Source: a virus
Direction: 5' to 3' (one strand)
IMG/VR virus record: IMGVR_UViG_3300033816_000156
Span: 1-46,587 of that record
DNA: 46,587 nucleotides
Shown here: positions 1 to 46,587 of the stretch, piece after piece
Layout of the letters: the number at the start of each line of letters is the position of its first letter
Numbering within the stretch: the stretch's first letter is position 1
Translations under genes and position numbers: made by a program
Notes under the pieces: generated by a model
The model's database searches: none
Seen by the model: only the letters and a program-made list of their open reading frames with translations
Told to the model about the DNA's origin: nothing

Positions 1-62
1 CGCTCAGCCTGCCTTCATGGGCATTAACTGCCAACCCAACTATCACATCCGATGACTTCTAG
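1..62 (+). CDS. RecE-like nuclease, C-terminal end only (partial)
   Basis: The window opens inside a reading frame that ends at the TAG at 60-62. Its last 19 residues are identical to the C-terminus of the complete RecE-like nuclease at 42823-43614, and all 62 bases match 43553-43614. The bet gene starts inside it at 52, with the same 11-base overlap as at the right-hand copy. Only the tail is present, so no catalytic residue can be checked here. Confidence 0.85.
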   Translation, partial: LSLPSWALTANPTITSDDF

Positions 63-804
63 CATCACGCTCTGGACACCAGAGCAAACGCAGCTGATCT
101 CAACCACCATTGCGCCCGGCTGCAGCAATGACGAGTTGCGCCTGTTTGCCTACGCCTGCCAGCGCACTGGACTGGATCCGTTCAGCAAGCAGATCTACGC
201 CATCAAGCGTGGCGGCAAGATGACCATCCAAGCCGGCATCGACGGCTTGCGTGCCATTGCTGAGCGCACCGGCCAACTGGACGGCAGCACCACTGAGTGG
301 TGTGGCGAAGATGGCCAGTGGACTGATGTATGGCTGGGCAGCAAGCCACCTGCCGCGGCCAAGACCACTATCTGGCGCAAGGGTGCCAACCATCCATTTA
401 CTGGCGTTGCACGCTTTGCTGACTACAACGCCGGCCAAGGCTTGTGGTCCAAGATGGGTGCTGCGATGATCGCCAAATGCTCTGAGGCATTGGCACTGCG
501 CAAGGCGTTTCCCGCTGACATGTCCGGCGTCTACAGCACCGATGAGATGCAGCAGGCCGAGGTCGAGCCGGTGACCGTTACCGCCGCACCTGCACTGCCC
601 GCGGGCGACGCCAAGCTGTTTCAAGCCGGTAAGGCTGCTATCGCCAAGGCTGACACGCTGGACAAGCTGCAAGAGGTGGTAGCGCGCATGGATAAGCGCA
701 AGCCTGATCTCAGCGATGAGCAAAACCGGCAGCTCATGGAGCTAGCACTGGCCAGAGAGGCTGAGCTAGCACCTGCCACTGAGGATCCATTTGCTGATGA
801 CTGA
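52..804 (+). CDS. bet: Bet/RecT-family single-strand annealing protein, copy A
   Basis: At 250 aa this matches phage recombination protein Bet (Red-beta family), which anneals complementary single strands during recombination-dependent replication and repair. The family pattern is clear in residues 8-75: a TPEQTQLI start, then NDELRLFAYACQRTGLDPF, a QIYAIKRGGKM stretch and TIQAGIDGLRAIAERTG. The C-terminus is a helical linker with an acidic end (EDPFADD). The gene overlaps the upstream RecE-like nuclease gene, the usual exonuclease/annealase pairing, and is followed by an HTH gene and ssb. It differs from copy B (43604-44359) mainly in the last 30 residues before the conserved tail. Confidence 0.93.
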   Translation: MTSSITLWTPEQTQLISTTIAPGCSNDELRLFAYACQRTGLDPFSKQIYAIKRGGKMTIQAGIDGLRAIAERTGQLDGSTTEWCGEDGQWTDVWLGSKPPAAAKTTIWRKGANHPFTGVARFADYNAGQGLWSKMGAAMIAKCSEALALRKAFPADMSGVYSTDEMQQAEVEPVTVTAAPALPAGDAKLFQAGKAAIAKADTLDKLQEVVARMDKRKPDLSDEQNRQLMELALAREAELAPATEDPFADD

Positions 805-1006
805 ACCCTTTCTCACCACTGACGAACTGGCAGCACGTTGGGGCCTGAAGCCAGCCGCCATCAAAAACCAGCGTGCACGCGGTATTGGCCCTGCCTACAT
901 CACTGCACCACGCATTGGCCTACCAGCTGGCACGCCACGTGTTCGCTATCTCCTTGCACAAGTCTTGGCTTTTGAAGAAGCCAATGGCATCACACCACTG
1001 AACTGA
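797..1006 (+). CDS. Small HTH DNA-binding protein (excisionase/MerR-like fold), copy A
   Basis: This 69-aa protein is a single winged-HTH domain of the HTH_17/excisionase type: an LTTDELAARWGLKPAAIKN helix-turn-helix followed by a wing and a VLAFEEAN end. An upstream TTG at 791 would add two residues, but copy B has TCG at that place, so the ATG at 797 is the better start. It overlaps bet by 8 bases and ends one base before ssb, so it is translated as part of the recombination operon. It may be a transcriptional regulator or DNA-architecture protein; the target is not visible. Confidence 0.8.
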   Translation: MTEPFLTTDELAARWGLKPAAIKNQRARGIGPAYITAPRIGLPAGTPRVRYLLAQVLAFEEANGITPLN

Positions 1007-1007
1007 C

Positions 1008-1358
1008 ATGAGCCTTTACGCAACCGGCATTGTTCGCATCATTACCGACCCGCAACTGCGTGCTTTTGAATCTGGCACCATGGTTGCCAACTTCGCTGGT
1101 GGTATCCAGGAAGGTAAAGACAAAGACGGCAACTGGATCAATAACGCCATCGACTGCGAGATCTGGGGTAAGTCCGCTGAGCTGATCGTCGATAAGCTCA
1201 AAAAAGGCGACAGCATCCTTGTGACCGGTGCCGTGCGCCGGCAAGAATGGAACGACAAGGAAACCGGCGCCAAGCGCAGCAAGCATGTGCTCAGCATCCA
1301 GCGCTTTGAATTCATGCCACGCGGCGCAGCAACCACCAGCGAGGAACCTGTGTTCTGA
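1008..1358 (+). CDS. ssb: Single-stranded DNA-binding protein, copy A
   Basis: This 116-aa OB-fold protein starts with the usual SSB pattern (a GIVRIITDPQLR strand, then NFAGGIQEG) and contains INNAIDCEIWGKSAELI and KKGDSILVTGAVR at about residues 43-80. It ends in SEEPVF, an acidic tip like the partner-binding tail of bacterial SSB. It would coat single-stranded DNA during replication and Bet-mediated annealing, which fits its place two genes after bet. The protein is identical to copy B although the genes differ at 20 bases, which shows strong purifying selection. Confidence 0.95.
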   Translation: MSLYATGIVRIITDPQLRAFESGTMVANFAGGIQEGKDKDGNWINNAIDCEIWGKSAELIVDKLKKGDSILVTGAVRRQEWNDKETGAKRSKHVLSIQRFEFMPRGAATTSEEPVF

Positions 1359-1510
1359 TGAATCAAACCACACTTGAGATTGCATTCAAGGAGTGGTGGG
1401 AGGCGTCCTACGGGCGCCATCCCGGCACTCATGCAGTGATGACACACGTGGCATTTGCCGCGCACATTCTTGAACTCCTAGAGTTGATGCAAGATGAGCG
1501 ATCTAATTAA
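1358..1510 (+). CDS. Small conserved protein of unknown function, copy A (50 aa)
   Basis: The ATG overlaps the ssb stop codon by one base and the frame runs to a TAA at 1508-1510. The product contains an FKEWWEASYG segment and an amphipathic AAHILELLELMQ helix. The same gene is present in copy B at 44913-45068, mostly with silent differences, so it is real. Its last residues differ because a deletion in copy A fuses this frame to sequence before the DUF3310 gene. I do not recognise the family. Confidence 0.75.
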   Translation: MNQTTLEIAFKEWWEASYGRHPGTHAVMTHVAFAAHILELLELMQDERSN

Positions 1511-1715
1511 CCATCCGCCGCATTACAAGCACGGCGACATTGAGTGCATCCAAGCCATCAAGGCAGCGCTTGGTGATGCTGGATTCAGCGCTTACTGCAA
1601 AGGCAACGTCATCAAGTATTTGTGGCGCGCTGAGCACAAGGGCAATGCCGATGAAGATTACGGCAAGGCTGACTGGTACATGCGTCGTTTGCTATTGCAT
1701 CATGAGCAGGTTTAG
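1494..1715 (+). CDS. DUF3310 family protein, copy A
   Basis: The 73-aa product carries the DUF3310 signature seen in many phages: VNHPPHY-type start (INHPPHYKHGDIECI), a middle helix, GNVIKYLWRAEHKG and a DYGKADWYMRRLL end. The family is usually found with phage nucleotide metabolism and replication genes. It has no assigned reaction that I can support here. The start overlaps the preceding gene by 17 bases, whereas in copy B a further gene lies in between. The next gene starts 14 bases before this one ends. Confidence 0.88.
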   Translation: MSDLINHPPHYKHGDIECIQAIKAALGDAGFSAYCKGNVIKYLWRAEHKGNADEDYGKADWYMRRLLLHHEQV

Positions 1716-1893
1716 GGCTGGCCACATTCCAGGCACTGCGGTGCTGACGCCGCAGAACGCGATCGAGATCCGCCAATTGCACGCTGGCGGCCAAACCATG
1801 CTCGACATCTCGATCACCTACGGCATCAGCTTGGCGCACGTCAGCGACATCGTGCGCCGCAAACGCTGGAAGAATGCAGAGCAGCAGGCATGA
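1702..1893 (+). CDS. Small HTH protein, allele A of a variable regulator locus
   Basis: The frame starts with ATG at 1702, overlapping the DUF3310 gene, and encodes 63 aa. Residues about 15-57 form a helix-turn-helix of the kind found at the N-terminus of phage HNH endonucleases: LTPQNAIEIRQLHAGGQ, then DISITYGISLAHVSDIVRRK. No nuclease domain follows. Copy B has, at the same place, an HTH protein with the same layout but only about 30% similarity (45408-45593), although its neighbours are nearly identical. It is probably a DNA-binding regulator. Confidence 0.78.
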   Translation: MSRFRAGHIPGTAVLTPQNAIEIRQLHAGGQTMLDISITYGISLAHVSDIVRRKRWKNAEQQA

Positions 1894-2144
1894 CACAACA
1901 ACACCCCATCACCCCACCGCCGGAGCTGGTGCAACAGTGGTTTGACCAAGCCGAGCTTGCTACCAACCGCATTCATTGCATTGCTACTCGCGCCGCCCAA
2001 TGGGGCAGCGACCAAGAGCTGGAGGCGTGCTGTGAGTGGCTCAATGCTGACCCCGAGCTTGCTCAAGAATTCCGCACCTCACGCCGCCCCAAGCCACCGA
2101 GCTTGAAGCCCAGTAGTCAAGCCCACTACCCACTTAACCAATGA
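1890..2144 (+). CDS. Conserved cyanophage-type small protein, truncated allele A
   Basis: The product starts with HPITPPPELVQQW and has a WGSDQELEACCEWL segment. I recall similar short proteins from picocyanobacteria and their phages, but no function is known to me. Compared with copy B (45590-45925, 111 aa), copy A lacks about 109 bases after the RRPKPPSLK motif. It therefore ends in a replacement tail read from what is intergenic sequence in copy B. The C-terminal helical part of copy B is missing here, so this may be a damaged allele. It overlaps the HTH gene and dcd by 4 bases each. Confidence 0.8.
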   Translation: MTQQHPITPPPELVQQWFDQAELATNRIHCIATRAAQWGSDQELEACCEWLNADPELAQEFRTSRRPKPPSLKPSSQAHYPLNQ

Positions 2145-2671
2145 CAATCCTCTGCGACTACGAGATCAAAGCGCTGTGCACCGACGGCATGGTGCCGAAT
2201 TACGACGAGGCATTGATCAATCCTGCCAGCCTTGACCTACGGCTTGGTGACACGATCATGATCGAGTCCGCCGAAAACCTCAACATGCGGCCGCTCAGCA
2301 TTGCAGGACGCACGGCAGAGAATCCGTACGAGCTGAAGCCTGGGCAATTCATCCTTGCTCAGACCATCGAGGTGTTCAACATGCCGGAGAACATTGCTGG
2401 CTTGTTCTTTCTCAAGTCCAGCCGCGCACGGGAAGGCTACGAAAACCTGCACGCCGGCTATGCCGATCCGGGCTGGCATGGCAGCGTGCTGACGCTGGAA
2501 CTGAAGAACAGTCGCCAGCTATTGCCGCTGCCGCTATGGCCTGGCTTAAAGATCGGGCAGATGGTGTTCTTCCGCATGAGCCAGCAGCCGGTGACTAGCT
2601 ACAGCGTCACAGGCCATTACAACTCAGACATCACGACGACGGCCTCGAAGCAGTTCCTCAGCGGCATCTAG
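2141..2671 (+). CDS. dcd: dCTP deaminase family protein (Dcd/dUTPase fold), copy A
   Basis: This 176-aa protein has the trimeric dUTPase-like fold motifs of dCTP deaminase: INPASLDLRLGD near residues 26-37, LKSSRAREGY at 91-100, AGYADPGWHGSVLTLELKN at 105-123 with the likely catalytic Glu120, and a C-terminal GHYNSDITTTASK segment. Such enzymes make dUTP (or dUMP) from dCTP, or help limit dUTP, for phage nucleotide supply. Which of these it does cannot be told from sequence alone. Copy B differs by one residue. Confidence 0.88.
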   Translation: MTILCDYEIKALCTDGMVPNYDEALINPASLDLRLGDTIMIESAENLNMRPLSIAGRTAENPYELKPGQFILAQTIEVFNMPENIAGLFFLKSSRAREGYENLHAGYADPGWHGSVLTLELKNSRQLLPLPLWPGLKIGQMVFFRMSQQPVTSYSVTGHYNSDITTTASKQFLSGI

Positions 2672-2860
2672 GTGCCACTGCTCTAGGCCAGTTCGCAGCG
2701 CTGCCGACGCTTCCTGTACTAGCCAGTGGATTTGAGACCGCTGGCTTGCTTCTTGCTCAGCAAGTAGCAGCGCATATTCCAACAATCCACCCCAATCTGC
2801 TGCAGCATGTAACGCACGCAACTGCGCGGCATTGGCAGCGCCGTGAAATTGTGCTTCCAT
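2624..2860 (-). CDS. Antisense-oriented small protein of unknown function (78 aa), copy A
   Basis: A minus-strand frame with an ATG at 2860 (earlier starts up to 2896 are possible) ends at 2624, 48 bases inside the 3' end of dcd. The product is helical and acidic (EYALLLAEQEASQ, LDAAEELLRG) and has no family I recognise. Support comes from comparing 2672-2778 with 46481-46587. Eleven base changes fall in ten codons of this frame, and nine of those codons are synonymous (one Val to Ala). That is the pattern of a translated gene. It converges on the early operon and is divergent from the sigma factor gene. Confidence 0.72.
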   Translation of the reverse strand: MEAQFHGAANAAQLRALHAAADWGGLLEYALLLAEQEASQRSQIHWLVQEASAALRTGLEQWHLDAAEELLRGRRRDV

Positions 2861-2882
2861 TGTATGAACTAACGGATTTCCC

Positions 2883-3836
2883 ATGTCTGATGCCATTGGC
2901 GACTACTTAAACAGTATCGCTCGTTATCCACTTTTGACACCGCAACAAGAGATACAACTTGGCCGCCGCGTCGCAAAGTGGAAAGAACTAAAGGATCTTG
3001 AAAGACCTTTGACCACTCAGGAACGCCGCGAGTTGCGCAGTGGCGAACGCGCCCGCCAGCGATTTATGCAGTCCAACTTGCAGCTTGTGGTGCATGTAGC
3101 CCGCAAATACAGCAAGCGCAACAATCAGACACTGGAGATGCTTGATCTGATCCAAGAGGGGAACATCGGGCTTGCGCGTGCTGTAGAACTATTTGACTAC
3201 AGCCGTGGTTATAAGTTCAGCACCTACGCATACTGGTGGATCCGTCAAGCCATTGGCCGCGCATTGGTGCAATATGACCCGATCATCAGACTGCCGCTCG
3301 GCATTCACGAGATGCTGGTCAAGCTGAATAAGACTGCGCAGTTATTTGCGCAGGAACATGGCCGCACTGCGAGCATGTCGGAGCTTGCCGTCATGCTTGA
3401 GGTAAAGCCTGAAGTCATATCTAATGCACTTCGGCAAGCGTATCGCGTCACTAGTCTTGACAAGCCAACGCAAGAAGATACATCTAACATCCTGGATCTT
3501 ATTGCAGATGAAAAGCAATATGACGTTGAATATGATTGGCAGCTTGAGATGCTGCGTGATCATTGCGAGCAATATCTAGATGAACGCACTCGTGAAATTA
3601 TCTACGCACGCAACAGCCGAAACCCAGTGCCTTGGAACGAGCTAGAGCAACGCATGGGTTTATCACGTGGCCACATGTGCCAGCTTCAATTACGTGGTAT
3701 CAATCGGCTTCGTATGCTAATAGGCAATCCGCTGGCAGGCACCCCACTTGGCGCCAACGATAAAGAAAGTAGGGAACATTTGGAGAGTATGCCTAGCGGG
3801 GATGTGCAAAGATCACCAGCAGGAATGGCAGGCTAA
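2883..3836 (+). CDS. Phage-encoded sigma-70 family RNA polymerase sigma factor
   Basis: This 317-aa sigma factor resembles cyanobacterial group 2 factors. Region 1.2 is at residues 3-33 (IGDYLNSIARYPLLTPQQEI). Region 2 spans about 58-130, with LVVHVARKYS, LDLIQEGNIGL and the promoter-melting/-10 segment YKFSTYAYWWIRQAIGRAL. Region 3 begins with IRLPLGIHEML near 135-145, and a divergent region 4 HTH lies near 233-280 (WNELEQRMGLSRGHMCQLQ). A long variable C-terminal tail follows. It should redirect host RNA polymerase to phage promoters. The divergent region 4 suggests an altered -35 preference. The gene ends the rightward module and overlaps the convergent HNH gene by 4 bases. Confidence 0.93.
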   Translation: MSDAIGDYLNSIARYPLLTPQQEIQLGRRVAKWKELKDLERPLTTQERRELRSGERARQRFMQSNLQLVVHVARKYSKRNNQTLEMLDLIQEGNIGLARAVELFDYSRGYKFSTYAYWWIRQAIGRALVQYDPIIRLPLGIHEMLVKLNKTAQLFAQEHGRTASMSELAVMLEVKPEVISNALRQAYRVTSLDKPTQEDTSNILDLIADEKQYDVEYDWQLEMLRDHCEQYLDERTREIIYARNSRNPVPWNELEQRMGLSRGHMCQLQLRGINRLRMLIGNPLAGTPLGANDKESREHLESMPSGDVQRSPAGMAG

Positions 3837-4150
3837 AGTGTTCTATCATCAGATGCTTGAATCCAGCGTAGAACCGCAAGTTCCCGATCTAGCAGATAGC
3901 AATCCTGCCGATTAAACCATTGCTGCCATTCTTCGCTGCCCTTGCGGCGATTGCAGTTACGGCACGCTGGCACTAAGTTAGTGGCTACTGTTGCGCCGCC
4001 TTTATGTCGTGGCCTGACGTGATCCAACGTGTCTGCTGACTCGCCGCAATAAGCGCATTGATGTTGCCATGCTTCAAAGATTTCTTGCCTAAATCTATGT
4101 TTTGCACTGCGTTTTGGTACGAGGTTTGCGCCATCAATGCAATGATCCAC
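3833..4150 (-). CDS. HNH endonuclease
   Basis: The 105-aa product is a compact HNH nuclease. Structural cysteines are Cys32 and Cys35 (CAYCG) and Cys63 and Cys66 (CRNC), and the catalytic region LDHVRPRHKGG holds Asp43-His44, followed by NLVPACRNCNRRKG. It is the last gene of the leftward operon, 9 bases after the endolysin gene. Such HNH proteins can be homing nucleases or helpers of DNA packaging. Its place far from the terminase argues more for a free-standing or homing-type nuclease, but that is inference. Confidence 0.9.
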   Translation of the reverse strand: MDHCIDGANLVPKRSAKHRFRQEIFEAWQHQCAYCGESADTLDHVRPRHKGGATVATNLVPACRNCNRRKGSEEWQQWFNRQDCYLLDRELAVLRWIQASDDRTL

Positions 4151-4159
4151 GCAGTGACT

Positions 4160-5218
4160 TCAATAATCCCATCGTACCCTTGGTCTGCCGCGTCGCATCC
4201 CTAAATGCACAAATCCTTTAGGTGCGCCGTAGCCGAGTGAATATGGCCATTGCTCGTCGCACCAATCCTGCACATGATTGATGTTGACCTCGCGGATGTA
4301 GAAATCAACCGCACCAACGCTAGGCGCATCGTATAGATGCTCGCTACCACTCGATCCACCAACTGATGCATTGATAGCACGCGGGCGATAGCCGCTTGTG
4401 ATCACAACAGGCTTGCCGCCAAACTTGACACGTGCACGCTCAAGGAATGCCGCTAGCTCTGCTGCCGTGTCAAGTTGATATTGATGATCAAATCGCCGCA
4501 CTTCTTGGAATAATGCAAACTCACCAAGCTGCACGTGTGGCGTGATGCGCGCAGTGAATGCGCTATCGGGGCTGAGCTTAGCCGGTGCTTGTTGCTGCTC
4601 ACCAGCCCATAGGCGACCTTCAGCGCGACGGCGGCGCAGCAACCCGGCTTCTACGGCGCTGCCTGGATTGCGGTACAGCTCCATTGCGGCTGGCACTGCT
4701 GCCCAATCCTTATCCCGCAAGCATCTGCTGATGGTTTCAAAGCCAGCACTGCCATAAAAGCCAGCGCCAAGGTTGTAAGCAAAGGAGATCAGCGCGCATT
4801 GCTTGTTGCCACTCATGCCGCTCCAAAATGGCACGTTAGTGCGCAGTTTTTCCGCAATGCGCTCTACTTCAACATCAAGCAATTGATCGGCGTCAATCAC
4901 AGTGATCTTGTCACCGCGTTGCACCTTGCGGCCATCTGGGTAGCGCGTGGTGCCGTAGCCGATGGTTGCCACATCCCATCCATGCAGCGGATCAGGATAG
5001 GCGCTGAGATGCACGCCCTCAAACTCTTTAATGAGTTTTACCGCTGCGTCATAATTATGCAACTTGCCGCCAGCCTGCCAGGTCTTGTACCATGCTTGGC
5101 TGCGATCAAATACTTGCGGCGCTACCTTCATCAACTCTGCTTCAAGCTCGGACACTGCCGCCATTTGATGCGGCGTACCGTGCTTGTAATACTTAAACAG
5201 ATCCGATAGTTTGATCAT
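4160..5218 (-). CDS. Two-domain endolysin: GH24 muramidase plus M15-type peptidase
   Basis: This 352-aa lysis protein combines two peptidoglycan hydrolases. Residues about 60-205 are a T4-lysozyme-like GH24 domain with EFEGVHLSAYPD and VATIGYGTT, giving a Glu67/Asp76/Thr85 catalytic set. Residues about 228-350 resemble peptidase M15 (family M15_3), with VVITSGYRPR, SSGSEHLYD, GAVDFYI and FVHLGMR; likely zinc ligands are His294, Asp305 and His338. The first 55 residues are a helical region without an export signal, so release should depend on a holin. Two small membrane proteins lie directly upstream, as expected for a lysis cassette. Confidence 0.9.
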   Translation of the reverse strand: MIKLSDLFKYYKHGTPHQMAAVSELEAELMKVAPQVFDRSQAWYKTWQAGGKLHNYDAAVKLIKEFEGVHLSAYPDPLHGWDVATIGYGTTRYPDGRKVQRGDKITVIDADQLLDVEVERIAEKLRTNVPFWSGMSGNKQCALISFAYNLGAGFYGSAGFETISRCLRDKDWAAVPAAMELYRNPGSAVEAGLLRRRRAEGRLWAGEQQQAPAKLSPDSAFTARITPHVQLGEFALFQEVRRFDHQYQLDTAAELAAFLERARVKFGGKPVVITSGYRPRAINASVGGSSGSEHLYDAPSVGAVDFYIREVNINHVQDWCDEQWPYSLGYGAPKGFVHLGMRRGRPRVRWDY

Positions 5219-5400
5219 CGTTTGACAAATGGAGTGATCACGCCAGCAAGGATCTCAATAGCCCTGTAGATCTTGACGACTGCCTTGGATGCAGCAGTCA
5301 GCGCTGCGTCGTCTTTTGGGGTTGGCGTCAGATTGACCACGATCAACGCAACGCCGTGGATAGCAACGACTAGAGCGATGTAGTCAGCAAATCGATCCAT
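5215..5400 (-). CDS. Small membrane protein, putative holin
   Basis: The 61-aa product has an N-terminal hydrophobic stretch (YIALVVAIHGVALIVVNL, about residues 7-24), an NLTPTP turn, and a second moderately hydrophobic stretch near residues 47-58 ending in basic residues. The gene overlaps the endolysin start by 4 bases. Position and topology suggest a holin that lets the endolysin reach the wall, but there is no diagnostic holin motif. Confidence 0.65.
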   Translation of the reverse strand: MDRFADYIALVVAIHGVALIVVNLTPTPKDDAALTAASKAVVKIYRAIEILAGVITPFVKR

Positions 5401-5402
5401 GA

Positions 5403-5654
5403 TCAGCGAACTTGTGGCTGTACTTCCAGCTTAGAGACTCGCTGCTCAACGGTATTAAGACGAGAGAAGAACTCCTTTCGATCTTCCTTGATGTCTGTAT
5501 GCAGCACTTCTAGCTGAGTGGCAATATGCTCTACTGCTGAAGTAAGCCTGATGACAGCATCGCGCGCTTCATCAGATTTGCGTGAAAAACCCATAGCACC
5601 CATCGCCGCAACTGAAATAGAAGCGCCAGCTACGGCTGCAAAAACTTCAATCAT
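5403..5654 (-). CDS. Membrane-anchored coiled-coil protein of the lysis cassette
   Basis: This 83-aa protein has one N-terminal membrane segment (about residues 4-23, alanine- and valine-rich). After it comes a charged, heptad-like helix from about residue 27 to 78 (EHIATQLEVLHTDIKEDRKE and onward). That layout matches holin/antiholin or spanin-like proteins of the XhlA type, though no lipobox is visible. It ends two bases before the putative holin start and is probably co-translated with it. Confidence 0.65.
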   Translation of the reverse strand: MIEVFAAVAGASISVAAMGAMGFSRKSDEARDAVIRLTSAVEHIATQLEVLHTDIKEDRKEFFSRLNTVEQRVSKLEVQPQVR

Positions 5655-5700
5655 GACGAAAGATGCTGCAGATACAGGTTACTTGCTTTGTCTGCCGTGA

Positions 5701-6012
5701 TCAATTAGCCCAAGGAACGCCGGCGGCTTTGGTTGGTGCGTGCTGCTCGTCCAGTTGTTTCTGGAGGGCGGTTTCGATTTCGGCAACTTTCTCCTCGCCG
5801 CCAAGGGCTTCCTTGACCCAGCCGATCACGGTGTTTTCTTGGAGCTGGTTGTACGGGATTAAGTTGTCGGGGCGTTGAAAGCCGATGCTGCCGTATGCAC
5901 CAGCAGAATAGGTGCCGTCGTTGGCGTCCACGGTGTAGTGAGCGGTAAACACGAAGCCGTCGTTGGTTTCGCGATCAAGGGTGTTGATACTCCAAACAAA
6001 GTTGGTGGTCAT
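5701..6012 (-). CDS. Conserved small phage protein near the fibre genes
   Basis: The 103-aa product contains a beta-rich start (FVWSINTLDRETNDGFVFTA) and a helical end around LIPYNQLQENTVIGWVKEAL. I recall proteins with this FIPYxQLxExxVIGW pattern from T4-like cyanophages and other marine phages, where they sit near tail genes; their function is unknown to me. It lies between the fibre genes and the lysis cassette. The 87-base gap up to the next gene (6013-6098) shows no clear signal. Confidence 0.75.
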   Translation of the reverse strand: MTTNFVWSINTLDRETNDGFVFTAHYTVDANDGTYSAGAYGSIGFQRPDNLIPYNQLQENTVIGWVKEALGGEEKVAEIETALQKQLDEQHAPTKAAGVPWAN

Positions 6013-6098
6013 GGTAAAGCCGTGTTCAGTAGCAGGTTAGTAGTGTCGCAACCAGTTGAGTAGGCCGGTTGCCCGCCTAGTGAAGGGGACTGCTGACC

Positions 6099-7712
6099 TT
6101 AATAAGTGATCATCAAGGTGCCGTCCGACTTACGATACACATCGCCAGCGACGAGTCCGCCAGCCAGTGCGGCAGTGTTGTCGGCATAGGTAGCAACGTT
6201 GGAGAAGTTGATTGTGCCGGTGCTTTTTATCCTCATCCGCTCCGTCGGGCTGCTCGCTCCGTCGGCGGTGGTGCTGAAGACTAGACGGCCAGGAATGTCC
6301 GTGTCGGAGCTGCTTGTCCCGTCTGTATCGCAACTGATGGAGGCGTAGTGGTAATTGCTTGATGTCTGGCTTGTGCTTTCAAAGCGAATTGAGCCGATGC
6401 CTTCTCCTGCGCTGGCTGGCCGCGTTCCGTTGTATCTAACCACCAATGCTCCGGTGGTATTGCTTGATGTATTGCCTTGGATAACGGCTCTAGCGTTGCC
6501 ATCGTACGTACTCGTCCCCACCAACAACCTGCCAGAGCTGTCGATGCGGGCAGCTTCACTAGCGCCAATGTTTGCAATAAACGGTGCAGTAGATGCGGCA
6601 GAAGTCAGCGTGGTAGTACCCACACTGCTAATCCTCATCCGCTCAGTTCCAGCCGCATCGCCACCCGTTGCAAATACCAGTGATCTATCTCCAAGTCCGC
6701 CTGTTGCACCAATAAAAGTAGTCCCAGCAGATGCCAAAGATGCCCCGGTAAAATCAATTCGTGGCGTAACCCATGAACTGTTACCTGGATCGCCAACGCC
6801 GCCTACATTTAAGGATAAATTGGGTTGATTTGTTGTGCCGGGTAAAGTTAAAAATGCTTTCCCTGTTGAATCAATCCTCATCCGCTCCGTCGGGCTGCTC
6901 GCTCCGTCGGCGGTGGTGCTGAAGACTAATCTCGTCGGAAGGTCATTCGCTCCGGGCGTGCCATCAACAACTGCAGAGACCCAAGCGCCATTGATTAGGT
7001 TGGTGCCGTCCGAACCTGTGAAGTGGATTTGGCCTAACGTGTCGCCAGCTTGAACAACGGTTGTGCTTCCAATAGATCCACCACGAGCCTTGCCAAGATG
7101 CAGGTAAGCTCCTGTGGAATCATTGGCATTTGTAATTATTGATGCTGTTGCAGTGCTAAATGATGTTCCTTCTAGCTGAATTGATCCTGTGTGCGACGCA
7201 GAGGTACGCGCAGTAGACGTGCCAACTAACAACCTGCCGGAGCTGTCGATGGTTGCTCGCCCAGTGCCACCAGTACTGATGGCTACTTGGTCTGCGCCGG
7301 GGGAATATAGTCCAGAATTTGGGTCGCCGCTAAAAAATAGTCCTGGCGTGGAAGCACTGCCCGCAATGATGCCGAGTGCGCCGGTCATCGTGTCGCCGTT
7401 CACATCCACGAACGTGCCGCTCTCGCTGCGCCAGGCTGAACCATCCCACACCTTGAAGACGTAGGTGCCGCCGGTGGTGTCGAGCCACTGTTCACCCACG
7501 CTGTTGCCGGCTGTACCGCCACTGGCCGGACTGGCGTTCGGCGCGGTGGTGCCAACGTGCACCGGCCCGACTTTCACCAAGGCGCCGGCAGCATCCTTGA
7601 AGAACAGCCCAGGGCTAACCGCGGGCGTGTTAATTGCAAGTTGCCCATCCCCCATTGCGGTGGGATTGGGACGCTTATTTGTGGTGCTGCTGCGCAGATG
7701 CTGTAGAGCCAT
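6099..7712 (-). CDS. Tail fibre-like structural protein
   Basis: This 537-aa protein begins with a short fibre-type head (LRSSTTNKRPNPTAMGDGQL) and a GEQWLDTTGGTYVFKVWDGS module. A beta-repeat shaft follows, with recurring LFFSGDPNSGLYSP, ATIDSSGRLLVGTS and GASSPTERMRI units, and a YADNTAALAGGLVAGDVYRK end. Similar repeats occur in many marine phage fibres. It probably forms part of the host-recognition apparatus with the 915-aa protein upstream. An exact 55-base internal repeat (6229-6283 and 6874-6928) encodes one of the shaft units. Confidence 0.85.
   Translation of the reverse strand: MALQHLRSSTTNKRPNPTAMGDGQLAINTPAVSPGLFFKDAAGALVKVGPVHVGTTAPNASPASGGTAGNSVGEQWLDTTGGTYVFKVWDGSAWRSESGTFVDVNGDTMTGALGIIAGSASTPGLFFSGDPNSGLYSPGADQVAISTGGTGRATIDSSGRLLVGTSTARTSASHTGSIQLEGTSFSTATASIITNANDSTGAYLHLGKARGGSIGSTTVVQAGDTLGQIHFTGSDGTNLINGAWVSAVVDGTPGANDLPTRLVFSTTADGASSPTERMRIDSTGKAFLTLPGTTNQPNLSLNVGGVGDPGNSSWVTPRIDFTGASLASAGTTFIGATGGLGDRSLVFATGGDAAGTERMRISSVGTTTLTSAASTAPFIANIGASEAARIDSSGRLLVGTSTYDGNARAVIQGNTSSNTTGALVVRYNGTRPASAGEGIGSIRFESTSQTSSNYHYASISCDTDGTSSSDTDIPGRLVFSTTADGASSPTERMRIKSTGTINFSNVATYADNTAALAGGLVAGDVYRKSDGTLMITY
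6229..6283. repeat. Exact 55-bp direct repeat inside fibre gene, unit 1
   Basis: The 55 bases are identical to 6874-6928. They encode the LVFSTTADGASSPTERMRI shaft unit. Identity at silent positions suggests recent duplication or gene conversion, which can change fibre length. Confidence 0.9.
6874..6928. repeat. Exact 55-bp direct repeat inside fibre gene, unit 2
   Basis: Second copy of the repeat at 6229-6283, in the same reading frame of the 537-aa fibre protein, 645 bases away. Recombination between the two would delete 215 codons and keep the frame. Confidence 0.9.
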
Positions 7713-7763
7713 TCCTTAACGCCGCAAGGCCGGAAATCACATCTACAGCCTACCGAACTTGTA

Positions 7764-10511
7764 TCAATAAGTTCCGTCGTCGAGATCGCTAGTTAGAGCC
7801 ACCGTGCCAGTGGCGTTAGGCAGCGAAACGGTATTGTCGGCGGTAGGGTCAATAACCGTTAGCGTTGTTTCGTAGGTGTTAGCCGTTGCACCCTCGAACA
7901 CAATCGCGGCGCTGGAGCCGATCTCCAGGTTGCCGGTCATCGTGCCGCCACCGGTCACCAGCGCGTCATAGGCCGCCCACTCGAGGCCAGTGGCCGCAGC
8001 GCTGTTCGCCTTCAGCACGAAGCCGTTGGTGCCCGACGTCAGCTTGGCCAGCGTGTTGGTGCCAGAGCCGGCAATCAGGTCACCCTTCGCGTAGGTGGTG
8101 ATGCCGGTGCCGCCGACCGTGGGTGCCAGGGTGCCACTGGTGATGTTGGTGGCGTTGCGGCATTCGCTGCTGACTTCTTCAATAGCGGCTTGGACGTTGG
8201 CGCTGGAGATCAAGCCGGCTGGTGTAAATGAGACCTGCGTAGCCACCTGAGCGATGTAAGCGTCCGACGACTCAATGCGAACCCACGAGGTGCCGGTGGA
8301 TAGCAGGAGGTCAGGCGGCAGCAGTGCGACGGCGGGCGCCGGGCTGGTGCCGGTGCCGGCGTTGCTGACAATAACGAATGCGTTTAAGTTGCCGGTACTG
8401 GCTGATGGCAACGAGTTGCCGGCGGTCAAGCCAAGAGCTGTACCTGCGCTTGTCACTGAAGCGATTTGGTTGGTATTAGCGTTGTAGGTACCAGCAAAGA
8501 TCACGGTGCCTGCGGTAATACCAACAGGCTGCCAAACGTTACCGTCCCACATGTAGACGGTACGCTCAAGCGGATTTAAGTGGAGCTGACCAATAAAATC
8601 AGGAGTAGGAAGCGAAGAGCTAATCTGCGCGGTTGAGTAGTCCGCAAGTTTGGCTGCAGTTACGCTGTCGTTTGCGAGCATCGCTGTCGCAAATGTGCCG
8701 GTCGTAATTTTGCTGGTATCAAGTGCAGGAACATCGCTGGCGCCCAACGTCGTGCCACTTGAAACGTGACCCTGCGCATCAACAGTGACCTTGGTATACG
8801 TGCCAGCAGTTGTGCTATTGCTGTGGTTAAGCGTGCCGCTGCTAATACTCAGACCAGTACCAGGGGCAATAATTCCCTTGGCGACACTGGTAGCGTCAGG
8901 CAGGTCATCTGGAACAATTGCGCGGAATGTCGGTGTTGCATCCGAGCCAGTTGTTGGGCCAGCAAAAATCCGATTTGCAGATTGAATATCCAGTGTTGTT
9001 GTTATTGTTGCGCTGTAAGCATCTGGGTACGAAACAGCAAATGTCAGTGGAGTGGAGTCTGTAAATGCAAGCGTGCTTAGCGACGCCTGGCGCAACCACT
9101 GCGTGCCATCCCAGGTGTACTCAATAGCAGTTGCTGTGTTGATCCACTGCTGACCAATAAAAGCGCCGGATCCAGAAGGAACTGCAGCGGCGACAACAGC
9201 GGCAGAATTGTCTGCAAGCTTTGCCGCTGTTACGTTGTCGTCAGCAATCTTGGTGGTTGTTACAGCACCGCTAGCAATTTTTGCTTCTGTGACAGCGCTG
9301 CTGGCAATACTGGCAGCAAAGGAACCAGTGCCAGAGCCCGTAACATCACCGGTCAAAGTGATTGTTTGGTCGCCGGTATTTGTGCCGGATGTGGTGCCGC
9401 TATGTATGCCAGAAAAAGTGCCGGACTGCGTAGCAAGAGTGCCTAGTCCCAGTGTGGCTCGTTGAGTAGCTGCATCAGTGTCATCTAAAAGAGCGCGACC
9501 TGCGGCAGTTAGGCTGCTTACCGCATACGCGTCAGCGCCGGTGGTGTAAATAAGTTGGTTGGCGCTAGTGGTAAGTCCGGCAATTGATTGCAATCCAGCG
9601 TCATACGCCTGCACGTCGGTGCCAATAGCTAGCCCCAAGTTGGTTCGTGCATCGGCAGCATTGCTGGCCCCAGTGCCGCCATCGGTCACAGCAAGATCCG
9701 TGATTCCGGTGACGCTACCGCCAGTAATAGTTGCAGATGTTGAAGTAATAGTTACACCACTAAGAGTGCCTCCTGTGATTGCAACTGACCCAGCAGATTG
9801 AGTAGCAATACTGCCGAGACCTAACGTCGTACGTTGATCGGCGGCACTTGCATCGTCTAGTAGTGCGCGACCCGCAGCCGTACAAGTAATTTCTTCGACG
9901 TCTCCGCCACCAGCACTGCTGCGCCCTAAAACAACGTTAGTTGTCGATGTGTTTTGGATTTTTGCATAGGTAACCGCGTCGTTTGCAATCGTTGCGGCAA
10001 ACGATCCAGTGCCTGATCCAGTTACATCACCTGTGAGCGTGATGGTTTGATCGCCGGTATTTGTGCCGGAACTTGTACCCGAATGCGTACCAGAAAAAGT
10101 GCCGCTTTGCGTGGCAAGTGTTCCCAGCCCCAGTGTGGTGCGCTGGGCAGTAGCGTCGGCATCGTCAAGCAGTGCTCGACCTGCCGCGGTGCAAGTAATT
10201 TCTTCGACATTGCCAGAGCCGGCGCTGCTTCGACCCAGCAAGCGGTCGGTGGCGCTTACGTTTTGGATTTTGGCGTAGGTAACTGCGTCGTCGGCTAGAG
10301 CGGTAGTGCCGAGTTTTGTAGTGCTGCTCTGATCCAGCTTGTCGAGATCAATGCTTCCGGCAGCAACCAGATCAAGCCCGGCGTCTACAAGATCTTGGGC
10401 TGTAACCTTTTTAGTCTCACTAGCTGAAATATCGACAATCGGCAGGACGTCCGTGGCAGCCACGGCCACTTTGGGTAGGGCCGTCAGTTGTGTGATCCGC
10501 TGGTCTGACAT
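7764..10511 (-). CDS. Large tail fibre protein with repeated shaft units
   Basis: This 915-aa protein has the cyanophage-style fibre start SDQRITQLTALPKV followed by TDVLPIVDISASETKKVT. Its shaft repeats a TAAGRALLDD...QRTTLGLG unit at about residues 108-130, 210-233 and 336-358, alternating with TGDQTITLTGDVTGSGTGSF stretches. An IGQQW/IGQLH module with a WDG motif occurs twice, and a VTLPNATGTVALTSD-like segment closes the chain. It is low in charge and rich in Ala, Thr, Ser and Gly, typical of trimeric fibres. It lies downstream of the tail-tip genes and is the main candidate for receptor binding. Confidence 0.87.
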   Translation of the reverse strand: MSDQRITQLTALPKVAVAATDVLPIVDISASETKKVTAQDLVDAGLDLVAAGSIDLDKLDQSSTTKLGTTALADDAVTYAKIQNVSATDRLLGRSSAGSGNVEEITCTAAGRALLDDADATAQRTTLGLGTLATQSGTFSGTHSGTSSGTNTGDQTITLTGDVTGSGTGSFAATIANDAVTYAKIQNTSTTNVVLGRSSAGGGDVEEITCTAAGRALLDDASAADQRTTLGLGSIATQSAGSVAITGGTLSGVTITSTSATITGGSVTGITDLAVTDGGTGASNAADARTNLGLAIGTDVQAYDAGLQSIAGLTTSANQLIYTTGADAYAVSSLTAAGRALLDDTDAATQRATLGLGTLATQSGTFSGIHSGTTSGTNTGDQTITLTGDVTGSGTGSFAASIASSAVTEAKIASGAVTTTKIADDNVTAAKLADNSAAVVAAAVPSGSGAFIGQQWINTATAIEYTWDGTQWLRQASLSTLAFTDSTPLTFAVSYPDAYSATITTTLDIQSANRIFAGPTTGSDATPTFRAIVPDDLPDATSVAKGIIAPGTGLSISSGTLNHSNSTTAGTYTKVTVDAQGHVSSGTTLGASDVPALDTSKITTGTFATAMLANDSVTAAKLADYSTAQISSSLPTPDFIGQLHLNPLERTVYMWDGNVWQPVGITAGTVIFAGTYNANTNQIASVTSAGTALGLTAGNSLPSASTGNLNAFVIVSNAGTGTSPAPAVALLPPDLLLSTGTSWVRIESSDAYIAQVATQVSFTPAGLISSANVQAAIEEVSSECRNATNITSGTLAPTVGGTGITTYAKGDLIAGSGTNTLAKLTSGTNGFVLKANSAAATGLEWAAYDALVTGGGTMTGNLEIGSSAAIVFEGATANTYETTLTVIDPTADNTVSLPNATGTVALTSDLDDGTY

Positions 10512-10556
10512 CGCACTGCCTCGGTTTTTGGTGCTGTTGGTTCAGTTTAGATCGAA

Positions 10557-11423
10557 TCAGTCTTCTACTTCAGTAAGTAGATAGCCGATGTCCCGCTCCA
10601 AATAAATGCGGTCGTCGTCTTCTTTCAGCACGTAACCAGACGGCTCGCCCACAAGCAGGCGAATTTCACCAGTGGTTACAAAATCAATAGCGCATTCTAT
10701 AACTGCATCGGCTGTAACTTGAACGCCCGAACGGGTTACCACGCCGGTAAATTCGTAGTACACGCTAGCAACGCCTGGGTCAATATCTCCATCAACTAAT
10801 TTAATTATGCAGTCAAATTGACTGCCAATATCGACGCGGTTAATAAGCTGCAGCATTAAAAGGGGTGTTTCTTTTACGCCTGTTGTTTCGTAATTGAATA
10901 GGCAGTCAATAGTGCCACTGCCGCTGAGCAGACCAGCAGAGTGCATACGCTTAAACTTATCCGTAAGAGCTGTGGTATCTAATGCTTCTCTATCAGTGTT
11001 AAACGTATAGCTAGTGACGCTGCCAAGAGTTGTAAGGCTTATGTCTCGAATACGTACATCAATGGGAATAGGCGCGCCAGCAAATGCTTGAAGTGGAAAC
11101 TCCACTGAACGAACGTTGTTTACTGCAGATGCAAATGTACTAAAACACCGCAGACCGCCGGCAGCATTGACGTTGACGTTAGTGGTGATGCTGCTCTCAA
11201 CTTGATTACTGCTCCAGTTGGACGCTGCTATAAAAGCAAGTCCGCGTGAATCTGTGGTTGAAATGTCTAAACGATCGCCCGTTAAGATATTTTCAATTGA
11301 TCCATCAAAACCAAACCGATTAAGCGACGTGTTGATGTCGTCAGGTTTCACCTGGCTTTTGTAAGACGCTTCCGAATTACGTCGTAGGCGGACGTTGCCG
11401 GCATTGCCAATAAAGTAGGACAT
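10557..11423 (-). CDS. Tail structural protein, tube/hub-like (288 aa)
   Basis: The product is beta-rich, with a MSYFIGNAGNVRLRRNS start, a central YTFNTDREALDTT region and a C-terminal part in which SGSGTIDCLFNYE and VTTGEIRLLVGEP resemble GATGSATLIYYRLESG and VSTGELSTVPIQF of the next protein upstream (11423-11854). The two may be paralogous tube-fold proteins, the longer one carrying extra N-terminal sequence. The stop and start codons of the two genes overlap by one base. A role between tail tip and fibres is inferred from position. Confidence 0.7.
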   Translation of the reverse strand: MSYFIGNAGNVRLRRNSEASYKSQVKPDDINTSLNRFGFDGSIENILTGDRLDISTTDSRGLAFIAASNWSSNQVESSITTNVNVNAAGGLRCFSTFASAVNNVRSVEFPLQAFAGAPIPIDVRIRDISLTTLGSVTSYTFNTDREALDTTALTDKFKRMHSAGLLSGSGTIDCLFNYETTGVKETPLLMLQLINRVDIGSQFDCIIKLVDGDIDPGVASVYYEFTGVVTRSGVQVTADAVIECAIDFVTTGEIRLLVGEPSGYVLKEDDDRIYLERDIGYLLTEVED

Positions 11424-11854
11424 TAGGCAATAGTGTCGGTAAAGTCCCCATCCATCGTAAATTGGATGGGCACGGTGCTCAGTTCGCCTGTACTGACGCT
11501 GACTTGGGCGCTAGTGATGTAGGCATAAAACTTGATGTCGTCAGAAGCGTCACCTCCAACATTCAGCTCCAAAAAAACACGGTCGCTTTCGGAGCTGGCG
11601 CCCGTCTTCATGATCTTGGACAGCAGTGCTGTGAACTGCGTATAGGAAGCCGATTCGCCCGATTCAAGCCGGTAATAAATAAGGGTTGCGCTTCCTGTGG
11701 CACCTTTGATGCCGGGCGTAAAGGTATTGGTGGCGCTGTCAATAGCGTTTGTAGACAGCAGCTCAACCGTGGTTTCAAGGGACCAGTCGCGGATTTTGGC
11801 AACGGGTTTGTTGTCAAAAACCAGTGAACCGGAACGGCCTGTAAAAAAGCCCAT
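11423..11854 (-). CDS. Tail tube-like structural protein (143 aa)
   Basis: The 143-aa product begins MGFFTGRSGSLVFDNKPVA and continues with KIRDWSLETTVELLSTNAID, a pattern seen in phage tail tube proteins, and then GATGSATLIYYRLESG and VSTGELSTVPIQFTMDG. It follows the J-like tip gene rather than the main tube gene (19556-20314), so it may be a distal or minor tube-fold protein. No enzymatic motif is seen. Confidence 0.7.
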   Translation of the reverse strand: MGFFTGRSGSLVFDNKPVAKIRDWSLETTVELLSTNAIDSATNTFTPGIKGATGSATLIYYRLESGESASYTQFTALLSKIMKTGASSESDRVFLELNVGGDASDDIKFYAYITSAQVSVSTGELSTVPIQFTMDGDFTDTIA

Positions 11855-11880
11855 GGTTTGATACCTTGCGTAAACCCAGA

Positions 11881-14800
11881 TTAGCGGATCGAAAAAAGTC
11901 CGTCACTAAAGTCTGCAATCAAGCTCTGACCGCTGGCATCGCAGGGGTGCTCTGTGGCGCGGACGCTAACTTCGCCTTCCTCATCCATTTGCACTTCAAC
12001 AATGCGGAAGACGCGCTTGGCTTTGACCGCTGTTCCAAGTACAAATAACCAGCCTTCGTAACCGGCGAGGCTGCTAGCCACATTGCCGCTGATTGATGCA
12101 CTGGTGCTGATGACGGATTGACCGCTGCGGTACAGCAAAACGCTGTAGGTGCCGTTGGGTACGGTTTCGGCAAGCGGGATATTCAGAACACCGCCGTTTT
12201 CAATTTGACCGCTGTAGATGCTTTGCCAATCTTGCTGACCGATGTCCACGTAGATGTAGGCACCTGGAGTCAAGGGACTATCGGTCGGAAAAGTACGAAA
12301 CTCCACGTTGCGGCGGATGTGGCGGCGTTGTTGGCACAGCAACTTGGCGTACATAATTGCTTGGCTGCGGTTGGTGACATATTGGGATAGGTCAAAGGTT
12401 TGGCGAATAGCTGACGCTTCTGTTGCACCAGTCAGCGATACGTCAACACTGGCATTGCGCGGGAAAACGCCATCACGTTCGGTGCTGCGATAGATGATCG
12501 TGGCAATTAAATCCTGAACACTGCTGCCATAGTCAATAAACTCTTCCTTGTAGGAATCCTCAAGGATGTTGCCCGCCGTAAACATGGCGGTAATTGGCAC
12601 GGTGCGGGTGATGTTGCCAGCATTGTCGCAAGGAACCGCAGGGATTAGTGTTTCCTTGCCACCGATGCGTCCCAGTTCCAGTAGGCTGTAAGGCGCTGTC
12701 TCTGCCCAGAACTGTCGCCACGATGTGGGCTCGGCAATGACGCCATCGAAGAACAGGTTATTGCGCTGACAGAAGCGTTTTGCCTTGGCCAATGCCACTA
12801 GATCAATGCCGGCAATTTTGGCGTACTGACCGATGCCATCAACTGTATCAATGATTGTGTCTAGGAAGATTTCTGGCGCGTAGCTAGTGGCAACGTTTTG
12901 GGTGTTGCTATAGCTGCCATCGTCGTTTAGTTGGCGCACCAGCTTGCCCTTATTGACGAACACGGACGTTGAACGCAAGTCTTGCACGCCTTGACCGCTA
13001 AACACGTTGAACCCAAGCATCGTCAGGTTGCGGTATAGCGCGGGATAATTTTCAAACGATTCCGTGCTTTGCTCTGTTACAGCTTTGATTTCAAACTCCG
13101 GACCATTGTCGAAGCTAAACGAAAGTTGTGTGTCTGAACGCATAGAGAAAAGACCCCACTCGTCCACTTGAGAGGGGTTTCGATTGACCGGAGACAGATA
13201 ACCATCCCGAGAACGTAGTTTGCCCTTAAACGTGAATTTACCTCCTGCCTGACCGCTGATTTCTTGATCGCTGCCTACGCCTTCTAAGTAGGCAAAATCG
13301 ACAAGGCCGTGATAACGCATTTCAGCGGCTGTATCGGCAATGGGTTCAAATTTGAACTGCCAGTTTCCGATATTGTCATCAGCAATAAATTTCAGTGAGA
13401 CAAAATTATCCAAGTCTTGCCCTCTACGTACGACAAAAATACGTGGCACGCGCGACCATTCATTGCCCGTGCGTCGATACAAAAGCCAGAAGAACGCGGA
13501 CCGCATTCTGTTTCCGTTATCGCTGTCCTTATAGTTATCCATCGTTACTTCGCCGTATTGCTTCTGGCGCCCTTGGATTCGCTTAAACACACGAGCCTTT
13601 ACAGCAAAGTCGACAATGCGGCACTGAGTGATTGTTTCGTAGCTGGCTTCTTCAATTTTTACCAAGCACTTGGTGTTAAAGAAGTCATTGTCCCTTTCGG
13701 GATTATCAATGACACTTTGGTAATAAGCCCTTTCGTTAACTTTTGCGCTTTTCTGATCGCTCCAGCCGGCGTTTCTTGTATCCATTGCACTTTGATCTAA
13801 GTTGCCGGATTCGGCAGCTCGTTGATAGAGCCCGTTTAGGATGTCTTTTTCTCGATCAATAATGTATGCACGCTCTTGCTTGGCGGTACGCCTATTATTC
13901 GGTTCGTAGTTCCAGTCGTATACTTTATCGGCTAGTCCATAGCGTTCAACGCGTCGGTCTAAACGTGTCTGCGCTTTTTTGACGCGGTTGTTCCAATCAA
14001 CTAGCTCGGCTTTTAGCTTATTAACAGCTTCTCTTTTCCTCTGCCTGGCGTTGCCTGGCGCAAGATCAGCTAACTCGGCAAGACCATCGTCGATTTTGTA
14101 CTGCACATCTCTGCGCTGTTGCCTTATGTCGTCAAGGATTGCAGCTGCCTGCCTAACAGGCCCGTCAACGGCAATGCTGCCATCCAAGATACTCTCTAGT
14201 TCTTCGTCACTCCACTGCTTATCAGTTAAGTCAGCAAGCTGCTGTTTTCGTGCTCGCAGTTCTTCTAGTTGTGCGTTGGCTGCATCTTCAAAACCAGGCT
14301 TGAACAGGGGTTCGTTTAATGTAAGAAGTCTGTCTAACTCTGCGATTTCAGCATTAAGGCGTATAACTTCATTGGCGGCCTCCTCTCCGTTCTGATTAAA
14401 GTTGACAGTTCCGTAGTCTTCCTCTGGGCAAAGACCACTCTGCACGCACTCAATTTTTATATTTGCTCCGTCTTGCTCCAGCTCTAGGTCATCAAGAGGG
14501 CCGACAACACGAAAATGTGCGCTGCCCAGTTTGTAGGTGCTAGCGAGATCAATGTTGTTAATAAGCGCACGGCGTAGTTCGCCGGCGGCTTGGCGAATTT
14601 GCCCGTCCCCATCCTTGGGAGGTAGCACGCTAAAGCGGATCACCATTTGGTGTCCAACGGGCACAACAGCACGAGAATTATCCAGTCGATTTGTTGGCCA
14701 GTACCCGCCCCTGTACTGATCAGCGATTTCTATCCCAAATGGTGCGTTTCTTGCCTGACCGGTTGAAGAACGATCGTAATAGTTGACGTTGATTGGGATG

Positions 14801-15528
14801 GGAGCAGTTACACCAAACTTTGTGAGGGATGACGGAGAAAATGCTTGGCTAAAACCATCAATTCTTTGCGTACCAATCAAACTTGAGCGGTACGCATACG
14901 CATTGTTGTTTTCGCCTGTGCGAGTTGGATCAGCGGTGCTTCCAAGTTTGAGATCACTAAATCGCACGATTCCGTTTTGACGGAAGTACAGCGAGAAGCT
15001 GTGGCTGCTGAATTGACGTACGGGCGTTTGCCCAAAGGCGGTTCTTTCAAAAGCAACCCCATCCGCGCTGATGTTTGATGCGCCAATGACGGCCATCATT
15101 TGCATGAACTGACTGGAACCGAGACTTTGAACGGCAGACCACACCAGTGATGTGGCTACACGAACGCCGCCGGTGGTGTTTTGATCGACGTTGCAGTAAA
15201 CGAGGTTGACAGGATCGCCATACTTTGCAAGGTCCTGGGCGCTGTTAAATCCAAAGCGCGGGGCGAAAACCTGATCACGGCGACGGCGTTGATTTTGCTG
15301 GGACGGAAGTTCTGGTTTAGGTGCCAGCAGTGCTGCGCCAACCTGAAATAGAACGCCAACAATCGTCAGCACGATTGCAACTGTTTCCCAGTTCTGCGGT
15401 TCTTTTAACTTGTCCGCAGGCAGCTTTGTGTGATCAAATTGAGCCTGTACAAAGTTCAGGTATTCCTGCTCGCTAATGCCCAGCTCAGTAATCAGCTGGT
15501 GTTCGTAGGGCAGCAGGCGGCGCGTCAT
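11881..15528 (-). CDS. Tail tip / central fibre protein (lambda J-like)
   Basis: At 1215 aa this is the largest protein of the window. It has the features of gpJ-like tip proteins: an N-terminal hydrophobic hairpin (IVLTIVGVLFQVGAALLA, about residues 52-69), a RFGFNSAQDLAKYGDPVNLVY-type beta domain, a long charged coiled-coil insertion (about residues 380-560), and a C-terminal phage-tail_3-like part with LAKAKRFCQRNNLFFDG and YVTNRSQAIMYAKLLCQQRR. It overlaps the K-like gene by 4 bases and comes last in the lambda-like order M-L-K-J. It should form the tail end that contacts the host. Confidence 0.88.
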   Translation of the reverse strand: MTRRLLPYEHQLITELGISEQEYLNFVQAQFDHTKLPADKLKEPQNWETVAIVLTIVGVLFQVGAALLAPKPELPSQQNQRRRRDQVFAPRFGFNSAQDLAKYGDPVNLVYCNVDQNTTGGVRVATSLVWSAVQSLGSSQFMQMMAVIGASNISADGVAFERTAFGQTPVRQFSSHSFSLYFRQNGIVRFSDLKLGSTADPTRTGENNNAYAYRSSLIGTQRIDGFSQAFSPSSLTKFGVTAPIPINVNYYDRSSTGQARNAPFGIEIADQYRGGYWPTNRLDNSRAVVPVGHQMVIRFSVLPPKDGDGQIRQAAGELRRALINNIDLASTYKLGSAHFRVVGPLDDLELEQDGANIKIECVQSGLCPEEDYGTVNFNQNGEEAANEVIRLNAEIAELDRLLTLNEPLFKPGFEDAANAQLEELRARKQQLADLTDKQWSDEELESILDGSIAVDGPVRQAAAILDDIRQQRRDVQYKIDDGLAELADLAPGNARQRKREAVNKLKAELVDWNNRVKKAQTRLDRRVERYGLADKVYDWNYEPNNRRTAKQERAYIIDREKDILNGLYQRAAESGNLDQSAMDTRNAGWSDQKSAKVNERAYYQSVIDNPERDNDFFNTKCLVKIEEASYETITQCRIVDFAVKARVFKRIQGRQKQYGEVTMDNYKDSDNGNRMRSAFFWLLYRRTGNEWSRVPRIFVVRRGQDLDNFVSLKFIADDNIGNWQFKFEPIADTAAEMRYHGLVDFAYLEGVGSDQEISGQAGGKFTFKGKLRSRDGYLSPVNRNPSQVDEWGLFSMRSDTQLSFSFDNGPEFEIKAVTEQSTESFENYPALYRNLTMLGFNVFSGQGVQDLRSTSVFVNKGKLVRQLNDDGSYSNTQNVATSYAPEIFLDTIIDTVDGIGQYAKIAGIDLVALAKAKRFCQRNNLFFDGVIAEPTSWRQFWAETAPYSLLELGRIGGKETLIPAVPCDNAGNITRTVPITAMFTAGNILEDSYKEEFIDYGSSVQDLIATIIYRSTERDGVFPRNASVDVSLTGATEASAIRQTFDLSQYVTNRSQAIMYAKLLCQQRRHIRRNVEFRTFPTDSPLTPGAYIYVDIGQQDWQSIYSGQIENGGVLNIPLAETVPNGTYSVLLYRSGQSVISTSASISGNVASSLAGYEGWLFVLGTAVKAKRVFRIVEVQMDEEGEVSVRATEHPCDASGQSLIADFSDGLFSIR

Positions 15529-15905
15529 TTGTGGAGCCGAAAGTAATGACCGGTGCCAGCGGGTATCGGAGCGATAACGACGCCGGACTTTTCGGTAATG
15601 AACAGCACGTTGCCGTCATCCAACACTGTACCCATGGCACCACCACTTGAGCCAGGTAACAGCACGACCGCATGGCGCTCAGGGCCATCTAGCCGCGTGC
15701 CGTTTTGTAGAAGCCACTTCGCCATGATTCGCCGCGGAAATGTGTCGTCGGTATAGCGCTCGAAGTACCAAGCAAAATCCGGCGTGTGATCGTAGTAGCC
15801 AAGCCGGCGGCGAACCTCGGCAAACAACAGGCAGCAGTCGACCGTGCCAGAGCTATCGTTGGGGTGGGCGCCCCACGCACGCTTCAATCCGATCAGGTCG
15901 TTCAC
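15525..15905 (-). CDS. NlpC/P60-like tail assembly protein (lambda K position)
   Basis: The 126-aa protein has an NlpC/P60-type nucleophile region, WGAHPNDSSGTVDCCLLFAE, with Cys24-Cys25, followed by a beta barrel with GAMGTVLDDGNVLFI. The His normally found at the HVG position of active NlpC/P60 enzymes is replaced (GAMG), as in DUF6950-like relatives, so it may be inactive or use another residue. It sits between the L-like and J-like genes, exactly where lambda K lies, with 4-base overlaps on both sides. Confidence 0.78.
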   Translation of the reverse strand: MNDLIGLKRAWGAHPNDSSGTVDCCLLFAEVRRRLGYYDHTPDFAWYFERYTDDTFPRRIMAKWLLQNGTRLDGPERHAVVLLPGSSGGAMGTVLDDGNVLFITEKSGVVIAPIPAGTGHYFRLHK

Positions 15906-16363
15906 TGCAAATACAGTTCGCTGTTCAGTGGCAATGGCCCGACAAGATCACGGGTCAACGTACGGGCTGGGAAAGCACTGCCAACGCTGTCTACGGCAGA
16001 GCGGAAGCGCAATTCAATTGTGGTGTCGTTGTAGCTGGCGCCAATGCCGATGTAGTAATCGGTGACGGTCGTGATGACCTGTTCGCTTGCGTTTAGCCAC
16101 GATGTTACAAAGGTCAGCTCACTGAGGCGGTTGCCGTTGGCTTGTTCCACCAGCCGTAGGGCGACTTCAATGTTTGGAAACAGGATGCGTAGGTTTTCGT
16201 TATCGCCGTTCAACGAAGCGAGCGCACCTTCGGCACGGAATGGCGCAAAGTCATAGGACTCACTGAGGTAGGTGCTAGCCGCGCCAACGAAATAGTTTTG
16301 ATACCGCAGTGTTTGCGATGTGGTGACAAGCTTGAAATACTGCGCGATGCGGATTTCAGCCAT
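15902..16363 (-). CDS. Minor tail protein, lambda L position
   Basis: This 153-aa protein contains FAPFRAEGALASLNGDNENL and LPNIEVALRLV-like segments (ILFPNIEVALRLVEQANGNR) and resembles DUF1833-type distal tail proteins. Gene order (tape measure, M-like, this gene, K-like, J-like) supports a role in building the tail tip. It overlaps both neighbours by 1-4 bases. No iron-sulfur cysteine motif of lambda L is visible, so the match is by position and general pattern. Confidence 0.75.
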   Translation of the reverse strand: MAEIRIAQYFKLVTTSQTLRYQNYFVGAASTYLSESYDFAPFRAEGALASLNGDNENLRILFPNIEVALRLVEQANGNRLSELTFVTSWLNASEQVITTVTDYYIGIGASYNDTTIELRFRSAVDSVGSAFPARTLTRDLVGPLPLNSELYLQ

Positions 16364-16752
16364 CAGTAATCAAGCTCCCCAGCAAGGTTGATGGTTACGG
16401 TGCTGCGCCCGTTAATCACCGATTTCACTTCAGGCGGGTTGGTGTACTCCCACTTGATCTGAGTAGGCGACTGGATTTTGCCAGCAAGTGTGGTGCTCAT
16501 GCCAGCGAACAATTCAGCCGGCAAAGTAAAACGCTCAAAGCCGCCGCTGGTGGCGTTGTAGTGATCAATCAGTTGCGCGGTAAGGGTGTCGCTGATGTTA
16601 TTGAAGCTGAGCTGTAATTCGTAGCCGTAAGCGCGGTTGCCAAATGCTCGCTTGACCGTGGCGCCAGATAAGGCGCGGTAACTTTTGACTGGGTACTGGC
16701 CGAGACGGAAGCTGCGTTCCGCTGGTTTGATGCCGGGGAATTGTGCAGCCAT
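16363..16752 (-). CDS. Minor tail protein, lambda M-like
   Basis: The 129-aa product shows the pattern of phage minor tail protein M: PGIKPAERSFRLGQYPVKSY, SGATVKRAFGNRAYGYELQL, LIDHYNATSGGFERFTLP and a C-terminal STVTINLAGELDY. Lambda M helps assemble the tail tip after the tape measure. The gene starts within the last base of the tape-measure gene and ends at the start of the L-position gene. Confidence 0.82.
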   Translation of the reverse strand: MAAQFPGIKPAERSFRLGQYPVKSYRALSGATVKRAFGNRAYGYELQLSFNNISDTLTAQLIDHYNATSGGFERFTLPAELFAGMSTTLAGKIQSPTQIKWEYTNPPEVKSVINGRSTVTINLAGELDY

Positions 16753-18983
16753 CAGCGGAGTCCTACGCGCCCGCGAGTGCCGGGACTTTGCTGCAGCTTA
16801 TCGAGTGTCATGGACATTCCTCGTTTGGCACCGTCACGGGCAGCATCACGGCGCGTAGATGCCATGGCGGCCTCCAGTTGATCGCGGCTGACGTATTCGA
16901 CGCCGCCGATGTTGGTGGTTTCAAAGTTCATTTTAAGTACGGTACCGCCGGCAGATCCACCGCCATTGCTCATGGCACTGCGCAGATTACGGTTATTGAC
17001 GATGCTGCCGCCAGAGTTGGGAACGAACAGCTCAGGACCACGCTCGCCAACGATATATGGAGTGTTGTTTGCAACGGGACCACCTTGAGCCCTACCACCA
17101 ACAGCAAAACCAGGAATAGTCGTTTTCAAAGCGCCAGTACCGGTCAGATTTTTATTTGCTGTGCTCAGAGCACTGCCACCACCGCTGAGGGCATTGAAAA
17201 TAGTTTGCAGGATAATCAGCGTCATTTGTTTAGCGATAATATCAACCGCCATGCTGATAAAAGCATCACCGATGCTCTTAAAGGCATCTGCTAGCGCCTG
17301 CTGAGTTGACTTGGCTCCTGTAATTACTTCACCAAACGCGGTACTAAATGCAGTACCAATAGCGGTTGCGCCGTTGACAATTGCGTCAACTTGAAGCTTG
17401 ATCGGATCAAGATCTTCCTTGAGCTTGGCTATGGCGTTAGACAAGCCACCAGCCACAGTGCCATCACCAGCTACGCCAAATTCCGTCTCACCAAGAGCTT
17501 CTTTGAATAGTTTTTCAGCCTCTTCAGCTTGCTTTTGTAATTCTTCAGTCTGCAATTTGATTATTTCTAGGCGCTGAATTTCTGCGTTTAATACCGTGAG
17601 ATTGGTGCGTTGCTCCGCGTTCTTTAGCTCGCTAATTTGCTTGGCGCGGTCTTCAAAGTCAAATTGAATTTGCAGACGCTTGCGTTCAATTTCTGATCCC
17701 TCAAACAGCAACGCTGCTTGACGACTAAATTGCGTGCCAAGCTGATCTCCAACTTCTAAGGACCGTTCAAGCTCTTTCCGTAATTTTTCCGCTTCGCGTG
17801 CTGCTTTCTCGGCCGCTTTTTCTGCGTCGGTTTTGCCTTTACGGCCTTTGCCACCAGCTCCAATGCCTCCTGAAACACCGCCGCCACCTTCTAAGTTTTG
17901 CGCAGAAGCCGCTTGCACTAATCGCCCAGTGATTGTGCTGTAAACATTTCCCTGTGCGTCTTTGTAAGTCCTTCCAACACCGGCTTGCTCTAATTTGCCA
18001 GCGCCACGCTGCATTAACTGTTGCTGCAATATCCTTGCGCCTCTAGCGCCAGTCGCGCCTTCAATCAGTTGATTTATGTAATTCAGTACTGGGCCTGCGA
18101 CTGCACCTATTCCCTTGATAATTGGGGCTATTGCCCTCAAGGAGTTCGTCAAGATGCGAACACCATCAATTATTGATGGCAACAGATCTTCGGTGGCTGC
18201 TACCTGAAAATTCTCGAACTCATTTTGCAAATTTTTGATAGCTTGGGCGGGGCCATCCATTGCAGTCGCCAACTCGTCGGCACCTTCAGTACCAGCACGC
18301 TTCAAGGCGCGAATGACAATATCAGATGTAATTTCTCCCTGTTCGGCAAGTTCTCGGATTTCGCTAACAGGCTTGCCAAGTTCCTTGGTTAATGCAACAA
18401 CCAAACCCGGCGCCTGTTCAAGAACAGAGTTAAGTTCCTGCCCACGTAAAACACCGGAGCCAAGCGCCTGCGTTAATTGCAGCAAGGCGCCAGCACTTTC
18501 AGCAGTTGTGGCTCCGCTGACTTTTGCGGCTGTATTAAAACCGACAAACGCCGCGTTGATATCTTCAAGGCTGACATTTAGCGGGCGTAGGCGTCCATAT
18601 AGCTGTGAGAATTGTTGATTGCTTTCGGTGGCGCTAAGACCAAATATTTTTCCTGATTGGGCCGCTAATTCTTGGGCTTTTGCAACTTCGCCGTATCCTT
18701 TCGCTAGGAACGTCAGCCTGCGTTCTGATTCTTCGCGCTGAATACCAGCCTGAACAGCTTGCTGCGCCGTTCTCAAGCCAAGATATGCGGCGGACAGTCT
18801 TCCTAATACGCCGATCAGTTCAGATGCTGAGCTGCTTGCATTACGAAAAGGCTGACTAGTTGAAGAGCCATTGATCCCCTCTAGCGCTTTTTGTGCCTGC
18901 TGAGCGGCTTGTTGTACCTCACGCAGCTTGCTAACCGCATTGCGGCTGTCGACGTTAATGGCAACGTTGGCGACAACCGACAC
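16752..18983 (-). CDS. Tail tape measure protein
   Basis: This 743-aa protein starts with GTG at 18983, three bases after the stop of the chaperone extension frame. Residues about 60-235 match the tape-measure domain of the TMP_3 type (LSATESNQQFSQLYGRLRPL, QALGSGVLRGQELNSVLEQA). Long charged coiled coils (about 370-500) and two hydrophobic segments (about 560-610) follow. The C-terminus has the common NTPYIVGERGPELFVPNSGG motif. From the usual 1.5 angstroms per residue, the tail would be roughly 110 nm; this is an estimate only. Confidence 0.93.
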   Translation of the reverse strand: MSVVANVAINVDSRNAVSKLREVQQAAQQAQKALEGINGSSTSQPFRNASSSASELIGVLGRLSAAYLGLRTAQQAVQAGIQREESERRLTFLAKGYGEVAKAQELAAQSGKIFGLSATESNQQFSQLYGRLRPLNVSLEDINAAFVGFNTAAKVSGATTAESAGALLQLTQALGSGVLRGQELNSVLEQAPGLVVALTKELGKPVSEIRELAEQGEITSDIVIRALKRAGTEGADELATAMDGPAQAIKNLQNEFENFQVAATEDLLPSIIDGVRILTNSLRAIAPIIKGIGAVAGPVLNYINQLIEGATGARGARILQQQLMQRGAGKLEQAGVGRTYKDAQGNVYSTITGRLVQAASAQNLEGGGGVSGGIGAGGKGRKGKTDAEKAAEKAAREAEKLRKELERSLEVGDQLGTQFSRQAALLFEGSEIERKRLQIQFDFEDRAKQISELKNAEQRTNLTVLNAEIQRLEIIKLQTEELQKQAEEAEKLFKEALGETEFGVAGDGTVAGGLSNAIAKLKEDLDPIKLQVDAIVNGATAIGTAFSTAFGEVITGAKSTQQALADAFKSIGDAFISMAVDIIAKQMTLIILQTIFNALSGGGSALSTANKNLTGTGALKTTIPGFAVGGRAQGGPVANNTPYIVGERGPELFVPNSGGSIVNNRNLRSAMSNGGGSAGGTVLKMNFETTNIGGVEYVSRDQLEAAMASTRRDAARDGAKRGMSMTLDKLQQSPGTRGRVGLR

Positions 18984-18986
18984 GAC

Positions 18987-19175
18987 TTACCTACGGCTTT
19001 GCTTCAGTCTACGATCTTGCTCTTCGTTTTGAAGTTCAAAGTAACTAGACCATATCAGCAACTCTTCAAGCGTTACCTCTTGGTTTAATCGTGCCAGGCT
19101 ATATCCAAGTTCTTTAGCAACCCCAAGCTGTAACAACAGCAGGTTGTCTTTCTTTAGCTCAGCCTTTACCGCTTT
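18987..19175 (-). CDS. Tail assembly chaperone extension frame (GT-type), probably reached by +1 frameshift
   Basis: Downstream of the G-like gene a second frame stays open from a TGA at 19176-19178 to a TAA at 18987-18989, and it has no ATG or GTG start. It encodes a helical segment (LGVAKELGYSLARL, TLEELLIWSSYFELQNEEQ) typical of tail-chaperone T domains. The frame is +1 (or -2) relative to G. The overlap window contains AAA-GGC-TGA, where a Lys tRNA could slip from AAA to AAG just before the G stop. That would give a fusion of about 173 aa. The next gene, the tape measure, starts three bases after the TAA, which supports a translated frame. An internal TTG start is the alternative. Confidence 0.72.
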   Translation of the reverse strand, partial: KAVKAELKKDNLLLLQLGVAKELGYSLARLNQEVTLEELLIWSSYFELQNEEQDRRLKQSRR

Positions 19176-19509
19176 TCATATCCAGTTCTTTGCCTTCCTC
19201 TGGATTTGTAATGATTGCCAGCATCATGGCTTGCAGGTCACTGTCAAGCACATCATTTTTCAGCTCGGCAATTTCACCAGCCTGAAACAACCGCTGGCCG
19301 GCATCGTCGGCTGCTTTGGTTACCAGCAGATTCAGCGCAAAACCATTGGGATCATCGCCGCCGGGCATCTTCTGCGCACGCTCACGTTCTGCCATGGTCA
19401 ACGCTGTGGCATAAAACTCAAACGTAGATCCATCGTTGAGTGTTACAACACGCTTGATTGGTTGAAGATTGGCAGCTTTCTTGAGTCGCGCCAGTGCAGA
19501 TGGTGCCAT
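19159..19509 (-). CDS. Tail assembly chaperone, G-like
   Basis: The 116-aa product lies between the tail tube and tape-measure genes, the fixed place of tail assembly chaperones. It has a compact N-terminal domain (KRVVTLNDGSTFEFYATALT) and a helical C-terminal half (SDLQAMMLAIITNPEEGKEL). Such proteins coat the tape measure before tube polymerisation and are usually made together with a frameshifted longer form; a suitable extension frame follows directly. The start at 19509 gives a normal length. Confidence 0.83.
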   Translation of the reverse strand: MAPSALARLKKAANLQPIKRVVTLNDGSTFEFYATALTMAERERAQKMPGGDDPNGFALNLLVTKAADDAGQRLFQAGEIAELKNDVLDSDLQAMMLAIITNPEEGKELDMKSGKG

Positions 19510-19555
19510 GCAATAAATGTGAGTGGCCCCAGCATACGCCGGGACCGTTCAACTA

Positions 19556-20314
19556 TCAAGCAGAAGTGCTGAAGTCGAAAGTAGGCACGCCAGATGGGCG
19601 GAACGTGATCTCCACCTGCTGAGCGTCGTCAGGGTTGATATTCAGGCTGGCGGTCAGCAGCACAGCATCCATTGCGATGCTGCGGCTAAGCGCCTCGGTG
19701 CCTTGCTTGTCGGTGTACAGCTTGAAGCCGCAGCCAACCTGCTGGCGCTGCAGCACGTCTTCCACCATACGGTTGGACAGTGCAGCGTCCTCGTTGGTCA
19801 CGTAGATCGTTGCGGTGCCGTTGCCGTCGGCAAAGCCAGGAATATATGCACGGAAAGGCGCATACTGCCCAGCGGTTTGGCCGATGGTGGTTACGTCGAT
19901 CTCAGCGCGGCTGATCTCAAACGACCATGACTGCACTTGGCCAACGGCGGCATAGTCGGCGTAGTACACCTCGAACTCGTTAGGTGCCACGGCTGTGCCG
20001 TCGTCGGTGATGGCGAGGATAGTACCGCCAGCAACCGTCGAAACCGTCAGCGCACCAGTGGCTGCGGTGTAGCTCAGCACGTAGTAGGTGGTAGCTGCAT
20101 CAATGGGAGACGGCAGCGTGCCGGAGCCTGAGCCGCCAGTTTGGCTGTTGATGACGCGGAACTTTACCGGGTCGCCAGCTTTGAAGTTCAGATACGGCTG
20201 AACGGTAATGACATCAGTGCTGGCGTTGACGCCAGACTCGGGAAAGTTGCCGTTAGTGCCGGCAGGTTTGTAGTAAAGGGCGCCGGACGTACCGGACAAA
20301 ACAGTGACAGCCAT
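19556..20314 (-). CDS. Major tail tube protein
   Basis: This 252-aa beta-rich protein precedes the chaperone genes. It contains SGTSGALYYKPAGTNGNFPE near the start, a middle GDPVKFRVINSQTGG region with a repeated beta sandwich, and the tube-core pattern VQSWSFEISRAEIDVTTIGQ followed by GQYAPFRAYIPGFADGNGTA and a C-terminal QQVEITFRPSG strand. It should polymerise around the tape measure to form the non-contractile tail. No sheath gene is present anywhere in the module, which supports a siphovirus-like particle. Confidence 0.85.
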   Translation of the reverse strand: MAVTVLSGTSGALYYKPAGTNGNFPESGVNASTDVITVQPYLNFKAGDPVKFRVINSQTGGSGSGTLPSPIDAATTYYVLSYTAATGALTVSTVAGGTILAITDDGTAVAPNEFEVYYADYAAVGQVQSWSFEISRAEIDVTTIGQTAGQYAPFRAYIPGFADGNGTATIYVTNEDAALSNRMVEDVLQRQQVGCGFKLYTDKQGTEALSRSIAMDAVLLTASLNINPDDAQQVEITFRPSGVPTFDFSTSA

Positions 20315-20337
20315 GTTATGAACGGTATTGGCTACCG

Positions 20338-20745
20338 TCAGTCTAGATACGCTTCAAACGTAGCAGTTAGCTGAGTCTGAAAGTAAGGTTCTGGCGCTGC
20401 TGGCGTTACTTGCGCTGGCCCTGAAGCTGCGTCAAAGATAATGCTTGAAAACTTAGCGCGATCAAACAAATCCTTTAGCCGCTCTGCAATGGTAAAATTA
20501 GCTGCAGTGCCTTGCCCTTGCGGTGTAAAGACATTGATCACCAGCGTGCCAGTCTGGCGGTTGAAGCTAGTCAGCGTGGCGTAGCTGTTATCGCCAAATC
20601 GGATGAACGCCTGCACCCATGGCGTGTTGTTGGGTGGCGTAAACGGCACGTTCTGATAGCTGACCGGATACGCAGGCGACAGCGCCATTTGCGTTGCAAT
20701 GCGCCCTTCAATGGCGGCACGAACGTCGTTGTAGGTGCTGCTCAC
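20338..20745 (-). CDS. Tail terminator-like protein
   Basis: The 135-aa product matches the DUF4128/tail-terminator style: an N-terminal helix (YNDVRAAIEGRIATQM), VSYQNVPFTPPNNTPWVQAF, TGTLVINVFTPQGQGT and IAERLKDLFDRAKF, then a last strand ending LTATFEAYLD. Such proteins cap the tail tube and join it to the head. It is followed by the tube gene and overlaps the upstream neck gene by 4 bases. Confidence 0.82.
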   Translation of the reverse strand: MSSTYNDVRAAIEGRIATQMALSPAYPVSYQNVPFTPPNNTPWVQAFIRFGDNSYATLTSFNRQTGTLVINVFTPQGQGTAANFTIAERLKDLFDRAKFSSIIFDAASGPAQVTPAAPEPYFQTQLTATFEAYLD

Positions 20746-21140
20746 GATTCCCTCCCGATGCGGTCAGCGTTAACGCGCACAAAGCCTTGGATGTCCTTGG
20801 CGATGCCTTGCACCCAACCAGCAGGCGCTTGTTTGCTGCTGCCATTAGCAAGAGGCTCTGCATACGGCAGATTGTTGTGCACGCTATAGACGTTGCCTAG
20901 CTTTTCTTGTTGATAGCCAATGCGCTCAATTTGCGATATATTCCCATATTTGCCGGGAGGCTTCTGGCCGCCTGGTGCCGCGTTCTCACCGACCTGCCAA
21001 CTAACACGAAAGCGACCGGTATCAACAGGGCTTGCTTGCTTGAGACGGCTGTCAGTCTCCAACACCGCAACCCGCAGCAGCTTTTCCATCTGCTGGCTGG
21101 CGTAATCACCAATATCAGCAATTCGGATCGTGCGCGCCAT
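20742..21140 (-). CDS. Head-tail joining / neck protein, HK97 gp10-like
   Basis: This 132-aa protein has the gp10-type core: an N-terminal helical region (DYASQQMEKLLRVAVLETD), SPVDTGRFRVSWQVGE, then VYSVHNNLPYAEPLANGSSK and APAGWVQG. It lies between the other neck genes and the terminator-like gene, with 1- and 4-base overlaps. Its likely job is tail completion or attachment. Confidence 0.83.
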   Translation of the reverse strand: MARTIRIADIGDYASQQMEKLLRVAVLETDSRLKQASPVDTGRFRVSWQVGENAAPGGQKPPGKYGNISQIERIGYQQEKLGNVYSVHNNLPYAEPLANGSSKQAPAGWVQGIAKDIQGFVRVNADRIGRES

Positions 21141-21496
21141 TATGCCCTCAGGATCAGCTCGTAGGTGATCGGGGTGTTGTCCTGCTCAATCGTACGAACC
21201 TGGATCACTTGATGCGTCACACTGCTAATTAGCACTTCATCGGCAGTGGTAGGCGCGTTGGCAATATCGGCGGCAGCAATCAACAGCCGCTTGTCGCCGG
21301 CCTGGATCAAATCGTTGACCTCGCGCAAGTTTACATCTTCCAGCACACCGCGCAATGCGGTATCACTGGTGGATTCGCTGACGGTGCCAGTAGTTGGGTT
21401 ATAAACGCCAGGTGTTACACGGCGCAGTGTTGCAACACCACCAAACCTGGCCATTAACTTACTGGCAACCTTGCGTAAAGGGCTGGCTAGTGTCAT
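21140..21496 (-). CDS. Head completion / head-tail connector protein
   Basis: The 118-aa product has a beta-barrel pattern (GGVATLRRVTPGVYNPTTGT, ALRGVLEDVNLREVND, QAGDKRLLIAAADI, VLISSVTHQVIQVRTI) as in phage head completion proteins of the stopper or FII type. It starts 4 bases inside the preceding gene and overlaps the gp10-like gene by one base. The functional call rests on pattern and position. Confidence 0.75.
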   Translation of the reverse strand: MTLASPLRKVASKLMARFGGVATLRRVTPGVYNPTTGTVSESTSDTALRGVLEDVNLREVNDLIQAGDKRLLIAAADIANAPTTADEVLISSVTHQVIQVRTIEQDNTPITYELILRA

Positions 21497-22023
21497 GCAA
21501 ACACCTCGCTGGCTACAAGTCTGCCGCGCGCAAAGGTGATGTCAACGTTGCTGCTGTGGTTGGCGATGAACAGTGCTACTTCATCGTTAGCGGCCATGCT
21601 GATCATCCAGTTGGTGACCAACTTGGCTTCCTCGTTGCCCGAGCCGGTGAAGGCGCGGCATTCGGTTTGATCTATGGCGGTGCCATTTTTGGCCAGCTTG
21701 ATACCGAGCACTTTGTTGTTGCCGCTGACGGTCTTGGCGTCGATGCTGCCGTAGATCTGCATCAGCTTGGTGGCGCCGCTGGTGTTCTTCACCGCAAATG
21801 CGTTGGTGGTGCCGAGCGTCATGCCGCTTGCGGTGGCGGTGTCAAAGGTGCCGGTTAAGCCGGTGGAGACGTACACGCCCTGCGTAACTATGTTAATGGT
21901 GCCGCTATCCATCTTGCTGACTTGACCGCGCACCATTACGCCAGCCGCGCCAGATGGGCCTGCAGGCCCTGGTGTTGTGACAGTGACTGTGTTGGTAGTC
22001 TCGTTGACGGTTACGGATGTCAT
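21493..22023 (-). CDS. Virion structural protein with short collagen-like linker and beta domain
   Basis: The 176-aa protein starts with a TSVTVNETTNTVTVTTPGPA linker that includes GPAGPSGAAG, a short collagen-like run. A C-terminal jelly-roll-like beta domain of about 140 residues follows (LMQIYGSIDAKTVSGNNKVL, DEVALFIANHSSNVDI). Such proteins are common decorations on cyanophage and marine phage particles. It lies in a cluster of five structural genes between the connector genes. A role on the head or neck surface is inferred. Confidence 0.75.
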   Translation of the reverse strand: MTSVTVNETTNTVTVTTPGPAGPSGAAGVMVRGQVSKMDSGTINIVTQGVYVSTGLTGTFDTATASGMTLGTTNAFAVKNTSGATKLMQIYGSIDAKTVSGNNKVLGIKLAKNGTAIDQTECRAFTGSGNEEAKLVTNWMISMAANDEVALFIANHSSNVDITFARGRLVASEVFA

Positions 22024-22361
22024 GGCGCTGTATAGCCCTCAGAGACGAACACGATACCCTCAAGATAGTAGTTGCGTAAGCCGCTGGAATCTTCTAATAG
22101 CACGTCGTAATACGCCTCATCTGGAAACGCAGTGGTTTGCGTATCCGTCAATGCAATAGCAATGGTGCCTGCGGCGCGGTTGGTGTAGGTAACGGTGAAG
22201 TCAGCGTATTTAGTGGTGCGGCTTGCATTCCAAACTTGTGCGTATGCGGTCCAGCCGGTGAGGTTGATGGCAGCGCCAGTGCTGTCTTTGAACTGCAGCG
22301 ACAGGTCGTAGTCAGCCCGGCGCTGGATGGCAATATTGTGCTGGCCGGGTTGAACGCTCAT
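22020..22361 (-). CDS. Structural protein with Ig-like/BppU-N-like domain
   Basis: This 113-aa protein is one beta domain: QRRADYDLSLQFKDSTGAAI, NLTGWTAYAQVWNASRTTKY, GTIAIALTDTQTTAFPDEAY and a closing LRNYYLEGIVFVSEG. The pattern resembles N-terminal domains of phage baseplate or surface proteins that adopt an Ig-like fold. It is coupled by 4-base overlaps to the neighbouring structural genes. The specific role is not known. Confidence 0.68.
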   Translation of the reverse strand: MSVQPGQHNIAIQRRADYDLSLQFKDSTGAAINLTGWTAYAQVWNASRTTKYADFTVTYTNRAAGTIAIALTDTQTTAFPDEAYYDVLLEDSSGLRNYYLEGIVFVSEGYTAP

Positions 22362-22636
22362 AGCCAGACTCTAACTGGGTTAGCAGGCTCCACCACATAC
22401 TGCTCCCACCCATCCGGCAGCTCACCAACAAAGTTAATGTGCCAGCCGTCGAGCACCTCAGGCGCGACAATCACATCACCGGTCTCGGGGTCGTATCCAC
22501 CGCCACGGGTGATGGTGCCAATCACATCCAACGCATGACTATGGCTGGCGGTGATCCAGGTGTCGTCTTCTGCTAGGTAGTCAGCCAGTACGGTCTTAGC
22601 TGTGGCTTCATCGGGGAAGCGGAGATAAGTCGTCAT
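22358..22636 (-). CDS. Small conserved phage structural-cluster protein
   Basis: The 92-aa product begins TTYLRFPDEATAKTVLADYL and has a beta-rich end (DGWHINFVGELPDGWEQYVV, ANPVRVWL). I recall similar short proteins beside fibre or decoration genes in many phages, without a known function. It overlaps both neighbours by 4 bases, so it is translated with the surface-protein genes. Confidence 0.72.
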   Translation of the reverse strand: MTTYLRFPDEATAKTVLADYLAEDDTWITASHSHALDVIGTITRGGGYDPETGDVIVAPEVLDGWHINFVGELPDGWEQYVVEPANPVRVWL

Positions 22637-23961
22637 CGGGTGATCTCCTGCAACGTGCTGTTAGGTAGGCGTTGCGGCCAGTAGGCGAGGCGGCGGATGG
22701 TGCCGTTAAATTTGGCGTTTGAACCGCTAATTCCGTTTGAACCACCAATATCCATTTGGTTTTCCGTGCCAAATACACTTGTTAAGCTCGCAGACGTTAC
22801 CGTGTTCCCACCATTAAAAGAAGCGCTTATTTGTTCGCCTACTTTATATGCGCCTGCAAGATTAAACGCATTGTTTAGATTTAATGCGCTTGGGTCTGCT
22901 ACTGAACCATAGTCAGCGGCCATAGCTCTAGTCATAAATACTGAACCAGGCGAACTCGTTCTTGTGTCTATTTGAAATCCAGTTCCCCTAAGGTTTGAGC
23001 CTTCCGTAATTCTGAATGGAACTTGCACTTGAACTTCTCGTGCATTTATTCGGCCAAACCATAGGGCAGCTCCCTCTGTCTGGTTGTAGAACGAGCTGAA
23101 GTTACTCCCCGTAATATTGGCCACGTCAGCACTGCGGGTGACCGTGGCAGTGGTGGTGGGGATGTAGCTGGTTGCGAAAGCACCCTCTTCGATCTGGGCG
23201 CCCCAGATTCGAACTGAAGCACTGGAACCGCTAAAGAAAGGTCTAAACCTAATGGTAGTTCCAGTGCTTGTTGTAGTTGTAATAGCAAGGCGCACCCAGC
23301 CGTTAGGATAGACTGCTAATGTGCCACTAGTATTAGTAAAAGCTCCTTCGTTAAATGTACCGCTAACAGTATTTGTGCTTAGGTTGAACTGAACCCGGCC
23401 ACGGTCTGTGGTTACTCCCGAGTCAATGCTAAAGGTAAATTGCGATAAAGTTCCTTTAACCCATACCGAAGCTGTATAAGTCCTGGAAGTCGTATCTTTT
23501 GTAATGGTATTTGAAATACTTCCAGGAGAAGACGTATTGGTCCAAAGATCAGCAGTCAAAGTACCGTCTGGTGCGGTAGATTCGTTGGCTGTGATTGTGC
23601 AAACAGTTTTAGTCCAGTAAACATCCTCAAACTCTTGGCTTTTTTGCGTGAGGTTTGTCCTGGCTTCCTCCACCAGCAGGCCCAGGCTTTCGCCGGTTGT
23701 GGGGTTGTGGTCGAAGCGGGGGGTGTCCGTCGTCGCCGTCTTGATCAGCCCGTCGCTGCCCACGAACGTGCCGCTGCTGGCGCGGGTGAATGTGACGAGG
23801 TTCTGGTCGGTAACGGCGTCGGTCAGGCTTTTGTTATCGGCAAAGCGCAGGTCAAGCGAGGGCACTGCACGCGCTGCAGTCCACAACGGATTACCTACCC
23901 ATGGTCCAGCTAATGCTCCACCAGGGGTAACGCTGGCTCGGAATGCTGCAGAGCCGCGCAT
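22633..23961 (-). CDS. Surface structural protein with lectin-like beta domains
   Basis: This 442-aa protein has a widely seen phage module near residues 35-105: SLDLRFADNKSLTDAVTDQN, VTFTRASSGTFVGSDGLIKT, TPRFDHNPTTGESLGLLVEE and ARTNL. Carbohydrate-binding-like beta sandwiches follow (RTYTASVWVKGTLSQFTFSI, WGAQIEEGAFATSYIPTTTA), and a C-terminal concanavalin-like domain ends in NGTIRRLAYWPQRLPN. It is probably a head or neck appendage that binds glycans. The start codon overlaps the preceding gene by one base. Confidence 0.8.
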   Translation of the reverse strand: MRGSAAFRASVTPGGALAGPWVGNPLWTAARAVPSLDLRFADNKSLTDAVTDQNLVTFTRASSGTFVGSDGLIKTATTDTPRFDHNPTTGESLGLLVEEARTNLTQKSQEFEDVYWTKTVCTITANESTAPDGTLTADLWTNTSSPGSISNTITKDTTSRTYTASVWVKGTLSQFTFSIDSGVTTDRGRVQFNLSTNTVSGTFNEGAFTNTSGTLAVYPNGWVRLAITTTTSTGTTIRFRPFFSGSSASVRIWGAQIEEGAFATSYIPTTTATVTRSADVANITGSNFSSFYNQTEGAALWFGRINAREVQVQVPFRITEGSNLRGTGFQIDTRTSSPGSVFMTRAMAADYGSVADPSALNLNNAFNLAGAYKVGEQISASFNGGNTVTSASLTSVFGTENQMDIGGSNGISGSNAKFNGTIRRLAYWPQRLPNSTLQEITR

Positions 23962-24521
23962 CAGAGTCCAGCCTCTAGTGTGCTAACACGCAGTTCAACA
24001 GTGCTGGCGCTAACCGGCGTATACGCTCCACGGGTTTCGATTTCAGCGAACAGCGCGCTGCTGTCGGTTGCCAGCCTGATCAGGCGCCCAGGATAGTCCA
24101 GTTGGGTGTAGACAGTGCTACCTAGATCCTGCGGTGCCGACAGATCGATATAGCCCATGTATTTTGAGCGGTCACCACTCAAAAGATCAAAGGCGGCGTT
24201 ATCCGCAATGGCAGTCGGGCTTGCGTTGTAAAAATGAACGCGAAATGCGCCCATACCGCTTGGCACGGTGCTATCGCTAAAGATCAATGCTGCCGACTGG
24301 ATCAACACATAGCCGCCGCTAGGGCCGATGCTGCTTAGGGTTAAGATGGCGCTGCCGCCCGTGTCGCCCACTACGTCACCAGCGGTGTAAGCGGTGGTAT
24401 TGCTCGGGCGGGTAATAGTGACGGTTGAGCGAAATGCCGTGCCAGCCACTCCCATCGAGTAGCTGCCATCGTTGCGGCGCCGTGCGACCGCGTCATTGCC
24501 AGCAGGTGAGATCAGCGGCAT
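23961..24521 (-). CDS. Virion structural protein (186 aa)
   Basis: The product is beta-rich and low in charge, with FRSTVTITRPSNTTAYTAGD, GYVLIQSAALIFSDSTVPSG, FRVHFYNASPTAIADNAAFD and a C-terminal GRLIRLATDSSALFAEIETR. Proteins with this pattern occur next to head-surface genes in several marine phages. I assign it as a capsid-associated or neck structural protein. It starts 3 bases after the connector gene. Confidence 0.72.
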   Translation of the reverse strand: MPLISPAGNDAVARRRNDGSYSMGVAGTAFRSTVTITRPSNTTAYTAGDVVGDTGGSAILTLSSIGPSGGYVLIQSAALIFSDSTVPSGMGAFRVHFYNASPTAIADNAAFDLLSGDRSKYMGYIDLSAPQDLGSTVYTQLDYPGRLIRLATDSSALFAEIETRGAYTPVSASTVELRVSTLEAGL

Positions 24522-24524
24522 GGG

Positions 24525-25088
24525 TCAGCTCCGGCGGATTGAAAAGTTGCCTGGTCCACTAATTCTAAGTCCTGTTAGATATCGCTCCATCATCGGCGGT
24601 ACATTGTCGGCGCCTGCTTGCATGTTGCCTGAATTCATGCTTACTGACAGGCTGCCGATCTTCACGTTGCTGTAATCTTCAAGTCCGGTCAGCCCCAACC
24701 CGTCTCGGTTGCCGTTGAGGTAGACGGCTAGGGTTGCTTGAGCTTTTTTGATCTGATCTGGGATTTCAGTGTCGGTGTAATAGTCGGTTGTGATGCGGAA
24801 CGGAAACCCTACGGCATAGGTATTGATGTAGGTATCCGGCTTGCGCACGCCAGTACGCGGCCACTGTAATGCCTGCGTGTCAGTAGCGCGGGCACCTAAA
24901 AAACGCTCACGATCCAGCCGTTGTGTTGCGCTATAAAGCGCACGGTTTTTTTGATCAGTGGTAGCTGCTGCCCAAGCAGTTACATCATCATCTTGAACTA
25001 AACCTTCAATGATTAGCTCCGCTGCCGCCAACGTCAGGTAGCTGTTGGCGTTTGCGCCCCCTACCGTTGCGTCGATTGTGATTGCCAT
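24525..25088 (-). CDS. Head-tail connector protein (DnaT-like connector family)
   Basis: This 187-aa protein has the connector pattern GGANANSYLTLAAAELIIEG, then WAAATTDQKNRALYSATQRL, a LGARATDTQALQWPRTG motif and an IPDQIKKAQATLAVYL helix. Those are the hallmarks of the DnaT-like head-tail connector family found directly after the capsid genes. A strong Shine-Dalgarno (AGAGGAGG) lies just before the ATG, inside the preceding small gene. It should form the first ring below the portal. Confidence 0.83.
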   Translation of the reverse strand: MAITIDATVGGANANSYLTLAAAELIIEGLVQDDDVTAWAAATTDQKNRALYSATQRLDRERFLGARATDTQALQWPRTGVRKPDTYINTYAVGFPFRITTDYYTDTEIPDQIKKAQATLAVYLNGNRDGLGLTGLEDYSNVKIGSLSVSMNSGNMQAGADNVPPMMERYLTGLRISGPGNFSIRRS

Positions 25089-25203
25089 CGGTAGGCGCCT
25101 CCTCTGAGGTCAGTTTAGGTGCAGGCTCCGCAATAGGAAAAAAGGCTGCCTCCTTAGAAGCAGCCTCACGTTCCTGGCGTCGCCGAAAGGCGAACAGTCC
25201 CAT
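25006..25203 (-). CDS. Small basic head-gene protein overlapping the connector gene
   Basis: The ATG at 25203 follows the decoration-gene stop by three bases. The 65-aa product has a basic start (MGLFAFRRRQEREAASKEAA), a proline-rich middle and a very basic C-terminus (NHNRRNGRGRKRQQ). I recall similar small basic proteins encoded between capsid and connector genes. The last 83 bases overlap the connector gene in another frame. An intrinsic terminator-like hairpin is formed by its own codons, so the overlap could also be fortuitous. Confidence 0.55.
   Translation of the reverse strand: MGLFAFRRRQEREAASKEAAFFPIAEPAPKLTSEEAPTDGNHNRRNGRGRKRQQLPDVGGSGANH
25138..25166 (-). terminator. Intrinsic terminator downstream of capsid and decoration genes
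   Basis: Read on the minus strand, 25166-25143 forms a 10-bp stem (AGGCTGCTTC with GAGGCAGCCT, one G-T wobble) with a TAAG loop, directly followed by TTTTT (25142-25138). It lies about 40 bases after the decoration gene and before the connector gene. A second short hairpin with a GAAA loop lies just upstream (25180-25193). This would end part of the transcription and keep capsid products in excess over connector and tail products. Confidence 0.75.
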
Positions 25204-25206
25204 CTA

Positions 25207-25620
25207 TCAGCCGCCCTTGCGGTAAACAGTGAAAGCAGGAGTGCCCACTGCAGTGCAGATAAACAGGTAAGTTGCGCTGGTAGCGGCAGCCACAGTGGCC
25301 ATGCCAGCCACGCCGCCAAGGGTGATACCCGAAGCAGCAGCGGTCAAGGTGATGGCATGAGTGGCGGCAGCCACGTTGACTACAGTCAGCTCGAAAGTAG
25401 TGCCGATTTCCAGCGGACCACCGATGTAAGTCTTCAGCTCAGCGCCGGTAGGAGTGGTGAGCGCACGACCCGTAGAAGGGGTCATGGTCACAACGCCGTT
25501 GACGCATTCGGCTGCAGTCAGGGTGGTTGCTTCGTTAGCGGCAGCCTTTACGAGGTGCTTGCTCAGCGCGATCTCCTGGACCGAAAGGTCAGAAGTCAAC
25601 TCAAAAATAGAAGAAGGCAT
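25207..25620 (-). CDS. Capsid decoration / cement-like protein
   Basis: The 137-aa product follows the major capsid gene and has a beta-rich, uncharged sequence with an LTAAECVNGVVTMTPSTGRA start, a LKTYIGGPLEIGTTFELTVV strand and repeated TAAA/VAAAT turns. Similar proteins follow the capsid gene in several phages and are thought to stabilise the shell. A good Shine-Dalgarno (GAGGTAAC) precedes the ATG. The exact role is inferred from position and composition. Confidence 0.75.
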   Translation of the reverse strand: MPSSIFELTSDLSVQEIALSKHLVKAAANEATTLTAAECVNGVVTMTPSTGRALTTPTGAELKTYIGGPLEIGTTFELTVVNVAAATHAITLTAAASGITLGGVAGMATVAAATSATYLFICTAVGTPAFTVYRKGG

Positions 25621-25631
25621 GGTCAGTTACC

Positions 25632-26657
25632 TCAATCGAAGTTAGAGGTGTTGGTGCTACGAACGATACCAATGTTCTTGGTTTCGTACACCTTAGTCCA
25701 GTTGCCGATGGTCTCCAGTTGAGCACGAGTCGGGTTCACCGTGGTGACTCCCCACTTGGCACCCACTGGGTGGTAGCAGTAGTGCAGGTCGATCGACATG
25801 GCATCGCTCTTGGCGAGGATGTCACGATCGGTTTCGGTCTGCATTGCCATCTGCTCACCGCTGGCGATTGCGCCTTGAGTGAAGAAATAGGTGGCGTACT
25901 CGGTGGTACTGCCGCTGCCTTCGGTTTGCACATCGTCAGAGACGATGACACGCAGACCCATGTAGGTCGGCACGGTCACTTCGCCGCCGTAAGCAGCAAC
26001 AAGCGAACCGCCGGATTGCGTGGTAGTGGTGCCACGGGCGTCAGCAGTCGACACATAGTCGATAGCCTTGCGCTCAACCAGGTCGTAATAGACCTTGGAG
26101 TGCATACAAACAGCAGCAAGCTTGTCACCTTGATCGCCCAGCAGGCTGCGGGCTTCGGCAACGTGACGAGGCGACAGCACAGCGGGAGTGTCACCGCTAA
26201 GACCGTCAATCGTGAGATCAACGAAAGAAGCGGAGGCGTTGTTGCCGAGGCTGCCGAACACGCCGGCAAGGCAGGACAGCAGATCCTTCTGACGCTGGTT
26301 AGCGATGTAATCAGCGATCTTGGCGCCGATGGCGGCCATGGGATCGGAGCCGGCAGCAAGGGCTGCAAGGTCACGAGCCTCAAAGGCGCGGCCACGATGC
26401 AGGATCACGCCGACTTGCTTGTCAGCGGTGATTTTGCCGGGGGTCAGGGAGGAGCTATCAGTCAGCACCTCGAAGTCACCGGAAAGGTTGGCTTTCCAGA
26501 AAGGAACGTTGATGAAATCACCGCCCTCGGTGGCATTTAGCTCAGCCATCGGCTGCACCACACCGGAAGCCAGGAAGGCATCACGCTGGGTGGTTTGCTC
26601 AATGACGTAAGGCGTAAATACCTCGGGGATGATGATGTCAGAGCGAAGAGTCGCCAT
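25632..26657 (-). CDS. Major capsid protein
   Basis: This 341-aa protein is the shell subunit, of the HK97-like family related to coat protein E2/gp13-type sequences. It shows SDIIIPEVFTPYVIEQTTQR near the N-terminus, GGDFINVPFWKANLSGD, a HRGRAFEARDLAALAAGSDP loop, AVCMHSKVYYDLVERKAID and a C-terminal YETKNIGIVRSTN. It lies after the scaffold gene and before the decoration gene. A Shine-Dalgarno-like GGTGATTC precedes the ATG. No protease or delta domain is visible, so assembly probably depends on the separate scaffold. Confidence 0.93.
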   Translation of the reverse strand: MATLRSDIIIPEVFTPYVIEQTTQRDAFLASGVVQPMAELNATEGGDFINVPFWKANLSGDFEVLTDSSSLTPGKITADKQVGVILHRGRAFEARDLAALAAGSDPMAAIGAKIADYIANQRQKDLLSCLAGVFGSLGNNASASFVDLTIDGLSGDTPAVLSPRHVAEARSLLGDQGDKLAAVCMHSKVYYDLVERKAIDYVSTADARGTTTTQSGGSLVAAYGGEVTVPTYMGLRVIVSDDVQTEGSGSTTEYATYFFTQGAIASGEQMAMQTETDRDILAKSDAMSIDLHYCYHPVGAKWGVTTVNPTRAQLETIGNWTKVYETKNIGIVRSTNTSNFD

Positions 26658-26740
26658 GATGAATCACCGAAATGGTTTACGGATGTGGGCGCAGCCCCAG
26701 GCTCTGTGTGGCGCAGCCATCACGAGCAGACACTGAAATA

Positions 26741-27412
26741 CTAACGGTTGGCTGCTGCTTTCATCCGCTCGTATAGATCGCGGTCTGTACGAAATAGTCT
26801 TGATTGCTCAGTTAGGTTGAAGCTATCCCGGCTGAATGGATTGGACATGCCGGCAGGGATGGCGCCATTGCTGCCGCCGGTTGGTGCGCCACTGCCTTGT
26901 GGCTTGGGTTGCTTTTGCATCCATGCCGGCAGTGTCTTGGCCCATTCGCTGACGGGTGTGCGCTGATAGCCGTCTACCACCACAACGGTGCCGTCAGCTT
27001 CCCGCTCGATCTTGTCCGGCGACAACTTGGTTTTCATAACCAAGTCAGGATCATGCACGATGTCAGCCAAGGCGCTGACAGCAGGTGTAAGCAGTTCAAG
27101 TTCACGGACGCGGGTTTCAAGCTCTGAGATGCGCTTGTCCTTCTCCGATGTCGCCTCACGGAACTGCTGCTCCAAAGCCTGCCGGGCTTCTTGGTACTTG
27201 CCTTGTGATTCAAGTTGCTGCTGCTCGTAGTTGCGCTTGAACTCCAGCAGTTCATCAACATTTACTCCATCTGGCGCTTTAGATTTCTTTGCTGCACGTA
27301 GCTCAGCAATCAGCTCTTGATTCTTGCGCTCTAGTGCTTCGACGCTGCGCTGCAACGCTTCAGCTTCAACCCCAGTAGTCGCAGACTCTTGGGTTTGTTG
27401 TTCATCAGACAT
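26741..27412 (-). CDS. Capsid scaffolding protein
   Basis: The 223-aa product has the usual layout of phage scaffolds: an acidic start, a long coiled coil (about residues 16-105, rich in Glu, Gln, Lys and Arg), a short middle domain (SALADIVHDPDLVMKTKLSP) and a Pro/Gly-rich linker before a small basic C-terminal helix (DRDLYERMKAAANR) that would bind the capsid subunit. It is directly upstream of the capsid gene. A perfect hairpin overlaps the place of its ribosome-binding site. Confidence 0.88.
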   Translation of the reverse strand: MSDEQQTQESATTGVEAEALQRSVEALERKNQELIAELRAAKKSKAPDGVNVDELLEFKRNYEQQQLESQGKYQEARQALEQQFREATSEKDKRISELETRVRELELLTPAVSALADIVHDPDLVMKTKLSPDKIEREADGTVVVVDGYQRTPVSEWAKTLPAWMQKQPKPQGSGAPTGGSNGAIPAGMSNPFSRDSFNLTEQSRLFRTDRDLYERMKAAANR

Positions 27413-27415
27413 GGA

Positions 27416-27430
27416 TAAGCCGCAGGCTTA
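27416..27430 (-). promoter_or_regulatory. Hairpin at the scaffold ribosome-binding site
   Basis: A perfect inverted repeat, TAAGCC-TGC-GGCTTA read on the minus strand, ends three bases before the scaffold ATG. It leaves no free Shine-Dalgarno. It may lower or regulate translation of the scaffold gene. This is a structural reading only, and a stem of 6 bp could arise by chance. Confidence 0.4.
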
Positions 27431-27462
27431 ATTACGCTGCCATCGTACCAGCAGCCAAAGCA

Positions 27463-27696
27463 ATGGCCCGCGAGTGGAATACACCAATCCGCGAACCTTG
27501 GAATCCGTTGATCAAGGAACTGCTAAATGCAATCGATCGCCATGAGCGGTTGTATCGCCAAGATGGCAATGGATGGCACGCTGCAAAAGCGCAAGATCTG
27601 CGCTGGTATGTCGCAGAACTAAAAGATTGGATTCATTGCCAAGAGGCTACCACTTCTCCTTATCAGCCCAATACGCAGCAGACATTTTCCCCTTAG
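27463..27696 (+). CDS. Plus-strand small protein inside the late leftward operon
   Basis: The 77-aa product reads against all its neighbours. Its sequence is protein-like (REWNTPIREPWNPLIKELLN, LYRQDGNGWHAAKAQDLRWY, VAELKDWIHCQE), with an acidic/aromatic helical pattern that I recall from small proteins of marine cyanophages. It fills the only gap between scaffold and the next gene, and its last 50 bases overlap the convergent gene at 27647-27919. No clear promoter was found before 27463. Function unknown. Confidence 0.65.
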   Translation: MAREWNTPIREPWNPLIKELLNAIDRHERLYRQDGNGWHAAKAQDLRWYVAELKDWIHCQEATTSPYQPNTQQTFSP

Positions 27697-27919
27697 CGAT
27701 GTTGCTGGCATGACGCGCCTTGAATGATGCGCGCCGCGCCTTGGCTGCAGCGGATTCATTTTTGCGTGCTGGACTGCCGCTAACGCCCTGCTGGCCGAAG
27801 CGGATCAGTTTTACCTTGTCACCTTCCTTGGCGAGCACCGCGTGCGATTTGTTCGGATGCTTCGGCGTCCGTTTCGGCTTGTTGTAGCCGTCAAACTGCT
27901 CGCCGCGATAGGTGATCAC
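27647..27919 (-). CDS. Conserved small basic phage protein (90 aa)
   Basis: The start is a GTG at 27919 that overlaps the stop of the preceding gene by 4 bases. The product has the pattern of a small conserved family found in many phages (DUF6321-like): YRGEQFDGYNKPKRTPKHPN, KSHAVLAKEGDKVKLIRFGQ, QGVSGSPARKNESAAAKARR and MSAAYWADKEKW. It is highly basic and may bind DNA in or near the head. It is the last of four short genes between the MuF-like and scaffold genes. Confidence 0.85.
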   Translation of the reverse strand: MITYRGEQFDGYNKPKRTPKHPNKSHAVLAKEGDKVKLIRFGQQGVSGSPARKNESAAAKARRASFKARHASNIAKGKMSAAYWADKEKW

Positions 27920-28080
27920 TTCTTTGGCTTGCGTTTTTTGGCAGTCTTAGCGGCAGCCTTAAATGCAGCGGCAGATGGCCTGCCTGCTTCACCCTTGCGC
28001 GCCATGCGCTCGTCACTGCCACGCTCAATGCGCTCACGCTTGGCGTGGATATTGGCGTAAAGGCCAGGTTTCTTAGCCAT
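27916..28080 (-). CDS. Small basic conserved phage protein (54 aa)
   Basis: The ATG at 28080 overlaps the stop of the preceding gene (TGATG), and the frame ends in TGA at 27916-27918. The product starts [20 protein letters not shown] and continues with a Lys/Ala-rich tail (FKAAAKTAKKRKPKK). I recall the KPGLYANIHAKRERI pattern as common in cyanophage genomes. It is too short for general gene finders, but the conserved pattern and tight coupling support it. Function unknown; possibly DNA-binding. Confidence 0.82.
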   Translation of the reverse strand: MAKKPGLYANIHAKRERIERGSDERMARKGEAGRPSAAAFKAAAKTAKKRKPKK

Positions 28081-28223
28081 CACTTGTTACCCTTCGGCTT
28101 GCGTGACTTGCCGGCTTTTGACAGCGCGATTGCGATTGCTTGCTTTTGCGGTTTGCCCGCCTTCATCTCGGCTTTGATGTTGCTTGAGATCACACCCTGT
28201 GATTTGCCTTTCTTCAGCGGCAT
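28080..28223 (-). CDS. Small basic conserved phage protein, DUF6496-like (47 aa)
   Basis: The frame runs from the ATG at 28223 to a TGA at 28080-28082. It encodes a Lys-rich peptide with [20 protein letters not shown] and [19 protein letters not shown], a pattern recurring in many phages and bacteria (DUF6496). It lies in a run of three small basic genes joined by 1-4 base overlaps. It also overlaps the C-terminal part of the gene at 28087-28392 in another frame, which makes the end of that gene doubtful. Confidence 0.85.
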
Positions 28224-28392
28224 TGCGCCATTCCTCAATACCTGTTAGCAGTTTAGAACCGTCTGCTGTTGCCCAGCCTTTGTCGGTGTAGATGGCTGGC
28301 ACCCATGCCTCGCCATGCAGTGCTTCTACTGGATCGCTTGAGATGAAGTAGATGCCAGCATTCTGAAAATGACGGAGGCTAGGCAGGTCCAT
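28087..28392 (-). CDS. Small protein overlapping the MuF-like gene (101 aa)
   Basis: The start overlaps the end of the MuF-like gene by 14 bases. The N-terminal 60 residues look genuine ([38 protein letters not shown]). The last 45 residues coincide with the DUF6496-like gene in another frame and have a random-looking composition. The protein could really end this way, since phages often overlap genes, or a frame error could hide a shorter form. Function unknown. Confidence 0.58.
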
Positions 28393-29569
28393 ATCGTGCG
28401 CGTAGTTGATCTAAGGTTAACTCTGAGCCGTCATCACGAACTAACTTGGCAATGGCGTCAGTCGGGCCATATTTGTTGGCAAGTCGGTTGAAATACGGCA
28501 CTTTGTTGGCACCCAATGCCTTGGCCTTGGTGGCTAAGTCTTGATTGGCCAGCCATTGCCCATAGGTCTGATCTGCTGGCACCTGACCACCTGCTGATGC
28601 ACGCTTAGCTGGCGGTGGTGGCGTGAAACCCAGCTCTTTATAGTCGATCACGGGCACTGTGGTTGATCTGCAGTTGAAGTGCTGCGGCGGTGTCGGGCCT
28701 TTGCCGTATTCAAACTCGCGGCCATCCAATGCACGGCAAATGCTACTGGTGCGGGTATCCAGTGTTGCCACATAGCGATACTTCTTAGTGATATCTTGAT
28801 TGGCTTCATACACCTGCTGACTAGCTGCATTGGCTACTTGGTTAATGCTGGTGCGCACTAGCGTAACGATCTGATTGTCGGCAACTGCTGTTGCCTGGCC
28901 GCCTGCTGCAACTAGCTGCTTCACAGTCTTGGCTTCTTCGCCGAATTCAAGGTTTCCGATCAGCCGCTTAGCAATGGCTGGCGTCGGCTCACCAGTCAAC
29001 AGACCTTGCCGCACAACTTGCGAGAACCGCTCAGCCTGATCCACGGCAATGCCGCGAAATGCTTTGGTGACCACTTCACCATTGGGCAACGTAATTGTGG
29101 CACCTTGCGCTGCGGTGAGGCTGAACGTTGCCGGTGCACCTTGCACAGCAGCAAAAAGGTCATCACTGAGCGCTACCACATTGATCTGCGTTGGATCAGT
29201 GGTGACCACTGACTGCGCAAACTGCGGGCTGATCTCAACGGTGCGCACTGCATCACGTGCACCTGCTGGCAATGCACGCCGCAGTTGATCGGTCACAAAC
29301 TCAGATTGCAGCTCTGCAATGCCTTGCAGTTCTAATGCTGTCAGCTCTGTTGCATCACCTGCCCATGTTGCCAGGCTGTCTTTTAACTGAGCAAGGATCG
29401 CCCGCAGCCGTGCTGCCTTGACTGGCGCCGACAGCTCATCAATGGTGCGCAGTTGATTGACCGCATCAATGATGATGTCGTTGTAGGCATTGATCACACG
29501 CCGCGCAACGCTATTGCTGTAGCGGTTCAGATCTATTGCATTGCGGTAGAGCGCTTCTGGTGTGCTCAT
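28379..29569 (-). CDS. Head morphogenesis protein, Mu gpF-like
   Basis: This 396-aa protein carries the phage Mu F-like domain in residues about 230-310: LVRTSINQVANAASQQVYEA, YRYVATLDTRTSSICRALDG, REFEYGKGPTPPQHFNCRST and VPVIDYKELG. Cys278, His297 and Cys300 form the conserved cysteine/histidine set of the family. The C-terminal third has a DQTYGQWLANQDLATKAKAL segment. Such minor head proteins are encoded after the portal and are injected or stay inside the capsid. Overlaps with both neighbours show tight coupling. Confidence 0.87.
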   Translation of the reverse strand: MSTPEALYRNAIDLNRYSNSVARRVINAYNDIIIDAVNQLRTIDELSAPVKAARLRAILAQLKDSLATWAGDATELTALELQGIAELQSEFVTDQLRRALPAGARDAVRTVEISPQFAQSVVTTDPTQINVVALSDDLFAAVQGAPATFSLTAAQGATITLPNGEVVTKAFRGIAVDQAERFSQVVRQGLLTGEPTPAIAKRLIGNLEFGEEAKTVKQLVAAGGQATAVADNQIVTLVRTSINQVANAASQQVYEANQDITKKYRYVATLDTRTSSICRALDGREFEYGKGPTPPQHFNCRSTTVPVIDYKELGFTPPPPAKRASAGGQVPADQTYGQWLANQDLATKAKALGANKVPYFNRLANKYGPTDAIAKLVRDDGSELTLDQLRARYGPA

Positions 29570-29820
29570 CGTTCAATGCCAAGATCTTCCGGTTGATAGC
29601 CGCTGCGAATGCTGACATTAGCGCCACGGTTCAATGCAGTAGTAACCAATGCAGCGAATGCGTCGTAACCGTTTTGGCCGTCTTCAAACAAGATAGTTTC
29701 GTCAATTTCATCTGGCTTGCCTTCCTTATACCAGCTGATGCGCACGATGGCTAAGACTTCTTCAGGCAAGGCACTGACGTGATAATCAAGCTCTTGCCTC
29801 CTCGGCTTCCTCGGTTCCAT
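29566..29820 (-). CDS. Small protein between portal and MuF genes (84 aa)
   Basis: I place the start at the ATG at 29820 (MEPRKPRRQELDYHV); earlier in-frame starts up to 29886 would lie deeper inside the portal gene. The product has EVLAIVRISWYKEGKPDEID and FAALVTTALNRGANVSIRSG, which looks like a small alpha-beta domain. The gene overlaps the portal gene by about 35 bases and the MuF-like gene by 4 bases. Function unknown. Confidence 0.68.
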   Translation of the reverse strand: MEPRKPRRQELDYHVSALPEEVLAIVRISWYKEGKPDEIDETILFEDGQNGYDAFAALVTTALNRGANVSIRSGYQPEDLGIER

Positions 29821-31231
29821 CCAGATCATCAGGTCCACTAAGCGATCGGTCACCCAGTCCAGCAGGTTGTAGATCAAGCCCCGCATTGGCTGTAGCCTCC
29901 AGCTCCTCGTCTACGTTAAAGTCATCGCCCAGCACATCGCCTTCGGCAAGCTCGCGCAATAGTGTCTCTTGCGTGATGGTGCCTGCGGTGTAAAGCTGCA
30001 GCAACGCTTGGATCTCCTGCGGCTCAAGGCGTGTGCCAAGGAAGTCGCGGTTGACATAGGCGCTACCAGGTGATGTGTTGTTGCCGATGAACTGCGCATG
30101 AAACTGCAGGCAGTTATCAATCATGTCCTGCACGTTTTGCGCAATCACCATCATGGTGCTGTCACCTTGGCTGCGATCAATGCGCTTTGCTTCGGCGGTT
30201 TCAGCAGACAGCTTCTGGCCCAGCACTGCTGATAGCCCTAACTCATTGATCTGCAGTGCAAGCTGCTCAAGCCTGCGGAACTGATAATCAAAACTGCGGC
30301 CAGCGGGTTCGATGTATTCAGCGCGGCCATCGGCAGGGAATGCGATGGCTTCACCCGGTCCGGCGCTGACTTCCTCTGCTGCAGACGGGAAGCCATAGAA
30401 GGCCAGCATCGGCACAGCGCTGATATGGAGCTGGTTATCGAGGTCGCTCTGGATCTGATACGCCTTTAGGTTCAGCTCAGCGATGTCTTCCAGCGGCGGC
30501 CGTGACTCCATGAAGCCATGGCGCTGCGCATAGGCAACTGAGAATGGAATCTCACTAAGGCTGGTCCGGCCCTCGTCGACAACTTGGAAATCTCCGTTGT
30601 CTTGCTTTTGGTGCAGTTGGTATTCACCTGGCGTCAGCACGCGGATCTGCTCAACTGCCTTCTCGCCAAACTCGCCATCGGGCACGGCGACCATCTCAGC
30701 GAGTCGCAATTGCGTCAATACCTGCCGGCCTTCCTGCTGCTCAGCACGCCAGCCAAGGATTTGCCGCGGGGTGTAGCTCACCCAATAGGGTCTACCCCCA
30801 TCAGCAGGTGCATCCACCAGTACACCAATGTGGCCATAACGGACCATCTTGCGGGTGGTTTCGTAAGTCCAGACGTTGAGGTCATTGCCTTGTAGGTCAA
30901 CATCAAACAACTGCTCGCGGATTACATCGGCCGTGTCATCAAGCCGCACTGGCTTACGCGTCAACATGCCAGCCAGCATCCGCTCTAGGCGCTGATAGAA
31001 CGGCGGGCAAACACTGCGCGCTAGGCGGTTGTCGTAGGACTCGTCCAGCTCGCGGGGTTCCTGCGGCAAATACCGGCGATGCTTGCGCCGCATCCCATAG
31101 GTTCCGCTCAGTAGATCCTCAATGAGAACCCAATGCGGCTCCATCGCGTACCACGATGAGTTGGCATCTTGCACGCGAGTAACGCGGCGCTGCGCAATCG
31201 GCCGGTCGTATGCGTTAAAGCCGGTGTACAT
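29786..31231 (-). CDS. Portal protein (DUF4055 type)
   Basis: The 481-aa product matches phage portal proteins of the DUF4055 group: an N-terminal region with HRRYLPQEPRELDESYDNRL and PFYQRLERMLAGMLTRKPV, a wing/stem with WTYETTRKMVRYGHIGVLVD, SYTPRQILGWRAEQQEGRQV and RPPLEDIAELNLKAYQIQSD, then LSAETAEAKRIDRSQGDSTM. The C-terminus is acidic. It would form the 12-subunit ring at the packaging vertex. It comes after terminase and cyAbrB and before the MuF-like gene. Confidence 0.92.
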   Translation of the reverse strand: MYTGFNAYDRPIAQRRVTRVQDANSSWYAMEPHWVLIEDLLSGTYGMRRKHRRYLPQEPRELDESYDNRLARSVCPPFYQRLERMLAGMLTRKPVRLDDTADVIREQLFDVDLQGNDLNVWTYETTRKMVRYGHIGVLVDAPADGGRPYWVSYTPRQILGWRAEQQEGRQVLTQLRLAEMVAVPDGEFGEKAVEQIRVLTPGEYQLHQKQDNGDFQVVDEGRTSLSEIPFSVAYAQRHGFMESRPPLEDIAELNLKAYQIQSDLDNQLHISAVPMLAFYGFPSAAEEVSAGPGEAIAFPADGRAEYIEPAGRSFDYQFRRLEQLALQINELGLSAVLGQKLSAETAEAKRIDRSQGDSTMMVIAQNVQDMIDNCLQFHAQFIGNNTSPGSAYVNRDFLGTRLEPQEIQALLQLYTAGTITQETLLRELAEGDVLGDDFNVDEELEATANAGLDLQPAGLGDRSLSGPDDLDGTEEAEEARA

Positions 31232-31257
31232 TACAGCGCCGCAGTCATAGGTGCAGT

Positions 31258-31578
31258 TTAGGCGGCAGTCAGCGTGATGCTATTGCGACCAATCTTGATG
31301 TCAAACTCGGCGCCGGGTTCATAGCCCATCTCACGCAGGTAGCCGTCACCAATCTGCAGCTTGCCGTTGAATTGCACCTTGGCCTTGTAGGTCAACTTGC
31401 GGCCTTTGCTGGCAACCTTATTGCCTAGGTCAACGCCTTTGGCTTCCAGCAGCGCTTCATAGAACTGCGTGAATGCCACGCGGTCTTTGACCACGTAACC
31501 GCAAGCGCGCACCAGTTCGGACTTAGGCGCATCGCCCAGTTCTTTGACCTTGGCGAGTAGTTCAGCACCCTTGAGCAT
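31258..31578 (-). CDS. abrB: Cyanobacterial AbrB-type transcription regulator (cyAbrB-like)
   Basis: The 106-aa product follows cyAbrB layout. The N-terminal domain has LLAKVKELGDAPKSELVRAC and FTQFYEALLEAKGVDLG, and a C-terminal AbrB-like swapped-hairpin domain spans about residues 58-106 (KGRKLTYKAKVQFNGKLQIG, LREMGYEPGAEFDIKIG). The cyanobacterial proteins put the DNA-binding domain at the C-terminus, as here, unlike Bacillus AbrB. In cyanobacteria they are global regulators of nitrogen and carbon metabolism. The N-terminal domain is slightly shorter than in host proteins. It is placed between terminase and portal, so it should be made late. It may act on host or phage promoters. Confidence 0.87.
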   Translation of the reverse strand: MLKGAELLAKVKELGDAPKSELVRACGYVVKDRVAFTQFYEALLEAKGVDLGNKVASKGRKLTYKAKVQFNGKLQIGDGYLREMGYEPGAEFDIKIGRNSITLTAA

Positions 31579-31602
31579 GGGTAGAGGTAATGATTGGCGG
31601 AA

Positions 31603-32952
31603 TCAATATAGTCTGATGCCCGTGGATCGGCCAGCACCTGCGTGCAATGGGTTGAACTCACGCCAGACCAAGTAGCCCAGCGCGTCGTTCATGTGGTCAT
31701 GGCCGGCATCCTTATCGGGGTCGCCCTTGTCGGTGTAGCACTGCAGCTCTAGGCATTCGATCAGTCGCTTACAGCGCTGGTGGATGGTGAGCCTGACTTG
31801 GCCCTTGCCGTTTTCCAGCAAAGCTTGAACAGCAGCCACGCGATCACGGACGGGAGGATTTGCGCGTGGTGACTGGTTTGACATGCCGTAGGACTCCAGG
31901 ATCTGGATGTCGGTCTGGCTTGCGTTGGTGCTGCGGTTGCCGCCGCTGGCATCTGGGTAGATGTAGATACGCCGCTGCGGGTAACGCGCTTGGATCTCTT
32001 GCGCCAATGCGTCGGTGTCATGGGCGCCGCTGATCTCATCAATGAGTAGCAGGCTGCTGCCGGTGCGGATGCCGATCACGGCAGACATGTTGCCAACGTT
32101 GAAATCAACGCCAATGCGCAGCGGCTCGCGGTCTAGGTCTGGCAGCTCAACCACCACATGCCTCTCACGGCTGAAGCGGTCATAGATGATGCCAGTGGTG
32201 AGGTTAACGAACTCACCGTCTAGGTAGGCCCGCAGCAGGTTGGGGTCGTAGTTGGCTTCTAGCCGCTCGATAAAGTCCGGCGGCAGATGCGGGTTGTCTG
32301 CTGATCGCATCTTGATCAGCTTGCGATCGGCACGTCCCTTGGCCTCCTCACTGCCGAAGGTGTTCCACATCCAGCGGAAGCCTTCTGGTGTGGATGCAGC
32401 ACCAAACTGCCGCACGTTGCCCGACCGCAAGCGACCAAGGATTTTGGGAAATGCCTTGTTGGCGATAGATGGCGTCACTGTGTCGATCTCGTCGGCCAGC
32501 ACCCAGGCAAGGTTCAAGCCGATGATGCGGCTCCAGTTCTCGAAGCTGCGGCACAGGATCTTGGTATCACCGCCCGGCAGGTGCAGCATGTATTCAGGCA
32601 GCGGGCTCGCCCTGAAGGTGTAGGGGATCTCATACGCCTCCAAGAACTGCTCAAAGTCGTTCTGCCAAATGTCGCGGATTAGAGGGCCAGTGGGTTCCAT
32701 CACTGCACCGATGAATCCCTGATTGGCCGCGGCCAGCATCACCGCCTTGGCGCACAGCGCACGGGTCTTGCCGGCGCCATAACCAGCTGAGATGCCGATG
32801 ATCTGCGTGTCGCTGTCGTCTACAAACGCAAGCTGCCCTGGGTGTAGATCAGCGCGGATGCGCTGCAGCAGATCGCCCGTGTCCTCTTGCGTTGCAACAT
32901 CCATAAACCCAAGCAGGCTGCCGGGTTGGCAGATGCCGGCGATCAGGCTCAT
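31603..32952 (-). CDS. terL: Terminase large subunit
   Basis: This 449-aa packaging motor has an ATPase domain with Walker A SAGYGAGKT (residues 55-63) and Walker B VLADE (151-155), and an RNase H-like nuclease domain with Asp283 (GVDFNVG), Asp334 (YIYPDASGG) and a DHMNDALGY end. It cuts concatemeric DNA and pumps it through the portal. The ATG overlaps the small-subunit gene by 4 bases, as usual. An internal ATG at residue 17 is a possible later start. Confidence 0.95.
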   Translation of the reverse strand: MSLIAGICQPGSLLGFMDVATQEDTGDLLQRIRADLHPGQLAFVDDSDTQIIGISAGYGAGKTRALCAKAVMLAAANQGFIGAVMEPTGPLIRDIWQNDFEQFLEAYEIPYTFRASPLPEYMLHLPGGDTKILCRSFENWSRIIGLNLAWVLADEIDTVTPSIANKAFPKILGRLRSGNVRQFGAASTPEGFRWMWNTFGSEEAKGRADRKLIKMRSADNPHLPPDFIERLEANYDPNLLRAYLDGEFVNLTTGIIYDRFSRERHVVVELPDLDREPLRIGVDFNVGNMSAVIGIRTGSSLLLIDEISGAHDTDALAQEIQARYPQRRIYIYPDASGGNRSTNASQTDIQILESYGMSNQSPRANPPVRDRVAAVQALLENGKGQVRLTIHQRCKRLIECLELQCYTDKGDPDKDAGHDHMNDALGYLVWREFNPLHAGAGRSTGIRLY

Positions 32953-33272
32953 GACATCTCAAACCGCAACAGCTTGGCCTGATCTTCTAACGCTTTGATT
33001 GCAATACTGAGATTGCCTTTAGCGCGTGCTTCGCGTTCGTAATCCTGCAGGCGAGCGACAGCAGCAGCAAGCCACTGCGGCCGCTCTAGCTCTGCATCCA
33101 ACGCCATGAGCTGGCGAGCGCGAGACATGTAAATCTCTGCCTGACGCTCGCCTACATCCCATGTTTCCGACGCAAATCGTATAATTTGCGTCCTACTGTG
33201 TGCACGCAAAAGCAGATCGTAAACGGTGTTTACCCGCTGATCTGATTCGGAGTTGGTGCACTTTTTAGCCAC
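32949..33272 (-). CDS. terS: Terminase small subunit-like DNA-binding protein
   Basis: The 107-aa product has an N-terminal HTH-like region (RVNTVYDLLLRAHSRTQIIR, WDVGERQAEIYMSRARQLM) and a C-terminal helical part (RLQDYEREARAKGNLSIAIK, DQAKLLRF), a layout shared by small terminase subunits of cyanophages and related phages. It should recognise the packaging start. It directly precedes terL with a 4-base overlap. Confidence 0.83.
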   Translation of the reverse strand: MAKKCTNSESDQRVNTVYDLLLRAHSRTQIIRFASETWDVGERQAEIYMSRARQLMALDAELERPQWLAAAVARLQDYEREARAKGNLSIAIKALEDQAKLLRFEMS

Positions 33273-33275
33273 CGT

Positions 33276-34316
33276 TTAGCCCTTAATTTGCACAGGCATT
33301 ACAAGATAAGTTACACCGTCCACGCCACTAGGTGTCAGCACCACGGGTGTGGTTTCCGTATTGGCGTGCAGCGTGATGGCTTCTGCGGGCTTGAACGCCT
33401 TGATGCCGTCTAGTAGGTAGTGGACGTTGAACGCCCACGCGCCATTGGCGGTGCCTTCCACTTTGAGCAGCTCCTTGCCGTTGTTGGCGTCTGATTCAGC
33501 AGTGATGGCGATGGTGCCACCTACTGCCTCGATCTTGACGATGGAGTTGTGCGCATCGGCGATGATGGCGACACGCTCCAGTGCACGGGTCAGTCGGCGG
33601 CGGTCGGCGGTGATGGTGCTTTTGAACTCAGCGGGTACCAGCTTGGCCACGTCTGGGTAGGTGCCATCCATGATGCGCGAGTACACCATGACTCCATCGC
33701 CTGCGTCAATCACGGCTTGCCCTTTGGCAACGGCGATGGTGACCACGCGATCCTGCAACAGGCGCATGGTGCTGGCGGGTAGCACGAGGTCTAGGCCATC
33801 TGGCAAATCAATGGCGTAACGCATCAGGCGATGCCCGTCAGTGGCTTCCATGTGGCCATTGCCAAGGTGGATGCCTTGAAGCATCTGCTTGCTGGCGTCG
33901 GTGCTGGCAGCTGCCATGCAGGCGCGGATGCCGGCGGATAGGTGCAGCTCGCTCGTAGCGGCGTCCACAACCGGCAGCGCGGGGTAATCCGCCGCATCAG
34001 CCGCTGCAAGCCCGTAGGAGCCCGCAGAAGCCGTCAGGGCGCCATCTGCGAGGGTCAGAGCCTCATCGCCATCAAAGCGGCTCACAAGGCCAGCCAGCAG
34101 CCGATACGGCAGCACTACGGCGCCATCGGTCTCCACTGCCGCTGGGATGGTGACGGTGATGCCGAGGTCAAGGTTGAAGCCGGTGATGGTCATGGCACCA
34201 CCGGCGGATTGGATCAGGCAGCAGTCAAGGATCGGATGGCTGCTGCGATGGCCAACGGCTGGCGCAATGGTGCGCAATGCGTGATCGAGATCGGCTTGGC
34301 AGGTAACGGCTTTCAT
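33276..34316 (-). CDS. dnaN: DNA polymerase III beta sliding clamp
   Basis: The 346-aa product is a three-domain sliding clamp like bacterial DnaN. It has the HPILDCCLIQSAGGAMTITG pattern in domain 1, RACMAAASTDASKQMLQGIH and MEATDGHRLMRYAIDL in domain 2, VYSRIMDGTYPDVAKLVPAE near the domain 2-3 border, and the terminal YLVMPVQIKG. No phage DNA polymerase or clamp loader was found in the window, so it should load on DNA with host factors and bind the host polymerase or phage repair enzymes. It lies between the terminase genes and the iteron-like region. Confidence 0.93.
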   Translation of the reverse strand: MKAVTCQADLDHALRTIAPAVGHRSSHPILDCCLIQSAGGAMTITGFNLDLGITVTIPAAVETDGAVVLPYRLLAGLVSRFDGDEALTLADGALTASAGSYGLAAADAADYPALPVVDAATSELHLSAGIRACMAAASTDASKQMLQGIHLGNGHMEATDGHRLMRYAIDLPDGLDLVLPASTMRLLQDRVVTIAVAKGQAVIDAGDGVMVYSRIMDGTYPDVAKLVPAEFKSTITADRRRLTRALERVAIIADAHNSIVKIEAVGGTIAITAESDANNGKELLKVEGTANGAWAFNVHYLLDGIKAFKPAEAITLHANTETTPVVLTPSGVDGVTYLVMPVQIKG

Positions 34317-34522
34317 TTGGCAGTAGCGGCAGTGACGAGGCTGGTGATGATGCGTTGGTAATCAGCGGCGAAGCTATCCACGAGTTCCATGGGTAGCGGT
34401 ACGCCGTCATCAATGGCGTTATCGGCAATGGCAGCGGCATACGCGACGGCTTGCGTCATGGCGTCATGAAGCCGATTAATCACCGGCTGCTGCTTGGCTG
34501 GAATGTGAATGAGCGATGACAT
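34313..34522 (-). CDS. Small helical protein upstream of dnaN (69 aa)
   Basis: I take the ATG at 34522; a start at 34543 would add seven residues inside the previous gene. The product has LIHIPAKQQPVINRLHDAMT, QAVAYAAAIADNAIDDGVPL and SFAADYQRIITSLVTAATAK, a helical pattern without a known domain. It overlaps the RHH-like gene by 47 bases and dnaN by 4 bases, so it is likely co-translated with dnaN. Confidence 0.65.
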   Translation of the reverse strand: MSSLIHIPAKQQPVINRLHDAMTQAVAYAAAIADNAIDDGVPLPMELVDSFAADYQRIITSLVTAATAK

Positions 34523-34745
34523 ATGCGACGAGAGTTTCAACATGGCGGCGGTTCAGGTCACCGCGCATGAACGCGCAGGCGTCCGCCACCAGCGCATGGT
34601 ACGCCGCCGTGGTCAATCCTGCAACAACCCCACCACTCAAAGCACGCTGCCGGATCAGGTGCGCACGTGGGATGCCATGCGCCGCTGCTTCGGCGTTGAG
34701 CCGCGCCAGGTCGTCACCGGTGACATTGATCTTGATTTCGGGCAT
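34476..34745 (-). CDS. Ribbon-helix-helix-like small protein (89 aa)
   Basis: The first 30 residues (EIKINVTGDDLARLNAEAAA, GIPRAHLIRQRAL) have the strand-helix-helix pattern of CopG/Arc-type DNA-binding proteins. The rest is helical (TTAAYHALVADACAFMRGDL). It is the first gene of the dnaN-terminase operon and lies next to the hexamer cluster at 34787-35006, so that cluster could be its operator. That link is inference. Confidence 0.7.
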   Translation of the reverse strand: MPEIKINVTGDDLARLNAEAAAHGIPRAHLIRQRALSGGVVAGLTTAAYHALVADACAFMRGDLNRRHVETLVAYVIAHSHSSQAAAGD

Positions 34746-34786
34746 TCAGTGGTTCCAATCGAGGCGGAGCATAGGCAAAAAGCGGC

Positions 34787-35006
34787 GTCCTAACGCAGTT
34801 TGCGGGGTTCGGACGGTGAGACGCCTTGCGGCCACTGGTTTTGTCCTACCGTCCTACCGTCCTAACCTCTTAATAAAAATGGGATAAAGAGGGGGAGGGG
34901 AAGGGGGATTAGGAAACTCTTGAACCCTATGTAGGACCAGACGGGGATAGGACGGCTTAAAACCCAGTCACTGCAATGGATCTCGCCGTCCGCACCCACT
35001 TAGGAC
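34787..35006. promoter_or_regulatory. Cluster of seven GTCCTA/TAGGAC hexamers around a purine tract (iteron-like)
   Basis: GTCCTA occurs at 34787, 34843, 34851 and 34859, the last three in tandem every 8 bases (GTCCTACC units). Its reverse complement TAGGAC occurs at 34932, 34948 (16 bases apart) and 35001. Between the two orientations lies a G/A-rich tract (about 34880-34912). About 0.1 copies would be expected in 220 bases. The region has no gene and lies between the primase-helicase gene and the RHH/dnaN genes. That suggests a replication origin or a repressor operator array. Confidence 0.68.
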
Positions 35007-37051
35007 GGGGCGTAGTGCCAGCGTCTCTTGCCTGTTGCCTCTCGTTTGCGGACCAACCCGAGATCCTTGAGAATCGCAGCCACCTGCATCTGATCCGATC
35101 GGTTCTGGCGCTCAAGTGGTTTTTTGATTCCGTGAGTAAGAACGTCCTCAATCGTGAGCACATCACTAGAACGCCTGCGGGCAAGATATTCCTCAATGGC
35201 ACTACGCCATGGCGAGTCAATCACATAGTTATCATTCTCTTCGGTCACCTTGACTTCCATCTCAACAGGTAGCCGGTTAGTCTCACCTGCCCTGTAGGCA
35301 TGTACAACGGCGGACCAAATCGCATCGCGTTCAAGCATTAGCGAAGCGGTATCAATTTGGTCCTGCTGCGTCTTAGTGGTCGGGATGACCCAGAAGCGGC
35401 GGTTGCCAGTTTCATCCACCAGAAACCCGGTAGTTTTGTTAGTTGTGCCAACAATGATGCCACGCCTTGGAAACGACTCAACTTCCTTGCCATAGGGCAC
35501 GCGCATGAGATCAATAGCCTGCGAAAGAAAGGCTTTTACCTGTCCCGCGTGCCGCCTACCTGTGATGTGATCCAGTTCCGCCCATTCCATCATCCACGAC
35601 CGATGGAGCACCATTACGTCGTCTTTTGTGCTGATGTCGCCTAACGCATCTGAGAAGAACGGACCACCTAAGCAACCCCAAAAGCTGGACTTGTAGGCAC
35701 CTTGATCGCCCATCAATACGCAGGCGGTGTCGTGCTTGCAGCCAGGGTTGAAGGCACGCGCCACAGCGCCGATCAGCGTGCGCTTGAGCATCTCGTCGTA
35801 GATGGTCGGCTCCGGCAGCGCGGCATCACACGGCCGCAGGTAGGTGGTGGCCAGCCGATCGATGTAGGTCGGTGCAACGTGATCGGCGCAGTGCTCTAGG
35901 TAAAGGCGCACCGGGTCGTATGGCTTCTCGCTTGCCACTTGGACCAAGCAATCAATGGCCAGTTCCTTGCCGACCTTGTAGCCCTGCTCTGCCAGCTTGA
36001 GGTAATAGCGGTCGACGCCTTCGATCACTTGGTTGTCGACTTCGATCTGCTGAGTAAAGATGTTGAGCCTGATGTCACCGGCATTGCGACGCAGGTACTC
36101 CAACAGCTCTGCAGCCTCCAGCTTCTCTGGCTTGCCGCCTACTGGCGCACGTGCAGGCTCCGGGTCAGCGGTGCGACCACCAACCTGGCGCCGTACCGGG
36201 CTGGCGCTACGCCATCCGTCTTTCTTGGCCATGTCGCCAAGGGTGCCGAGCGTGATGCCGGATTTCTTAAAGCTCCGCCACTTGCGTTGGCAGTCGCTGG
36301 GTTTGTGCTTAGCGGACTGCGCCGACCACTGCTCCCATTGATCGAGCAGGCTGTCATCGCCGACGCTGTGAAGCGACATGCCAACCGCAAGCCAGTCGTC
36401 GTAGTCATCAGCGCGGCTGGCATCCAATGCAGCGAGGTATGACCGCGCGCGATCTGCATCGCCTTGCGGGTCAGGCAGCTGGACTATCTCGGCGCGCACC
36501 GACTGCGGTCTGAGCATCCGCTCAATCAATCCAAGCGGCGCTTCTGCTATGTCGCGGTCGCCTGGCCCATGACCTGGTACCCAGTAGTAGCCGGTGGTTT
36601 GCGGATGCGCACCGGCTACAACGGACTGGCAGCCGTTCCAGCGCAGCTCTACTTGTTCGGCCTTGCCGTCGTCATCAATGACGCCGGTCTTGTATTTGCG
36701 CGTGGCGATCGCATCCCAGTACTGCTCAGGTACGCGGTAGATGATTTGCATCCGGCCATCGCGGCCTGACTTGACCACCCAGCTGCGCGGCAGGGATGAC
36801 AGCGGCAGATCCCACTCAGCTAGGAGCGTGCTGGCTGACTTGCCATCGTGATCCAAAAACAACAGGCCACCAGACGGCACGCCGCAGCAAACACCAATGG
36901 CGCGTGCGCGACCGCTGCTCAGTTCGGCCAGCAGCGCATCTTTATTAAGTGGGTTGTCTTGCCACGCCGGCTGATACGGGCGCTTTTGCCCATCAACAGC
37001 GACATAACCCCAGTCGTCGGGCAGGCGGGCCAATTCTTGCTGCAGGCTCAC
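35000..37051 (-). CDS. Primase-polymerase / VapE-type helicase
   Basis: This 683-aa protein has an N-terminal Prim-Pol domain (about residues 8-180, with GGLLFLDHDG holding acidic Asp67 and Asp69, and SGRDGRMQIIYRVP). A PriCT-like segment follows (about 215-262, DYDDWLAVGMSLHSVGDDSL). The C-terminal VirE/VapE superfamily 3-like ATPase domain covers about 385-570 (FNPGCKHDTACVLMGDQGAY, MMEWAELD, GTTNKTTGFLVDETGNRRFW). The Walker A reads GDQGAYKS, with Tyr where the second Gly is usual. It should prime and unwind DNA at phage replication start. Confidence 0.88.
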   Translation of the reverse strand: MSLQQELARLPDDWGYVAVDGQKRPYQPAWQDNPLNKDALLAELSSGRARAIGVCCGVPSGGLLFLDHDGKSASTLLAEWDLPLSSLPRSWVVKSGRDGRMQIIYRVPEQYWDAIATRKYKTGVIDDDGKAEQVELRWNGCQSVVAGAHPQTTGYYWVPGHGPGDRDIAEAPLGLIERMLRPQSVRAEIVQLPDPQGDADRARSYLAALDASRADDYDDWLAVGMSLHSVGDDSLLDQWEQWSAQSAKHKPSDCQRKWRSFKKSGITLGTLGDMAKKDGWRSASPVRRQVGGRTADPEPARAPVGGKPEKLEAAELLEYLRRNAGDIRLNIFTQQIEVDNQVIEGVDRYYLKLAEQGYKVGKELAIDCLVQVASEKPYDPVRLYLEHCADHVAPTYIDRLATTYLRPCDAALPEPTIYDEMLKRTLIGAVARAFNPGCKHDTACVLMGDQGAYKSSFWGCLGGPFFSDALGDISTKDDVMVLHRSWMMEWAELDHITGRRHAGQVKAFLSQAIDLMRVPYGKEVESFPRRGIIVGTTNKTTGFLVDETGNRRFWVIPTTKTQQDQIDTASLMLERDAIWSAVVHAYRAGETNRLPVEMEVKVTEENDNYVIDSPWRSAIEEYLARRRSSDVLTIEDVLTHGIKKPLERQNRSDQMQVAAILKDLGLVRKREATGKRRWHYAPS

Positions 37052-37245
37052 TTGGACTCCTTGGCGCGGCGCATGGCTTCCTCAACCACAAGGCGGATCA
37101 CTGCGCTACGGGACAGGCCGGCAGCACGCTGCCGATCCAGCCACTGCACCTGCTGCGGCGTGAACAAAACTGAGATGGGGTGCACGGTCTCGGTTTGATG
37201 CTTGCCAACCTTAGCCAGAGTCGCTAAGGTTGCAAGTGGCTGCAC
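37048..37245 (-). CDS. Ribbon-helix-helix DNA-binding protein
   Basis: The RHH domain lies in the last 45 residues: strand HPISVLFTP, helix QQVQWLDRQRAAG, turn, helix SRSAVIRLVVEEAMRRA. The start is uncertain. TTG at 37263 and GTG at 37245 give an unusual low-complexity N-terminus that covers a perfect palindrome. GTG at 37185 would give a 45-aa protein of normal RHH length and leave the palindrome in the intergenic space. It overlaps the primase gene by 4 bases. It is probably a repressor of the divergent helicase gene and of its own operon. Confidence 0.75.
   Translation of the reverse strand: MQPLATLATLAKVGKHQTETVHPISVLFTPQQVQWLDRQRAAGLSRSAVIRLVVEEAMRRAKESK
37206..37232. promoter_or_regulatory. 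Perfect inverted repeat at the RHH/helicase divergent junction
   Basis: CAACCTTAGC at 37206-37215 is matched by GCTAAGGTTG at 37223-37232, with a 7-base spacer. It ends 19 bases before the ATG of the rightward helicase-methyltransferase gene and sits at the start of the leftward RHH gene. Position and symmetry suggest an operator for the RHH protein. A hairpin role in the transcript is possible but there is no U-tract. Confidence 0.68.
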
Positions 37246-37251
37246 ACTGCC

Positions 37252-39510
37252 ATGACCTACCAAGACTTCCTAGCTTCCAAATCCACTGCAGCACCTGTTG
37301 CCGGCTTTGACCCGCAGCAGTTCACAGCGCCGCTGTTCCCGTTTCAGCGGGACATCGTGACCATGGCTTGCCGTGTCGGCAAGTTCTGCATCTGGGCCGA
37401 CTGCGGCATGGGTAAAACCGCCATGCAGCTTGAGTGGGCGCATCAGGTGCATCAGCACACTGGCGCGAACGTGCTGGTGCTGGCACCTCTTGCCGTGGCA
37501 CATCAGACCGTGCGTGAGGGTGGCAAATTCGGCATTCCATGTTCGTTCGCTGCCACGCAGTCCGAGGTCAAGCCCGGTATCACGGTGACCAACTACGAGA
37601 AACTGAGCCACTTTGACCCCGGCAGCTTCCAAGGCGTGGTGCTTGATGAGAGCAGCATCCTCAAGGCATATACGGGCAAGATCCGCAATCAGATCATCGA
37701 GTCGTTCAGCCTCACTCCATACCGTCTGGCCTGCTCAGCTACACCAGCACCGAACGACCACATGGAGCTTGGCAACCATGCCGAGTTCATCGGCGTCATG
37801 ACCCGCACTGAGATGCTGGCCATGTTCTTCGTGCACGACGGTGGCGACACCGCCAAGTGGCGGCTCAAGGGTCACGCAAAGAGCAAGTTTTGGGAGTGGG
37901 TCTGCAGCTGGGCGGTAACCATCCGCAAGCCATCAGACCTTGGCTATGAGGACGGCAGCTTCGTGCTGCCGGCGCTGCAGATCCAGGACTGCACGGTTGA
38001 GACACCACGAGAGGCAACTGCAGGTGATGACGGGCAGATGGCGCTGTTCGCCATGGAGGCTCGCACGCTCAACGACCAGCGCAAGGTGCGCAAGGCATCG
38101 CTCGCTCTCCGCGTGGCCGCTGCCGGCAAGCTGGCCAACAGCAACACCGAGCAGTGGTTGATCTGGTGTGATCTCAACGATGAGAGCAAGGCGCTGACTG
38201 CGGCTATCAATGGCGCGGTTGAGGTGTCAGGCTCGGATTCTGACGACCACAAGCGGCAGGCCGCCATTGACTTCCAAGACGGCAAGATCCGCGTGCTGGT
38301 CAGCAAGCCCAGCATCTTTGGCTTTGGCCTTAACTTCCAGCGCTGCCACAACGTTGCATTCGTTGGTCTGTCGCACAGCTACGAGGCGTTCTATCAAGCC
38401 ATCCGCCGCTGCTGGCGATTTGGCCAAGAGCAGCCCGTCAACGCTCACATCATCTACGACGTGGCAGAAGGCCGCGTGATCGACAACATCCGCCGCAAGG
38501 AAGCGGACAGTATCCAAATGGCTCAATCAATGGTTGAAATCATGAAGCAACAAACCATGGAACAACTCAAGAAGATCCAACGTCAAGTGGCGCCGCACAT
38601 CACTGAGCACAAGTCCGGTGATGGATGGGACATGTATATGGGCGACTGCGTGGAGAGCATTAAGCAGCTCGATAGCAATTCCATCCACTACAGCATTTTC
38701 AGTCCGCCGTTCGCATCGCTTTACACCTACAGCAACAGCGACCGCGATATGGGCAACAGCCGCACTGAGCAGGAGTTCTTCGATCACTTCGGATTTCTTG
38801 CCAGTGAGCTGCACCGCGTGATGATGCCCGGCAGGCTGATCAGCTTTCACTGCATGAATCTGCCCAGCAGCAAAGAACGCGATGGTTTCATCGGTGTGAA
38901 GGACTTCCGCGGTGACATGCTGCGCATCTTCCAGGCTGCTGGTTTCGTATTTCATAGCGAGGTGTGCATCTGGAAGGATCCGGTCACCGCAATGCAGCGC
39001 ACCAAGGCAATTGGCCTACTGCACAAGCAAGTGCGCAAGGATTCAGCGCTCAGCCGCCAGGGCATCCCCGACTATCTCGTAACCGTGCGCAAGCTGGGCG
39101 ACAACCCAGAGCCGGTGGCTGGTCCGTTCACAGAGTTTGCCGGCGAGAATCCACCACCTAAGACCAAGGATCCGATCAAAGACTCGATCAACATCTGGCA
39201 GCGCTATGCCAGTCCGGTGTGGATGGATATCAACCCATCGGACACGCTGCAATATCGCAGCGCACGCGCCAACGACGACGAGCGGCACATCTGCCCGCTG
39301 CAGCTTGAGGTGATCCGTCGGGGCCTGCAGCTATGGAGCAACCCTGGCGACGTGGTGCTGTCGCCGTTTGCCGGCATTGGCAGCGAGGGCTACTGCAGCA
39401 TCCAAGCCGGGCGCCAGTTTGTCGGGTTTGAGCTGAAGCCTTCGTATTTCAACTGTGCGGTCAAGAACCTGACTGAGGTGGCCAGCAATCGTCAAGGAGT
39501 GCTGGTGTGA
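37252..39510 (+). CDS. SNF2-like helicase fused to DNA methyltransferase
   Basis: This 752-aa protein joins two enzymes. Residues about 25-450 are a superfamily 2 SNF2/DEAD-like translocase: Walker A CGMGKT (51-56), motif II LDESS (131-135), motif III ACSATPAPN (160-168) and motif VI YQAIRRCWRFGQEQPV (381-396). Residues about 455-745 are a beta-type amino-methyltransferase, with motif IV SPPF (484-487) coming before motif I FAGIGSEG (706-713) and a FVGFELKPSYF end. SPPF is typical of N4-cytosine (or some N6-adenine) enzymes. No nuclease domain is present. It may modify phage DNA during replication or block restriction. It starts the rightward replication operon. Confidence 0.9.
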   Translation: MTYQDFLASKSTAAPVAGFDPQQFTAPLFPFQRDIVTMACRVGKFCIWADCGMGKTAMQLEWAHQVHQHTGANVLVLAPLAVAHQTVREGGKFGIPCSFAATQSEVKPGITVTNYEKLSHFDPGSFQGVVLDESSILKAYTGKIRNQIIESFSLTPYRLACSATPAPNDHMELGNHAEFIGVMTRTEMLAMFFVHDGGDTAKWRLKGHAKSKFWEWVCSWAVTIRKPSDLGYEDGSFVLPALQIQDCTVETPREATAGDDGQMALFAMEARTLNDQRKVRKASLALRVAAAGKLANSNTEQWLIWCDLNDESKALTAAINGAVEVSGSDSDDHKRQAAIDFQDGKIRVLVSKPSIFGFGLNFQRCHNVAFVGLSHSYEAFYQAIRRCWRFGQEQPVNAHIIYDVAEGRVIDNIRRKEADSIQMAQSMVEIMKQQTMEQLKKIQRQVAPHITEHKSGDGWDMYMGDCVESIKQLDSNSIHYSIFSPPFASLYTYSNSDRDMGNSRTEQEFFDHFGFLASELHRVMMPGRLISFHCMNLPSSKERDGFIGVKDFRGDMLRIFQAAGFVFHSEVCIWKDPVTAMQRTKAIGLLHKQVRKDSALSRQGIPDYLVTVRKLGDNPEPVAGPFTEFAGENPPPKTKDPIKDSINIWQRYASPVWMDINPSDTLQYRSARANDDERHICPLQLEVIRRGLQLWSNPGDVVLSPFAGIGSEGYCSIQAGRQFVGFELKPSYFNCAVKNLTEVASNRQGVLV

Positions 39511-40868
39511 TGCAACTCCGCCCCTACCAGCAACAACTAATCAACGACATCCGCCTGCAGTACCAGCTAGGGCATAAGTCTGTCCTAGCAGTGCTGCCGA
39601 CCGGCGGCGGCAAGACGGTGTGCTTTAGCTACATCGCAGAGCAAGCCAGCCGCAAGGGCAATCGCGTGCTGGTGCTTGTGCACCGGCAAGAGCTGCTGGA
39701 TCAAGCCAGCCGCGCTATGCAAATGCCGCATGGCCGCATCAGCGCTGGCCGCAGCATGGATCTCAGCCATGCCGTGCAGATTGCCAGTGTGCAAACCGTT
39801 GCTCGCCGGCTGCACCTGCTGCCGCGTGATTTCTTCCAGCTCCTAGTGGTGGATGAGGCGCACCACACCACGGCTGGCACATGGGCCAAGGTGGTTCAGC
39901 ACTTTGCAGCCGCCAAGCTGCTGGGTGTGACGGCAACACCGATCCGTAGCGATGGCCGCGGCCTTGGCGAGCACTATCAATCCATGGTGCAAGGGCCAAC
40001 AGCGCAGCAGTTGACTGATGCTGGATTCCTTGCGGCTGCCAAGGTGCTGGCACCGCCTGGCTTCGACTCCACCGGCCTACGCAAGCGCATGGGTGACTTC
40101 GACCCCAAGGAGGCTGAGCAGCGCGTCGGCACGATCATGGGTGATTGCCTTGGCCACTACCGCAAGCACCTGCCAAGCCAGACGGCGATCGCGTTCTGCT
40201 GCAGCGTGGCGCACGCGGAGGCAGTGGCGCGGCTATTCCAGTCAGCAGGCATCGCTGCGGCCAGTATTGATGGCAGCATGGATACCACGCAGCGCCGGCA
40301 GCTGCTGCAGGACCTGGGCACCGGCAAGCTCAAGGTGCTGACCAGTTGCGCATTGATCGGTGAAGGCGTGGATGTGCCATCAGTCGGCGGCTGCATCCTG
40401 CTGCGCCCTACAGCAAGCGTGGCGCTGCATCTGCAGATGATTGGCCGATGCTTGCGCCCGCAACCTGGCAAGCGCGCCGTAGTGCTCGATCACGTCGGCA
40501 ACACGCTCAGGATGGGACACCACTTAGAGCCACGAGACTGGAACCTAGATGGCCTTAAAAAGCGCGACCGCGAGCAGGCGCCATCGGTCAAGGTCTGCCC
40601 GCAATGCTTCGCCACTAGTGCCAGTGCGGTGCAGGTATGCCGCGAGTGCGGTCATGTGTTTGCGCCACAGGAACGCCGCGAGCTGCAGCAGGTGGATGGT
40701 GAGTTGGTGGAGATGGCAGTGGCTAAGCGGCGCGAGCAGGGCGGCGCTCAAACGCTGCAGCAGTTGATCGCGCTAGGTCAGCAGCGGGGATACAAAAATC
40801 CAGTCGCATGGGCAAAGCACGTCCTAGCCGCACGCCAAACCAAAGGACAGTGGAGCAAAGTCAAGTGA
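39510..40868 (+). CDS. DEAD/DEAH-box helicase (SSL2/ResIII-like) with zinc motif
   Basis: The 452-aa protein has all main superfamily 2 motifs: Walker A PTGGGKT (30-36), DEAH (115-118), TATP (141-144) and a C-terminal HLQMIGRCLRPQPGK motif VI. A likely zinc ribbon follows, CPQCF with CRECGH. The ATG overlaps the stop of the upstream gene (TGATG); a GTG at 39507 is possible. Such SSL2-like helicases are common in phage replication modules next to VRR-NUC nucleases, as here. It may unwind replication or recombination intermediates. Confidence 0.92.
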   Translation: MQLRPYQQQLINDIRLQYQLGHKSVLAVLPTGGGKTVCFSYIAEQASRKGNRVLVLVHRQELLDQASRAMQMPHGRISAGRSMDLSHAVQIASVQTVARRLHLLPRDFFQLLVVDEAHHTTAGTWAKVVQHFAAAKLLGVTATPIRSDGRGLGEHYQSMVQGPTAQQLTDAGFLAAAKVLAPPGFDSTGLRKRMGDFDPKEAEQRVGTIMGDCLGHYRKHLPSQTAIAFCCSVAHAEAVARLFQSAGIAAASIDGSMDTTQRRQLLQDLGTGKLKVLTSCALIGEGVDVPSVGGCILLRPTASVALHLQMIGRCLRPQPGKRAVVLDHVGNTLRMGHHLEPRDWNLDGLKKRDREQAPSVKVCPQCFATSASAVQVCRECGHVFAPQERRELQQVDGELVEMAVAKRREQGGAQTLQQLIALGQQRGYKNPVAWAKHVLAARQTKGQWSKVK

Positions 40869-41416
40869 GCAAGTTTTGTATTGACCTCGAAGGCATGATG
40901 CTGCCTGATGCTATTGCCGCAGTTGTTGAGGCTTGGTATGAGGCGCAGAATGTGGAGTTCGCACAAGTAAAACGTGAAATCAGTGATGCTTCTGTCGCCG
41001 ACTTAGAGCGGCGTTGGGGCATCAGCCGTAATGCACTGAAGGCCAGGGCCAAGGCGTTGGGCATTGAGCTCCAGCGCAAGGGTCCAACGCTCACCGTGTG
41101 GCCCGGTGATCGCATCGCTGATGGTGATCGCTTGGATGAGCACTGCAAAGCAGGTGGCGCGTTGCGCACATTTAAATCGCGAACATTGGGCAATTTGATA
41201 CCCATGGCAGACCTCGCCGCGAGGTGGGGTATCACCGCCAACACCGTTAGCCGTCGCCTGAGACTCCTTGGCATCAAGCCGATCCGCCAAGGGAACTTCA
41301 GATTCGTGACCGCCGAACAGCTCGTCCTGGGCGATGAGCTGCAGCAACACATTCTCAGCGGCAAGCCGATGGAATTGTTTGCCTTAGAACGCCGCTACGC
41401 TGCCGCCACCGATTGA
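40865..41416 (+). CDS. DNA-binding protein with two helix-turn-helix segments
   Basis: The best start is the GTG at 40865, which overlaps the helicase stop (GTGA); a start at 40808 would lie deep inside the helicase gene. The 183-aa protein has one HTH near residues 43-67 (SVADLERRWGISRNALKARA) and a second near 118-143 (LIPMADLAARWGITANTVSR) followed by a wing-like GNFRFVTAEQL. This repeated excisionase-like fold suggests binding of a bipartite or inverted site. It lies between helicase and VRR-NUC genes and could be a replication initiator or regulator. Confidence 0.75.
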   Translation: MSKFCIDLEGMMLPDAIAAVVEAWYEAQNVEFAQVKREISDASVADLERRWGISRNALKARAKALGIELQRKGPTLTVWPGDRIADGDRLDEHCKAGGALRTFKSRTLGNLIPMADLAARWGITANTVSRRLRLLGIKPIRQGNFRFVTAEQLVLGDELQQHILSGKPMELFALERRYAAATD

Positions 41417-41427
41417 GCAGCTAAGCC

Positions 41428-41784
41428 TTGCCATCTGAACAGCAAATCCAGCAGCACATCCGCATCGCCTGCAGCACCGGCAACACGCGCCTGTTCCGCA
41501 ACAACACCGGCACGCTCAAGGACGCCAATGGCCGTCCGGTGCAGTTCGGCCTATGCAAGGGCAGCGCTGACCTGATCGGTTGGAAGCGCGTCACGGTGAC
41601 CGAGGAGATGGTCGGCACCCAAGTGGCGGTGTTTCTATCCATAGAGGTCAAGACCGCGACCGGCAGGCTGCGCCCTGAGCAGCAGCAGTGGCTGGATGCG
41701 GTCCAGGCGGCTGGCGGCATTGCGGGCGTGGCGCGCTCGGTCAGCGATGCAGAGCGGTTGCTCACGGTTGCCGATGGTGTATAG
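41428..41784 (+). CDS. VRR-NUC domain nuclease
   Basis: The 118-aa protein is a compact PD-(D/E)XK nuclease of the VRR-NUC family: FRNNTGTLKD near 23-32, the metal-binding GSAD (45-48) and EVK (73-75), and EQQQWLDAVQAAGG. It starts with TTG at 41428. VRR-NUC proteins cut branched DNA and often accompany SNF2-type helicases in phages, which matches its neighbours. A sigma-70-like promoter lies in the last bases of the gene. Confidence 0.9.
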   Translation: MPSEQQIQQHIRIACSTGNTRLFRNNTGTLKDANGRPVQFGLCKGSADLIGWKRVTVTEEMVGTQVAVFLSIEVKTATGRLRPEQQQWLDAVQAAGGIAGVARSVSDAERLLTVADGV

Positions 41785-41785
41785 T
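41758..41785 (+). promoter_or_regulatory. Putative promoter P1 (first copy of cassette)
   Basis: TTGCTC at 41758-41763 and TATAGT at 41780-41785 are separated by a 16-base spacer (ACGGTTGCCGATGGTG). The spacer matches that of P2 (42251-42266) at 13 of 16 positions, and the distance is the same. The conserved spacer means the element was duplicated or is recognised in detail, possibly by the phage sigma factor. The downstream leader is 138 bases long. Confidence 0.6.
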
Positions 41786-41887
41786 GGTTGCACGAGGGGA
41801 GAGGATCTCTCGCTAAACCGAACCTCCGCGGAACCGGGTACACGACGCGTCACCACGAGCCCAACACGCCCTAAGTAAGGCTGCACC

Positions 41888-41902
41888 GCCGGTTGGCCCG
41901 GC
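41888..41902 (+). promoter_or_regulatory. Leader hairpin H1 upstream of the RlpA-like gene
   Basis: GCCGG-TTGGC-CCGGC forms a 5-bp stem with a 5-base loop and is followed by ACCCAAA. It lies 21 bases before the RlpA-like ATG. The same structure occurs at 42281-42295 with a different loop. The rest of the leader (41786-41887) has only a small GAGAG/CTCTC hairpin at 41799-41811 and no gene. Confidence 0.6.
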
Positions 41903-41923
41903 ACCCAAATCACCTCAAGCATC

Positions 41924-42238
41924 ATGCGTGCACTGATCGCTGCAGCAATCCTGCTGCTGTCGCCTGCTCAAGCCCGGCAGGTGACTGCCACCGTCTATGA
42001 CGGCTGGTATCACGGGCGCACCACGTACTGCGGCGGCACCTACCGCCACTGGGACGTGTCCGCCGCGCATCCATGGCTGCCATGCGGCACGCGCGTCACG
42101 GTGCAACACCGCGGGCGACTGCTAACCGTACCCGTTACTGATCGCTGCGACTGCGGATCGCTGGATCTCAGCGCCGGCGCCGCCTACCGCCTTGGCGTGC
42201 CGCTAGATGGCACCGCAACTGTGTCGATCCGTTACTGA
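41924..42238 (+). CDS. Exported RlpA-like double-psi beta-barrel protein
   Basis: The 104-aa product has a signal peptide (hydrophobic residues 4-13, likely cut after AQA at 17) and one double-psi beta-barrel domain with the RlpA pattern: AAHPWLPCGTRVTV at 47-60, VPVTDRC at 69-75 and LDLSAGAAYRLG at 80-91. Four cysteines (36, 54, 75 and 77) could form disulfides outside the cytoplasm. RlpA proteins act on peptidoglycan. Its own promoter in the early region, far from the lysis genes, suggests action on the envelope during infection rather than final lysis. Confidence 0.8.
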   Translation: MRALIAAAILLLSPAQARQVTATVYDGWYHGRTTYCGGTYRHWDVSAAHPWLPCGTRVTVQHRGRLLTVPVTDRCDCGSLDLSAGAAYRLGVPLDGTATVSIRY

Positions 42239-42244
42239 TCACGG

Positions 42245-42272
42245 TTGACCACGGCTGCAGATGGTGTAGGAT
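42245..42272 (+). promoter_or_regulatory. Putative promoter P2 (second copy of cassette)
   Basis: TTGACC at 42245-42250 and TAGGAT at 42267-42272 flank a 16-base spacer (ACGGCTGCAGATGGTG) that closely matches P1. The start point would fall near 42279, so the transcript would begin almost directly with hairpin H2. It should drive the membrane-HTH gene and perhaps the RecE/bet/ssb operon behind it. Confidence 0.65.
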
Positions 42273-42280
42273 ACGCACAA

Positions 42281-42295
42281 GCCGGAAGACCCGGC
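42281..42295 (+). promoter_or_regulatory. Leader hairpin H2 upstream of the membrane-HTH gene
   Basis: GCCGG-AAGAC-CCGGC is a 5-bp stem with a 5-base loop, followed by ACCCCAAA and the ATG 17 bases on. Stem and 3' flank match H1 while the loop differs, so the structure rather than the loop is conserved. It may protect the 5' end or control translation. Confidence 0.6.
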
Positions 42296-42312
42296 ACCCC
42301 AAACCGAGAACC

Positions 42313-42507
42313 ATGCTCACAACCGCACTGCTGATCATCTGGAAACTGCTGCTGCCGCTGCTGGTAGTAGTCGCCGTGATCGACTGGCTAACCGCCTCAG
42401 ACGACCGCCGCATTCGCGTACTGCGCCGCACTGGCCTGAGCCAGAAGCGCATTGCCGACCGCCTCAACCTGTCCACCTATCGCGTCCGTAAGGCGCTGAT
42501 GGCATGA
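42313..42507 (+). CDS. Membrane-anchored helix-turn-helix protein (64 aa)
   Basis: The product has one N-terminal transmembrane segment (LLIIWKLLLPLLVVVAVIDW, residues 6-25) and then a basic helix-turn-helix (residues about 32-62: RIRVLRRTGLSQKRIADRLN, STYRVRKAL). No linker or sensor domain is present. It could tether DNA to the membrane or regulate genes from there. It has its own promoter P2 and leader hairpin, and overlaps the next small gene by 4 bases. Confidence 0.78.
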   Translation: MLTTALLIIWKLLLPLLVVVAVIDWLTASDDRRIRVLRRTGLSQKRIADRLNLSTYRVRKALMA

Positions 42508-42629
42508 ACAATCTGAACCGCTTTGCCGTGCTGGCAATCATCTTCGGTGTCTGGGCAATGGCCTATGACACCGGCCGCCAGCAGCCCGCTTACAGCCATC
42601 ACGCCTGCCAAGAGCAACTCAAGCCATGA
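42504..42629 (+). CDS. Small single-span membrane protein (41 aa)
   Basis: The frame is ATGA-coupled on both sides (42504 and 42626) and encodes MNNLNRFAVLAIIFGVWAMA followed by a short hydrophilic tail with one cysteine. Residues 7-20 are hydrophobic, so a membrane span is likely. It was too short for usual calling but fits exactly between two coupled genes. Function unknown. Confidence 0.72.
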   Translation: MNNLNRFAVLAIIFGVWAMAYDTGRQQPAYSHHACQEQLKP

Positions 42630-42826
42630 CCGAATCAGACATTTACTGGACATTTGCCACTGCCTACCAGCACGGCGGTGGATTCTTCCAAGCGCTAGCT
42701 GCCGCTGGCATGAAAGCCGACCCCGGCAACAAGCGCCGCCTGATGGATGCGTTCCCTGAACTGGTCGCTACCTACGGCACCGCCAGCCGGATGCACCGCC
42801 AGCTGCGCAGTGGGGCAGCGGTATGA
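42626..42826 (+). CDS. Small conserved protein upstream of the RecE-like gene (66 aa)
   Basis: The product has an aromatic start (ESDIYWTFATAYQHGGGFFQ), a middle LAAAGMKADPGNKRRLMDAF and an ATYGTASRMHRQLR end. I recall similar small proteins in cyanophage early operons. It is coupled by 4-base overlaps to the small membrane gene and to the RecE-like gene. Function unknown. Confidence 0.75.
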   Translation: MTESDIYWTFATAYQHGGGFFQALAAAGMKADPGNKRRLMDAFPELVATYGTASRMHRQLRSGAAV

Positions 42827-43614
42827 CCAGCAACGCCGACTACCACGCCGATCCGGCGGTCAGCGCTTCGCACCTGCACGCAGTGGCCAAGTCGCCCTAC
42901 CACTATTGGAGCCGCTACCTCGACCCCAAGCGCAGTGCACCCGAGCCAACTGCTGCTATGCGGCTTGGCTCACTGGTGCATTGCGCAGTGCTGGAACCGG
43001 AGGAGCTGCTGCAGCGCTATGGCGTCTGCGGGCCGCGAAATACCAAAGCCGGCAAGGAGCAGGCGGATCGGATGGCCGCTGCTGGCATTGAAGCGGTCAC
43101 GCAATCCGACATGGCACTGGCGCTATCCATGGCTGCCAGCGTCCGCGTGCATCCTGCAGCAGCAGCACTGCTTGCCCATGGCAAGGCTGAGCAGTCCTTC
43201 TGGTGGGATGACGCCGCCACTGGGCTGCGCTGCAAGTGCCGCCCTGACTGGTATGACGGCGCCACTGTGGTGGATCTCAAGACCACCACGGATGCCAGCC
43301 CTGCCGGCTTCGCCCGTAGCGTGGCTACCTTCCGCTACCATGTGCAAGCGAGCCACTACCTAGCCGGCTTGCACGGTGCTGAGCGGTTTGTGTTCATTGC
43401 CGTTGAAAAGACTGCTCCGTACGCGGTTGCGGTCTACGAGCTGGACGCCGCGGCCATGGCTGCTGGTGATGAGCTGCGGCAACGTGACATGCGCGTGATC
43501 GCCGACTGCCAAGCCACCAAGGAGTGGCCGGGTTACGGCGACACGTGCCAAGCGCTCAGCCTGCCTTCATGGGCATTAACTGCCAACCCAACTATCACAT
43601 CCGATGACTTCTAG
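42823..43614 (+). CDS. RecE-like PD-(D/E)XK exonuclease
   Basis: This 263-aa protein shows the RecE/YqaJ-like core: an SASHLHAVAKSPYHYWSRYL start, MRLGSLVHCAVLEP (His53), RPDW (Asp142), VVDLKTTTDASP with Asp151 and Lys153, and FRYHVQASHYLAG. It should digest 5' ends of double-stranded DNA to expose 3' single strands for Bet. The bet gene begins inside its last 11 bases, the typical coupling. The C-terminal 20 residues are also present at the left end of the window. Confidence 0.88.
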   Translation: MTSNADYHADPAVSASHLHAVAKSPYHYWSRYLDPKRSAPEPTAAMRLGSLVHCAVLEPEELLQRYGVCGPRNTKAGKEQADRMAAAGIEAVTQSDMALALSMAASVRVHPAAAALLAHGKAEQSFWWDDAATGLRCKCRPDWYDGATVVDLKTTTDASPAGFARSVATFRYHVQASHYLAGLHGAERFVFIAVEKTAPYAVAVYELDAAAMAAGDELRQRDMRVIADCQATKEWPGYGDTCQALSLPSWALTANPTITSDDF

Positions 43615-44359
43615 CATCACGCTCTGGACACCAGAGCAAACGCAGCTGATCTCAACCACCATTGCGCCTGGCTGCAGCAATGACGAGTTGCGCCTGTTTG
43701 CCTACGCCTGCCAGCGCACTGGACTGGATCCGTTCAGCAAACAGATCTACGCCATCAAGCGTGGCGGCAAGATGACCATCCAAGCCGGCATTGACGGCTT
43801 GCGTGCCATTGCCGAGCGCACCGGGCAACTTGATGGCAGCATCACTGAATGGTGCGGTGAAGACGGCCAGTGGACTGATGTATGGCTGGGCAGCAAGCCA
43901 CCTGCCGCGGCCAAGACCACTATCTGGCGCAAAGGTGCCAACCATCCATTTACTGGCGTTGCACGCTTTGCTGACTACAACGCCGGCCAAGGCTTGTGGT
44001 CCAAGATGGGCGCAGCGATGATCGCCAAATGCTCTGAGGCATTGGCACTGCGCAAGGCGTTTCCCGCAGACATGTCCGGTGTCTACAGCACCGATGAGAT
44101 GCAGCAGGCAGAGGTGGAGCCGGTGACCGTTACCGCTGCACCCACGCTCCCGGCAGGCGACGCCAAGCTGTTCCAAGCCGGTAAGGCTGCGATTGCCAAG
44201 GCCGACACGCTGGACAAGCTGCAGGAGGTGGTAGCGCGCATGGATAAGCGCAAGCCTGATCTCAGCGATGAGCAGAACGATGAGTTGCTGCGCCTTGCTG
44301 TAGAGCGCGAAGCGGTGCTATCCGACACGCCATCGGAGGATCCCTTCGCTGATGACTGA
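43604..44359 (+). CDS. bet: Bet/RecT-family single-strand annealing protein, copy B
   Basis: The 251-aa protein equals copy A except for two scattered residues (Thr to Ile in the STTEW segment, Ala to Thr near 180) and a rewritten stretch just before the tail (residues about 224-243). The acidic EDPFADD end is the same. It follows the complete RecE-like gene here, so this is the intact exonuclease/annealase pair of the window. It should promote annealing during phage recombination and concatemer formation. Confidence 0.93.
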   Translation: MTSSITLWTPEQTQLISTTIAPGCSNDELRLFAYACQRTGLDPFSKQIYAIKRGGKMTIQAGIDGLRAIAERTGQLDGSITEWCGEDGQWTDVWLGSKPPAAAKTTIWRKGANHPFTGVARFADYNAGQGLWSKMGAAMIAKCSEALALRKAFPADMSGVYSTDEMQQAEVEPVTVTAAPTLPAGDAKLFQAGKAAIAKADTLDKLQEVVARMDKRKPDLSDEQNDELLRLAVEREAVLSDTPSEDPFADD

Positions 44360-44561
44360 ACCATTCCTCACTACTGATGAGCTGGCAGCACGTTGGGGGT
44401 TGAAGCCAGCAGCCATCAAAAACCAACGTGCACGCGGTATTGGCCCTGCTTACGTCACCGCACCACGCATTGGCCTGCCAGCAGGCACGCCACGTGTCCG
44501 TTATCCCCTTGCACAAGTCTTGGCTTTTGAAGAAGCCAATGGCATCACACCACTGAACTGA
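44352..44561 (+). CDS. Small HTH DNA-binding protein, copy B
   Basis: The 69-aa excisionase/MerR-like HTH differs from copy A by two substitutions (Ile to Val and Leu to Pro in the wing region). Here the only sensible start is ATG 44352, which settles the start of copy A. It overlaps bet by 8 bases and precedes ssb by one base. Confidence 0.8.
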   Translation: MTEPFLTTDELAARWGLKPAAIKNQRARGIGPAYVTAPRIGLPAGTPRVRYPLAQVLAFEEANGITPLN

Positions 44562-44562
44562 C

Positions 44563-44913
44563 ATGAGCCTTTACGCAACCGGCATCGTTCGCATCATCAC
44601 CGACCCGCAACTGCGTGCCTTTGAATCCGGCACCATGGTTGCCAACTTCGCAGGTGGCATCCAGGAAGGCAAAGACAAAGACGGCAACTGGATCAATAAC
44701 GCAATCGACTGCGAGATCTGGGGCAAATCTGCTGAGCTGATCGTTGATAAGCTCAAAAAAGGCGACAGCATTCTTGTAACCGGTGCCGTACGCCGGCAAG
44801 AGTGGAACGACAAGGAGACCGGTGCCAAGCGCAGCAAGCATGTGCTCAGCATCCAGCGCTTTGAATTCATGCCACGCGGCGCAGCAACTACCAGCGAGGA
44901 GCCTGTGTTCTGA
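44563..44913 (+). CDS. ssb: Single-stranded DNA-binding protein, copy B
   Basis: The 116-aa OB-fold protein is identical to copy A, with the acidic SEEPVF tip, although 20 bases differ. All differences are synonymous, nearly all at third positions. Function and context are as for copy A, here behind a complete RecE-like/bet pair. Confidence 0.95.
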   Translation: MSLYATGIVRIITDPQLRAFESGTMVANFAGGIQEGKDKDGNWINNAIDCEIWGKSAELIVDKLKKGDSILVTGAVRRQEWNDKETGAKRSKHVLSIQRFEFMPRGAATTSEEPVF

Positions 44914-45068
44914 TGAATCAAACCACACTTGATATTGCATTCAAGGAGTGGTGGGAGGCGTCCTACGGGCGCCCTCCCGGCACCCATGCAGTGATGACAC
45001 ACGTGGCATTTGCCGCGCATATTCTTGAACTCCTGGAGCTGATGCAAGATGATCAACCACAAGACTGA
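44913..45068 (+). CDS. Small conserved protein of unknown function, copy B (51 aa)
   Basis: The product matches copy A up to the MQD segment with two substitutions (Glu to Asp, His to Pro) and then ends in DQPQD. This is probably the original end, since copy A is altered by a deletion there. It overlaps ssb by one base and the next gene by 20 bases. Confidence 0.75.
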   Translation: MNQTTLDIAFKEWWEASYGRPPGTHAVMTHVAFAAHILELLELMQDDQPQD

Positions 45069-45204
45069 ACAGCGCCGTGATGACTACTTGCAGTGGCTGT
45101 ACGAGCAAAGCGGCCGGACCTGCTGCACCTACACCGGGCTATATCAACAGCGCATTGCTGATCTGGTCCGCCGCGATATGGCAGAGGTATTGGGTGATGA
45201 GTGA
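45049..45204 (+). CDS. Small protein present only in copy B (51 aa)
   Basis: The frame encodes INHKTEQRRDDYLQWLYEQS, a CC pair in RTCCTYTGLY, and a helical RIADLVRRDMAEVLGDE end. It lies between the 51-aa protein and DUF3310 with overlaps on both sides. Copy A lacks it through a 148-base deletion between two GATGA pentamers (45048 and 45196 in copy B). I do not recognise the family; with its YLQWLYEQ core it looks like a small helical protein. Confidence 0.68.
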   Translation: MINHKTEQRRDDYLQWLYEQSGRTCCTYTGLYQQRIADLVRRDMAEVLGDE

Positions 45205-45415
45205 TCTCGTCAACCATCCGCCGCATTACAAGCACGGCGACATTGAGTGCATCCAAGCCATTAAGGCAGCACTCGGTGATGACGGCTTTCGCGCTTACTG
45301 CAAAGGCAACGTCATCAAATACCTATGGCGTGCCGAGCACAAGGGCAATGCCGATCAGGACTACGGCAAAGCCGACTGGTACATGCGCAGGTTGCTGCTG
45401 CATGTAGATGAGTGA
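45197..45415 (+). CDS. DUF3310 family protein, copy B
   Basis: The ATG at 45197 gives a 72-aa protein with VNHPPHYKHGDIECIQAIKA and GNVIKYLWRAEHKGNADQDY; starts further upstream in this frame lie inside the preceding gene. It differs from copy A at a few residues and in the last three. Its role in nucleotide metabolism is not defined. It overlaps the HTH gene by 8 bases. Confidence 0.87.
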   Translation: MSDLVNHPPHYKHGDIECIQAIKAALGDDGFRAYCKGNVIKYLWRAEHKGNADQDYGKADWYMRRLLLHVDE

Positions 45416-45593
45416 TCCGTTTAAGCGCGGCGAGGCAAACTACGCCGCGTTTCTTACAGAAGATCACGTGCGCGAGCTGCGCCAGTTGCGTGTTGCTGGT
45501 AACAGCTACAGACAACTGGCAGAACGCTACGGCATCGACAAGAAACACGCATGGCGCATCTGCCAACGCATTGCATGGAGCTGGCTTGAATGA
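45408..45593 (+). CDS. Small HTH protein, allele B of the variable regulator locus
   Basis: The 61-aa product has the HTH pattern FLTEDHVRELRQLRVAGNSY and LAERYGIDKKHAWRICQRIA, like the DNA-binding part of phage HNH enzymes, but no nuclease. Compared with allele A (1702-1893) the layout is the same and similarity low, mainly LT...(E)LRQL and the YGI turn. The recognition helix differs completely, so the two probably bind different sites. Confidence 0.78.
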   Translation: MSDPFKRGEANYAAFLTEDHVRELRQLRVAGNSYRQLAERYGIDKKHAWRICQRIAWSWLE

Positions 45594-45925
45594 CACAAGA
45601 ACATCCCATCACCCCACCGCCTGAGCTGGTGCAAGCGTGGTCCGACGAGGCATTGACCGCCTCTGGAATGTTTGAAGTCAAGATGAATTTTGCCACCTAT
45701 GCCGCCCGCTGGGGCAGCGACCAAGAGCTGAAGGCGTGCTGTGAGTGGGTCAAAAGCAAGCAGACCTATTGGGCGCACGACGAACTCCGCGCCAGCCGCC
45801 GGCCCAAGCCGCCGAGCTTGAAGGAGCAGGCGCTTGACGAGCTGCACATCAGTTTCGACAGGGGCTACCTCAAGGAAGGAGCTGCCGACACCATCCGCCG
45901 CGCATTGGAGCAGCTCCCCGATTAG
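45590..45925 (+). CDS. Conserved cyanophage-type small protein, full-length allele B (111 aa)
   Basis: The protein starts EHPITPPPELVQAWSDEALT, contains YAARWGSDQELKACCEWVKS and RRPKPPSLKEQALDELHISF, and ends in DTIRRALEQLPD. This is the complete form; copy A lost about 109 bases near the end. The middle also differs between copies by a short insertion and several substitutions, more than in the other genes. Function unknown. Confidence 0.8.
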   Translation: MTQEHPITPPPELVQAWSDEALTASGMFEVKMNFATYAARWGSDQELKACCEWVKSKQTYWAHDELRASRRPKPPSLKEQALDELHISFDRGYLKEGAADTIRRALEQLPD

Positions 45926-45949
45926 CCAAGCCCACTATTTACTCAACCA

Positions 45950-46480
45950 ATGACCATTCTCTGCGACTACGAAATCAAAGCGCTGTGCACCGACGGCATG
46001 GTGCCGAACTACGACGAGGCATTGATCAATCCTGCCAGCCTTGATCTACGGCTTGGTGACACGATCATGATCGAGTCCGCCGAAAACCTCAACATGCGGC
46101 CACTCAGCATTGCAGGACGCACGGCGGAAAATCCGTACGAACTCAAGCCAGGGCAATTCATCCTTGCACAGACGATTGAAGTGTTCAACATGCCGGAGAA
46201 CATTGCCGGCCTGTTCTTTCTTAAGTCAAGCCGCGCGCGGGAAGGCTACGAAAATCTGCACGCCGGTTACGCAGATCCTGGCTGGCATGGCAGCGTGCTG
46301 ACCTTGGAGCTGAAGAACTCACGCCAGATCCTGCCGCTGCCGCTTTGGCCTGGCTTAAAGATCGGGCAGATGGTGTTCTTCCGCATGAGCCAGCAGCCGG
46401 TGACCAGCTACAGCGTTACAGGCCATTACAACTCAGACATCACGACGACGGCCTCGAAGCAGTTCCTCAGCGGCATCTAG
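45950..46480 (+). CDS. dcd: dCTP deaminase family protein (Dcd/dUTPase fold), copy B
   Basis: The 176-aa protein differs from copy A at one residue (Leu to Ile in the SRQLLPLPLW segment) despite many silent changes. The INPASLDLRLGD, KSSRAREGY and AGYADPGWHG motifs and Glu120 are intact. In this copy 24 bases separate it from the upstream gene, whereas copy A has a 4-base overlap created by the deletion. Confidence 0.88.
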   Translation: MTILCDYEIKALCTDGMVPNYDEALINPASLDLRLGDTIMIESAENLNMRPLSIAGRTAENPYELKPGQFILAQTIEVFNMPENIAGLFFLKSSRAREGYENLHAGYADPGWHGSVLTLELKNSRQILPLPLWPGLKIGQMVFFRMSQQPVTSYSVTGHYNSDITTTASKQFLSGI

Positions 46481-46587
46481 ATGCCACTGCTCTAGACCAG
46501 TCCGCAACGCTGCCGACGCTTCTTGCGCAAGCCAGTGGATTTGAGACCGCTGGCTTGCTTCTTGCTCGGCTAGCAGCAGCGCATATT
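46433..46587 (-). CDS. Antisense-oriented small protein, copy B (partial, runs off the window)
   Basis: This is the C-terminal part of the counterpart of the gene at 2624-2860; its start lies beyond the window. It contains YALLLAEQEASQRSQIHWLA and LDAAEELLRGRRRDV. Nine of the ten codons that differ from copy A outside the dcd overlap are synonymous. It overlaps the 3' end of dcd by 48 bases. Confidence 0.7.
   Translation of the reverse strand, partial: YALLLAEQEASQRSQIHWLAQEASAALRTGLEQWHLDAAEELLRGRRRDV

Follow-up and report, generated by a model that had tools for sequence, protein, structure and literature searches.

A predicted +1 frameshift at a conserved AAA_AGC sequence joins the tail assembly chaperone G to a T frame without start codon, in a phage gene family that also contains -1 arrangements

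We investigated the tail assembly chaperone gene G and the T frame that follows it in the window, i.e. the whole stretch of 46,587 nucleotides of viral DNA analysed here. The frame arrangement and its conservation in relatives point to a switch of the lambda G/GT type, in which a +1 slip of the P-site tRNA-Lys at AAA_AGC very probably yields a G-T fusion of 173 aa. The features of the locus, all on the minus strand, are the following, in the order in which they are met from the tail terminator to the tape measure.

20338-20745, minus strand: tail terminator gene, two genes upstream of G (Pfam PF13554, E 5e-17).
19556-20314, minus strand: neighbouring gene on the upstream side of G; its position between the terminator and G makes the major tail protein its probable identity.
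19159-19509, minus strand: gene G, tail assembly chaperone of 116 aa, with stop TGA at 19161-19159 (PHROG 20784, fold match 2OB9).
19171-19182, minus strand: conserved block GAY-ATG-AAA-AGC (entropy over 101 distinct contexts).
19176-19178, minus strand: T-frame stop TGA, which abuts the slip site upstream and is the 5' limit of the overlap (a T-frame stop stands here in 241 of 241 loci).
19171-19176, minus strand: proposed slip site AAA_AGC (AAA AGN in 241 of 241 +1 loci).
18987-19175, minus strand: T frame, an extension that lacks a start codon of its own and contributes 61 aa to the predicted fusion, followed by the stop TAA (PHROG matches, conservation in relatives).
19159-19167, minus strand: AAA-GGC-TGA, the earlier candidate site, present but not conserved (comparison with relatives).
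16752-18983, minus strand: tape-measure protein gene with a GTG start at 18983 (Pfam PF20155 TMP_3, E 7e-36; many PHROG tape-measure families).

The T frame is open from 19175 to 18987 and is closed just upstream by the TGA at 19178-19176. It contains neither ATG nor GTG, the earliest TTG being T codon 14 (19136), inside the conserved part. Its stop TAA (18989-18987) is followed by a gap of three bases and then by the GTG of the tape-measure gene at 18983. Relative to G, the T frame lies in the +1 frame, which is equally the -2 frame by geometry. These three properties, i.e. the lack of an ATG or GTG, the end three bases before the tape-measure start and the +1 (or -2) frame, had been described in a sequence-only reading of this DNA and are all confirmed.

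G matches PHROG 20784 with an E value of 2e-33. Its structure, predicted from a 45-sequence alignment (pLDDT 78), was compared with solved structures using Foldseek; the top match was 2OB9, the tail assembly chaperone of HK97 (E 4.5e-4, probability 1.00), the second chain of 2OB9 matched the G model at E 6e-3 and the next unrelated structure came at 0.16. By its modelled fold, G is a tail assembly chaperone of the HK97 gp13 type. The T part, which was modelled separately from G and not within the whole fusion, is predicted to be all-helical, with four helices and a pLDDT of 90. T matches PHROG 26456 (E 1.5e-5) and the tail protein family PHROG 14766 (E 0.015), and is too diverged for an alignment search with T alone. 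No Pfam or NCBIfam model matched G or T, nor did a sequence search of the PDB return a match for either. The earlier assignment of these frames to a G/T tail-chaperone pair agrees with the 2OB9 fold of G, the PF20155 tape measure downstream and the PF13554 terminator upstream.

The same G/T geometry was observed in 80 of 80 close IMG/VR relatives. Complete +1 loci numbered 241 (some contigs being counted twice) and form two clades, 162 loci with the window and 79 with the marine virus AG-345-A17, which correspond to 101 distinct site contexts in the window clade and 53 in the AG-345 clade. The G proteins of the AG-345 clade are about 35-40% identical to that of the window. A geometry kept in 241 loci is due neither to chance nor to sequencing error. 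Within the window clade, mismatches between relatives at T-frame codon positions 1, 2 and 3 amount to 0.22, 0.12 and 0.49, a pattern of purifying selection which indicates that the T frame is translated; the codon-position control in the G region was spoiled by indels and was left out of use. No prophage relatives were found in the genome contigs searched with the G query.

In principle a TTG or a non-standard codon could serve T as an independent start or as a site of reinitiation, and the TTG at T codon 14, like the TTG or ATG at codons 12-14 of some relatives, would offer such a place. We regard this as very unlikely. Across the 241 +1 loci no start codon was found at a conserved place in T, and 129 of them have no ATG, GTG or TTG in the first 25 T codons. 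Furthermore, the starts at codons 12-14 fall inside the conserved helical part, so that a protein begun there would lack about 13 conserved residues, and the T stretch ahead of them is itself conserved as protein. The proposal of a frameshift in place of an own T start, for which a normal T start codon in relatives had been named as the refuting result, is upheld, as no such codon was found in the relatives.

The only conserved sequence at which a shift could take place is AAA AGN (19176-19171), which is invariant in 241 of 241 +1 loci and reads AAA AGC in 234 of them. The codon on its 5' side is ATG in the window clade and TTA or TTG in the marine AG-345 clade, and either of these places a T-frame stop just before the AAA (241 of 241). 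The overlap of the two frames reads ATG AAA AGC NNT AAA GGC TGA in class A, which includes the window, ATG AAA AGC ACT GAA AAA GGA GCT AAG TAA in class B, ATG AAA AGC ACT TAA in locus L184 and TTR AAA AGC TAA in the AG-345 clade, AAA AGC being the part common to all four. The stretch open in both frames is as short as AAA AGC plus a stop in the AG-345 clade, and AAA AGC ACT plus a stop in L184, therefore the shift must happen there. In the shortest overlap, AAA_A is the only position permitting full re-pairing.

Across the 101 distinct contexts of the window clade, entropy stays near zero at all 12 consecutive positions of the block GAY ATG AAA AGC, compared with 1-2 bits for the flanking third positions. 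This 12-mer occurs once in the window, with 0 occurrences expected by chance. Outside the slip site, 49% of the Lys residues of window-clade G are encoded by AAA and 18% of the Ser residues by AGC; against this 49% background, the invariance of the AAA has a P of about 2e-5 (15 dereplicated members). In the AG-345 clade AAA already represents 76% of the Lys codons, and invariance alone is weak there. The same GATATGAAAAGC is carried by L486 and L488, which the tree assigns to the distant AG-345 clade. These two loci, found later, read GAT ATG AAA AGC TAA, and a third, L487, reads GAT CTC AAA AGC TAA. The CTC that L487 (1328-1438) presents in place of ATG or TTR makes it the only +1 relative seen without a T-frame stop before AAA AGC, and a stop at this place was rejected as a requirement.

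The sequence-only reading had located the slip nine bases downstream of AAA AGN, at AAA-GGC-TGA, where a tRNA-Lys on the AAA at 19167-19165 would re-pair on AAG, aided by the following GGC and TGA. The sequence is indeed present in the window, the re-pairing from AAA to AAG is plausible, and most class A relatives keep an AAA there, with GAA AAA GGA one codon further on in class B. However, no more than a part of class A retains the complete AAA-GGC-TGA. It is absent from class B, L071 (GAA GGC TGA), L196 (GAA GCT TGA), L217 (AAA AAC TGA), L184 (AGC ACT TAA) and the whole AG-345 clade (AAA AGC TAA). The AAA itself is replaced by GAA in L071 and L196 and by CAA in L197 and L191, L184 ends before it, and the AG-345 clade lacks the codon altogether. 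Within the window clade, the codon before the G stop is free to vary (GGC, GAC, GAT, AAC, AGC, GAG, GTC). A slip at AAA-GGC-TGA is, in our judgement, unlikely. The idea of a stop codon behind the slip site serving as a pause has to be abandoned as well: the G stop lies 1 to 9 codons from the conserved AAA, and a distance that varies in this way excludes the stop codon from the signal. The fusion of 173 aa announced by the same reading is retained as a predicted translation. Its length is the same from either site and only the junction differs, ...ELDMK-AVKAELKK for AAA_AGC and ...ELDMKSGK-AELKK for AAA-GGC; the corresponding predicted junction peptides are ...LDMKAVKAELKK and ...LDMKSGKAELKK, respectively.

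According to the model that we propose for AAA_AGC, most ribosomes would read G to its TGA and release the 116-aa product, and a minority would slip one base forward near the end of G. The anticodon of the peptidyl-tRNA-Lys would move from the AAA at 19176-19174 to the overlapping AAA at 19175-19173 with full cognate pairing, and GCG (19172-19170) would replace AGC as the A-site codon. Translation would then continue through T to the TAA ahead of the tape-measure gene, giving the G-T fusion. If lambda is a guide, G may coat the tape measure and the T part may recruit the tail-tube subunits.

Two other routes to the shifted frame were considered. A -2 slip would produce an identical frame relation and has a precedent in phage Mu (PMC5009743). 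Nevertheless, where the overlap is two codons long, as in the AG-345 clade, it would need a tRNA-Ser on AAA or a tRNA-Lys on the TGA/TAA triplet, with almost no pairing, and most loci have only four As; there being no re-pairing site for -2, the +1 direction is favoured and we hold the -2 slip to be extremely improbable. Transcriptional slippage could likewise use the A run at the site to give the shifted frame, but known runs of this kind are usually much longer and the window clade has just AAAA, which leaves this explanation hardly credible.

We searched near the AAA_AGC site for a stimulator and found no stop codon, rare codon, well-placed Shine-Dalgarno sequence or conserved 3' structure. 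Among the Ser codons of the window AGC ranks first, with 385 uses (GCG has 234), and AAA-AGC is not avoided elsewhere in the window, being seen 6 times for 4.8 expected. The hexamer alone is therefore probably only weakly shifty, and a hungry-codon model for AGC is not supported by the same two observations. As to the Shine-Dalgarno feature known from RF2, no conserved purine motif beyond GAY ATG was detected near the site in the window clade. No 3' stem-loop was found in the window clade, whose consensus folds at -0.34 kcal/mol (15 members), and in the AG-345 clade it is weak at most (-2.5 kcal/mol). No phage tRNA genes were found. The AG-345 clade (L083 and kin) presents an invariant 5' block, GAGGCTAAAGCCGA, located 18 to 5 bases before the AAA in the 53 distinct contexts. 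A GCC is fixed within this block, compared with 17 of the 484 Ala codons elsewhere in the genes of this clade. The block can pair as GGC-UAAA-GCC, and 56 of 200 shuffles fold equally well. It may act as a 5' stimulator; an upstream hairpin has been reported to favour +1 and damp -1 shifts (PMC6321510), which we take as a lead only.

Other relatives carry T in the -1 frame. Cyanophage KBS-S-2A (HQ634187) has the same gene order as the window, with a G 65% and a T 73% identical, and its slip sequence is GTA AAA AAC TAA, i.e. A_AAA_AAC. The -1 sites are A_AAA_AAC/A and C_CCA_AAA in the KBS-S-2A group, A_AAG in the MED4-184 clade and C_CCA_AAA in a further marine clade of 80 loci (L489 and kin). 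In 14 members of the KBS clade, nearly all of the A_AAA type, a 3' stem-loop of -17.8 kcal/mol stands a few bases past the heptamer, with compensatory changes in four pairs. The -1 relatives indicate that the same two parts, G and T, are joined by frameshift. The fusion of KBS-S-2A matches PHROG 14766 'tail protein' over residues 23-154, across the junction (E 6e-6), and the tail assembly chaperone family PHROG 344 (E 3e-4). The T frame is unannotated in KBS-S-2A (HQ634187, 34102-34304), and in MED4-184 (JF974286, 30032-30231) no gene is listed between G and the tape measure.

In a tree built from G plus T with the junction excluded, the +1 clade of the window (support 100/99) lies among -1 lineages and the AG-345 clade stands apart from it, which requires a minimum of two direction changes. 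None of 200 bootstrap trees grouped the +1 loci into a single clade. In the AU test a single +1 origin received a p of 0.16, then of 0.057 with more rows, a borderline result that is no formal rejection. Judging from these comparisons, at least one direction switch in this gene family is near certain, because both directions occur in homologous genes, and two switches are likely. Either the AAA_AGC site arose twice, or AAA_AGC is old and the -1 sites were derived from it.

Additionally, other genes of the window were identified. A phage sigma-70 factor with regions 1.2-4 is encoded at 2883-3836 (plus strand), and KBS-S-2A likewise annotates an RpoD-like gene. The best genome matches of this sigma factor are all cyanobacterial (80 of 80) and show about 40% identity; most belong to Prochlorococcus, Synechococcus and Cyanobium, and a picocyanobacterial host is therefore likely. 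The region 43553-46587 is a diverged direct copy of 1-2778 (about 87-93% identity in the matching pieces), where RecT-like, SSB-like and dCTP deaminase genes lie; the copy is either an effect of assembly, in which a genome of about 43.5 kb was closed onto a related strain, or a true duplication. A single frame of 752 aa at 37252-39510 (plus strand) combines a helicase (ResIII/Helicase_C) with a DNA methylase (N6_N4_Mtase, E 1e-13). On the minus strand, 33276-34316 encodes a DNA polymerase III beta clamp in which the three Pfam domains are all present, and 4160-5218 a lysis protein of two domains, a phage lysozyme and a peptidase M15.

The G/T pair is of the known lambda G/GT kind with a different signal, having the features neither of the -1 heptamer nor of the stop or rare codon of the PSA/RF2 type. 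Frameshifting itself is well known in tailed phages, which vary among -1, -2 and +1 for the same product (PMC5009743); the forward direction and the slip site are what is unusual here. The window resembles lambda gpG/gpGT (PMC5009743) in that G precedes the tape measure, T is startless in another frame and a low-level fusion is expected, and differs from it by a +1 instead of a -1 shift, with no XXXYYYZ heptamer and no stimulator detected. Known phage +1 sites use CCC before stop or rare codons (PMC5009743, PMC6316719). Those of the Listeria phages PSA, A118 and A500 and of SPP1 resemble the window in having their +1 shift on a homopolymeric codon within a tail gene of a phage, but CCC_U is followed there by a stop or rare codon, the gene is that of the tail shaft (or capsid), and the SPP1 chaperone pair 17.5/17.5* has been placed at -1 (PMC5009743, PMC6316719). 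The shifty P-site codon of the PSA/RF2 type is found here, as AAA to AAA within AAAA, whereas the stop or rare A-site codon is absent, its place being taken by the commonest Ser codon. The archaeal virus HSTV-2 has a tail G-T pair described as 'very likely +1' (PMC5009743); its host and sequence are unrelated as far as known, and the likeness rests on the frame direction.

A general motif for forward frameshifts is still to be identified, and prediction has made use of runs of four or three bases followed by a rare codon (PMC10274946). The PRFect motif 'four' of that work, four identical P-site bases, is matched by the AAAA of the window, but PRFect needs a 0-frame A-site codon rarer than the +1-frame one, and here AGC (385) is commoner than GCG (234). 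No report of an AAA_AGC frameshift in a phage was found in the literature searched, which consisted of papers readable without subscription. It is possible, though somewhat doubtful, that NTR-AAA-AGN represents a bacterial class of +1 signal absent from this literature, which works without stop codon, rare codon, Shine-Dalgarno sequence or 3' structure and which arose twice among aquatic phages in their tail-chaperone genes, on each occasion taking the place of an ordinary -1 signal or giving way to one.

Both directions are used by one homologous gene, at protein identities as low as about 65%, with separately conserved, well-defined sites, and the family provides a route to asking how evolution crosses between slip directions. 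KBS-S-2A and its group differ from the window by a -1 shift at A_AAA_AAC/AAA or C_CCA_AAA, with a conserved 3' stem-loop in many members. The contrast between a -1 heptamer followed by a stem-loop and AAA_AGC without one makes these phages a natural pair for the study of what sets the direction of the slip.

Follow-up and report, generated by a model that had tools for sequence, protein, structure and literature searches.

The window analysed here, an IMG/VR virus record of 46,587 nucleotides and of siphovirus type (tape measure, tail fibre, major head protein), carries a small cyAbrB gene separated by 24 and 26 nt from its TerL and portal neighbours, respectively (Table 1). Both neighbours were identified by PHROG searches, which confirms that the gene lies between terminase and portal, as originally predicted. 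No promoter was found directly upstream of the cyAbrB gene, the region holding 2 promoter-like sites against 4.5 expected. The isolated phages nearest to the window are the Synechococcus phages S-H1 and KBS-S-2A and Prochlorococcus phages of MED4-184 type, and the window sigma-70 factor shares ~40-52% identity with those of S-CBS1, S-CBS3 and KBS-S-2A. Of 18 related records, 17 encode such a factor; being as frequent without cyAbrB (7/7) as with it (10/11 of those tested), it does not form one module with cyAbrB, a possibility that we discarded. No tyrosine integrase was found in the 11 cyAbrB-bearing records tested. Note that the window starts and ends with matching sequence (1-2778 and 43553-46587; 92-93% identity, falling to 71% in an internal stretch), so that the record exceeds one genome length; the genome is probably circularly permuted, ~43.5 kb long and represented here by two joined strain variants.

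Table 1. Position of the cyAbrB gene, its domains and the genes discussed in the text
Feature	Position	Strand	Basis
Phage cyAbrB gene, 106 aa, ATG start	31258..31578	-	PF14250 match and conserved ORF
N-terminal domain, residues 1-50, three helices and shortened hairpin	31429..31578	-	AlphaFold2 model; common to host cyAbrB and the 52-aa P-TIM68 protein
AbrB DNA-binding fold, residues 61-106	31261..31398	-	Structural matches AbrB, SpoVT, MazE; tail survey
Terminase large subunit (TerL), upstream operon neighbour of cyAbrB	31603..32952	-	PHROG 2, PF17289, PF03237
Portal protein, downstream operon neighbour of cyAbrB	29786..31231	-	PHROG 145, 1e-116
Small ORF in terminase-small-subunit (TerS) place	32949..33272	-	Position before TerL; PHROG 34910 of unknown function
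Beta-clamp, ahead of TerL	33276-34316		Pfam/PHROG searches
Phage sigma-70 factor, regulatory context	2883..3836	+	Pfam Sigma70 r1.2, r2, r3, r4; core gene of phage group

The encoded protein matches the Pfam family PF14250 ('AbrB-like') over residues 38-103 (E=4.1e-21, 75.3 bits, the curated cut-off being 25 bits). In its AlphaFold2 model, a monomer of moderate confidence (pLDDT 74), residues 66-105 adopt the beta-beta-alpha-beta-beta AbrB fold, and the best PDB matches of the model are AbrB, SpoVT and MazE. Alignment with host proteins, the model and the PDB matches give the same layout, a conserved N-domain followed by the AbrB fold at the C-terminus; the C-terminal position of the AbrB domain, which had been read from the sequence at the outset, is thus borne out and not a matter of chance. 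Searching the PDB by sequence alone with the single window protein returned no match, and none of the PHROG families or NCBIfam models covers it. A likeness of the N-domain to Lrp-type HTH domains (Z ~3) was too weak for use.

Relatives of the window protein are encoded in 262 stretches of viral contigs, to which scans started with host or portal queries added further, more diverse ones; the cyAbrB-bearing viruses form a large uncultured family that infects freshwater cyanobacteria. Counting all fetched cyAbrB locus records of the phage group, in which some contigs were fetched repeatedly, the order TerL-cyAbrB-portal on one strand was observed in 186 of the 186 having both neighbours, and none of the 14 further records cut at one side contradicts it. 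Cargo (small unknowns and, by sequence reading, HNH-type endonuclease-like and methyltransferase-like ORFs) is inserted on either side of cyAbrB or between TerS and TerL, while cyAbrB itself stays. Among this cargo, very basic proteins starting MARRYARDNRGRFSS or similar sit in the TerS-TerL or TerL-portal gap of the packaging operon (L019, L033, L055, L057, L060, L067, L282, L331, L392), and an ORF of ~198 aa (SNLNTIQITILGESPLLCHNGQ...) recurs upstream of the portal gene (L003, L013, L070, L074, L382). Four loci (L200, L201, L211, L219) display a clean terminase swap, in which a distant TerL (28-33% identity) has taken over beside a retained cyAbrB-portal pair.

The gene is missing from many close relatives. 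With the KBS-S-2A portal as bait, 37 loci carried cyAbrB, 35 had TerL and portal without it, 2 more had no cyAbrB upstream of the portal gene and 6 were cut; with the window portal, 47 carried it, 32 did not and 1 was cut. This amounts to absence in 35/72 and 32/79 relatives with a readable slot, respectively, their TerL and portal being ~80% identical. In these, the slot is empty or filled by other cargo or by a ~45-aa membrane-like ORF of one helix; we looked for an N-terminal-only relic in the ~240-bp slot of these relatives and found the membrane-like ORF or unrelated cargo instead. PF14250 was found nowhere else in seven long records without cyAbrB in the slot. Overall, the slot is stable and cyAbrB is an accessory occupant of it: some 40-50% of the close relatives lack the gene. 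KBS-S-2A, S-H1 and MED4-184 are without it as well; tblastn with the window protein revealed no relative among 50,697 phage records, and no isolated relative carrying the phage cyAbrB was found. As neither a PHROG family nor such an isolate is available, phage annotation pipelines likely miss the gene.

To place its origin, we compared the phage copies with host cyAbrBs. The likely hosts (Cyanobium, Synechococcus and kin) have 4-9 PF14250 genes per genome, the best loci being 54-62% identical to the window protein; other cyanobacteria having the family usually carry two copies. The phylogeny, which had been proposed as a check of the original prediction, places the window protein in the PF14250 family and groups 27 phage representatives in one clade (support 100/99, computed without tail columns and long branches, in a bootstrap that had not fully settled; 88 in a quicker tree). 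This clade adjoins picocyanobacterial host proteins, apart from those of other cyanobacteria, and is most simply explained by one capture from the picocyanobacterial cyAbrB family by an ancestor of the phage group. Other viral contigs (L165, L166, L176, L180, L183, L186 and L198 among others), which carry terminase, portal, tail or recombination genes, encode host-like cyAbrB copies; in the quicker tree, these scatter among host proteins, which suggests several further, separate captures by other phage lineages.

A host cyAbrB query against the phage records matched only three entries. In AP013549 (uncultured phage MedDCM-OCT-S39-C11, a podovirus record of marine origin), the copy is full-length and distant, adjoins tail genes, is 28% identical to a host cyAbrB and was already annotated in the record as an AbrB-family regulator. 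In P-TIM68, AIR93619 (L410:4001-4159) consists of 52 aa corresponding to the cyAbrB N-terminal domain alone, with 51% identity to host residues 1-51 and a TM-score of 0.80 to the window model, normalised by its own length. Synechococcus phage B23 gp246 (L411:2411-2839) combines a cyAbrB N-domain with an unrelated C-terminus. Both of the latter phages are cyanomyophages, and both proteins are annotated as hypothetical.

The phage copies are under purifying selection and differ from host proteins in a consistent manner. Within the clade of the window, median dN/dS is 0.075, constraint being equal on the N-domain and the AbrB domain and relaxed only in the linker, and the reading frame is open in every fetched phage copy. 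The window protein ends directly past the last strand, without the acidic C-terminal tail that is usual in host cyAbrBs and lies outside the Pfam definition of PF14250: acidic residues after the last strand average 0.2 (maximum 1) in 87 distinct phage proteins compared to 4.1 in 99 host proteins, and the net charge is +4.8 and +1.6, respectively. The N-domain hairpin is shortened from 12 to 7-8 residues in 56/87 phage proteins, including that of the window. Within the AbrB domain, near-fixed phage-host differences occur at residues 65, 78, 81, 82, 99, 100, 102 and 105, with changes from host to phage of V/T/N to K at 65, K to D/S/E at 78, T to a hydrophobic residue at 81, A mostly to R/K at 82, K to N at 99 and R to T at 102. 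At residue 73, the change from N to K is limited to part of the phage clade.

Loss of the residues needed for DNA binding had been named as an outcome that would speak against a regulatory role. As far as the sequence and the monomer model go, this outcome was not observed, basic residues not being grossly depleted in the modelled DNA-binding domain. In a structural alignment of model residues 61-106 on residues 3-48 of the Bacillus AbrB chain (offset 58), the proposed DNA-binding site R8, R15, R23 and R24 (PMC4022651) maps to A66, K73, L81 and R82 of the window protein, i.e. two of four are basic, a hint only at this model confidence; almost none of the matching positions is basic in picocyanobacterial host proteins. 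The mapping suggests that the predicted DNA-binding capacity is not obviously lost, and that specificity or affinity of the modelled phage AbrB domain may be shifted relative to the host.

In Synechocystis, cyAbrB2 covers long AT-rich tracts from which sigma factors are excluded and represses them, and the essential cyAbrB1 interacts with it; the authors liken cyAbrB2 to H-NS and Lsr2 and suggest a defence against foreign DNA (PMC11368403). The window gene, surrounded by phage genes, accordingly encodes a phage-carried counterpart, by homology, of a host protein described as a silencer or nucleoid protein. We favor, at about an even chance, the explanation that this homologue alters which DNA is silenced late in infection, on or through DNA bound by host cyAbrB. 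Being co-oriented and tightly spaced with the packaging genes, cyAbrB would be transcribed with TerL and portal and hence late; on operon position alone, late production is probable. On DNA, the protein would bind as a swapped-hairpin dimer, possibly mixed with host cyAbrB, which it would join or displace there; its mode of action is likened to that of phage-borne H-NS and Lsr2 homologues. Competition with host cyAbrB, already part of the original prediction, is plausible in view of the close homology, purifying selection on both domains and a modelled DNA-binding domain not grossly depleted of basic residues.

Two outcomes may be envisaged. Phage DNA, lower in GC than that of the likely host (55.6% for the window and ~55-57% for the phage group, against a mean of 66.9% for the best-matching host loci), could be freed from host cyAbrB; alternatively, host or early phage genes could be held down while the phage sigma factor directs transcription. 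Note that phages with cyAbrB are not more AT-rich than those without (GC of 0.556 and 0.554, respectively), and we dropped this link. Timing is the weak point of our best explanation, since an anti-silencing protein is expected to act at the start of infection and would be oddly placed in a late operon. The equal GC, the many relatives that lack the gene, the unlinked sigma factor and the moderate confidence of the monomer model also count against it. Anti-silencing has about the same likelihood as a late role, be it host shut-off, turning early phage genes off or condensing DNA ahead of packaging.

The protein might instead regulate the phage's own genome with little effect on the host, repressing early genes or condensing replicated DNA before packaging. 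This would suit the fixed place in the packaging operon, the broad, nucleoid-protein-like binding of cyAbrB-type proteins (PMC11368403, PMC9241938) and an AbrB surface altered specifically in phage copies, but many close relatives manage without cyAbrB and the choice of a host regulator over an ordinary phage repressor is left unexplained; we consider it possible but doubtful. Metabolic reprogramming, the other half of the original prediction, supposes that late virion production is fed by the phage copy taking the place of host cyAbrB at nitrogen and carbon promoters. The close phage-host homology and the effects of Synechocystis cyAbrBs on nitrogen and carbon genes, as cited in PMC11368403, are in its favor. 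However, AbrB-domain positions are systematically unlike those of host copies, so that host promoters need not be recognised alike, and with 4-9 paralogues per likely host no single regulon can be assumed; moreover, published host data mainly concern Synechocystis cyAbrB1/2, of which cyAbrB2 now appears as a broad nucleoid-associated repressor (PMC11368403). This makes it unlikely. What had been predicted of the gene's identity, layout, phage carriage and operon place stands, and the interpretation as a whole stands in part.

A packaging or structural function was rejected as the main reading. A DNA-recognition helper of terminase that happens to have an AbrB fold would account for the TerL-portal position in every record, but a gene that is accessory and missing in so many relatives with otherwise complete TerL-portal pairs is hardly a packaging part; in addition, it stays with the portal when TerL is swapped, and a TerS-like ORF already precedes TerL. 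We regard such a helper as very improbable. Patchy presence would also fit a functionless host gene captured on its way to loss, an explanation made scarcely credible by the low dN/dS, the open frames and a single clade with shared changes. Viruses with cyAbrB probably interfere with the packing and reading of DNA in the host cell. More broadly, and with less assurance than for the window protein itself, we put forward that cyanophages repeatedly turn a host xenogeneic silencer against the host: through the tail-less, charge-retuned cyAbrB that the large siphovirus group fixed in its packaging operon, through separate host-like captures and, in some cyanomyophages, through N-domain-only copies as possible dominant-negative forms, which would place cyAbrB beside H-NS and Lsr2 as a further silencer family copied by phages.

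In the open-access literature, combining cyAbrB or AbrB with phage or cyanophage retrieved no report of this gene. AbrB-domain proteins are already known in jumbo phages (PMC7824862), as are phage-borne H-NS and Lsr2 homologues (PMC7074111); phages carrying homologues of host nucleoid silencers are thus known in kind, and, to the extent that we could see, cyAbrB is a family new to that role. In photosynthetic cyanobacteria, cyAbrB is a DNA-binding regulator of high conservation that has been proposed as their H-NS-like silencer; a widespread phage family with its own altered version makes anti-phage silencing by cyAbrB, and its evasion, directly testable. As natural variants, the phage proteins also reveal where cyAbrB tolerates change, namely in the acidic tail, the N-domain hairpin and the AbrB surface.

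Compared with host cyAbrB (PF14250; Synechocystis Sll0359/cyAbrB1 and Sll0822/cyAbrB2), the phage copy has the same two-domain layout and invariant core residues, and differs by the missing acidic tail, the near-fixed AbrB-domain changes, its separate clade, its phage operon context and, in the clade of the window, the shortened hairpin. Bacillus AbrB, SpoVT and MazE are swapped-hairpin proteins with the same fold as window residues 61-106 (Z ~4, 2.4-3.4 A) but only 10-20% sequence identity, and the DNA-binding domain is N-terminal in Bacillus AbrB and C-terminal here. The AP013549, P-TIM68 and B23 proteins share cyAbrB domains with the window protein; unlike the latter, the first adjoins tail genes and the other two have the N-domain without the AbrB fold. 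H-NS of EPV1, actinophage Lsr2 and CgpS of prophage CGP3, whose N-terminal part alone breaks silencing when overexpressed, are likewise host nucleoid-associated silencers taken up by phages (PMC7074111), whereas the phage cyAbrB, known here from sequence alone, belongs to an unrelated family and sits in the packaging operon of phages with no detected integrase.
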